Source: Candidatus Gastranaerophilales bacterium (lineage in GTDB: Bacteria > Cyanobacteriota > Vampirovibrionia > Gastranaerophilales > Gastranaerophilaceae). Taken from it: a stretch of 32,375 nt of DNA. How positions within the stretch are numbered: the stretch's first letter is position 1; the number at the start of each line of letters is the position of its first letter. Positions 1 to 32,375 of this stretch are shown in pieces. The notes below the pieces were generated by a model. It worked only from the letters and a program-made list of their open reading frames with translations. It was not told the origin of the DNA and searched no databases. The stretch is taken from the NCBI GenBank assembly GCA_944323655.1, contig CALUTL010000019.1, positions 1 through 32,375 on the forward strand, read 5' to 3'. A program made the position numbers and the translations under genes.

Positions 1-1
1 A

Positions 2-418
2 AACACCTGCAAACTTGTAAAAAAATACGGAATGGAATTATGCTGCGGAGTAATTCTCGGGATGGGCGAAACTGTTGAACAAAGAGTTGAAATGGCATTG
101 GAATTGAGAGAAATTCACCCCGAGTCAATTCCGATTAACATTTTGATGCCGATTAAAAACACACCGTTTGAAAACTACTTTGACAAAATTGATGAGGAAA
201 ATATTTTAAGAACACTTGCAATATTCAAAATAGCAAACCCCGATTCAATCTTGCGATTTTGCGGCGGCAGAATGAGGTTAAGTGAAGAAAATCAAATAAA
301 AGCACTCCAATCGTGTGTCGAAGGGATTTTGACCGGAAATTACCTGACTACAACTGGAAAATCTCCCAAAGAAGACCTTATGCTTGTTAAAGAATTAAAT
401 AAAACTCTTGTAAAATAA
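2..418 (+). CDS. bioB: Biotin synthase, C-terminal part (5' end outside window)
   Basis: This is the C-terminal 138 residues of a radical-SAM biotin synthase, which inserts sulfur into dethiobiotin in the last step of biotin synthesis. The frame is open from the first bases of the window, so the gene begins upstream; the internal ATG at 32 is not the start. Family landmarks visible are the GVILGMGET segment, ESIPINILMPIKNTP, the conserved Arg stretch ILRFCGGR (E. coli has VRLSAGR), and the tail GNYLTTTGKSPKED that matches the usual G(Y/C)LTT-P-x-ED ending. The N-terminal CxxxCxxC cluster motif lies outside the window. The stop is at 416-418 and no clear terminator follows. The identification is firm; completeness cannot be judged. 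Confidence 0.93.
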   Translation, partial: NTCKLVKKYGMELCCGVILGMGETVEQRVEMALELREIHPESIPINILMPIKNTPFENYFDKIDEENILRTLAIFKIANPDSILRFCGGRMRLSEENQIKALQSCVEGILTGNYLTTTGKSPKEDLMLVKELNKTLVK

Positions 419-471
419 AATTTCGGTAGCCTATCGGGTAATATCATTTAAAATATCTTTTTTATAGAATA

Positions 472-500
472 TTTTCATATTAAAGATATTAATTTATAAT
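472..500 (+). promoter_or_regulatory. Putative sigma-70 promoter for the small LuxR-type gene
   Basis: A -35-like TTTTCA (472-477) is followed by a 17-bp spacer and a perfect TATAAT (495-500). The ATG of the next gene is at 512, so the predicted transcript would have only about 4-5 bases of leader. This is sequence inference only. Confidence 0.5.
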
Positions 501-511
501 GGAAAATTATA

Positions 512-676
512 ATGGAGAGCTTAAAGACAGAAATTACCCTGAGTGCGCAGGAAAATTTAATTCTGGAATTAATAAGAAAAAATCACACAACGAAAGAAAT
601 AGCAAAAATTATGGAAATCAGCCACCATACTGTAAAATCTCATATCTACAAAATAAAGAGGATGACTTTAAAATAA
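512..676 (+). CDS. Very small LuxR/GerE-type HTH DNA-binding protein (54 aa)
   Basis: A 54-residue reading frame starts at ATG 512 and ends at TAA 674-676. The translation contains LSAQENLILELI, then TTKEIAKIMEISHHTVKSHI and YKIKRM, which is the LuxR/GerE helix-turn-helix: L(S/T)xxExxVL, an xxEIAxxLxIS recognition helix and the TVKxHxxxI signature. The protein is essentially the bare HTH, with no receiver or ligand domain. A longer frame starting at 499 (+1 relative) overlaps it but encodes a low-complexity, unlike-protein sequence and is rejected. There is a stop in frame at 497-499, so the start cannot lie further up. No good SD is present and a TATAAT box lies 11 bases upstream. It sits between bioB and ispF; its targets are unknown. 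A second solo HTH of the same fold is at 15137. Confidence 0.75.
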   Translation: MESLKTEITLSAQENLILELIRKNHTTKEIAKIMEISHHTVKSHIYKIKRMTLK

Positions 677-713
677 AACCATGCTAATATGACCTAAACA
701 AACGGAGAAAGAA

Positions 714-1190
714 ATGTACAGAACGGGTCTTGGCTATGATATTCATACCTTAAAGGAAGGCAGAGATTTAATCATCGGCGGTGTAAAGATTACGCATGAA
801 AAAGGACTTATGGGGCATTCAGATGCGGATGTCCTTGTTCACGCAATAATTGATGCCCTGCTTGGAGCTTTAGCTATGAGCGATATCGGCACTTTGTTTC
901 CCGACACGGACAACAAATACAAAAATGCCGATAGCACCGTTCTTTTAAAACACGTTTACGAAAAAATTCTTGAGAAGAATTACAAAATCGTAAACCTTGA
1001 CAGCAACATTATTGCGCAGGAACCCAAAATGATGCCGTATATTCCTAAAATGCGCGAAACTTTGGATAAAGTTCTAAAAATCGGACAGGAAAATATAAGC
1101 ATCAAGGCAAAAACAAACGAAAAAATGGACGCTGTCGGACAAAAACTTGCAATTGAAGCACACGCTATTGTTTTATTAAAGAAAGTATAA
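714..1190 (+). CDS. ispF: 2-C-methyl-D-erythritol 2,4-cyclodiphosphate synthase
   Basis: IspF (158 aa, normal length) converts CDP-ME 2-phosphate to MEcPP in the MEP pathway for isoprenoids. It is a cytosolic trimer with a zinc site. The sequence shows the signature GYDIH at the N-terminus with metal ligands Asp9, His11 and His43, the GHSDADVL loop (34-41), LGALAMSDIGTLFPDTD, and the C-terminal AKTNEKMDAVG substrate-binding segment. GGAGAAAG at about 702-709 is a good SD for ATG 714. The following secreted-protein gene starts 10 bases after the stop, suggesting co-transcription. An MEP pathway is usual for cyanobacteria-related and most other bacteria. No irregularity is seen. Confidence 0.97.
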   Translation: MYRTGLGYDIHTLKEGRDLIIGGVKITHEKGLMGHSDADVLVHAIIDALLGALAMSDIGTLFPDTDNKYKNADSTVLLKHVYEKILEKNYKIVNLDSNIIAQEPKMMPYIPKMRETLDKVLKIGQENISIKAKTNEKMDAVGQKLAIEAHAIVLLKKV

Positions 1191-1200
1191 GAGGTTAATG

Positions 1201-1563
1201 ATGAAAAAGATTTTTATTTTAGTTATCAGCTTAGTAATTTTAGGACTTCCGGCACTCTCATCAGAGTATACAGCACAGGACAAGAAAGCTTTTTATGACA
1301 ATTTTCTAAAGGGATTGTTCTGGGGAATGGAACAAAGCCTTTCACAACAAAACATTCCTGACCAAAAGATAAAAAATTATGTCAACGCAATGAAAAAGAA
1401 AGTAAATCGCCAACAGCTTGAAAATTCGACTTGGCCTTGTGTTTCAAAGTATACAATTGATGAAATGATGTCACAAAGTGACACAGTTACTCAAGAATGT
1501 TTTGCAAAATGGGCAACTGAATATTATACTAAAAACCAAAATCTTATAGAACTTCTAAAATAA
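1201..1563 (+). CDS. Small secreted protein of unknown function (120 aa)
   Basis: I do not recognise this family. The protein begins with a Lys-Lys charged end and a hydrophobic stretch (about residues 5-20) ending near LPALSS, a typical Sec signal peptide. The mature part is about 100 residues, mostly helical in composition and rich in Lys, Gln and Asn, with two cysteines about 20 residues apart that could form a disulfide in the periplasm. Tandem ATGs occur at 1198 and 1201; GAGG at 1191-1194 is only 3 bases from the first but 6 from the second, so 1201 is preferred. It follows ispF by 10 bases and is probably in the same transcript, which ends at the strong hairpin at 1586-1612. Confidence 0.7.
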   Translation: MKKIFILVISLVILGLPALSSEYTAQDKKAFYDNFLKGLFWGMEQSLSQQNIPDQKIKNYVNAMKKKVNRQQLENSTWPCVSKYTIDEMMSQSDTVTQECFAKWATEYYTKNQNLIELLK

Positions 1564-1585
1564 TTCAAAAATAACTAACAAAAAA

Positions 1586-1619
1586 GCTCTCCTTCAAATT
1601 TTTAAGGAGAGCCTTTTTT
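1586..1619. terminator. Bidirectional Rho-independent terminator
   Basis: A perfect 9-bp stem, GCTCTCCTT (1586-1594) with AAGGAGAGC (1604-1612), has a nine-base loop, a T tract on the plus side (1614-1619) and an A tract upstream. It therefore serves both the plus-strand ispF group and the minus-strand ctpA gene, which converge here. Confidence 0.9.
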
Positions 1620-1632
1620 ATTGAATTAAATC

Positions 1633-2853
1633 TTATTGAATAGCCAAACCTCTGTTCATTGTCATTTGGTTTAGAACTTCGATAGCTTTTTTAAGCTGAA
1701 CATCATTTTTATTTTTAATATCATCTTCGGTTAATTCGACAACAATATCAGGAGTTATACCCTTTTTGTTAATATCAGTCCCGTTAGGCGTCAGGTATTT
1801 CTGGATTGTGATATTAATTCCGGCCTCATACGGAAGTTTATTAATTTCCTGAACCAAACCTTTACCGAACGATTGTTCTCCGATAATAACAGCTCTGCGA
1901 TTATCTTTCATAGCACCTGAGAAAATTTCGCTTGCAGATGCCGAACCTTTGTTAATCAAGACTACCACAGGCTTTGTCGTAAGCACACCCGCCGTTGCTC
2001 TTGAAGTTTCCTTGTATCCGTCACGGTCAACCGTTGAAACTATCGTTCCGCCGTCAAGAAACATATCGGAAATATAAATTGCATTTGATAAAAGTCCGCC
2101 CGGATTAGAGCGAAGATCAACTATAAACCCTTTTTTATTCTGGCTCTGATCTAAGATTGCCTTAAATTCCGCTGCCGCATTACGGCTTATAAATGAACTT
2201 AATCTGATATAAGAAATATCATCAGGAACCTTCATTTCTAAAGGAGTTTTTTGCGAAATCGATTTAACTTCAATTTCAGCACGTGTAATCGTGTAAGATT
2301 TAGGCTCCATATCTTTGCGTTTGATAAGCAAAGTTACCTGAGTACCTTCTTTACCTCTAATTTTGTCAGCCGCCTTGTCGACTGTAATTCCCTTTGTCGA
2401 AACCCCGTCAATTTCAAGAATTTCATCATCAGCCTTCAACCCTGCTCTTTCAGCCGGAGTATCTTCAATCGGCGCAATTACCATTAATTTGCCGTCTTTA
2501 ACTCCGATTTGAATACCTATACCCTTTAAAGAACCCTTAATTGAACTTGTTTCTTCAGCAAATTCTTTCGGATCAAGAAATTTCGTATAAGGATCATTAA
2601 GGCTTGCGACCATTGTGTTTATTGCAACGTAAGCATCTTCATTTGTTCTAATATATTTGTCATACTTATGGCGCCATTTGTTCCAATTCTGAGCATTATT
2701 TGTCTGGTCAACGTACTTGGTATTAATCAACCGCCAAACATTGTCATATAATTCCACAGGAGTATAGGCAAAAACGTTATCTCTTATAATCCAGCCGAAC
2801 AGGATTACAAAAAGACCCATAAATATAAAACTTTTTCTCATAATGTTTCTCAT
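1633..2853 (-). CDS. ctpA: S41-family carboxyl-terminal processing protease (CtpA-like)
   Basis: A 406-residue periplasmic or membrane-anchored serine protease with an N-terminal hydrophobic segment (about 8-23) serving as signal or anchor. Order of parts: helical N-domain with LNDPYTKFLDP (about 85-94); PDZ domain (about 105-190) with LKGIGIQIG and the GLKADDEILEIDG core; S41 catalytic domain with DLRSNPGG (246-253). The catalytic motif GSASASE places the nucleophile at Ser306, with Lys331 and Gln335 in SFGKGLVQ, the spacing seen in CtpB. The family trims or degrades envelope proteins; in phototrophs CtpA matures D1, so the symbol reflects family, not that substrate. GGAGG (2871-2867) is 13 bases before the start, rather far; Met5 is an alternative. 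It lies 168 bp downstream of aroB on the same strand. Confidence 0.95.
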   Translation of the reverse strand: MRNIMRKSFIFMGLFVILFGWIIRDNVFAYTPVELYDNVWRLINTKYVDQTNNAQNWNKWRHKYDKYIRTNEDAYVAINTMVASLNDPYTKFLDPKEFAEETSSIKGSLKGIGIQIGVKDGKLMVIAPIEDTPAERAGLKADDEILEIDGVSTKGITVDKAADKIRGKEGTQVTLLIKRKDMEPKSYTITRAEIEVKSISQKTPLEMKVPDDISYIRLSSFISRNAAAEFKAILDQSQNKKGFIVDLRSNPGGLLSNAIYISDMFLDGGTIVSTVDRDGYKETSRATAGVLTTKPVVVLINKGSASASEIFSGAMKDNRRAVIIGEQSFGKGLVQEINKLPYEAGINITIQKYLTPNGTDINKKGITPDIVVELTEDDIKNKNDVQLKKAIEVLNQMTMNRGLAIQ

Positions 2854-3021
2854 TCTTTTATTTTTTCCTCCAAATTACCCCTAATTTCATTACCTGTTGC
2901 ACAACCTGTATTACTTAAGATGTTTTTTCTTTAAATTTGTTGCAGGATTTTATAAACCAACAGTATAATAACCTTTCAGAGTACATAATTATTATATCAT
3001 AATTCCCGCTAAAAACCAGTT

Positions 3022-4098
3022 TCAGCCGAAATATTTTAAAATTTCGTTATCAACGGTTTTTAACTCCTTAACCAAAGCACAATCAGACGGAAGAATAAAT
3101 ACAATCCCGTCAGATTCAGCTTTTTTGTCAAGCTTCATGGTCAAAAGAACTTTTCTTATATCTAAATCGGGAATTTTTTTAAAGTTATATTTTTTAATCA
3201 AATCTTCAGCGACAAACTTGTAACTTTCAAGAATTTCACCCCGCTTGTGAGCAAATTCAAACGCAAATTCAATTCCTTTAACAACGGCTTCGCCGTGGGT
3301 ATATTTTTTGTAATTCGTAAGCTTTTCAACAGCATGGGCGTATGTGTGTCCGAAGTTAAGGATTTTTCTTAATCCGCTTTCGTGCTCGTCTTTTTCAACA
3401 ACTGAAATTTTAAGAGAAACACAAATACGAATAAGTTCTTCAAGAATTTTGTTACTGCGTGCAAGAATTTTATCGGAATTTAAACTTAAATAATTAATCA
3501 AATTAAATTCTTCGTCACACCCGCAACTTTTCTCAATAAAAGCGTACTTAACAACTTCACCCAACCCTGTTTTAAATTGTCTTTCATCAAGAGTTTTCAA
3601 AAAATTAGTATTAATAAAAACGCAATCCGGCTGATAAAAGCTTCCGATTAAATTTTTGCCGAATCTTGTATCGACACCTGTTTTACCGCCGACAGAACTG
3701 TCTACACATGCAAGTAAAGTTGTCGGAATTTGTATAAGATGAATTCCTCTCATATAAATTGATGCCGCAAAGCCTGCAATATCCCCGCAAACTCCGCCGC
3801 CTACGGCAATTATATAATCTTTTCGGGTAAGCTTTAATTTCAAAGCTTTATCAAGAATTTTTTGACAGGTTTTAAAAGTTTTTTCTTTTTCACCGTCTTT
3901 CAGAATAAAAATTCTTTCTTTCGGAAGTTTTAAAAAATTTCCGTAAATCTTAAAAACTTTTTCACTAACAACAGCAAGACCATTATTTTTACCGATTACA
4001 TTAAAAACCTCTTCGCTTAATGCTGAAATATCGTTATCGTTAATAATTATCGGGCAATTTTTCTCGGTCGAATTTATTTTAACGTTAAGACTTTGCAT
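3022..4098 (-). CDS. aroB: 3-dehydroquinate synthase
   Basis: AroB (358 aa) converts DAHP to 3-dehydroquinate, step two of the shikimate pathway, using NAD and a divalent metal. Visible are the NAD-binding GGGVCGDIAGF (100-110), the IPTTLLACVDSSVGGKTGVD active-site stretch (124-143), GLGEVVKYAFI with metal ligand Glu181, NFGHTYAHA with His251, and THGEAV with His268. MKLDKK near the C-terminus is also conserved. The start codon lies inside the 3' end of aroK, overlapping by 14 bp, so translation is probably coupled to the kinase gene. The pairing of aroK with aroB is common in bacteria. The C-terminal region is slightly compact but complete. Confidence 0.97.
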   Translation of the reverse strand: MQSLNVKINSTEKNCPIIINDNDISALSEEVFNVIGKNNGLAVVSEKVFKIYGNFLKLPKERIFILKDGEKEKTFKTCQKILDKALKLKLTRKDYIIAVGGGVCGDIAGFAASIYMRGIHLIQIPTTLLACVDSSVGGKTGVDTRFGKNLIGSFYQPDCVFINTNFLKTLDERQFKTGLGEVVKYAFIEKSCGCDEEFNLINYLSLNSDKILARSNKILEELIRICVSLKISVVEKDEHESGLRKILNFGHTYAHAVEKLTNYKKYTHGEAVVKGIEFAFEFAHKRGEILESYKFVAEDLIKKYNFKKIPDLDIRKVLLTMKLDKKAESDGIVFILPSDCALVKELKTVDNEILKYFG

Positions 4099-4600
4099 TT
4101 ATAACTCCCATAATTTCTCCGGCGACTAAAGCAGGACTTTTTTTATCGGTATCAATAATATAATTTGCTTTTTTATAATTGTTTTCTCTTAAGGAAAGAA
4201 TGTGAGCGATTTTTTCAACAGAAAAATTTTTCCTCAAAAGCGGACGATGATTTTCAGCCTTAATCCTCTCATAAATTGTCGCAGGAGAAGCTTTAAGAAA
4301 AAAAACTTTAGAATTTTCAAGAAGCCTTCTTCTGTTGTCGGGATCTTCAAAAGCTCCTCCGCCGGCAGAAATTATCTGGTTATCTCCTTGAGTAAACTGT
4401 TTAATTTTATTTATTTCCAATTCTCTAAAATGAGGTTCGCCGTATTTTAGAAAAATTTCGGAGATTTTTTTGCCTGTACTTTTTTCAATTTCCTCATCAA
4501 TATCGACAAGCGTAAACCCCGGCAAAACTTTTGAAAGTATTTGCGCCGTTGTAGTTTTGCCACACCCCATCATTCCTATCAACGTGATATTATTTTTCAT
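4085..4600 (-). CDS. aroK: Shikimate kinase
   Basis: This 171-residue cytosolic NMP-kinase-fold enzyme phosphorylates shikimate at the 3-OH. It shows the Walker A GMMGCGKT (9-16), the DID pair (Asp33, Asp35) for substrate and Mg, Arg59 in FRELE, the GGG turn (80-82), and the LID HRPLL with Arg119; Arg138 also fits. It heads the aroK-aroB overlap pair. No Shine-Dalgarno sequence precedes the ATG. Instead TAAAAT lies exactly six bases upstream (4612-4607 on the minus strand), so the mRNA may be leaderless. A divergent xer gene starts 138 bp away. Confidence 0.96.
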   Translation of the reverse strand: MKNNITLIGMMGCGKTTTAQILSKVLPGFTLVDIDEEIEKSTGKKISEIFLKYGEPHFRELEINKIKQFTQGDNQIISAGGGAFEDPDNRRRLLENSKVFFLKASPATIYERIKAENHRPLLRKNFSVEKIAHILSLRENNYKKANYIIDTDKKSPALVAGEIMGVINAKS

Positions 4601-4606
4601 AAAATT

Positions 4607-4612
4607 ATTTTA
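4607..4612 (-). promoter_or_regulatory. Putative -10 box of a leaderless aroK promoter
   Basis: TAAAAT on the minus strand is separated from the aroK ATG (4600) by six bases. No convincing -35 element is seen. If used, transcription would begin at or next to the start codon. Confidence 0.45.
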
Positions 4613-4701
4613 CCTTAAAAAAGGATTTTGGGCTTGTTATAAATTGTAAATTTAAGAAAATTATTTTTCTTTAACCTGCATTAAAAATTTTGTTAAAAAT
4701 A

Positions 4702-4730
4702 TTGAAAAATCACGAAAAAAAGAGTAAATT
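4702..4730 (+). promoter_or_regulatory. Putative promoter of the xer gene (leaderless)
   Basis: TTGAAA (4702-4707), a 17-bp spacer and TAAATT (4725-4730) make a good sigma-70 match. The ATG at 4739 is eight bases after the -10 box, where transcription would be expected to start. No SD is present in between. Confidence 0.6.
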
Positions 4731-4738
4731 TTAAGATA

Positions 4739-5605
4739 ATGAATCTTCAAAATTTATCACAATATCTTGATTATTTGGAAATAGAAAAGGGACTTGCCGC
4801 AAACACGATTGAGGCATACCGGCGTGATCTTGCGGAATTTTTGGATTTTTGTAATGAAAAGGGAGCGGAAGAAGTTCACAACATCACACGAAGCCACATT
4901 AACGGATACATAATGATGCTTCACGACAAAAGCTTAACCGCCACAAGCGTAATGCGAAAAACCGCATCTTTAAGAGGATTTTTCAAATGGCTTTGCGCAA
5001 ACGAAATCTGTACGACAAACCCTGCCCTGACGCTTGAACAGCCAAAAGTTCCGAAAAAATTACCGAAAGTTATGACTGTTGAAGAAATCAACACGCTTTT
5101 ATCCCAAAATTTGAACAAATGTGAAAAGGTTATTCTGGAACTTCTTTACGGGTGCGGATTGAGAGTTTCAGAGCTTGTAAATTTAAAGATTAACGATATG
5201 GATTTGTCTGCAAAATATCTTCAATGCACAGGCAAAGGCTCTAAAGAAAGAATTGTTCCGATAGGTTCAAAAGCTTTGAAGGCCATAAAGGATTATGAAA
5301 AAGAGCGGGATTTTATTTTGCAAAAAAACAGGCTGACTTCTAAAAATCTTCTTCTCACAGAAGACGGAAAAAATATAACACGCCAGGAGGTTTATACATT
5401 TATCCACAAACTTGGAGAAAAAATCCATAAATCAATTTCTCCGCACACACTTCGCCACACCTTTGCGACTCATCTGCTTGAGAACGGAGCGGATTTAAGG
5501 GTTGTGCAGGAGCTTCTGGGACACAGTGACGTTGCAACAACCCAGCTTTACACACACATTAGTAAAAAACGTCTTAAAGAAGTATACTTTGCAATCAACG
5601 GTTGA
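4739..5605 (+). CDS. xerD: Tyrosine recombinase XerC/XerD family
   Basis: A 288-residue site-specific recombinase of the Xer type, expected to resolve chromosome dimers at dif. The N-terminal core-binding SAM-like domain occupies residues 1-95 (typical LAANTIEAYRRDLAEF). The catalytic domain carries the full set: Arg142 in GCGLRVSEL, Lys166 in TGKGSKER, His236 and Arg239 in SPHTLRHTFATHLL, His262 in LLGHSDVATTQ and the nucleophile Tyr271 in LYTHIS. Length is normal for a chromosomal Xer and far from mobile-element integrases. Whether it is XerC, XerD or a single-Xer system cannot be told here, so the symbol is provisional. It lacks an SD and has a promoter whose start site coincides with the ATG. 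The BioD-like gene follows 18 bp downstream. Confidence 0.92.
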   Translation: MNLQNLSQYLDYLEIEKGLAANTIEAYRRDLAEFLDFCNEKGAEEVHNITRSHINGYIMMLHDKSLTATSVMRKTASLRGFFKWLCANEICTTNPALTLEQPKVPKKLPKVMTVEEINTLLSQNLNKCEKVILELLYGCGLRVSELVNLKINDMDLSAKYLQCTGKGSKERIVPIGSKALKAIKDYEKERDFILQKNRLTSKNLLLTEDGKNITRQEVYTFIHKLGEKIHKSISPHTLRHTFATHLLENGADLRVVQELLGHSDVATTQLYTHISKKRLKEVYFAING

Positions 5606-5623
5606 CCATGCTAGGATTTAGCT

Positions 5624-6343
5624 ATGCTAGACATCTTTGTAACAGGTTCCGAAAACAGCTACGGCAAAGCGCTTGTTACGGCGGGAATTGCAGCGACTAT
5701 GCAAAGTTTGGGATATTCCACCGGCGTCTATAAACCTATTCATGCCGGATATTTTGTAAGAAACGGCAGACCTTCCGTCCCCGATTTGCTGTATGTAAAA
5801 CACGTTGACAACAATATTAAAACCTACTATAGTTACCTTTTTAAAAACAAAGATATCCCGCTTAATGCCGCAGCTAAAGAAGGGCAAACAATAAGTTTTG
5901 ACAGAATTTTCGGCGATTACACAAGTGTGAGAGAAAAATTCGACTGCTTTTTTGTGACAGGCACCGACGGAATTGCAACACCTATTTGCGCAAACTTGCA
6001 GGAAATAGACCTTGTAAGACTTTTAAATCTGCCGCTTCTTTTTGTAATTTCTCCGATGAATACAAATTTAAACGATATTCTCGTAATGATTAATCACGCC
6101 TCTGTCAAAAACGTTAAAATCAGCGGAGTTGTACTCTTTGACTGCCCGATGAGAACGGATGACGAAAATATTAAAAACCTTCCAAAACTTATCGAAAAAT
6201 ATACAAACACCCGTGTCGTCGGAGCTTTTCCGCAAATTAAAAGCCTTGCTAATTTAAATCCGAACGACTTAATCTCGTATGTTCTCTCAGGCGTAAATCT
6301 TGAAAATCTTTTTGGCGCAAAAATCGCAAAATTAAGCGTTTAA
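5624..6343 (+). CDS. BioD-like / AAA_26 P-loop protein with altered motifs
   Basis: A 239-residue protein with the overall order of dethiobiotin synthetase: N-terminal P-loop, KPxxxG at 37-42 (KPIHAG), a mid-protein Walker-B-like strand, and C-terminal SGVVLFDCP. BioD normally has GTDTxVGKT and VEGAGG; here these read GSENSYGKA (8-16, Thr to Ala) and VTGTDG (111-116). The P-loop Lys15 is kept. It may therefore be a divergent dethiobiotin synthetase, or a relative such as the BioD-like regulatory domain found beside phosphotransacetylases. The bioB gene 5 kb away makes biotin synthesis plausible but does not prove it. AGGA about eight bases upstream is a fair SD. It is probably co-transcribed with the xer gene and ends 14 bp from convergent aroC. 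Confidence 0.7.
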   Translation: MLDIFVTGSENSYGKALVTAGIAATMQSLGYSTGVYKPIHAGYFVRNGRPSVPDLLYVKHVDNNIKTYYSYLFKNKDIPLNAAAKEGQTISFDRIFGDYTSVREKFDCFFVTGTDGIATPICANLQEIDLVRLLNLPLLFVISPMNTNLNDILVMINHASVKNVKISGVVLFDCPMRTDDENIKNLPKLIEKYTNTRVVGAFPQIKSLANLNPNDLISYVLSGVNLENLFGAKIAKLSV

Positions 6344-6357
6344 AAAATTAAAAACTT

Positions 6358-7437
6358 TTACTTTTCAAACTTTCTGCTGTTTTGAAAATTCGCCATAACT
6401 TCCTCAAAATTATCTCCGCCGTATTTGAGGAAAATTTCATTCAACAAAACACAGGCAATTCTAGCTTCCGCAATAACAGCACAAGCTTCCACAGCACAAG
6501 TGTCTGAACGCTCAAAATGTGCTTCGGTTTCCTCCATTTTTAAAGAATCCACCGTTCTCAAAGGCTTTCTCATTGTCGGAATCGGCTTCATTGATGCAAA
6601 AATCTGCAAGTTTTCGCCGTTTGTCATTCCGCCCTCAATCCCGCCTGAGTTATTCGTTTCTCTTGTGATTTTGCCGTTCTCCAAAAACATTTCATCATGA
6701 AACTCGCTTCCGCAAAGTTCGAAACAATGATGATTCCCGACAGTTACCGTTTTTACGGCAGGAATACTCATAACCGCCTGCGCTACACGACCGTCAAGCA
6801 TCCTGTCCCAATGAACAAATGAACCTAACCCGACAGGCATATTCTCGTAAATTACGACAAACCTTCCGCCTAAAGAATCACCCGCTTCTCGTGCTTTATC
6901 TATTTCAGAATGGAAATTCTCAGGATTCTTCTCTGTGCCTATTTGCAAAATTCTTGAATACCCTCTTATATTAAATTTTTCAAGAATCTGTTTCGCAACC
7001 GCCCCAACTGCCGTTTCTATTGCAGTTTTTCTGGCACTTGAGCGCTCTAAAATATTTCTTAAATCTTTTTGGTTATATTTGACAGACCCCGCATAATCCG
7101 CATGCCCCGGACGATATGCCGTAAAAGATTTTTCATCAATTTCATCTTCAGGATTAACACTCATAACCCTAGACCAATTTTCATAATCCTTGTTATAAAT
7201 CACCAAAGTTAAAGGCGCTCCGGTCGTTTTCCCAAATCTTACACCGGAAGTTATTTCAACAGTGTCAGATTCAATCTTCATGCGCCCGCCTCGGCCGTAA
7301 CCCTCTTGACGACGGCGAAGTTCAGCATTTATAAAGTCAGGGCTTATCTCAAACCCTGACGGTAATCCTTCTATTATTGCGGTTAAGCATTTCCCGTGAC
7401 TTTCGCCGCTTGTTAAATATCTGAATTTTTCATACAT
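6358..7437 (-). CDS. aroC: Chorismate synthase
   Basis: AroC (359 aa, normal) makes chorismate from EPSP, using reduced FMN, and closes the shikimate pathway. The three family signatures are visible: GESHGKCLTAIIEGLP at the N-terminus, the RPGHADY motif with the NILERSSARKTA stretch, and RSDTCAVEACAV near the C-terminus. GSFVHWDRMLDGRVAQAV and NNSGGIEGGMTNG, which contact FMN and substrate, are also present. AAGGA eight bases before the ATG is a normal SD. It sits 41 bp downstream of a secreted NTF2-like gene on the same strand and close to aroK-aroB, but in a separate unit. No terminator separates it from the convergent BioD-like gene. Confidence 0.97.
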   Translation of the reverse strand: MYEKFRYLTSGESHGKCLTAIIEGLPSGFEISPDFINAELRRRQEGYGRGGRMKIESDTVEITSGVRFGKTTGAPLTLVIYNKDYENWSRVMSVNPEDEIDEKSFTAYRPGHADYAGSVKYNQKDLRNILERSSARKTAIETAVGAVAKQILEKFNIRGYSRILQIGTEKNPENFHSEIDKAREAGDSLGGRFVVIYENMPVGLGSFVHWDRMLDGRVAQAVMSIPAVKTVTVGNHHCFELCGSEFHDEMFLENGKITRETNNSGGIEGGMTNGENLQIFASMKPIPTMRKPLRTVDSLKMEETEAHFERSDTCAVEACAVIAEARIACVLLNEIFLKYGGDNFEEVMANFQNSRKFEK

Positions 7438-7477
7438 AACTCTATCCTTCTGCTTAACCTTTAATCCTTAAATAAAT

Positions 7478-7960
7478 CTATTTTTGATCTGCATATTTAA
7501 GAAATATCTGCTGTTTTGTCTGCATCATTTCTTCTGTGATAAGCCATTTTCCATCCGGCTGTTTCTTCACTATCATGTAAGTTTTGAGCTTATAAGTTTC
7601 GCCGGACGGCTGACGAAGAGAACTTACCTTATATCCGTCACCTGATTTCGTAACTGTTATATCCGAATAATTGTTTTTGTATTTTCTAAGTTTTGCACCC
7701 GCTTGACCTAACTTCATTTGTTTCATATAAGTTGCAGTATCTGTTGTTACATCAACTAAACCTCCGTCAGGCTTTACAACCTGTCTTATAATCTTTGCTT
7801 TCGGTGAATACATGCTCTCTATTGTCGGACTGTAATTGTTTGCCGCATTTACATAATTTTCAAAAAACGCTTTTGCATCCGCCGCATCATCTGCCAGTGC
7901 GCTTAAGCCAGTTGTTAAAAATACCCCGAATAAAAATACTATTGATAAAAATTTTTTCAT
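7478..7960 (-). CDS. Secreted NTF2-like protein (160 aa)
   Basis: A signal peptide is clear: MKKF, a hydrophobic run, then SALA followed by DDA, with probable cleavage after Ala23. The mature domain has the pattern of the NTF2-like / SnoaL fold: an N-terminal helix (DAKAFFENYVNAANNY), then alternating strands ending in TYMIVKKQPDGKWLITEEMM, which resembles the last strands of DUF4440-type proteins. There are no cysteines. The role is unknown; such domains often bind small ligands or act as accessory envelope proteins. AGGAGAAAATA gives a good SD, and TATAAT lies at 7989-7984 on the minus strand. aroC follows 41 bp downstream, so the two may share a transcript. Confidence 0.75.
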   Translation of the reverse strand: MKKFLSIVFLFGVFLTTGLSALADDAADAKAFFENYVNAANNYSPTIESMYSPKAKIIRQVVKPDGGLVDVTTDTATYMKQMKLGQAGAKLRKYKNNYSDITVTKSGDGYKVSSLRQPSGETYKLKTYMIVKKQPDGKWLITEEMMQTKQQIFLKYADQK

Positions 7961-7983
7961 TATTTTCTCCTTTTTCCTGCAAA

Positions 7984-7989
7984 ATTATA
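7984..7989 (-). promoter_or_regulatory. Putative -10 box for the NTF2-like gene
   Basis: A perfect TATAAT lies 23 bp upstream of the ATG on the minus strand, leaving room for a short leader that contains the SD. No good -35 match is seen at 16-18 bp. Confidence 0.45.
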
Positions 7990-8098
7990 ACGATTTACAG
8001 AACAAAAAAGTTCATTTTTTACATATTTTATCATAAAAAATTTTTCTTTGCATTAATCCCATTTATCACCGATAATTCTGATTTTTGACTTTTTAAAG

Positions 8099-8126
8099 TG
8101 GACAAAGTTCTAAAAATAAGTATAAT
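8099..8126 (+). promoter_or_regulatory. Putative promoter of the 8134 gene (leaderless)
   Basis: TGGACA (8099-8104), a 16-bp spacer and a perfect TATAAT (8121-8126) end seven bases before ATG 8134. This argues against the in-frame GTG at 8098 as the start, because that codon overlaps the -35 box. Confidence 0.6.
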
Positions 8127-8133
8127 AACATTT

Positions 8134-9225
8134 ATGGAAAATTTAAATCTCAGCAATTTCATTGCAAAATATATTAACTACAAACCCATAACACCGACAT
8201 CTGTCAATAATAAAAGCCCGCAGAATATTTCCGCAAATACCTCTGCCTCCGCAAGTTCCGCAAATCAAACAAATTTTACTTCGGCTTCTTCCGCTAATAT
8301 TCAAATGGGAAGTCTTTCCAGTGCCGATCGCTCTGTTTATATTAAAGATTTGATGAAATTGCCTAAAAATTTAAACGAACTTATGTTTATGCTTCAGAAA
8401 AATCTTAACCAAATCCAATTCAACAGACTTTTTGAACAGCAAATGGCTGCAAGAAGAAATCTTCTCACTCAAACTCAAGCTCAAATTTTAGCCCAACTTC
8501 AGGGACTTTCGACGACAGAAATTAATGCAATGTTGAAATCTCAAATGAACGGACAACTTGCTAATTCTTTGAAAAATCTGCAAATCGCACCTAATATGCT
8601 TATTAATATCGCAGATATTTCAAACCTTATTCAAATTAACGGAAAAGACGCCATTACAAAGCTTATCCTTGCAATGACAGCGGCTTCAAAAAACGGCGTA
8701 AGCGACTTAACTCAGCTTAAAGATACCGCAAAACTCATAAACGCAAGTATTGCCCTTGCTTCAACCGACAACCCCGCACAAACCCTGAAAACTCTTATGC
8801 TCCTTTATCTTCCGTGGCTTCCGCTGCATGAAGGTGTAGGTTTTGATCTTGACGTCGAAACCTCTAGTGAAAGCGGTTCAGATGATGAAAGTTTATTAAT
8901 AATTACTATTACTACCGTTAATTATGGGATCGTGAAAGCTGTTGTATTCCTTGAAACCTCAAATTCAGTTCAAATAAATATCGAATGCGACGAAAAATTT
9001 CCGAAAGATGAGCTTATGCTTCGGCTTCAAAGCGAACAGAAAAACTATTCAATGCAATCTGTAATTTCTTTTGACACTAAAAAATCACCTGAAAATACCC
9101 CCTCACCGGAAGTTACAAACGCAAAAATAAATATGTCACACACCACCGAAATCAGCCCCTATCTTCTGCTTGCGGCACACTCAATAATCCGAAACACCAT
9201 AGAACTGGATAGAAATCCCGAATAA
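8134..9225 (+). CDS. Uncharacterised protein with Ser/Ala/Asn-rich N-terminus, possibly FliK-C-like end (363 aa)
   Basis: I do not recognise this protein with confidence. The first 75 residues are low-complexity, rich in Ser, Ala, Asn and Thr. Residues about 80-215 are Gln-, Asn- and Leu-rich helices (for example TQTQAQILAQLQGLS). The last third has a beta-strand region, ESLLIITITTVNYGIVKAVV, then KDELMLRLQSEQK. This layout, with a disordered and helical N-part and a strand domain before an LRxxL-type helix, is reminiscent of flagellar hook-length control proteins (FliK C-domain) or relatives, but no flagellar genes are nearby. There is no signal peptide. A GTG at 8098 would add 12 residues but falls within the promoter. 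The TATAAT seven bases before ATG suggests a leaderless message. Confidence 0.65.
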   Translation: MENLNLSNFIAKYINYKPITPTSVNNKSPQNISANTSASASSANQTNFTSASSANIQMGSLSSADRSVYIKDLMKLPKNLNELMFMLQKNLNQIQFNRLFEQQMAARRNLLTQTQAQILAQLQGLSTTEINAMLKSQMNGQLANSLKNLQIAPNMLINIADISNLIQINGKDAITKLILAMTAASKNGVSDLTQLKDTAKLINASIALASTDNPAQTLKTLMLLYLPWLPLHEGVGFDLDVETSSESGSDDESLLIITITTVNYGIVKAVVFLETSNSVQINIECDEKFPKDELMLRLQSEQKNYSMQSVISFDTKKSPENTPSPEVTNAKINMSHTTEISPYLLLAAHSIIRNTIELDRNPE

Positions 9226-9289
9226 TCCGTAAACTAACTTGCACCTTTAAATTGGTTTAAACAAATGATGATTTTTTCTCACAAAACAT

Positions 9290-9295
9290 TATAAT
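9290..9295 (+). promoter_or_regulatory. Putative -10 box of a leaderless promoter (9302 gene)
   Basis: A perfect TATAAT ends six bases before the ATG at 9302. No -35 match is obvious, and no SD lies between the box and the start codon. Confidence 0.5.
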
Positions 9296-9301
9296 CATGG
9301 T

Positions 9302-9943
9302 ATGAAAAAGTCTTTAATTTTGCTGGCAGCCATAATATTTTCAATAAACCCGTCTTTTGCGTTTTTCTGGCAAAATGATACCGCCGATGACACCGAAGGC
9401 AAGGGATATCTTGGCACACTTCCGAATCTGACAAAAGAACACGAGCCGCCGGAACCCTCTGAAGGCGCTCCGATATTTGATAAAACCCAGCAATTCCACA
9501 GCCAAAATGAATTACGGCCTATCCCAAGAGATGACGCCTCTTTCGTTAATATTATTCTTAAACCCGATAAAACAAGCCCGTATATTAATGATCTTAATGA
9601 ATTTATTCTTATGTTAGAAAAAATTTACGACTCTATTGAAAATCGGGAAGATGTCCAAAAATTTGCCGCTAAAGTTTACTTCTTTAAAAAACACGCTGAC
9701 TATTTTAGAGATAAATATTCTAACAAACCCGAAAGCTTCTATATAAGTTATCAAAAACTTTTAGAATTGAGCCTTCGAGCTAATACCGTTTCCAACTTGA
9801 GAACTGAAGCCGAAAAATATAAACCATATCTTGCATACTCAGGTGCCGGCAAAATTTACAATTCTGAAAACATTGACCGGCAGCTTGAATATTTGAAAAA
9901 TGAAATCGAATCCGTTATTGTTATTCTCAAAGAAGCAGAATAA
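9302..9943 (+). CDS. Secreted protein of unknown function (213 aa)
   Basis: The N-terminus is a clear signal peptide (MKKSLILLAAIIFSINPSFA), with likely cleavage after Ala20 before FFWQ. The mature protein begins with an acidic, Pro-rich linker (about 25-75) and continues with a helical region, PYINDLNEFILMLEKIYDSI to the C-terminal EIESVIVILKEAE. No cysteines, enzyme motifs or repeats are seen and I cannot name a family. It has no SD, and a TATAAT box sits six bases before the ATG, so it probably has its own leaderless transcript. Its stop codon abuts the stop codon of the convergent minus-strand gene (9943/9944) with no terminator between. Confidence 0.7.
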   Translation: MKKSLILLAAIIFSINPSFAFFWQNDTADDTEGKGYLGTLPNLTKEHEPPEPSEGAPIFDKTQQFHSQNELRPIPRDDASFVNIILKPDKTSPYINDLNEFILMLEKIYDSIENREDVQKFAAKVYFFKKHADYFRDKYSNKPESFYISYQKLLELSLRANTVSNLRTEAEKYKPYLAYSGAGKIYNSENIDRQLEYLKNEIESVIVILKEAE

Positions 9944-10333
9944 TTATTTATGCTTTCTGATTTTATGTCTGAATTCATATATGAACGGTTTATTTTCTCT
10001 TATATTTGAACATACCGCAGAAATTTTTTCTTTATTCTTTGATTTTAATACTATTGCGTTGTTCATGGTTTTCAAATGCAAATGTAATTCATATACTTCC
10101 GGATTTTTTGAATTTTCAACACTGCACTGAATAATATCATCCTTTGTAAAGTTGCTTCCATTAATAACAACGCCTAATCCTGTTTTTAAAACATAAGCAC
10201 AAGCTGCATCTTCTCCATTACATGAAATACTTGAAATAATTTTTTTGTTCTGAATTACTGCAAATGTTCCAAGTCCTATAATTATTAATGCAAATGCAAC
10301 ACCTAATGTAATTAATACTTTTTTCTTTGTCAT
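9944..10333 (-). CDS. Single-pass membrane protein of unknown function (129 aa)
   Basis: The protein starts MTKKKVLITLGVAF and has one transmembrane or uncleaved signal segment (about 6-27), then about 100 residues predicted outside the cytoplasm with four cysteines in C-x6-C and two further positions. No family is recognised. An in-frame ATG 15 bases upstream (10348) lies within the SD GGGGAG, so the ATG at 10333 is the better start. That ATG shares its A with the stop codon of the upstream solute-binding gene (TAATG), a classic coupling arrangement, so the two proteins are made together and may work together. Stops of this gene and the convergent 9302 gene abut exactly. Confidence 0.65.
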   Translation of the reverse strand: MTKKKVLITLGVAFALIIIGLGTFAVIQNKKIISSISCNGEDAACAYVLKTGLGVVINGSNFTKDDIIQCSVENSKNPEVYELHLHLKTMNNAIVLKSKNKEKISAVCSNIRENKPFIYEFRHKIRKHK

Positions 10334-11112
10334 TATCTTACTCCCCATTTTTGTTGTAATTTTATTAACTTACCTGATTGTGCATAATCCATAAGGAAAA
10401 AGTCTACAAATTCCCGTAACTTCTGTGACTCTTTTCCTTTTCTGAAAGCTATCGCATATGGTTCAACCGAATATCTTCCGGGCAATAGCTTCAAAGTTTT
10501 GTCATCATATACATACGGCAACAACACTGAATCATCTGCTATTATCGCTTCCGCTTCGCCTGCTTTTAAGGCGGCTACTGCTTTATCATAATTTTTATAC
10601 CCGATAACCGTTGCTGACGGTAATGCGCGTCTTACACTGCCTTCACCAGTTGATCCGTATACTATTATTACTCTTTTTCCATCTAATTCTTTTAAGGATT
10701 GTATCTTACTCCAATGCTGAACCATTACAGCTTGTCCCGCTTCGTAATACGGCACTGAAAAATCCATTATCTTTTTGCGATTGTCAGTTATTGACATCGC
10801 AGCAATCAGCATATCTACTTTGCCTGAATTTAATACCGAAATTCTATTCTGAGCTGTTACAGGTACATATTCCACCGCATTATCGTACTTATTCAACAAT
10901 GCTCTTGCTATATATGATCCTAAATCAACATCCAGACCGTAATTATATCCGTCTTTCCCTAAAAAACCAAACGGCTTTGCATCAACTCTTACTCCTATGA
11001 TAAGTTTCTTCCTGTCCAAAGCTGCCTGTAAAGTACTTTCATACTTCTTTTTTCCGCAACCGCAAAGGATTAAGGTCATTAGCAAAAAGGTACAGACTAT
11101 CTTTTTATACAT
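10333..11112 (-). CDS. Amino-acid-type ABC transporter substrate-binding lipoprotein (solo)
   Basis: A 259-residue family 3 (PBP type 2) extracellular solute-binding protein. The lipobox LILCGC gives lipidation at Cys19. The mature part has RKKLIIGVRVDAKPFGF, then DVDLGSYIARALL, VDMLIAAMSITDNRKKIMDFSVPYYEAG (the family signature), GSTGEGSVRRALP and a second-lobe AIIADDSVLLPY. This fits glutamine, arginine or other polar amino-acid binding proteins (GlnH/HisJ type); the ligand cannot be assigned. No permease or ATPase gene is adjacent, so it works with a transporter encoded elsewhere. It has a strong promoter (11167-11139) and an AAGGA SD, and is coupled by TAATG to the small membrane-protein gene after it. 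Confidence 0.9.
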   Translation of the reverse strand: MYKKIVCTFLLMTLILCGCGKKKYESTLQAALDRKKLIIGVRVDAKPFGFLGKDGYNYGLDVDLGSYIARALLNKYDNAVEYVPVTAQNRISVLNSGKVDMLIAAMSITDNRKKIMDFSVPYYEAGQAVMVQHWSKIQSLKELDGKRVIIVYGSTGEGSVRRALPSATVIGYKNYDKAVAALKAGEAEAIIADDSVLLPYVYDDKTLKLLPGRYSVEPYAIAFRKGKESQKLREFVDFFLMDYAQSGKLIKLQQKWGVR

Positions 11113-11138
11113 AAGCGATCCTTCTTCTTATAATAAAA

Positions 11139-11167
11139 ATAATAATAGACTTAACTTAAAAAGTCAA
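11139..11167 (-). promoter_or_regulatory. Promoter of the solute-binding lipoprotein gene
   Basis: On the minus strand, TTGACT (11167-11162), a 17-bp spacer and TATTAT (11144-11139) form a near-consensus sigma-70 promoter. The predicted start is about 20 bases before the ATG, leaving a leader that contains the AAGGA SD. It lies just after the rpoD terminator. Confidence 0.7.
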
Positions 11168-11173
11168 CAAAAT

Positions 11174-11203
11174 TACAAAAGAAAAGCCTCTTTTAAAGAG
11201 GCT
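11174..11203 (-). terminator. Rho-independent terminator of the dnaG-rpoD operon
   Basis: On the minus strand a 9-bp stem AGCCTCTTT / AAAGAGGCT (11203-11185) with a one- to two-base loop is followed by a T-rich run (TTTCTTTTGTAATTTT). It begins 12 bases after the rpoD stop. Confidence 0.85.
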
Positions 11204-11214
11204 ATACACTATGA

Positions 11215-12315
11215 CTATGATTCTACATATTCTCTTAAGCGTTTGCTTCTGTTCGGATGACGAAGCTTTCTTAACGCTTTAGCTTCAATCTGTCTGATTC
11301 GTTCTCTGGTAACGCCAAACAACTGACCGACTTCTTCTAAAGTTCTTTGGCGGCCGTCGTCCATACCAAATCGTAATCTTAATACATCACGTTCTCTCGG
11401 GGATAACGTGCATAAAACTTCTGCTAAATCTTCCCTTAAAAGTTCAGAAGCTACTGTCTTTATCGGCGCATCCGCTTCTTTATCTTCTATGAAATCTCCC
11501 AATCGGCTGTCTTCTTCTTTGCCTATCGGTGTTTCTAAAGATAACGGCTCCTGCGCTATTTTAATAATCTCACGCAACTTCGGAATTGATACATTCATCT
11601 CGATTGCCAATTCGTCTTCGGTCGGCTTTCTTGAAAGTTCCTGTGCCAAACGACGTGTTACTTTCTTTAATTTGTTGATGGTTTCTACCATGTGAACAGG
11701 TATACGAATAGTTCTTGCCTGATCTGCTATCGCTCTTGTGATAGCCTGTCTTATCCACCAAGTTGCATATGTCGAAAATTTGAACCCTCTTTCATGGTCA
11801 AACTTTTCTGCCGCTCTTATTAAACCTAAATTCCCTTCTTGAATTAAATCCAAGAACAACATGCCGCGACCTACATATTTTTTTGCGATACTTACAACCA
11901 AACGCAAGTTTGCCTGTACAAGCTTTCTTTTTGCTATCGCTCCCGGGGTGCCGCCTTCTAAAATCTTTCTTGCTAATTCAATTTCTTCGTTTGCTGATAA
12001 TAGTTTGATTCTTCCGATTTCTCTTAAATATAATCTTACAGGATCGTCTACCGCTATGCCTTTTGGTAATTCAAAATCATTTGGATTTTCTTCTTCTGTT
12101 GAATTCATTGTATAGATATCGTCTAAATTCATTTTATTATCTATTTTGGCTGTTACGATATCTTCAATATTATCCGTACTTATATCCATGTTCATGTAAT
12201 TTACATCATCGTTCTCATTATCCAATGATGAATCCTCATCAATGTCAGGAATGTTAAGATTATCATCATCTAAAATACTGACAATTGAAGAGTTGGGTTG
12301 TCTTTTTTTAGTCAT
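11215..12315 (-). CDS. rpoD: Primary RNA polymerase sigma factor (sigma-70 family, RpoD/SigA)
   Basis: This 366-residue housekeeping sigma factor directs RNA polymerase to promoters. The first 85 residues are acidic and poorly conserved, in place of a full region 1.1. Region 1.2 starts at [11 protein letters not shown] (91-101), region 2 has [17 protein letters not shown] and [14 protein letters not shown], and region 2.4 for -10 recognition reads [20 protein letters not shown]. Region 3 has RIPVHM; region 4 has [15 protein letters not shown] and the -35-binding helix [19 protein letters not shown]. The lack of a non-conserved region between 1.2 and 2 and the short N-terminus fit SigA types of Gram-positives and cyanobacteria. 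GGAGAAAATT precedes the ATG, which overlaps the dnaG 3' end by 8 bp. Confidence 0.96.
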
Positions 12316-14209
12316 TAATTTTCTCCGAATTTAACCTTTTATTTATCTTATCTCTAAGCTGCATTTGGATTTTAAGGGCTTGTGTATCATCATCAACAGC
12401 ATTTATATATAATTTCCGTAAATTTTCTTTTTCTTTTTCCCTCTGACACTCGTTTATTTTATTTTTATTTTCCTCAATTATTGTCTGAAAGTCTTTGGGA
12501 TCTAAATTGGTGAAAGTCTCCGAAATCGCTGCTAAATCCGCTAAAACTGCCTGTATATCCGGATTTTCGCGGTATTCCGTATATAAATTTTCAATCAATT
12601 CCTTTACATTATTTACGGTACATATTAATTTGTCAATTGTAGATTTTACATTTATTAACGTTTCATCCGAAAACGCAGTATCACCTATCATTTCGTTTAT
12701 TTGAGCAAATGAAAAGTGATTGTCAGGTACTAAAAAAACACTCAATAAATTTTTTTGCGCTTTTTCTAAAACTGTTACATTTTTTGTTACAATTTTAGTA
12801 ATATTTTTATTTTCTATGTCATTGCGGGAAAGAACTGCCGTTTTATGGCGCCGAACCTCAAGAGCCAAAGCCTTTTCGTCTATATTCAAAGCCGTTGCAA
12901 CCATTTTTATGTATTCCGTTCGAACTATGTCATTATTTATTTCCTGCAATATCGGTATTATTTCTTTTACAAATCTTGTTTTTTCAAGCGGAGAATTTAT
13001 TTCTTTTTTGTGCTTCAAAATGCTGTTTAGCTGAAAATCTATTAACAAAGGCGCATTTGCTACTATCTGCTTAAAGCTGTCCGCACCTATTGTCCTGATA
13101 AATTCATCGGGGTCCTTACCTTCAGGCGGACAAACCACCCGAATTTCACAGGCATACTTATCATCAGAGGTTGAAATATAGCTTTCATCAAACTGCTTTA
13201 CGTTACCTAACCCAGAAAACGCTTCTTTTATAATTTCGGCACCTCTTCCGGTAGCTTTTTGCCCTGCACTGTCCGTATCGAATGACAGGTAAATCCTTCT
13301 TGATTTTGTATATCTAGATAATAACTTTACATGCTCTGAGGTCAATGCCGTTCCGCAAGCTGCAACTGCATTTTCTACTCCATGCGCCTGCGCTGATATT
13401 ACGTCAAAATATCCTTCCATCAAAATTACGCCGTCTTCTTCTTTTATAGCATCACGTGCTGTGTAAAGCCCGTATAAAACCTTGCTTTTGTTGTAAATAA
13501 TGGAATCCGATGAATTCAAATACTTTGGCTGACCGTCTTTTTCCATTGTTCTTGCGCCGAATGCTACGTAATCACCAATTTCGTTTTGAATAGGGATTAT
13601 TATACGATTGCGAAAACGATCAATATATTTTCCTGCCTCGCGGCTTTCCATTATAATTCCCGCTTTTTCCAGAACTTCATTTGAATAATCTTTCTTTAAA
13701 AGGTCATAAAGCGTTGAAAATGCCTTCGGCGCAACTCCAAGACTGTATTTTTTTATAACATCCCTTGTAATCCCGCGCCCTTGTAAATATTCAAATGCTG
13801 CATTTATTTCAGGATTCTTGTGGTTTAAAAGAAGGTCATTATAAAATTCTGCCGCTTCTTTTGTCGCTTTCAGCATGTTTTTTTTCAAATCTTTAGACTC
13901 TGACTTGTCAAACTGCTTTGGAACTTCAATTCCAAGCTGTTCTGCCAGCTCCAATATCATCGGGTAAAACTCTAAATTCCTCGTCTTTTGAATAAAAGAA
14001 AGCGCATCTCCGCCTGCACCGCAGCTAAAACATTTGTAAATCCCTAATTTCGGATTCACTGAAAATGACGGAGTCTTTTCTTTGTGAAACGGACATAAAC
14101 CCCAATAATGATTTCCCTGTTTTTTTAATATAACTTCCTTTGACACTACTTCTACAATGTCAAGTCTGTCTTTAATCTGAGCTATTAATTCCTGAAAAGT
14201 TTCTGCCAT
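12308..14209 (-). CDS. dnaG: DNA primase
   Basis: DnaG (633 aa) makes RNA primers for replication. The N-terminal CHC2 zinc finger is at residues 39-63 (Cys39, His42, Cys60, Cys63, in [14 protein letters not shown] and [11 protein letters not shown]). The core follows with FRNRIIIPI and FGARTM, and the TOPRIM domain has Glu265 in MEGYFDV and Asp311/Asp313 in [11 protein letters not shown]. The C-terminal DnaB-interaction part is diverged and Lys/Glu/Asn-rich. It precedes and overlaps rpoD, the core of the macromolecular synthesis operon, but rpsU is not seen immediately upstream. A weak SD (GGTG) is present and TAAAAT lies about 16 bases before the start on the minus strand. Confidence 0.96.
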
Positions 14210-14269
14210 AAATCACCGTAATTACATTTTAACATTAATAAATTTATTAGCAAAAATTTCTCTTAATAA

Positions 14270-14297
14270 AATCAAAAGGCGCCTTTTTAAAGCGCCT
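14270..14297 (-). terminator. Rho-independent terminator (downstream of the 14406 gene)
   Basis: On the minus strand AGGCGC (14297-14292) pairs with GCGCCT (14282-14277) around a nine-base loop, followed by TTTGATTTT. It lies about 110 bp after the stop of the minus-strand gene at 14406-14765 and upstream of dnaG. Confidence 0.7.
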
Positions 14298-14405
14298 AAA
14301 AAATTTGTGTGAGTAAATGTAGATTTATAAGTTTTAAAATGAAAATTTGAAATGCGATTATCTATATACCAAACAAAAATTTGTTATTTTTAATGGATAA
14401 ACTTT

Positions 14406-14765
14406 TTATGCAAATTCACCTGTTTCTTCTAATAAACTATACCTTGCAGCACTCAAAGTTCTAATTGTAGCTGCACTTGGTTTATTTAATTCTTTCTGTA
14501 AAAATGCAAGCTCTTTGTCATTTAATCCTTGAAAATCTTTATTGATTTGAGCATTTGCTGACAATGTCAAAGCTTTTCCGTAAGCTGACCCTGCATTTTG
14601 TGTCAATAAATCAAATCCGACTTCTTTGTTGTCGTTATTTGAAAAATCAATTGTTTCAGCCGGTGTGTTATCTGCTTTTTTTACTTCACCGCTTTGCACC
14701 TTATTCGGTTGATAAATGCTGTTGTTTTTAAATCCGTAATCTCCATAATGTCCGTAAGTTGTCAT
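14406..14765 (-). CDS. Uncharacterised small protein, Asn/Tyr-rich N-terminus (119 aa)
   Basis: I do not recognise this protein. It begins with a Tyr/Gly/His-rich stretch (TTYGHYGDYGFKNNSIYQP), has no signal peptide or membrane segment, and continues with an acidic Asn-rich linker and a helical C-terminal half (GLNDKELAFLQKELNKPSAATI). There are no cysteines. AAGGAG eight bases before the ATG is a strong SD, which with codon use like its neighbours supports a real gene. It stands alone, with its own downstream terminator and 371 bp of non-coding sequence on its 5' side shared with the divergent LuxR-type gene. Confidence 0.65.
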   Translation of the reverse strand: MTTYGHYGDYGFKNNSIYQPNKVQSGEVKKADNTPAETIDFSNNDNKEVGFDLLTQNAGSAYGKALTLSANAQINKDFQGLNDKELAFLQKELNKPSAATIRTLSAARYSLLEETGEFA

Positions 14766-15136
14766 CGCAATTCTCCTTTTCTTTTTCTTTTTCTTAATTA
14801 CTCACATACATCTAATCGGTTCATGTATTAATAATCTTTAATGTTTTTTCAAGTCTTTTTACAATTGTTTACAATCATAGATTTTTATACTCGTTCCTAT
14901 TAAATACTCTTAATCATCTCTTGTATATATAAAGTATTTTGTGATATACAAATTGCGTTAATGGTATATAATTTTGAAATATTTGTAACATTTGTTTACA
15001 ATTGGTTTTTTATTTTTGCCTCTCAAGCGCACTATATCAAGCAGTTACAAGAAAAATTAGACTTGTGGCTAATATGAATTTGACTATGTTTTGGTAGTAT
15101 AAATTTAACGATTTAAGTAAGGAGAAAAAATTAGCT
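14766..15136. other. Intergenic region between divergent genes (371 bp)
   Basis: A very AT-rich, gene-free stretch that holds the 5' flanks of the 14406 gene (minus) and the solo LuxR HTH gene (plus). It contains a 21-bp dyad TTTGTAA-N7-TTACAAT (14982-15002) and a second copy of its right arm, TTGTTTACAAT (14865-14875). No RNA gene or ORF of conviction is seen. Confidence 0.6.
14982..15002. promoter_or_regulatory. Candidate operator: TTTGTAA-N7-TTACAAT dyad
   Basis: Arms at 14982-14988 and 14996-15002 are inverted repeats with a 7-bp spacer (six of seven positions complementary). The same architecture recurs at 27632-27652. The length and symmetry fit a dimeric regulator site; the regulator is unknown. 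Confidence 0.35.
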
Positions 15137-15358
15137 GTGCAGGAAAATGAGGATATGGAAGATATTCACTTAACAAATAGGCAAAAAGAAGTATTAAAAT
15201 GTGTTATCGGCGGGGACAGCAACCCTGTAATTGCAAAAAAGTTATCTATCTCATTATCAACTGTAAAAGCTCACGTCAGCGCTATCATCGACAAATTCCA
15301 CGTTGAAAGCAGAATTGACGTAACACGTGAGGCGATGAAAAGAGGGTTTGATATTTAA
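15137..15358 (+). CDS. Solo LuxR/GerE-type HTH regulator (73 aa)
   Basis: This 73-residue protein is almost only a LuxR-type DNA-binding domain: LTNRQKEVLKCVIGG, then SNPVIAKKLSISLSTVKAHVSAII and DKFHVESRIDVTREAMKRG. The signature residues for the four-helix GerE fold are all present. There is no receiver or autoinducer domain, so any control must come through a partner or its amount. The start is GTG 15137, preceded by AAGGAG (15119-15124) at 12 bases, slightly far; the next in-frame ATG (15155) would still leave the whole HTH. It stands alone between a 371-bp regulatory region and convergent lepA. A smaller protein of the same kind is at 512-676. Confidence 0.85.
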   Translation: MQENEDMEDIHLTNRQKEVLKCVIGGDSNPVIAKKLSISLSTVKAHVSAIIDKFHVESRIDVTREAMKRGFDI

Positions 15359-15414
15359 TAAAAATCTAATGCTGTATTATATATATAGATTATATAAATT
15401 TTTATGTTTATATA

Positions 15415-17217
15415 TTAATCTTCATCAAGACTAAGAACTGCCATAAACGCTTCTTGCGGAACTTCTACACGTCCGACGGATTTCATGCGCTTTTTACCTT
15501 TTTTCTGTTTTTCCAAAAGCTTGCGTTTTCTTGAAATGTCGCCGCCGTAGCATTTATCAAGAACGTTTTTGCGCATTGCTTTGATATTTGTTCTGGCGAT
15601 TACTCTGCCGCCTATTGCTGCTTGTATCGGAACTTCAAAAAGCTGGCGGGGGATTATGTCTTTTAATTTTGCCGTTAATTTCTGTCCGATATAATAAGCA
15701 CTGTCTTCGTGGCAAATTACGGATAATGCGTCCACGATTTCACCCGCAAGCATTATATCAAGTTTTACAAGTTTTGAACGTTTGTAGTCACAAAATTCGT
15801 AATCCATGCTTGCATAACCTTTCGAACGGGATTTTAATTGGTCGTAAAAGTCTGTTATAACTTCGCTCAAAGGTATTTGATATTCAAGGCTTGCACGAAC
15901 TTTATCAATATAGTGCATATTTATAAAAATTCCGCGTTTTGCCTGAGAAAGCTCCATTAAAGTTCCGACGTAATCGTTCGGGGTAATTATCTGAACTCTT
16001 ACGTAGGGTTCTTCAATATAATCTCTATATTGCGCAGGCGGAAGATTTGCAGGGTTGTCAATTTCAATCATCTCACCGTTTGTTTTATAAACATGATAAA
16101 CTACCGAAGGTGCTGTTGTTACAAGAGAAAGATTGTATTCTCTTTCCAAACGCTCCTGAGCGATTTCCATGTGAAGCATCCCTAAAAATCCGCATCTAAA
16201 GCCAAATCCCAACGCACTTGAGGTTTCAGGCTCAAATGTAATACTGCTGTCATTGAGTTTAAGTTTTTCCAAGGCTTCTTTCAAATCGTGATAATCGTCA
16301 TTATCTACCGGATACATCCCTGAAAACACCATCGGAAGGGCTTCTTTGTATCCAGGAAGCGGTTCTGAAGCAGGATTTTCCACTGTTGTAACTGTATCTC
16401 CAACAAACCTTGTCAATTCTTTAATTGATCCTGCAAAATACCCTACATCCCCGCAAACAAGCTCATCAACCTGCACTCTTGACGGTGTAAGATAGCCTAA
16501 TTCAACAATTTCATACTCCTTACCAGATGCCATAAACTTAACTTTATCGCCCATACGCATTTTGCCGTCGATAATTTTGAAAAAGCACAAAGTTCCCAAA
16601 TACTGGTCGTAAGCACTATCAAAAACCAATGCTCTTAAAGGTTTATCAGTTGTATCAGCCGGAGGCGGAATTAAATCAACAACTGCCTCTAAAACATCTT
16701 CTATCCCGATACCTGCTTTTGCGCTTACAGGAATTGCGTAAGAAGCATCAATTCCGAGAACTTCTTCAATTTCTTCCTTTACTCTTTCGACATCGGCTGA
16801 CGGAAGGTCAATTTTATTAATTACGGGAATTATTTCAAGATTTTGTTCAATTGCAAGGTAAACATTCGCTAAAGTTTGCGCCTCAACCCCTTGAGTTGCG
16901 TCAACAATCAGCAAAGCACCCTCACAAGCCGCTAGAGAACGTGAAACTTCATAAGAAAAGTCAACATGCCCGGGAGTATCAATCAAATTCAAAATATAAT
17001 TCTTGCCGTCTTTTGCTTTGTAATTCATTCTTGCAGCGTTAAGCTTTATCGTAATCCCTCTTTCACGCTCAATATCCATACTGTCAAGAATCTGATCCTG
17101 CATATCACGCTGTGAAACAGTTCCGGTAAATTCAAGAAGTCTGTCGGCAAGTGTTGATTTCCCGTGGTCAATATGCGCTATTATACAAAAATTTCGGACA
17201 TTATCTCTATATTTCAT
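15415..17217 (-). CDS. lepA: Elongation factor 4 (LepA), ribosome-associated GTPase
   Basis: EF4 (600 aa, normal) is a translational GTPase acting on stalled or stressed ribosomes and in 30S assembly. The G domain shows [16 protein letters not shown] (G1), RERGITIK (G2), [14 protein letters not shown] (G3), NKIDLPSAD (G4) and SAKAGIG (G5). EF-G-like domains II, III and V follow, with [14 protein letters not shown], and the LepA-specific C-terminal domain has [22 protein letters not shown]. The gene has no SD, and a perfect TATAAT sits exactly six bases before the ATG, so its mRNA is probably leaderless. It diverges from the TrmB-family gene with only 125 bp between starts. No strong terminator is seen after the stop. 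Confidence 0.97.
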
Positions 17218-17223
17218 AACTTT

Positions 17224-17229
17224 ATTATA
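17224..17229 (-). promoter_or_regulatory. Putative -10 box of a leaderless lepA promoter
   Basis: Minus-strand TATAAT (17229-17224) and six bases (AAAGTT) lead straight to the lepA ATG. A weak -35-like TTGCAG lies 16 bp upstream of the box. Confidence 0.6.
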
Positions 17230-17307
17230 TTGAGAAAATCCCGAACTGCAAGAGAACGATTTTTACAGATAATTCATTTCTAAAAGAAAGCTTTATTCCG
17301 CTTACAC

Positions 17308-17336
17308 TTGTAAGAAGGGCAAAAATTTGATACAAT
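17308..17336 (+). promoter_or_regulatory. Putative promoter of the TrmB-family gene (leaderless)
   Basis: TTGTAA (17308-17313), a 17-bp spacer and TACAAT (17331-17336) end six bases before ATG 17343. There is no SD between the box and the start codon. Confidence 0.65.
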
Positions 17337-17342
17337 CCCTTT

Positions 17343-18161
17343 ATGAACGAAATTATCGACAGGCTTAAAGAAATCGGATTGAACAGTTACGAAGCAAAGG
17401 TTTACCTTGCGCTTCTCAAAAAATACCCCGCAACGGGTTATGAAATAAGCAAACTGGCTGATATTCCGCAATCAAGAGCCTACGACACCCTGAAAGCTCT
17501 TGAAAACTCTCAAATCGTTATGAGTTCAAACACCAAACCCGTAACCTATACCCCGATTAGACCTAAAGAGCTTACTAAACGCTATAAAAGAAAAATCACT
17601 TCTACCCTTGATTTTCTTGAAAAAAAGCTTCCGAATGTCAAAGATGATTACACAGAACCGATTTTAACAGTCAGCGGAAGCAAAGAAATCAGAGAAAAAG
17701 TTGTTGAAATAATCAAAAACGCCCGCCGGGAAATCTACCTTGAAATTTGGTCACAAGATTTTAAATATATAGAAAATGAGCTTCTTGACGGCTACAACAG
17801 GGGACTTGACATTAAAATTGTCGGCTATGACAACTTTGAATGCATGTTCGGAACAGTCTTTAAACACGCTTCCGCTCGTGAAATTGAACATTCCCTGGGC
17901 GGAAGAATGATTTTTATTACTGCTGACAACTCTGAAGGGCTGTTTGGCAAAACAGAATCCAAAAAAAATGAACCCGTTTCTTCTATTTGGACTAATAATA
18001 AAGATGTCGTTTTTCTGATAAAAGAATTTATAGTCCACGACATGTATTTAATTGATATAGAAGGTCAATTCCCAGAACAACTTAAATACTTCTACGGTAA
18101 AGGCCTTAAACGCTTGAAAGACAAAGTTTTAAGCCATGATTCAGAATATCGTATTCACTAA
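17343..18161 (+). CDS. TrmB-family transcriptional regulator
   Basis: A 272-residue cytosolic regulator. The N-terminal winged HTH of the TrmB type covers residues about 4-75 (RLKEIGLNSYEAKVYLALLK, then TGYEISKLADIPQSRAYDTLKALE). A coiled linker, YKRKITSTLDFLEKKLP, leads to a C-terminal domain (about 105-265) like the phospholipase-D-fold sensor of TrmB proteins, including NARREIYLEIWSQDF and GLDIKIVGYDNF. The family is best known for sugar-responsive repression in archaea, but many bacterial members have unknown ligands; none can be assigned here. It diverges from lepA and has a well-formed promoter whose start would coincide with the ATG. The next gene has its own promoter. Confidence 0.88.
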   Translation: MNEIIDRLKEIGLNSYEAKVYLALLKKYPATGYEISKLADIPQSRAYDTLKALENSQIVMSSNTKPVTYTPIRPKELTKRYKRKITSTLDFLEKKLPNVKDDYTEPILTVSGSKEIREKVVEIIKNARREIYLEIWSQDFKYIENELLDGYNRGLDIKIVGYDNFECMFGTVFKHASAREIEHSLGGRMIFITADNSEGLFGKTESKKNEPVSSIWTNNKDVVFLIKEFIVHDMYLIDIEGQFPEQLKYFYGKGLKRLKDKVLSHDSEYRIH

Positions 18162-18181
18162 AATAAACTGTTTTATTGCTC

Positions 18182-18209
18182 TTTACAAAAATTAACAATC
18201 TGCTATAAT
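18182..18209 (+). promoter_or_regulatory. Strong extended -10 promoter of the 18235 gene
   Basis: TTTACA (18182-18187), a 16-bp spacer ending in TGC and a perfect TATAAT (18204-18209) form an extended -10 promoter. AAAGGAG (18222-18228) then lies six bases before ATG 18235, a near-ideal SD. The gene is likely well expressed. Confidence 0.75.
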
Positions 18210-18234
18210 ACAGAAATTAGGAAAGGAGCTCTAT

Positions 18235-18618
18235 ATGAAAAAGATAATATTTGCAAGTCTTTTAATAGGAATGTTTTTTGCGATAGGTACCGCAAATCAG
18301 GCAATATCTTCGCAAATGCCTTTAAAAGCCAACTCCGGTTATAGTTCTGCAACCAAAACCGAACTTGATAACTTAGCAATGTCTATGCTAAAAGCAGCAG
18401 AAAAACGTAATCGAAAAGAAATGACAACATATTATAAAGAAATGCTGGCAAAAGGTGCCTCAAGCGTGTTTGTACCTCAAATCAGAGCCAAAAAAACCCC
18501 TCAATGTCCTCCTATAAAAATGGAGCTTAACGGAAGAAAATTGCAAGGAAGCCTTTGCGCTCAAACAGGTTACACGTACTACGGTAAAGACTATTGGGTA
18601 GGGTATTGCAATAAATAA
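18235..18618 (+). CDS. Small secreted cysteine-containing protein of unknown function (127 aa)
   Basis: A signal peptide (MKKIIFASLLIGMFFAIGTA) precedes a mature protein of about 100 residues. A helical part (TKTELDNLAMSMLKAAEKRNRKEM is typical of it) is followed by a C-terminal beta-like region with three cysteines at 91, 108 and 125 and many Tyr and Gly residues (GYTYYGKDYWVGYC). One disulfide is possible, with one free Cys. I do not recognise the family. The strong promoter, ideal SD and strong terminator just after the stop make it a compact monocistronic unit, which suggests an abundant envelope or exported protein. Its neighbours do not indicate a role. Confidence 0.75.
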   Translation: MKKIIFASLLIGMFFAIGTANQAISSQMPLKANSGYSSATKTELDNLAMSMLKAAEKRNRKEMTTYYKEMLAKGASSVFVPQIRAKKTPQCPPIKMELNGRKLQGSLCAQTGYTYYGKDYWVGYCNK

Positions 18619-18641
18619 TTATCTTAAATAAAAATTATTAT

Positions 18642-18668
18642 AAGGCGCAGCCTAAAAGGCTGCGCCTT
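18642..18668. terminator. Bidirectional terminator hairpin
   Basis: A perfect 11-bp GC-rich stem, AAGGCGCAGCC (18642-18652) with GGCTGCGCCTT (18658-18668), has a five-base loop. It separates the convergent secreted-protein gene and the sensor kinase gene. T tracts on either side are imperfect (TTACTTATT on plus, ATAATAATTTTT on minus). Confidence 0.85.
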
Positions 18669-18706
18669 ACTTATTCAATCATCGTTTAAATTTTAATAAA
18701 ACCCAT

Positions 18707-20113
18707 TTAAAACTTTGGAAGCGTAAATGTAAACTTTACATACTTATTAACTTCGCTTTCGACTTTAATCATACCATTATGCGCATCAATAATCCTTTTT
18801 GCAATATAAAGTCCCAAACCTGAATTTATTTTTTTATTTTTCTTTGCATAACTTACATATTTTAAAAAAATATCATCAGAATTTTGAATTTCCAAGCCGA
18901 TGCCAAAATTTGTTATTGAAAATATCAGGCTTTTACTTGTTTCTTTTATATCCATAATTACCTTTGATTTTGCAACTCCGTGTTCTATTGTGTTTATAAT
19001 CAAATTATGGACAACTCGCTTGATTTCCAACTCGTCAAATACGGCAAAGGGTTCTTTTGCACTGCAATTTAAAACATACTTTATATTTTTTTCTTCAAAA
19101 AGATATTTTGTATCCTCAATGCAAGCAATAACAATATTTTTCAAAGAAGACTTTGTTTTTTGCAAAACAAGATTTTCATTTTCGACTTTATACTTTTGCG
19201 CAATATTTTCAACAAGGTTTTTCATATATTTGGCGGCACTAAGAATATCCGTAATAATTTCTCTTTGTATGCCGTTCATTTTTTCGTTGTTTTTTTTCAA
19301 AAGTTCAAGCGCACAAATTTCAGCATAAATCGGGGTTTTCAAATCGTGCGTAATCATTGCCAAAAACGTTTCTTTCTTGTCGTTAAGCGCATCCTGAAGA
19401 CGTTTTGTTTTAAGCATATTATAAATTTGCGATCTTACGACTGAAACATCAAAAGGCTTTTCAATATAAGCGCACGAGCCGATATTATACCCCATAATCT
19501 TGTTCTCAGAATCCGAAAGTGCTGAAATAAATACAATCGGAGTGTCTGAATTTAATTTTGAATGCTTAATAATTTTAGCCAACTCAAACCCCGACATTTC
19601 AGGCATCATTATATCCAGCAAAAATAAATCGAATTTTTCTTTTCCGACAATTTTGGAAGCCTCAATTGGTTTAAGAAATGTTGTTATATCAAGGTCTAAT
19701 GTTCCCAAAGTTTCGGCAAGCAAGTCTACATTCATCTGATTGTCGTCAACAATCATAACTTTTAACCCTTTTAAGGAACCGTAATTTGTAACTTCAGGTA
19801 AAACTCCGGTACTTTCCTTATGGCTTCCGAAATATTTTTGCACAAGTTTTATGTCCACAGGATAAGAAATTACATTTTTAACCCCGCTTGCATTTGCAAG
19901 AAGAATGTTTTTCCGTGAAATTTCACTTGACGTAAGCCATATTTCAAGATTCGGAAATTTCTTGTTTAATCTTCTTATCAGATACAGATCTTTAAAGTCC
20001 GTCTTTGCAATACAAAGTTTCTTTTTGCTTAACCCTGCAATATTTTCTAAATCCTTTAAGTTTTCTACGAATATGAATTTTTCATTTTCAATATTATTAA
20101 GTAATTCTTGCAT
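18707..20113 (-). CDS. Cytosolic receiver-histidine kinase hybrid with degenerate N-terminal receiver-like domain
   Basis: A 468-residue signalling protein without membrane segments. Residues 10-95 look like a degenerate receiver: strands and GVKNVISYPVD mimic the end of a REC domain but acidic-pocket residues are missing. A complete REC domain follows (117-235) with Asp123/Asp124, phospho-acceptor Asp167 in LLDIMMPEMSG, Ser197 and Lys219 in EKPFD. The kinase has the H box at His256 (MITHDLKTPIYAE), N box HNLIINTIEH (369-378), G1 FGIGLE and G2 GLGLYIAKR. The usual Asp of G1 is Asn402 here, seen in other active kinases. The receiver-before-kinase order suggests a kinase tuned by phosphorylation. 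Its partner is unknown; a lone receiver is encoded at 24889. Confidence 0.9.
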   Translation of the reverse strand: MQELLNNIENEKFIFVENLKDLENIAGLSKKKLCIAKTDFKDLYLIRRLNKKFPNLEIWLTSSEISRKNILLANASGVKNVISYPVDIKLVQKYFGSHKESTGVLPEVTNYGSLKGLKVMIVDDNQMNVDLLAETLGTLDLDITTFLKPIEASKIVGKEKFDLFLLDIMMPEMSGFELAKIIKHSKLNSDTPIVFISALSDSENKIMGYNIGSCAYIEKPFDVSVVRSQIYNMLKTKRLQDALNDKKETFLAMITHDLKTPIYAEICALELLKKNNEKMNGIQREIITDILSAAKYMKNLVENIAQKYKVENENLVLQKTKSSLKNIVIACIEDTKYLFEEKNIKYVLNCSAKEPFAVFDELEIKRVVHNLIINTIEHGVAKSKVIMDIKETSKSLIFSITNFGIGLEIQNSDDIFLKYVSYAKKNKKINSGLGLYIAKRIIDAHNGMIKVESEVNKYVKFTFTLPKF

Positions 20114-20229
20114 TTCATACCAATAATATTTATAAATACCTTTAAAACAATTACACAGTCGGGCAATATTTTGTCAAAATCAATGTTTTCAATATTATTG
20201 TTTATAAATAAAAATTAACAAATTTTTAC

Positions 20230-20258
20230 TTTAAAAATAAATGTTGTAGGATTATAAT
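20230..20258 (+). promoter_or_regulatory. Putative promoter of tdk
   Basis: TTTAAA (20230-20235), a 17-bp spacer and perfect TATAAT (20253-20258) lie about 50 bp before the tdk ATG, giving a leader that contains AGGGGAA about ten bases before the start. Confidence 0.5.
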
Positions 20259-20309
20259 TATAGGTATCTTGGGAAATAAACAATTTTGGGAACAGGGGAA
20301 ATCTAAATA

Positions 20310-20930
20310 ATGGAAGGTTACAGTTTTGAGTTAATCACAGGCCCTATGAGCTGCGGGAAAACCGAAGAACTTTTAAGACGAGTCAGAAGATGTATAATTG
20401 CCAAAAAGAAGGTAAAAGTTATATCTCCTGATGTTGATACACGTTCTAAGGGCGATTATATCGAATCAAGAAACGGCTTATGGCTTGATGCGATAAAAGT
20501 TAAGCATTCCATCCAGATTTTGAGCCTTGTAAAACCTGAAGATGAAGTTGTTGCGATTGACGAATTACAATTTTTTGACAGCAACATAACAAAAGTAATC
20601 TCAAAACTTATGGAAGACGGCAAAAAAGTAATCGGAACGGGCTTAGAGCTTGATTTTAAGGCAGAACCGTTCGGTCAGATGCCCCAGTTAATGTGTATTG
20701 CAACAACGGTTGATAAGCTTCACGCTGTTTGTATGAAGTGCGGATGTGAACACGCAACACGAACTCAAAGACTTATTGACGGCAAACCTGCTGATAAAAG
20801 TTCACCGCTTATTATGATTGGCGGGGATGAAACTTACGAAGCAAGATGTATCAAATGTTATGAACTTCCGGATAAAGTTCACGAAAAAGCAAAGTCTGCC
20901 CTGAAAATTCTTCCTTTCAGCCACAGATAA
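20310..20930 (+). CDS. tdk: Thymidine kinase (type II)
   Basis: A 206-residue thymidine kinase of the tetrameric TK1-like type, salvaging thymidine to dTMP in the cytosol. It has the P-loop GPMSCGKT (11-18), the Walker-B-like AIDELQFFD with catalytic Glu85, and GLELDFKAEPFG of the lasso. The zinc site is Cys141, Cys144, Cys180 and Cys183. Length is normal. The upstream element is a TATAAT box with AGGGGAA as the SD about ten bases before the ATG. It sits divergently next to the sensor kinase and convergent with a GNAT gene, 37 bp away, with no good terminator between. Confidence 0.96.
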   Translation: MEGYSFELITGPMSCGKTEELLRRVRRCIIAKKKVKVISPDVDTRSKGDYIESRNGLWLDAIKVKHSIQILSLVKPEDEVVAIDELQFFDSNITKVISKLMEDGKKVIGTGLELDFKAEPFGQMPQLMCIATTVDKLHAVCMKCGCEHATRTQRLIDGKPADKSSPLIMIGGDETYEARCIKCYELPDKVHEKAKSALKILPFSHR

Positions 20931-20967
20931 ATTTTTTACGAAACTTCGGCTTTACTAAAAAATATCG

Positions 20968-21960
20968 CTATTTTTTAATCGGAAGATAAGACTGCGGATA
21001 ATTGTAATCCTCTTTAAAACCAAGATGTCTGTACATTTTAAGCGCCTGAAAATTGTTTGTTTCGGTGCAGGTGTTAACTTCAGTAATATTTTTAGCTCCG
21101 ATATCCGCCCAGTTTATTAATTGTTCAACAGAAGCTTTAAGCATATGTTTAGACAAGCCCCTTCCCTGATGTTCTTTCTTAATCGCAACTATCGGAATAT
21201 TAGCGATTTGTCCGCCGGTTAAGTTCATAAAGCAAAATCCGACAGGTGTTCCGCTGCAAAGAAGAACGCTTGTTGCCTCCGGAAGAAATTCTGCATAAAC
21301 ATTATTAACAATCTTGTCAATTATATCTCTTGTGCCTTCAAGAGTTGTAAACCTCGGATCAAATAAAGCATCTGCACTTGTTGTAAAAGCATCATGAACG
21401 ATTTCCACCGCATAATTAAAATACTCATCCGACCATTTAACTATTTTATAGCAGCTGTTTAAGTCCGTAAGTTCGGTAAGCTTTAAAATATCTCTGGAAT
21501 TTGTTCCGCTCATCATAAATCTTAAAACCGCAATTCCGACAAACTTAAACCCGAACCTTGCAATCTCACCGATTAAAGTTTTTTGTGAACCCAGCATCGG
21601 ATAACAAACTATTTTTTCACGCCTTTGTTCTTTTGTTTCCCGCAAAAACTCCTCAATCAAAGCTTTACATCTCGGAAGCATGCTCTCCATATTCAGAGAA
21701 TGAATAATGTTTAATTCTATCGCCTCAGAAATTGCCGTTGTATAAACAAGAAAAGCTTTCGGAATATCTTCTTCAAACAAAACAATGCAATTTATAAGCT
21801 CTTTTTCTATCGCCTCTATAAAACCTTCATAATCTAAAGGTTCCAATTCAAATTTGTATTCAATTATTGCTCTGTTTCTAAAATCGTTATAAACAACTTC
21901 AAAAGCTTTGTAATCCTGTTCTTCAAGTAGTCTGGCTTCATAAACCATATTGTTTGTCAT
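20968..21960 (-). CDS. GNAT-family acetyltransferase, two-domain
   Basis: A 330-residue protein with a C-terminal GNAT domain (about 165-325). The acetyl-CoA-binding motif A is VAIKKEHQGRGLSKHMLKA with QGRGLS at 265-270 in the Q/RxxGxG/A position, and motif B is NFQALKMYRHLGFKE. The N-terminal half (1-155) has the strand-helix spacing of a second, degenerate GNAT domain without the CoA motif (RLLEEQDYKAF at its start). Such tandem GNATs include acyl-transferases of varied substrates; no substrate can be assigned. AAGGA lies about eight bases before the ATG. It follows ribBA-ribE on the same strand, with 37 bp between, so it may be read with the riboflavin genes. Confidence 0.85.
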   Translation of the reverse strand: MTNNMVYEARLLEEQDYKAFEVVYNDFRNRAIIEYKFELEPLDYEGFIEAIEKELINCIVLFEEDIPKAFLVYTTAISEAIELNIIHSLNMESMLPRCKALIEEFLRETKEQRREKIVCYPMLGSQKTLIGEIARFGFKFVGIAVLRFMMSGTNSRDILKLTELTDLNSCYKIVKWSDEYFNYAVEIVHDAFTTSADALFDPRFTTLEGTRDIIDKIVNNVYAEFLPEATSVLLCSGTPVGFCFMNLTGGQIANIPIVAIKKEHQGRGLSKHMLKASVEQLINWADIGAKNITEVNTCTETNNFQALKMYRHLGFKEDYNYPQSYLPIKK

Positions 21961-21997
21961 AAATTTTCCTTATTTTTTAACCCCGCATTTTTATTTT

Positions 21998-23206
21998 TTA
22001 AAACATATGATGCATTTTTTCTTTTTTAGTATTCATATATTTTCTGTTATAATCATTGATTTCAGGAGTTAATTTTACTACATCGTTTATGGTTAATCCA
22101 TAGCCCTTTAGGGCTATTATTTTCTTTGGATTATTAGTAATCAGGTTAAAATTATTAAACCCGAGATCGGAAATAATTTGCGCCCCCATTCCGTAGTCTC
22201 TTAAATCAGCTTTAAAACCAAGTGATAAATTAGCTTCAACTGTATCCTGACCGCATTCCTGAAGTTTGTAGGCTTTAATTTTATTAACAATTCCGATTCC
22301 TCGGCCCTCGTGACCTTTCATATAAATTAAAGCACCTTTGCCGTAGTCGTTAATCTTTTTTAAAGCACTGTGAAGCTGATAGTTGCAATCGCACTTAAGA
22401 CTGTGGAAAATATCTCCCGTCAAACATTCACTGTGAACTCTGACAAGCGGAATTTTGTCGCTTCCGTCATCTTTTACAAGCGCAACGCTTTCCTGACCTG
22501 TAATATGATTTACATATCCGTAAATTTCAAATTCACCAAAAACTGTCGGCAAATGAGCTTCCGCCTCACGGGTTACAATTTTTTCGTTTCTTAATCTGTA
22601 TGCGATAAGTTCAGCAACCGTTATAAATTTTATACCGTGTTCTTTTGCAAACTTAAAAAGTTCATCTCTTTTCGCCATATGCCCGTCAGCACCCATAATT
22701 TCGCACATCGGGCCTGCCGGAATATGACCTGCAAGTTTTGCCAAATCAACGACAGCTTCTGTGTGTCCCGTTCTTTGTAAAACTCCGCCTTTTCTTGCAA
22801 CACAAGGGAAAAGATGTCCGGGGCGTCTTAAATCTGACGGAATAGCATCTGGGGCAAGCGCAACTTCTATTGTTTTTGCCCTGTCAAAGGCCGAAATACC
22901 TGTTGTTACGCCGTATTTTTCGGCTGCATCTATACTTACGGTAAATGCTGTTTTCATCCCCTCGGTATTTTGTTCAACCATTTGAGGAAGATCCAGTTTT
23001 TCCGCCAATTCCTGCGAAATCGCAAGACATATCAGACCTTTTGCGTTTTCTGCCATAAACTTTATTATCTCAGGCGTTACCATTTGTCCTGAACAGATTA
23101 AATCACCTTCATTTTCGCGGTCTTCATCGTCTGCAACTATTATCATTTTGCCGTTTTTAAAATCTTCTATGGCTTCTTCTACCGTATTAAATCTGTTTTC
23201 TTCCAT
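21998..23206 (-). CDS. ribBA: Bifunctional DHBP synthase / GTP cyclohydrolase II
   Basis: RibBA (402 aa) makes both riboflavin precursors. The N-terminal half (1-200) is 3,4-dihydroxy-2-butanone-4-phosphate synthase with [12 protein letters not shown] and RTGHTEA; the C-terminal half is GTP cyclohydrolase II with [10 protein letters not shown], zinc ligands in CLTGD and KCDCN (Cys at about 261, 272 and 274), and GHEGRGIG. The fused form is usual in cyanobacteria, Firmicutes and many others. The ATG at 23206 shares TGATG with the ribE stop, implying coupling; a GTG three bases earlier would give a 4-bp overlap and one more residue. There is no SD of its own. No FMN riboswitch is seen upstream of the pair. 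Confidence 0.96.
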
Positions 23207-23805
23207 CACATAAACCCGTTTTCTTTCAAAAAATCTTCAGTAATATTATTATTTTGCGAATATAAAAATTTTTCAACATACCTTCCGAGAATATCCGTCT
23301 CTATATTTACCAAATCGCCTGATTTAAGGTATTTTAAATTGGTGTTTTCAAGAGTATGCGGAATTATTGCAACGGAAAAAGTGTTATTTGAATTTGCCGA
23401 AACAGTTAAGCTGACACCGTTTACGGTAATTGAACCCTTGTAAACAACGTACTTATCAAGCAAAGACGGAATCTCAAAAGTCATATTGCCAAGATATTTT
23501 CCGACTCCGTCAACATGCCCCTGCACAAAATGCCCGCCAATTCTGGTAGATGGTGTCAGGGCTCTTTCAAGGTTAACCTCTTGACCTGTTTTAAAATTTT
23601 TAAACGTCGTTACAGAAAGCGTTTCAGAACTTACATCAGCCGAAAAACTGTTTGATGTAATATCCACAACCGTCTGACAGCATCCGTCTATTGCAATACT
23701 GTCACCAAGTTTTGTATCTTCAAGAACTTTTCGGCACTCAATGACTAATTTTCTACCGTCAAAACTTTTAACTTTACCTGTTTCTTCCACAATCCCTGTA
23801 AACAT
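23206..23805 (-). CDS. ribE: Riboflavin synthase, alpha subunit
   Basis: A 199-residue enzyme that dismutates two lumazine molecules into riboflavin. It has the two tandem lumazine-binding barrels: MFTGIVEETGKV at the start of the first and GGHFVQGHVDGVGKY near the start of the second, with ITVNGVSLTVSA late in the protein. Length is near the usual 200-215. It is the first gene of a ribE-ribBA pair, with ribD and ribH absent from the window. No SD is present; TAATAT lies six bases before the ATG on the minus strand with TTTTCA 16 bp further up, so this may be another leaderless gene. No RFN element sequence (conserved AGGGGCAGGG-like boxes) is found in the 120 bp upstream. Confidence 0.95.
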   Translation of the reverse strand: MFTGIVEETGKVKSFDGRKLVIECRKVLEDTKLGDSIAIDGCCQTVVDITSNSFSADVSSETLSVTTFKNFKTGQEVNLERALTPSTRIGGHFVQGHVDGVGKYLGNMTFEIPSLLDKYVVYKGSITVNGVSLTVSANSNNTFSVAIIPHTLENTNLKYLKSGDLVNIETDILGRYVEKFLYSQNNNITEDFLKENGFM

Positions 23806-23926
23806 AGGTTTATATTAACATAAAAATATTTTTTGAAAATTATCGGCAAAATTCGGCGACAACAAAACAATACCTTGAAATTTCGGTATTAAAAAATAAT
23901 CAACTATCAAAACTTAAAAATTCCAA

Positions 23927-24115
23927 CTAATCAAGCAAATGATCTAAAATTTGCGCATTATCCTCCGCTTTTTGAATCTGCTGAGGCGAATATCTTCTCA
24001 TATAACTTCTCAACGCTTCACGAATAAGCTCGCTTCTTGTCCTTTGTTCATTATTTGCAAGACCATCTACACGATTTAAAAATTCATCAGGCATTGTAAC
24101 TAAAATTTTTGCCAT
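23927..24115 (-). CDS. Ribbon-helix-helix (CopG-like) DNA-binding protein (62 aa)
   Basis: This small protein has the RHH pattern: a short N-terminal strand AKILVTMPDEFLNRVDGL, then a helix pair with TRSELIREALRSYMRR and a Glu/Gln-rich tail. RHH proteins are dimeric repressors or antitoxins. No toxin-like gene is adjacent, so an antitoxin role is unsupported. The start is ATG 24115, with GGAGG about ten bases upstream; a GTG two codons earlier (24121) is an alternative at four bases. It is monocistronic; the stop at 23927 is followed by a weak AT-rich hairpin (AATACC/GGTATT). Confidence 0.8.
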   Translation of the reverse strand: MAKILVTMPDEFLNRVDGLANNEQRTRSELIREALRSYMRRYSPQQIQKAEDNAQILDHLLD

Positions 24116-24260
24116 TTTCACTAACCCTCCATGCTATAATTGTAACATATTTTTTTTACTTTTACAAGATTAGAAAAAAGTATTAACCTGACTGTGCTAT
24201 GGACTTATTAAAATCATTTGCAATATTATTACCTTGTAAAATAAGAAAGGAGTTTTTCAA

Positions 24261-24806
24261 ATGGAAGAAAACAACTACGAAAACAAGCATGAACATCGGG
24301 CTGATGACTGTTTCATGTGCAAACATCCTGCAATGAAGCATATTTTTATCGGTATATTAACATTTTTAGGTGCTTTTGCGGCTTTTTATGTTGTAACCGA
24401 CTGGCATTTTAAAAGAATGTTTGATCCTATGGTTCAGATGCGCAAAATGGACAGAGCAATTATGAAAGAAGCTCGCATGGCAGAAAGAATTGCACGCAAA
24501 GACGCTATTAAAGCTGACTTACTTGAAAATCAAGCAAGCCATATAATCAATATTGACAAAACCGAAGATGCTTACAAAATTATTATCAACCTCAAGCCCT
24601 TCGACAATGACGAAAAAAATGTTGAAGTAACAACCGAAGGAAATAAAATGACGATTACTGCGGCAGGTGAAACAAAAAAGCACAACAAAAGCGCAATAAT
24701 CCGTTTCACGCAAAGCTTTATTTTCCCTGATAATGCGCTTATAGGCGAAATGAGCAGATTTAGAGACGGAAATAAATATATAATTGTTGTTCCTCTTGAA
24801 GATTAA
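24261..24806 (+). CDS. Membrane-anchored alpha-crystallin/Hsp20-like protein (181 aa)
   Basis: Three parts are visible. The N-terminus (1-24) is acidic and His-rich with a CFMC pair followed by His22, a possible metal site. One transmembrane helix covers about 25-46 (HIFIGILTFLGAFAAFYVV). A charged Met/Arg/Lys-rich helix leads into a C-terminal domain (96-181) with the pattern of the alpha-crystallin fold: IINIDKTEDAYKIIINL, KNVEVTTEGNKMTITA, then RFTQSFIFPDNALIGEMSRF and GNKYIIVVPLED. Hsp20 proteins are usually soluble, so a membrane tether is unusual. The match is by pattern only. AAAGGAG eight bases before the ATG is a strong SD. It is followed by a Rho-independent terminator at 24846. Confidence 0.7.
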   Translation: MEENNYENKHEHRADDCFMCKHPAMKHIFIGILTFLGAFAAFYVVTDWHFKRMFDPMVQMRKMDRAIMKEARMAERIARKDAIKADLLENQASHIINIDKTEDAYKIIINLKPFDNDEKNVEVTTEGNKMTITAAGETKKHNKSAIIRFTQSFIFPDNALIGEMSRFRDGNKYIIVVPLED

Positions 24807-24845
24807 TTTTTTATAAAAACCTGATCAGCGTAAAATAAGATTGTT

Positions 24846-24871
24846 AAAACCGGATGAAAGTCCGGTTTTTT
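24846..24871 (+). terminator. Rho-independent terminator of the Hsp20-like gene
   Basis: AAAACCGGA (24846-24854) pairs with TCCGGTTTT (24861-24869) around TGAAAG, and the T run continues to 24871. It ends five bases before the -10 box of the next gene. Confidence 0.85.
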
Positions 24872-24872
24872 G

Positions 24873-24881
24873 TGTTAAAAT
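24873..24881 (+). promoter_or_regulatory. Putative extended -10 promoter of the receiver gene (leaderless)
   Basis: TGT followed by TAAAAT (24876-24881) is an extended -10 element. Seven bases later is ATG 24889, so the transcript would start at the codon. The preceding terminator hairpin occupies the -35 position, which suits an extended -10 promoter. Confidence 0.55.
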
Positions 24882-24888
24882 AAATCCT

Positions 24889-25266
24889 ATGAAAATTCTT
24901 GTAACAGACGATTCGACAGGATGGATTGAATACCACACAAAAGCACTCGCTCAAATTCTGCCTTCCGATACAGAAATTGATACCGCAAAAAGCGCAAAAG
25001 AAGGTTTAGATAAAATTACGCTTAATATTGATTCGCCTTACGACGTAATTTTCACCGATATGCAGATGGAAAGCGATTTTTTGCCGCTTTATGCAGGAGA
25101 ATGGTTTATCCGCCAGATTAAGACCTTTCCGCAATATGAAAATACAAGAATTATAATAATTTCGGCAGCACCAAATATTAAAGCAATCGCCGAAAAATAT
25201 GATGTTAAATATCTTGCAAAACCTATGTGCCAGCTTAAAAGTAATTACTCCAAGCTTTTTGAATAA
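24889..25266 (+). CDS. Single-domain response regulator (receiver only)
   Basis: A 125-residue CheY-like receiver without an output domain. Acidic pocket Asp7/Asp8 (KILVTDDS), phospho-acceptor Asp57 in VIFTDMQMES, Ser92 in IIISAAP and Lys111 in YLAKPM are all present. An insertion-like loop after Asp57 (ESDFLPLYAGEW) is slightly longer than in CheY. An in-frame TTG at 24841 would add 16 residues, but that stretch is the terminator hairpin of the gene before it, so ATG 24889 is preferred. No kinase gene is adjacent; the hybrid kinase at 18707 is one possible partner. ogt starts 18 bp after the stop and is probably co-transcribed. Confidence 0.9.
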   Translation: MKILVTDDSTGWIEYHTKALAQILPSDTEIDTAKSAKEGLDKITLNIDSPYDVIFTDMQMESDFLPLYAGEWFIRQIKTFPQYENTRIIIISAAPNIKAIAEKYDVKYLAKPMCQLKSNYSKLFE

Positions 25267-25284
25267 AAAAATTGAAAAACATTT

Positions 25285-25743
25285 ATGAAAACTTTTTACG
25301 ATTACAAAACAATTATAGGAAAAATTTTCATCGAAGCAGACGGCGATTTTTTAACCCAAATTTCATTCCGCAAGCTTTCGGGAAAAAGGCTTGAAACGCC
25401 TATAATTAAGGAAACAATTACACAACTTGAGGAATATTTTATAAAAAAGCGCAAAACCTTTGACCTTCCTTTAAAACTTGAAGGAACAGACTTCCAAAAA
25501 CAGGTCTGGAAGGCGCTTTTGACAATTCCTTACGGCAAAACCGCAACGTACAAAGATATTGCAAAAATTATAGGCAACGAAAAAGCCTCAAGAGCAGTCG
25601 GAATGGCAAATAATAAAAACAAACTGCCTATAATTCTACCTTGCCACAGAGTAATCGGCGCAAATGGCGATTTGACAGGTTATGCGGGCGGGCTTGAAAT
25701 TAAACAAAAACTCCTTAACCTTGAAAAATCAGCTTCCGTTTAA
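25285..25743 (+). CDS. ogt: Methylated-DNA--protein-cysteine methyltransferase
   Basis: This 152-residue protein repairs O6-alkylguanine by transferring the alkyl group to its own cysteine in a suicide reaction. The active site is Cys120 in LPCHRVIGANG, followed by TGYAGGLEIKQKLL, and the DNA-binding HTH region is FQKQVWKALLTIPYGKTATYKDIA, whose conserved RAVGMANNKN is also seen. The N-terminal ribonuclease-like domain (1-65) is short. Length is normal for an Ogt. It follows the receiver gene by 18 bp with no SD of note. Its stop overlaps the stop of the convergent CpxP-like gene by four bases. Confidence 0.95.
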   Translation: MKTFYDYKTIIGKIFIEADGDFLTQISFRKLSGKRLETPIIKETITQLEEYFIKKRKTFDLPLKLEGTDFQKQVWKALLTIPYGKTATYKDIAKIIGNEKASRAVGMANNKNKLPIILPCHRVIGANGDLTGYAGGLEIKQKLLNLEKSASV

Positions 25744-26381
25744 TTGTCATCGGTGTCTTTGCAGTCTTTTTTGAATACTTTTTTAATCTTATTTTTAAAA
25801 GAGCGCTGTTCGTTTAAGTCTTCCAAATACGCCGGCTGGCTGATTCCGTAGCCAAACGGTCTTAAATCAGATGGTTTTCTGCCGTATTTGTCAATCTTTT
25901 TCATCTTTTCTAAATCGTCAAATCTTAATTTCTGAACCATTTTATATTTGCTTTTTTGCTCGCTGTTTAAAAGCCTTTCAAAGCATTTGTCGTATTTATT
26001 GCAAATTTTTCTGATTTGTTTTTCTATTTTGTCTGACTGTCTGCATAGTGCGTTAATTTCTTTTTTCGAAGCGCCTGATGATGTACCTTCTCTGATTTGT
26101 TTTCTGACAAACAAAAGTTCATCCACAAGCGGGGTTATCTCTTCAAACCTTTGCTGTTCTATTTCTCTGGTTTTGCAAATCTGCGAGGGCGTAAGATTTA
26201 AGACATTATAAATTGTATTCCTGTCTTTTCTTATCCTGTTCATTAATGTATAAGCTTCGGCGGGCTTTTCGACTTGAATTACTTCGTCTTCAATGCTCTG
26301 GGGAGATAATATCGTTTCCGAATAACTCACACCTGAGGCTAAAACACAAATAAATATCGCCAAAATTAATTTTTTACACAT
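25740..26381 (-). CDS. Periplasmic CpxP/Spy-like LTxxQ protein (213 aa)
   Basis: A signal peptide (about 1-21, ending VSYS) precedes a highly charged, helical mature protein. Residues 62-67 (NLTPSQ) and 138-142 (LNSEQ) are the two LTxxQ-type motifs of the CpxP/Spy family of periplasmic chaperones, separated by the usual long helices. Four cysteines (69, 113, 127, 133 in approximate numbering) are unusual for Spy. The C-terminal 60 residues are basic and possibly disordered. The family assignment rests on motif and helix pattern. GAGAGGGAA gives the SD. Stops of this gene and ogt overlap by four bases on opposite strands, and there is no intervening terminator. Confidence 0.7.
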   Translation of the reverse strand: MCKKLILAIFICVLASGVSYSETILSPQSIEDEVIQVEKPAEAYTLMNRIRKDRNTIYNVLNLTPSQICKTREIEQQRFEEITPLVDELLFVRKQIREGTSSGASKKEINALCRQSDKIEKQIRKICNKYDKCFERLLNSEQKSKYKMVQKLRFDDLEKMKKIDKYGRKPSDLRPFGYGISQPAYLEDLNEQRSFKNKIKKVFKKDCKDTDDN

Positions 26382-26425
26382 ATAAAATTCCCTCTCTTAT
26401 TGAATTTTTGCATGGATAAGAGGAA

Positions 26426-26455
26426 TTTTCAATATATTTCATTTTGTTGTAAACT
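26426..26455 (+). promoter_or_regulatory. Putative promoter of mrnC (leaderless)
   Basis: TTTTCA (26426-26431), an 18-bp spacer and TAAACT (26450-26455) are a moderate promoter match ending six bases before ATG 26462. No SD is present. Confidence 0.45.
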
Positions 26456-26461
26456 GAATTT

Positions 26462-26833
26462 ATGAATGAAATTAACCTTAGAAATTACGCATATTTAGGC
26501 GATGCAGTTTGGGAATTGCTGATTAGAGAAAAAACAATTCTCCTAACAAACAACGCTAAAAAGTTGCACAAAATTACGACCGATAAAGTTAAAGGGCATT
26601 TTCAGGCGGAACTTTTGGAAGAAATCGAAAACATTTTAACTGAAGAAGAAAAAGAGCTTGTCAGACGTGCAAGAAACCTTCCGATACCTGTTGCAAGACG
26701 CTCATGCCAGAGTGAATACCGCCAAGCGACCGCATTCGAAGCCCTAATCGGCTTCTGGTTTAAAAACAACAAGGAAAGATTTGACTATATAATTTCACAA
26801 ATTGAAAAGAAATTGGATTTTTCTGAAATTTAA
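26462..26833 (+). CDS. mrnC: Mini-ribonuclease 3
   Basis: A 123-residue RNase III catalytic domain without the double-stranded RNA-binding domain. In B. subtilis this family matures 23S rRNA. The sequence has NYAYLGDAVWELLIRE with catalytic Asp14, the RRARNLPIP stretch, SEYRQATAFEALIGFWF with Glu93, and length typical of Mini-III. Mini-III is known from Firmicutes, cyanobacteria and plastids, consistent with the taxonomic guess. No SD is present; a -10-like TAAACT is six bases before the ATG. Downstream is a bidirectional hairpin shared with the convergent EF-hand gene. Confidence 0.93.
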   Translation: MNEINLRNYAYLGDAVWELLIREKTILLTNNAKKLHKITTDKVKGHFQAELLEEIENILTEEEKELVRRARNLPIPVARRSCQSEYRQATAFEALIGFWFKNNKERFDYIISQIEKKLDFSEI

Positions 26834-26852
26834 TCGCCCTAAAAAAAGAAAT

Positions 26853-26878
26853 ACCGCAATAAGTACACAAATTGCGGT
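26853..26878. terminator. Terminator hairpin between mrnC and the EF-hand gene
   Basis: ACCGCAAT (26853-26860) and ATTGCGGT (26871-26878) form an 8-bp stem with a ten-base loop. On the minus strand it is followed by ATTTCTTTTTTT, so it mainly terminates the EF-hand gene; on the plus strand the tail is weaker. Confidence 0.75.
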
Positions 26879-26909
26879 TAATTCCTTTCCAAATCGTAAG
26901 AATATGTTA

Positions 26910-27464
26910 CTAACTGTCTGATGATTGTTTATATCTGTAACTCAACATACTGTAAGAGCCTGAAGAACTTGAAGAACTGTCATCTCCGTAGAATGTTGAC
27001 ATATCAGTTGCAAATTGATGTCTGAATTCGTCCATTTTCTCCTGCTTTGCACTGTTAACAGTAAATGCGGAAATTTCGGCATCCGTAATTCTTCCGTCAC
27101 CGTTTGTATCCATTTCATCAAAATGTGTAAGGATATTGTTTATAGTAGATGTTGAAAGTCCGCTTGTTCCTGAAAGTGCAAGCTGTGCAAACTGTTCTCT
27201 CGTTAATCCTTGAGTTGAAAGATTATTTGTTAAAGTCGTCATTTCATCTGACGAAATAGTTCCGTCACTGTTTTTATCTATTGATGAAAAATTATTTTGC
27301 AAATATGATGCAAATGAACTGTTTAAAATTGTTGCGTTTGAGGTATTTCCTCTGGCATCCAGAATGTTATCCAGAGTAACCCCGTCATCATATTGTGATG
27401 CTATAACCGAATAGGCATTTGTCAATCCGGCATATATTCCTGATAATGATCCGTAATTTGCCAT
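26910..27464 (-). CDS. EF-hand calcium-binding protein (184 aa)
   Basis: Two canonical 12-residue EF-hand loops are visible: DKNSDGTISSDE (63-74) and DTNGDGRITDAE (119-130), each with Asp at 1, 3 or Asn, Gly at 6, Ile at 8 and Glu at 12. The loops are separated by about 45 residues of Ser/Thr-rich helix, so this is a calmodulin-like pair. There is no signal peptide or membrane segment. The C-terminus is Ser-rich (DDSSSSSSGSYS), low-complexity. GAGGG nine bases before the ATG is the SD. Function is unknown; bacterial EF-hand proteins often serve as calcium buffers or sensors. It is monocistronic. Confidence 0.88.
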   Translation of the reverse strand: MANYGSLSGIYAGLTNAYSVIASQYDDGVTLDNILDARGNTSNATILNSSFASYLQNNFSSIDKNSDGTISSDEMTTLTNNLSTQGLTREQFAQLALSGTSGLSTSTINNILTHFDEMDTNGDGRITDAEISAFTVNSAKQEKMDEFRHQFATDMSTFYGDDSSSSSSGSYSMLSYRYKQSSDS

Positions 27465-27631
27465 AATTTAAGCCCTCTAATTACTACCTTTGCTATTTTT
27501 TCGGATTTATAAGCTTTTACATTATTACTTAATACCAAATCTCATTCGATTACGTCGTTACTTTTGTGCTGTAAATCCGTCATAACAATTTTAATGATTT
27601 TTTCGGTTTCGTCAACCCCATGAATAATGTA

Positions 27632-27652
27632 TTTGTAAAAATATGTTACAAA
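27632..27652. promoter_or_regulatory. Candidate operator: TTTGTAA-N7-TTACAAA dyad
   Basis: A perfect 7-bp inverted repeat with a 7-bp spacer, about 85 bp upstream of the 27737 gene. The same architecture is at 14982-15002, upstream of the solo LuxR HTH gene. It may be a shared regulator site; nothing identifies the protein. Confidence 0.35.
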
Positions 27653-27736
27653 TCGCTATTTTTTCCTAAAGAAAACCCTCTTTTAATCCGACATCAATAA
27701 TGTGAACCAGCTAACAGTTTATAAGGAGTGTGTTTT

Positions 27737-27946
27737 ATGGACGACAAAAAAATTCTTGATATTGAAGATTTGATGATTGATTATGGTGAGATGACAAGTT
27801 TTGACTTTAATTCTCTCAGTTTTAAAGAAATGCAGGATTTGCAAAATATTACTGGAACCGATTATGCAAAACAGGCAATTCCTTTTAAATACGGCAAATT
27901 CGATCTTGCAGATTTGTTCTATTCATTTATCTCAAAAGAAAACTAA
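27737..27946 (+). CDS. Small uncharacterised protein (69 aa)
   Basis: An acidic, cytosolic-looking 69-residue protein starting MDDKKILDIEDLMIDYGEM and ending DLADLFYSFISKEN. No domain is recognised. The ATG at 27737 has AAGGAG (27723-27728) eight bases upstream; an in-frame GTG at 27728 overlaps this SD and is rejected. A second small gene starts 38 bp after the stop and probably shares the transcript, which ends at the hairpin at 28231. A dyad operator candidate lies upstream. Confidence 0.65.
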   Translation: MDDKKILDIEDLMIDYGEMTSFDFNSLSFKEMQDLQNITGTDYAKQAIPFKYGKFDLADLFYSFISKEN

Positions 27947-27984
27947 TAATTACACTTAAAAAACAATTATTTGAGGACAAGATT

Positions 27985-28197
27985 ATGGATATGAAAGAAA
28001 TTTTTGAAAACGGCTGCTTTTCGCCAAGCTGGAACGAAGTCGAAGAAAAAGAAGTCTTCATTCCGCAAAGAAAAGATTTACCGACACTTCTTGCAGAGCT
28101 GGAAGATATTAAAAATTCAATTGACGACATTAAAGCAAGACAGTGGCATCTGGCGAAATTAATGAAATTTCACCAAGAAGGCCTTCCGTTAAGATAA
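27985..28197 (+). CDS. Small uncharacterised protein, coiled-coil-like (70 aa)
   Basis: A 70-residue protein with a charged start (MDMKEIFENGCFSPSW) and a helical heptad-like region DLPTLLAELEDIKNSIDDIKARQWHLAKLM that could form a short coiled coil. No family is recognised; one Cys. TGAGGA about seven bases before the ATG is a good SD. It follows the 69-residue gene by 38 bp and is followed by a strong hairpin, so the two form a small operon. A role as a binding partner of the first protein is only inference. Confidence 0.65.
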   Translation: MDMKEIFENGCFSPSWNEVEEKEVFIPQRKDLPTLLAELEDIKNSIDDIKARQWHLAKLMKFHQEGLPLR

Positions 28198-28230
28198 GAA
28201 GAATTTATAAATTGTAGCCGAATATATGGC

Positions 28231-28263
28231 AGACCTCTCTTTGTAACAAAAGAGAGGTCTTTG
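28231..28263 (+). terminator. Terminator hairpin of the small-gene pair
   Basis: A perfect 12-bp stem AGACCTCTCTTT (28231-28242) / AAAGAGAGGTCT (28249-28260) with a six-base loop, followed by an imperfect T-rich tail (TTGTATGTCTTT). It also separates these genes from the convergent TolC-family gene. Confidence 0.8.
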
Positions 28264-28277
28264 TATGTCTTTAAAAG

Positions 28278-29558
28278 TTAATTATTATCATCAAAAATAA
28301 CTTCTTCTAAAAGAAGATCATGACCGATATTGTGCATCATATTCAGATAACCGCCGTAATAAAAATCCATTGCCGTTAAGTATTCATTCAGAATTGTCTG
28401 ATGGTTATTTTCTGTCCAGATAAGGTTTATCAACGAAATATCTCCCGTTTTGTACATATCTGTCGAAGTCTTAAGAATTTCATCGGATTCTTTAAGAATA
28501 TCCTTGTAATAATCCATATTCTGGCGGGCATATTTAAAATTGTTGTAATTTTGTTTTAGCGTAATTTTAAGTTTATTTTCAAACGAAGCTTTGTCCATCT
28601 GTGTTTTTTCAAGAATAGTTGCAGCTTTATCTATATCAGGTTTGTATGAGTAAAGTATCGGAAGATTAAACCCGCCGCCGACAAAAGCACCTTGCCAATT
28701 GTCACCATCACCGTTATATTTTGTCTGCCAAGCAAAACCTCCGCCTATTATTAAATCCGGTATTCGCTGACGTTTTGCTAAAATGTATTCCTGCCCGTAT
28801 TTTTCAATGCTGTTATCCGTAATCCTTATGGAATAACTGTATTTAAGTGCGGTCGCTTCAATCGTTTTATAAGGCGGAAGCTGTATATCAAGAATTGTCA
28901 AATCATCATCAAATAATGACGATTCTTGAGTATCGTACATATTTTCATCTTCCGGAGCATTTATTGTTTTATTAAATTCAAACTGAGCATTCATCAACTC
29001 TGCTTTTGATCTGTTTAATTCTATTAGCTGTTTTTTATACTTTATATCAGCCTGAAGCGAGTCTATTTTATAATTTTCGCCTGTTCGTGATTTTTCGGAA
29101 GCAATTTTTTTCATTTCTTCAAACAGTTTTTTCCGCTTAATCATAATATCTTCAACAGACTTATAATAAAGAACTTCAAAATAAGCCTTCATCACTCTTA
29201 TTTTTAATTCGTGTTCCGCTTGTTTTATCTGGTTTTCAACCGCTTTTTTCTGAGCAATGGCAGCTTTTTTTCTGACACCGCGCTTAAATGTTTCTATCGG
29301 AAACATAACCCCCGCTTGAGAAGAGTTGCCGGTCGTAACTTTGCCGAGGAGAACATTTGTCTGCACCTGAGGGTTTTGAAGCCTGTTTGCAATTTTAATC
29401 TCAGTATCAGCAATCTTAAGTTCTTTACGTTTTGCCTGTAAATCAAGATTGTTTTCTAATGCAATATCAATCGCCTCATCAAGCGAAATCTTCACAACAT
29501 CAGCGTTCACGGGCAAGGTAAATATATATAAACATAATAAAATTAAAATTACTCTCAT
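28278..29558 (-). CDS. TolC-family outer-membrane efflux protein
   Basis: A 426-residue OEP/TolC-type protein with a signal peptide (about 1-19, MRVILILLCLYIFTLPVNA). The first repeat starts at ISLDEAIDIALENNLDLQAKRKEL, the classic OEP beginning, with the long alpha-helices rich in Lys, Glu and Ala and the second repeat around ILKESDEILKTSTDMYKTGDISLINLIWTENNH. It would form a trimeric outer-membrane channel for efflux or type I secretion, giving support for a Gram-negative-type envelope. No adaptor or inner-membrane pump gene is adjacent, so the partner system is elsewhere. TATAAT lies 15 bases before the ATG on the minus strand with GGGAAA between. A strong hairpin (28231-28260) follows the stop. 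Confidence 0.92.
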   Translation of the reverse strand: MRVILILLCLYIFTLPVNADVVKISLDEAIDIALENNLDLQAKRKELKIADTEIKIANRLQNPQVQTNVLLGKVTTGNSSQAGVMFPIETFKRGVRKKAAIAQKKAVENQIKQAEHELKIRVMKAYFEVLYYKSVEDIMIKRKKLFEEMKKIASEKSRTGENYKIDSLQADIKYKKQLIELNRSKAELMNAQFEFNKTINAPEDENMYDTQESSLFDDDLTILDIQLPPYKTIEATALKYSYSIRITDNSIEKYGQEYILAKRQRIPDLIIGGGFAWQTKYNGDGDNWQGAFVGGGFNLPILYSYKPDIDKAATILEKTQMDKASFENKLKITLKQNYNNFKYARQNMDYYKDILKESDEILKTSTDMYKTGDISLINLIWTENNHQTILNEYLTAMDFYYGGYLNMMHNIGHDLLLEEVIFDDNN

Positions 29559-29600
29559 ATGTATTTCCCGAAAATTATATTAACATAAAAAAATTTTTAC

Positions 29601-29629
29601 AAAAATAAAAAAGCAGGGTTTCCCCTGCT
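29601..29629 (-). terminator. Rho-independent terminator of the Cys-rich small gene
   Basis: Minus-strand AGCAGGG (29629-29623) and CCCTGCT (29618-29612) form a 7-bp stem with a four-base loop, followed by a T-rich tail (TTTTTATTTTT). Confidence 0.85.
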
Positions 29630-29656
29630 ATCTTTACAAAATTCAAGAAGGATTAT

Positions 29657-29890
29657 TCAAAAAGCACTCAAAACGGGTTTGCCTGCAAATTCAATTAAAA
29701 TTTCAATAACTTTCGGCATCTGACAAATAAAAGAATAATTGCCTTTAGACAAAGAACACTTTGAACAGTCACAACCGATTGAATAACATTCTAAAGCCTG
29801 TTGTGTCCAAGTTTTTGTAATGGATTCGGAAATTTCCCCATTTGTTTGGGGTTGAAAAGCTTTGCTGTCGGATAAATAATTTTTTTTCAT
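29657..29890 (-). CDS. Small cysteine-rich protein, CxxxxCDCxxC (77 aa)
   Basis: A 77-residue protein with five cysteines at 35, 40, 42, 45 and 56, in the pattern CYSIGCDCSKC then C-Q-M-P. This tight cluster suggests a metal (zinc or iron-sulfur) site. The N-terminal 30 residues are polar, the C-terminal 20 hydrophobic (VIEILIEFAGKPVLSAF). No family is recognised; it resembles no named ferredoxin or zinc ribbon. GGGGGAAG just before ATG 29890 is a strong SD; an in-frame TTG at 29905 lies in that SD and is rejected. It has its own terminator. No neighbour explains its role. Confidence 0.7.
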   Translation of the reverse strand: MKKNYLSDSKAFQPQTNGEISESITKTWTQQALECYSIGCDCSKCSLSKGNYSFICQMPKVIEILIEFAGKPVLSAF

Positions 29891-29995
29891 AATTACTTCC
29901 CCCAAAATGTTACTAACCCCCGCAACTTTATTTTAAACAATCAAAAAATGTTTTTAATCCTACAAATAAATGAATTTATAAAAAAATATAAGCAT

Positions 29996-30027
29996 AAAAA
30001 AAAGCTATGTACTTGAGGTGCATAGCT
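29996..30027 (-). terminator. Orphan terminator-like hairpin
   Basis: On the minus strand AGCTATG (30027-30021) pairs with CATAGCT (30009-30003), followed by seven T (30002-29996). No plausible minus-strand gene lies upstream of it within the next 200 bases. On the plus strand GU pairs would extend the stem to 11 bp but no T tract follows. Confidence 0.6.
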
Positions 30028-30124
30028 GTTGATTAGGGATATGTGTATCTTAGTCTCTAAGGAGTATGGTTTTAATATAGCAGGTGACCTTAAAAATTAA
30101 ATCATTCATTTTTACGATGTTTCG

Positions 30125-30153
30125 TTGACAAACTATGTAAAATAATGTAAATT
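30125..30153 (+). promoter_or_regulatory. Promoter of the 30223 gene
   Basis: A perfect TTGACA (30125-30130), a 17-bp spacer and TAAATT (30148-30153) form a strong promoter. Transcription would start at about 30160, with a leader of about 63 bases. Confidence 0.65.
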
Positions 30154-30222
30154 TTTACTAAACAGGTAGCATAAATAATCCTTTTTGTGTTTAAACATGA
30201 ATAAAAATAAGTGTGAGGCATT

Positions 30223-30612
30223 ATGCGAATATCATTTAATACATATAAACCATACGCATATCAAAACAGAATAAACAACCAGACAAAACCTGTTTCCGCT
30301 CCAAAATTTACCTCAGGATACGGAGCCGACGATTGGGGTTGTGTAGATGAAACAGAACTTGAAAATTGCAGCGAATCCGAAAGATGGAAAAATATCGGGA
30401 TTGCTCTTAAAGAAATGACGGTTGATGCTTTCAAAGAAGCTTACTGTAGCGATCCGCCGCCAAAACCGCTTTTATATTCGCCGGAAGAATGCAAAAAAGC
30501 ACGTGAAGAATTTTATAAAGGAACCGACCTTGAAGGCGTTGACACAAGCAACAGATTACCGAAAGAAGATCCGTTCCCGTATGTTTTTGATCCGTTCGAA
30601 GATGATTTTTAA
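30223..30612 (+). CDS. Uncharacterised small protein, acidic/Pro-rich (129 aa)
   Basis: A 129-residue protein beginning MRISFNTYKPYAYQNRINN, then KFTSGYGADDW, with no signal peptide or membrane segment. The second half is acidic and proline-rich (SDPPPKPLLYSPEECKKAREEF and a terminal PYVFDPFEDDF). Cysteines are at four scattered positions. No family is recognised. GAGG lies near the ATG. A strong promoter precedes it, and ffh starts 82 bp after its stop with its own -10 element, so it seems to stand alone. Confidence 0.65.
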   Translation: MRISFNTYKPYAYQNRINNQTKPVSAPKFTSGYGADDWGCVDETELENCSESERWKNIGIALKEMTVDAFKEAYCSDPPPKPLLYSPEECKKAREEFYKGTDLEGVDTSNRLPKEDPFPYVFDPFEDDF

Positions 30613-30652
30613 TCGTTTTTAAGCTGTTTTTGCCGTCAAATAAATGTTTTCA

Positions 30653-30661
30653 TGATATAAT
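30653..30661 (+). promoter_or_regulatory. Putative extended -10 promoter of ffh
   Basis: TGA followed by TATAAT (30656-30661) is an extended -10 element. ATG 30695 lies 33 bases later, with AAAAGGGA as the SD. No consensus -35 is seen. Confidence 0.5.
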
Positions 30662-30694
30662 TTTATTAATGAAAAATTATAAAAGGGATAAACT

Positions 30695-32122
30695 ATGTTT
30701 GACAGCTTGAGCGAGAAATTACAAAATATCATACGCAGTACACAAGATAAAGAGCTTACGCAGGAGAATATGCACGAAGCCTTGCGTGAAATCCGCCGTG
30801 CGCTTTTGGATGCTGACGTAAACCTGAGAGTAGTAAAATCCTTCATTTCAAATATTCGTGACAAAGCTGAAGGTGAAAATATTGTGCAGGGTGTTGATGC
30901 TTCTCAGCAGCTTGTAAAAATTGTTCATGATGAGCTTATAGAACTTTTAGGAAAAGAGAAAAAACCGCTTGAACTAAACGGGAATCCGTCATTAATTATG
31001 ATGCTCGGGCTTCAGGGTTCAGGTAAAACAACTTCAAGCGCAAAACTTGCGGTTAAATTGAAAAAAGAGGGCAAAAATCCTTTACTTGTTGCCTGTGACG
31101 TTTATCGTCCCGCGGCAATTACACAGCTTCAGACATTAGGAAAAGAAATAGAAGTTGAAGTTTTTACAATTCCTGATTCAAAGGATGTTCAAAATATAGT
31201 TGAAAAAGCGATTGAACATGCAAAAAACAATAACTATAATGTTTTAATTTTAGACACTGCCGGCAGGTTGCAGATAGATACGGATATGATGGCAGAACTT
31301 CTGCTTATAGACAGAATTTTCAAGCCTGACGAAAAGCTTCTTGTAATAGACGCGATGACAGGACAGGAAGCAGTTAATGTTGCAGAAAACTTTGATGCAC
31401 AGCTAGGTTTAACGGGTTTGGTTCTGACAAAGCTTGACGGTGACAGCAGAGGCGGCTCGGCATTAAGTGTGGCTTACTGCACGGGAAAACCGATTAAGTT
31501 GACCGGAACGGGCGAAAAACTTCACGCCTTAGAGGATTTTTATCCTGAAAGAATGGCAACAAGAATTCTCGGAATGGGAGATATAGTATCACTTGTTGAG
31601 CGTGCGCAGGAAGTTTTTGACGAAAAACAGGCAAAAGAATTGGAAGAAAAAATGGCAAAAGCCGAATTTTCTTTCAATGATTTTCTAAAGATGCAAAAAC
31701 AGATGCAAATGTTCGGTTCAATGGGAAATCTTCTCGGGATGATACCGGGGTTAAACATCAGTAAAGACGACCGTGACAAGATTTCGCACGAAGGAGAGAA
31801 ACAATTCAAAAGGATTGAAGTATTTATCCAGAGTATGACACCTGAAGAGCGAAATAAACCTGATTTATTGGACACAAGCCGTAAGAAAAGAATAGCAAAA
31901 GGCTGCGGAATGGAATTGTCGGAAATCAATAATTACGTAAAACAATTTGAGCAAATGCGGACAATGATGAAAGGTTTGCATGATATGAAGGGAATGTTCG
32001 GCAAAATGGGTTCACCGGATCCGTCATCAATGAAAGGAATGCCGAACATGCCGGGATTAAACCCAAAATTAGGCAAACACGCAATGAACAAAGCGTTAAA
32101 AATGATGCGAAAATTCAAATAG
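30695..32122 (+). CDS. ffh: Signal recognition particle protein Ffh (SRP54)
   Basis: Ffh (475 aa) binds SRP RNA and signal peptides and delivers ribosomes to the membrane via FtsY. N domain 1-95; G domain with GLQGSGKTTSSAK (105-117), LDTAGRLQ (Asp187), and TKLDGDSRGG (245-254). The M domain (about 300-475) is Met-rich, with ERNKPDLLDTSRKKRIAKGCG for SRP RNA binding and many MKGM and MPGM repeats for signal sequences. AAAAGGGA is the SD. The 4.5S RNA gene is not seen near it. It is followed by tRNA-Ser, with its own promoter at 32166. Confidence 0.97.
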   Translation: MFDSLSEKLQNIIRSTQDKELTQENMHEALREIRRALLDADVNLRVVKSFISNIRDKAEGENIVQGVDASQQLVKIVHDELIELLGKEKKPLELNGNPSLIMMLGLQGSGKTTSSAKLAVKLKKEGKNPLLVACDVYRPAAITQLQTLGKEIEVEVFTIPDSKDVQNIVEKAIEHAKNNNYNVLILDTAGRLQIDTDMMAELLLIDRIFKPDEKLLVIDAMTGQEAVNVAENFDAQLGLTGLVLTKLDGDSRGGSALSVAYCTGKPIKLTGTGEKLHALEDFYPERMATRILGMGDIVSLVERAQEVFDEKQAKELEEKMAKAEFSFNDFLKMQKQMQMFGSMGNLLGMIPGLNISKDDRDKISHEGEKQFKRIEVFIQSMTPEERNKPDLLDTSRKKRIAKGCGMELSEINNYVKQFEQMRTMMKGLHDMKGMFGKMGSPDPSSMKGMPNMPGLNPKLGKHAMNKALKMMRKFK

Positions 32123-32165
32123 AACATCGAAAAAATAAAAATTACCGAGATTTTATTAAGCAATA

Positions 32166-32193
32166 TTGACAAAAAAGTTTGAGCGGGTAGAAT
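32166..32193 (+). promoter_or_regulatory. Promoter of tRNA-Ser
   Basis: A perfect TTGACA (32166-32171), a 16-bp spacer and TAGAAT (32188-32193) form a strong promoter, with a predicted start at about 32200 and the tRNA at 32218. Confidence 0.75.
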
Positions 32194-32217
32194 TGAGATA
32201 CATCTGATAAAGCAAAT

Positions 32218-32305
32218 GGAGGAGTGCCAGAGCGGTTTATCGGAGCGGTCTTGAAAACCGTCGTACGTGACGAGCGTACCGTGGGTTCGAATCCCACCTC
32301 CTCCT
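32218..32305 (+). tRNA. tRNA-Ser (anticodon TGA)
   Basis: A class II tRNA. Acceptor GGAGGAG (32218-32224) pairs perfectly with CTCCTCC (32298-32304). The anticodon loop CTTGAAA gives anticodon TGA, reading UCA and related Ser codons. The long variable arm forms GTACG/CGTAC. The T arm is GTGGG-TTCGAAT-CCCAC. CCA is not encoded. Position 73 reads T (32305), where bacterial tRNA-Ser commonly has G. Confidence 0.97.
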
Positions 32306-32309
32306 AATA

Positions 32310-32346
32310 AAAACGGGCTAACTTTTGTTAGACCCGTTTTTATTTT
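32310..32346 (+). terminator. Rho-independent terminator after tRNA-Ser
   Basis: AAAACGGGCTAAC (32310-32322) pairs with GTTAG-A-CCCGTTTT around a TTTT loop, with one bulged A, followed by TTTTTATTTT. It ends the tRNA transcript. Confidence 0.9.
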
Positions 32347-32375
32347 GTGTGGTGTCGGTGTAATTAAACGACCAG

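Follow-up and report, generated by a model that had tools for sequence, protein, structure and literature searches.

A selected 54-residue GerE/LuxR-type protein, probably a single-domain DNA-binding regulator, lacks the fourth helix and the loop glycine of its family

Introduction

The window, i.e. the whole stretch of 32,375 nucleotides analysed here, comes from a Candidatus Gastranaerophilales bacterium and contains near its start a very short open reading frame, h54. An earlier note, made from the letters alone, read it as a stand-alone LuxR-type helix-turn-helix (HTH) protein, overlapped by a longer and spurious frame. Is the short frame a gene, and if so, what can a protein of 54 residues do with only part of a GerE domain?

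Results

The frame and its neighbours

The gene h54 lies between bioB and ispF, Table 1. Its position and length are exactly those given in the earlier note, and the longer frame is there as well. At 165 nt, h54 is longer than the minimum that common bacterial gene finders apply by default. The window edge cuts bioB, and the remaining fragment obtains 158.7 bits with TIGR00433 over 1-133 (the NCBIfam cut-off of 225 is for the whole protein) and 80.7 bits with Pfam BATS. After ispF, positions 1198-1563 encode a small protein, probably secreted, that has no Pfam match at E<=0.03 and is also found 3' of ispF in the orthologous loci that extend that far.

Table 1. Features of the window discussed in the text.
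Feature	Positions	Strand	Remarks
bioB (biotin synthase), C-terminal part	2..418	+	Cut by the window edge; NCBIfam TIGR00433, Pfam BATS
bioB-h54 gap	421..511	+	First half (about 425-450) better conserved across 11 orthologs
Spurious 62-aa frame overlapping h54	499..687	+	Other phase; no Pfam match at E<=1; stops in 10 other orthologs
h54, 54-aa three-helix GerE/LuxR-type HTH protein	512..676	+	ATG to TAA
Candidate extended -10 element of ispF	682..690	+	Identified by eye just past the h54 stop; ortholog alignment
ispF	714..1190	+	37 bases beyond h54; 208.5 bits with NCBIfam TIGR00151, cut-off 116.45
73-aa solo GerE protein, contrast case	15137..15358	+	Pfam GerE 57.0 bits, profile 3-56/57

The short frame is conserved and under selection

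The genus was sampled with 14 genomes, the present one included, and a gene was counted as an ortholog when bioB and ispF matches lie on either side of it. Some match to h54 at E<=0.001 exists in 13 of the 14 genomes, many of these being other GerE proteins, and a syntenic ortholog in 11. All 11 orthologs are intact, 54 or 55 residues long and share the start position. In one genome (G013) bioB and ispF are adjacent in tandem without h54, in a second (G001) the two genes are arranged otherwise and neither has h54 beside it, while in a third (G004, 87% complete) neither the ortholog nor ispF was found and the neighbours of bioB differ. The gene is thus dispensable. G013 encodes elsewhere a 57-residue three-helix protein (L028) that scores 60.0 bits against the ortholog profile.

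The closest pairs of orthologs show dN/dS values of 0.04-0.27; distant pairs reach up to 0.64 (one pair), and for many of them the ratio is undefined because dS is saturated. Nonsynonymous changes per site are fewer than synonymous ones in all seven close pairs (Fisher p 0.016 to 2.8e-10), and the nine orthologs of 54 residues have 32, 22 and 44 variable sites at codon positions 1, 2 and 3. The 62-residue frame is open only in the present genome and is interrupted by 1-11 stops in the other ten of the 11 orthologs. The codon usage score is 7.9 bits over 62 codons for the longer frame vs 15.6 bits over 54 for h54. The earlier impression that the longer frame looks random receives weak support from these values, but by codon usage the frame is not plainly random, so it is the comparison with relatives that decides.

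Judged by its sequence, h54 is a real gene, an expressed-looking and selected reading frame. The earlier note was right to prefer the short frame over the longer one, given the GerE match described below, the intact orthologs and the stops in the relatives. The two checks that it had proposed, conservation of the frame in relatives and a GerE HMM score, both came out in favour of h54.

Could h54 be a decaying fragment of a response regulator, heading for loss? Part of the domain is indeed missing and some members of the genus are without the gene, but 11 intact orthologs of fixed length, their conserved C-terminus and the selection against amino-acid change make decay scarcely credible.

A phage origin of h54 was also considered and rejected, as none of the 79 pattern matches from a profile scan of IMG/VR was confirmed as a relative.

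Family assignment and predicted fold

Compared with Pfam GerE (PF00196), h54 obtains 39.6 bits (E 4e-10, cut-off 23.5) over profile positions 2-43 of 57. It also passes the cut-off of Sigma70_r4_2, with 28.7 bits against 25.7. Five other three-helix proteins score 29.0-42.8 bits with GerE, all above the cut-off, and their matches end at profile positions 36-47 of 57. GerE is the best family for all six three-helix proteins tested, h54 included. Only about ten residues precede the HTH domain in h54 and there is no N-terminal autoinducer-binding domain.

According to the AlphaFold model, built from three sequences, h54 consists of three helices (residues 12-22, 27-34 and 38-53) with none after, and the pLDDT is 92-96 per ten-residue block over residues 11-50. 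The HTH and its recognition helix are present as the last two helices, with a core pLDDT above 90. The residues that are invariant among the orthologs are located in the HTH (the recognition helix, S37, H39, T40 and V41) and at the extreme C-terminus (KIKRM).

Foldseek returned nothing at E<=0.001 for the model, as is to be expected of a chain of 54 residues, and its highest-ranking rows are DNA-binding domains of the GerE/NarL type, for example GerE itself (1fse, TM 0.79, rmsd 1.2, 46 columns). In a second structural comparison (VIA), GerE/NarL-type families obtain Z-scores of 7.7-8.7, an archaeal transcription factor 9.1 and a sigma factor 8.1. As the latter two score like the GerE-type rows, the fold alone cannot settle the family, and the assignment therefore rests on sequence.

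Since the Sigma70_r4_2 cut-off is passed, the HTH of h54 could work like sigma region 4, contacting RNA polymerase or a -35 element, and the protein would then be more like a piece of a sigma factor than like a LuxR regulator. The sigma factor chains among the VIA rows are in line with this. However, the GerE score is clearly higher, GerE is the best family throughout the three-helix proteins tested, and h54 carries HTVKSH, which we take to be a signature that places it with the LuxR type. We regard the sigma-like reading as quite improbable.

Helix 4 and the loop glycine are missing together

The fourth helix of the GerE domain is absent from h54, as the profile match ends at position 43 of 57 and the model has three helices, and all 11 orthologs stop ten residues past the column of the recognition-helix histidine. 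The glycine in the loop between helices 1 and 2 is also missing, replaced by N in h54 and by N, K or E across the 11 orthologs. The statement in the earlier note that h54 carries all key LuxR/GerE residues is consequently wrong.

In related regulators both elements belong to the dimer. An excerpt of the ComA study (PMC4797271) describes the GerE-family domains as four-helical, with the fourth helix as the dimerization interface. For DegU, the excerpt of PMC9263151 attributes about 64% of the dimer interface to helix 10 and counts as part of it the glycine in the loop between helices 7 and 8, the family's most conserved residue. The remaining 36% or so of that interface would fit h54 being a normal solo GerE regulator that forms the usual dimer via helix 1 and the loops, so that the loss of helix 4 matters little, and so would its GerE score above the cut-off and its intact HTH. 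However, helix and interface glycine are both gone, in several separate groups, and single interface mutations in DegU already reduce dimerisation and DNA binding (same excerpt). We consider the usual dimer unlikely for h54.

We surveyed the tails of GerE-like domains in loci fetched with h54, the 73-residue protein and the ortholog profiles, counting residues after the recognition-helix histidine. The 160 distinct domains comprise 26 whose tails are 10-16 residues long, 97 solo domains with tails of at least 20 and 37 in frames longer than 140 residues. The tail lengths form two groups, 10-16 and at least 20, with none at 17-19. The loop glycine is absent from 24 of the 26 short-tailed domains; it is kept in 91 of the 97 longer-tailed solo domains (absent from six) and is missing from one of the 37 in long frames, which by our reading of its sequence appears to be a sigma factor and not a GerE protein. 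Two domains (L149 and L209) are short-tailed yet have the glycine, and four or more longer-tailed domains are without it. Two of the six glycine-less longer-tailed domains (L023 and L037) have, by eye, no recognisable GerE helix 4 either.

The loss of helix 4 and the loss of the glycine go together in this sample, whose members were chosen for similarity and are not independent of one another: h54 orthologs make up 11 of the 26 short-tailed domains, and one 59-residue family of the same genus contributes five. The short-tailed domains are spread over 12 of the 14 genus genomes, six genomes of a second genus (g11), two of g2 and one of g8. In a FastTree phylogeny of 158 distinct domains the three-helix label, which wrongly includes one response-regulator domain of L037 because labels were given by locus, requires 4 changes vs a mean of 27.1 (minimum 23) in 200 shuffles. 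The labels fall in two clades of 11 and 13, with local supports of 0.74 and 0.70. The alignment of 43 columns is too short for a decision on orthology between the g1 and g11 genes.

A second three-helix family of 58-60 residues (MNK...EKFILELLK.NF..KEIA; L025, L026, L027, L029 and L030) was observed in five genomes of the genus, all of them with h54 as well; its neighbours differ from genome to genome.

Linkage to ispF and regulatory DNA

Three-helix genes lie beside ispF in all six genomes sampled from g11 as well. There the gene ends toward a DNA-alkylation-repair gene (alkD) that follows ispF (PF08713, 51.1 bits for the copy in L112), except in L197, where it ends toward ispF itself. In 26 ispF loci from other genera, some of which end at contig ends, no h54 match was found within flanks of about 1.5 kb. 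It is unlikely that the linkage in two genera arose by chance. Common ancestry of the region may lie behind it, and a regulatory role does not follow from it.

Within the gap between bioB and h54, a block after the bioB stop (about 421-450) is better conserved among the 11 orthologs than the rest. By eye, this block is in part an imperfect TANNC-N4-GNNTA repeat. It is possibly a promoter or operator. The sequence CTATCGGGTAATATCATT, the 18-mer at 431-448 in this conserved upstream block, occurs exactly only once in the genome, namely before h54. With 2-3 mismatches, five further sites appear (0 for the control pattern), all inside longer open frames. We do not claim a regulon from it. Upstream of the g11 genes, the GGNTAATAT block was not recovered as a common element.

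The candidate extended -10 element downstream of h54 reads TGNTATAAT in 7 of the 11 orthologs and TGCTANTAT in the other 4, the present window included, so ispF may have its own promoter. A promoter consensus scan gives no support, since it returned 3 sigma-70-like sites vs 2.1 expected in shuffles, and this element is not among them.

The position of h54 between bioB and ispF in 11 genus genomes, together with the three-helix gene beside ispF in g11, could suggest that h54 specifically controls one or both genes; for ispF, such control is a guess from position. Against it, the g11 gene is convergent with alkD or ispF and not upstream, ispF may be transcribed from the candidate promoter above, none of the 26 loci in other genera has such a gene nearby, and G013 keeps bioB and ispF in tandem without h54. 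Specific control of bioB or ispF therefore appears rather doubtful.

Other stand-alone GerE domains

The 73-residue solo HTH protein pointed out in the earlier note is real, and 12 other genus genomes have matches to it, at 55-97% identity. The note had also suggested that this lineage uses stand-alone GerE domains as regulators. This holds in so far as such domains are carried: the present genome has 11 GerE matches, six in frames of 220-236 residues and five in frames of 58-130, and all 14 genus genomes have at least one GerE match in a frame of up to 99 residues among the matches listed. The grouping of h54 and the 73-residue protein as one kind does not hold, as the latter matches the profile to position 56 and is modelled with four helices. 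That model was made from a single sequence with a mean pLDDT of 62, and it is therefore a weak contrast to h54.

Two further solo genes were observed. One encodes a 68-residue GerE protein (L005, G000:C7:30286-30450) that by eye adjoins an amidase-like and a phage-like protein; it may be part of a conserved prophage or phage-derived element. Frames of about 69-79 residues in its profile range recur in most genus genomes among the matches listed. The other, an 84-residue gene (L004/L033, G000:C3:126189-126356), has a full-length response regulator of its own family about 500 bases away on the opposite strand, and by coordinates this pair recurs in G002, G009 and G011.

Discussion

Proposed function

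We conclude that h54 is probably a functional single-domain DNA-binding regulator, in which helices 1-3 of the GerE/LuxR/NarL domain are kept and helix 4 and the loop glycine are lost. Because the HTH is intact and both the recognition helix and KIKRM (HTVKSH...KIKRM) are invariant, DNA binding is the likely activity of h54. As the canonical dimer parts are missing, binding by h54 would involve a monomer or rely on another, non-canonical contact, and not on a helix-4 dimer. With no input domain and no cysteine, it would be controlled through the amount of protein. It would act on its own upstream region and perhaps also on the neighbouring genes, and autoregulation via the conserved part of the gap is possible judging from the alignment. 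Alternatively, h54 could occupy half-sites that belong to dimeric NarL-type regulators of its own cell.

We tentatively extend this to a class, although here we are more doubtful than convinced. Gastranaerophilales may have a lineage-specific class of 49-60-residue three-helix proteins with a GerE fold that lost the dimer interface as a unit and are monomeric DNA binders. Such proteins would either recognise half-sites that belong to dimeric NarL-type regulators of the same cell, or use a new oligomer contact on the conserved KIKRM end. A single ancestral three-helix copy in the vicinity of ispF would account for the linkage observed in both genera.

Comparison with known systems

A search of the literature on regulators of Gastranaerophilales/Melainabacteria and on stand-alone GerE proteins found no such three-helix proteins, most subscription literature being outside that search. 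GerE of Bacillus subtilis (74 residues) is like h54 a single-domain protein of the same fold (phmmer E 0.0015). It has the fourth helix and a C-terminus of the GRSQ... type, whereas h54 ends after the third helix. In the sister cyanobacteria, PedR (Ssl0564) of Synechocystis is a small stand-alone LuxR-type regulator that senses redox by Cys80 and forms a disulfide-linked dimer, as described in an excerpt of PMC13421787. In contrast, h54 has no cysteine in its 54 residues and scores 26.1 bits with the PedR equivalog NF052366 (NCBIfam), below its cut-off of 120.

The response regulators of the NarL/DegU/ComA type share the HTH and recognition helix with h54 and supply its top structural rows but differ from it in their receiver domain, helix 4 and dimerising loop glycine (excerpts of PMC9263151 and PMC4797271). 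Compared with sigma-70 region 4, h54 scores lower than with GerE, and no other sigma region is present in its 54 residues. The LuxR solos of quorum sensing share the name and the HTH with h54, but have an autoinducer-binding domain (PMC4338825, abstract), which h54 does not.

The short regulators of these gut bacteria should be classified by their missing parts and not by a Pfam match alone. The family is described as tetrahelical and dimerising by helix 4, and selected stand-alone proteins that lack both this helix and its glycine are a natural experiment on what an isolated HTH core is capable of.
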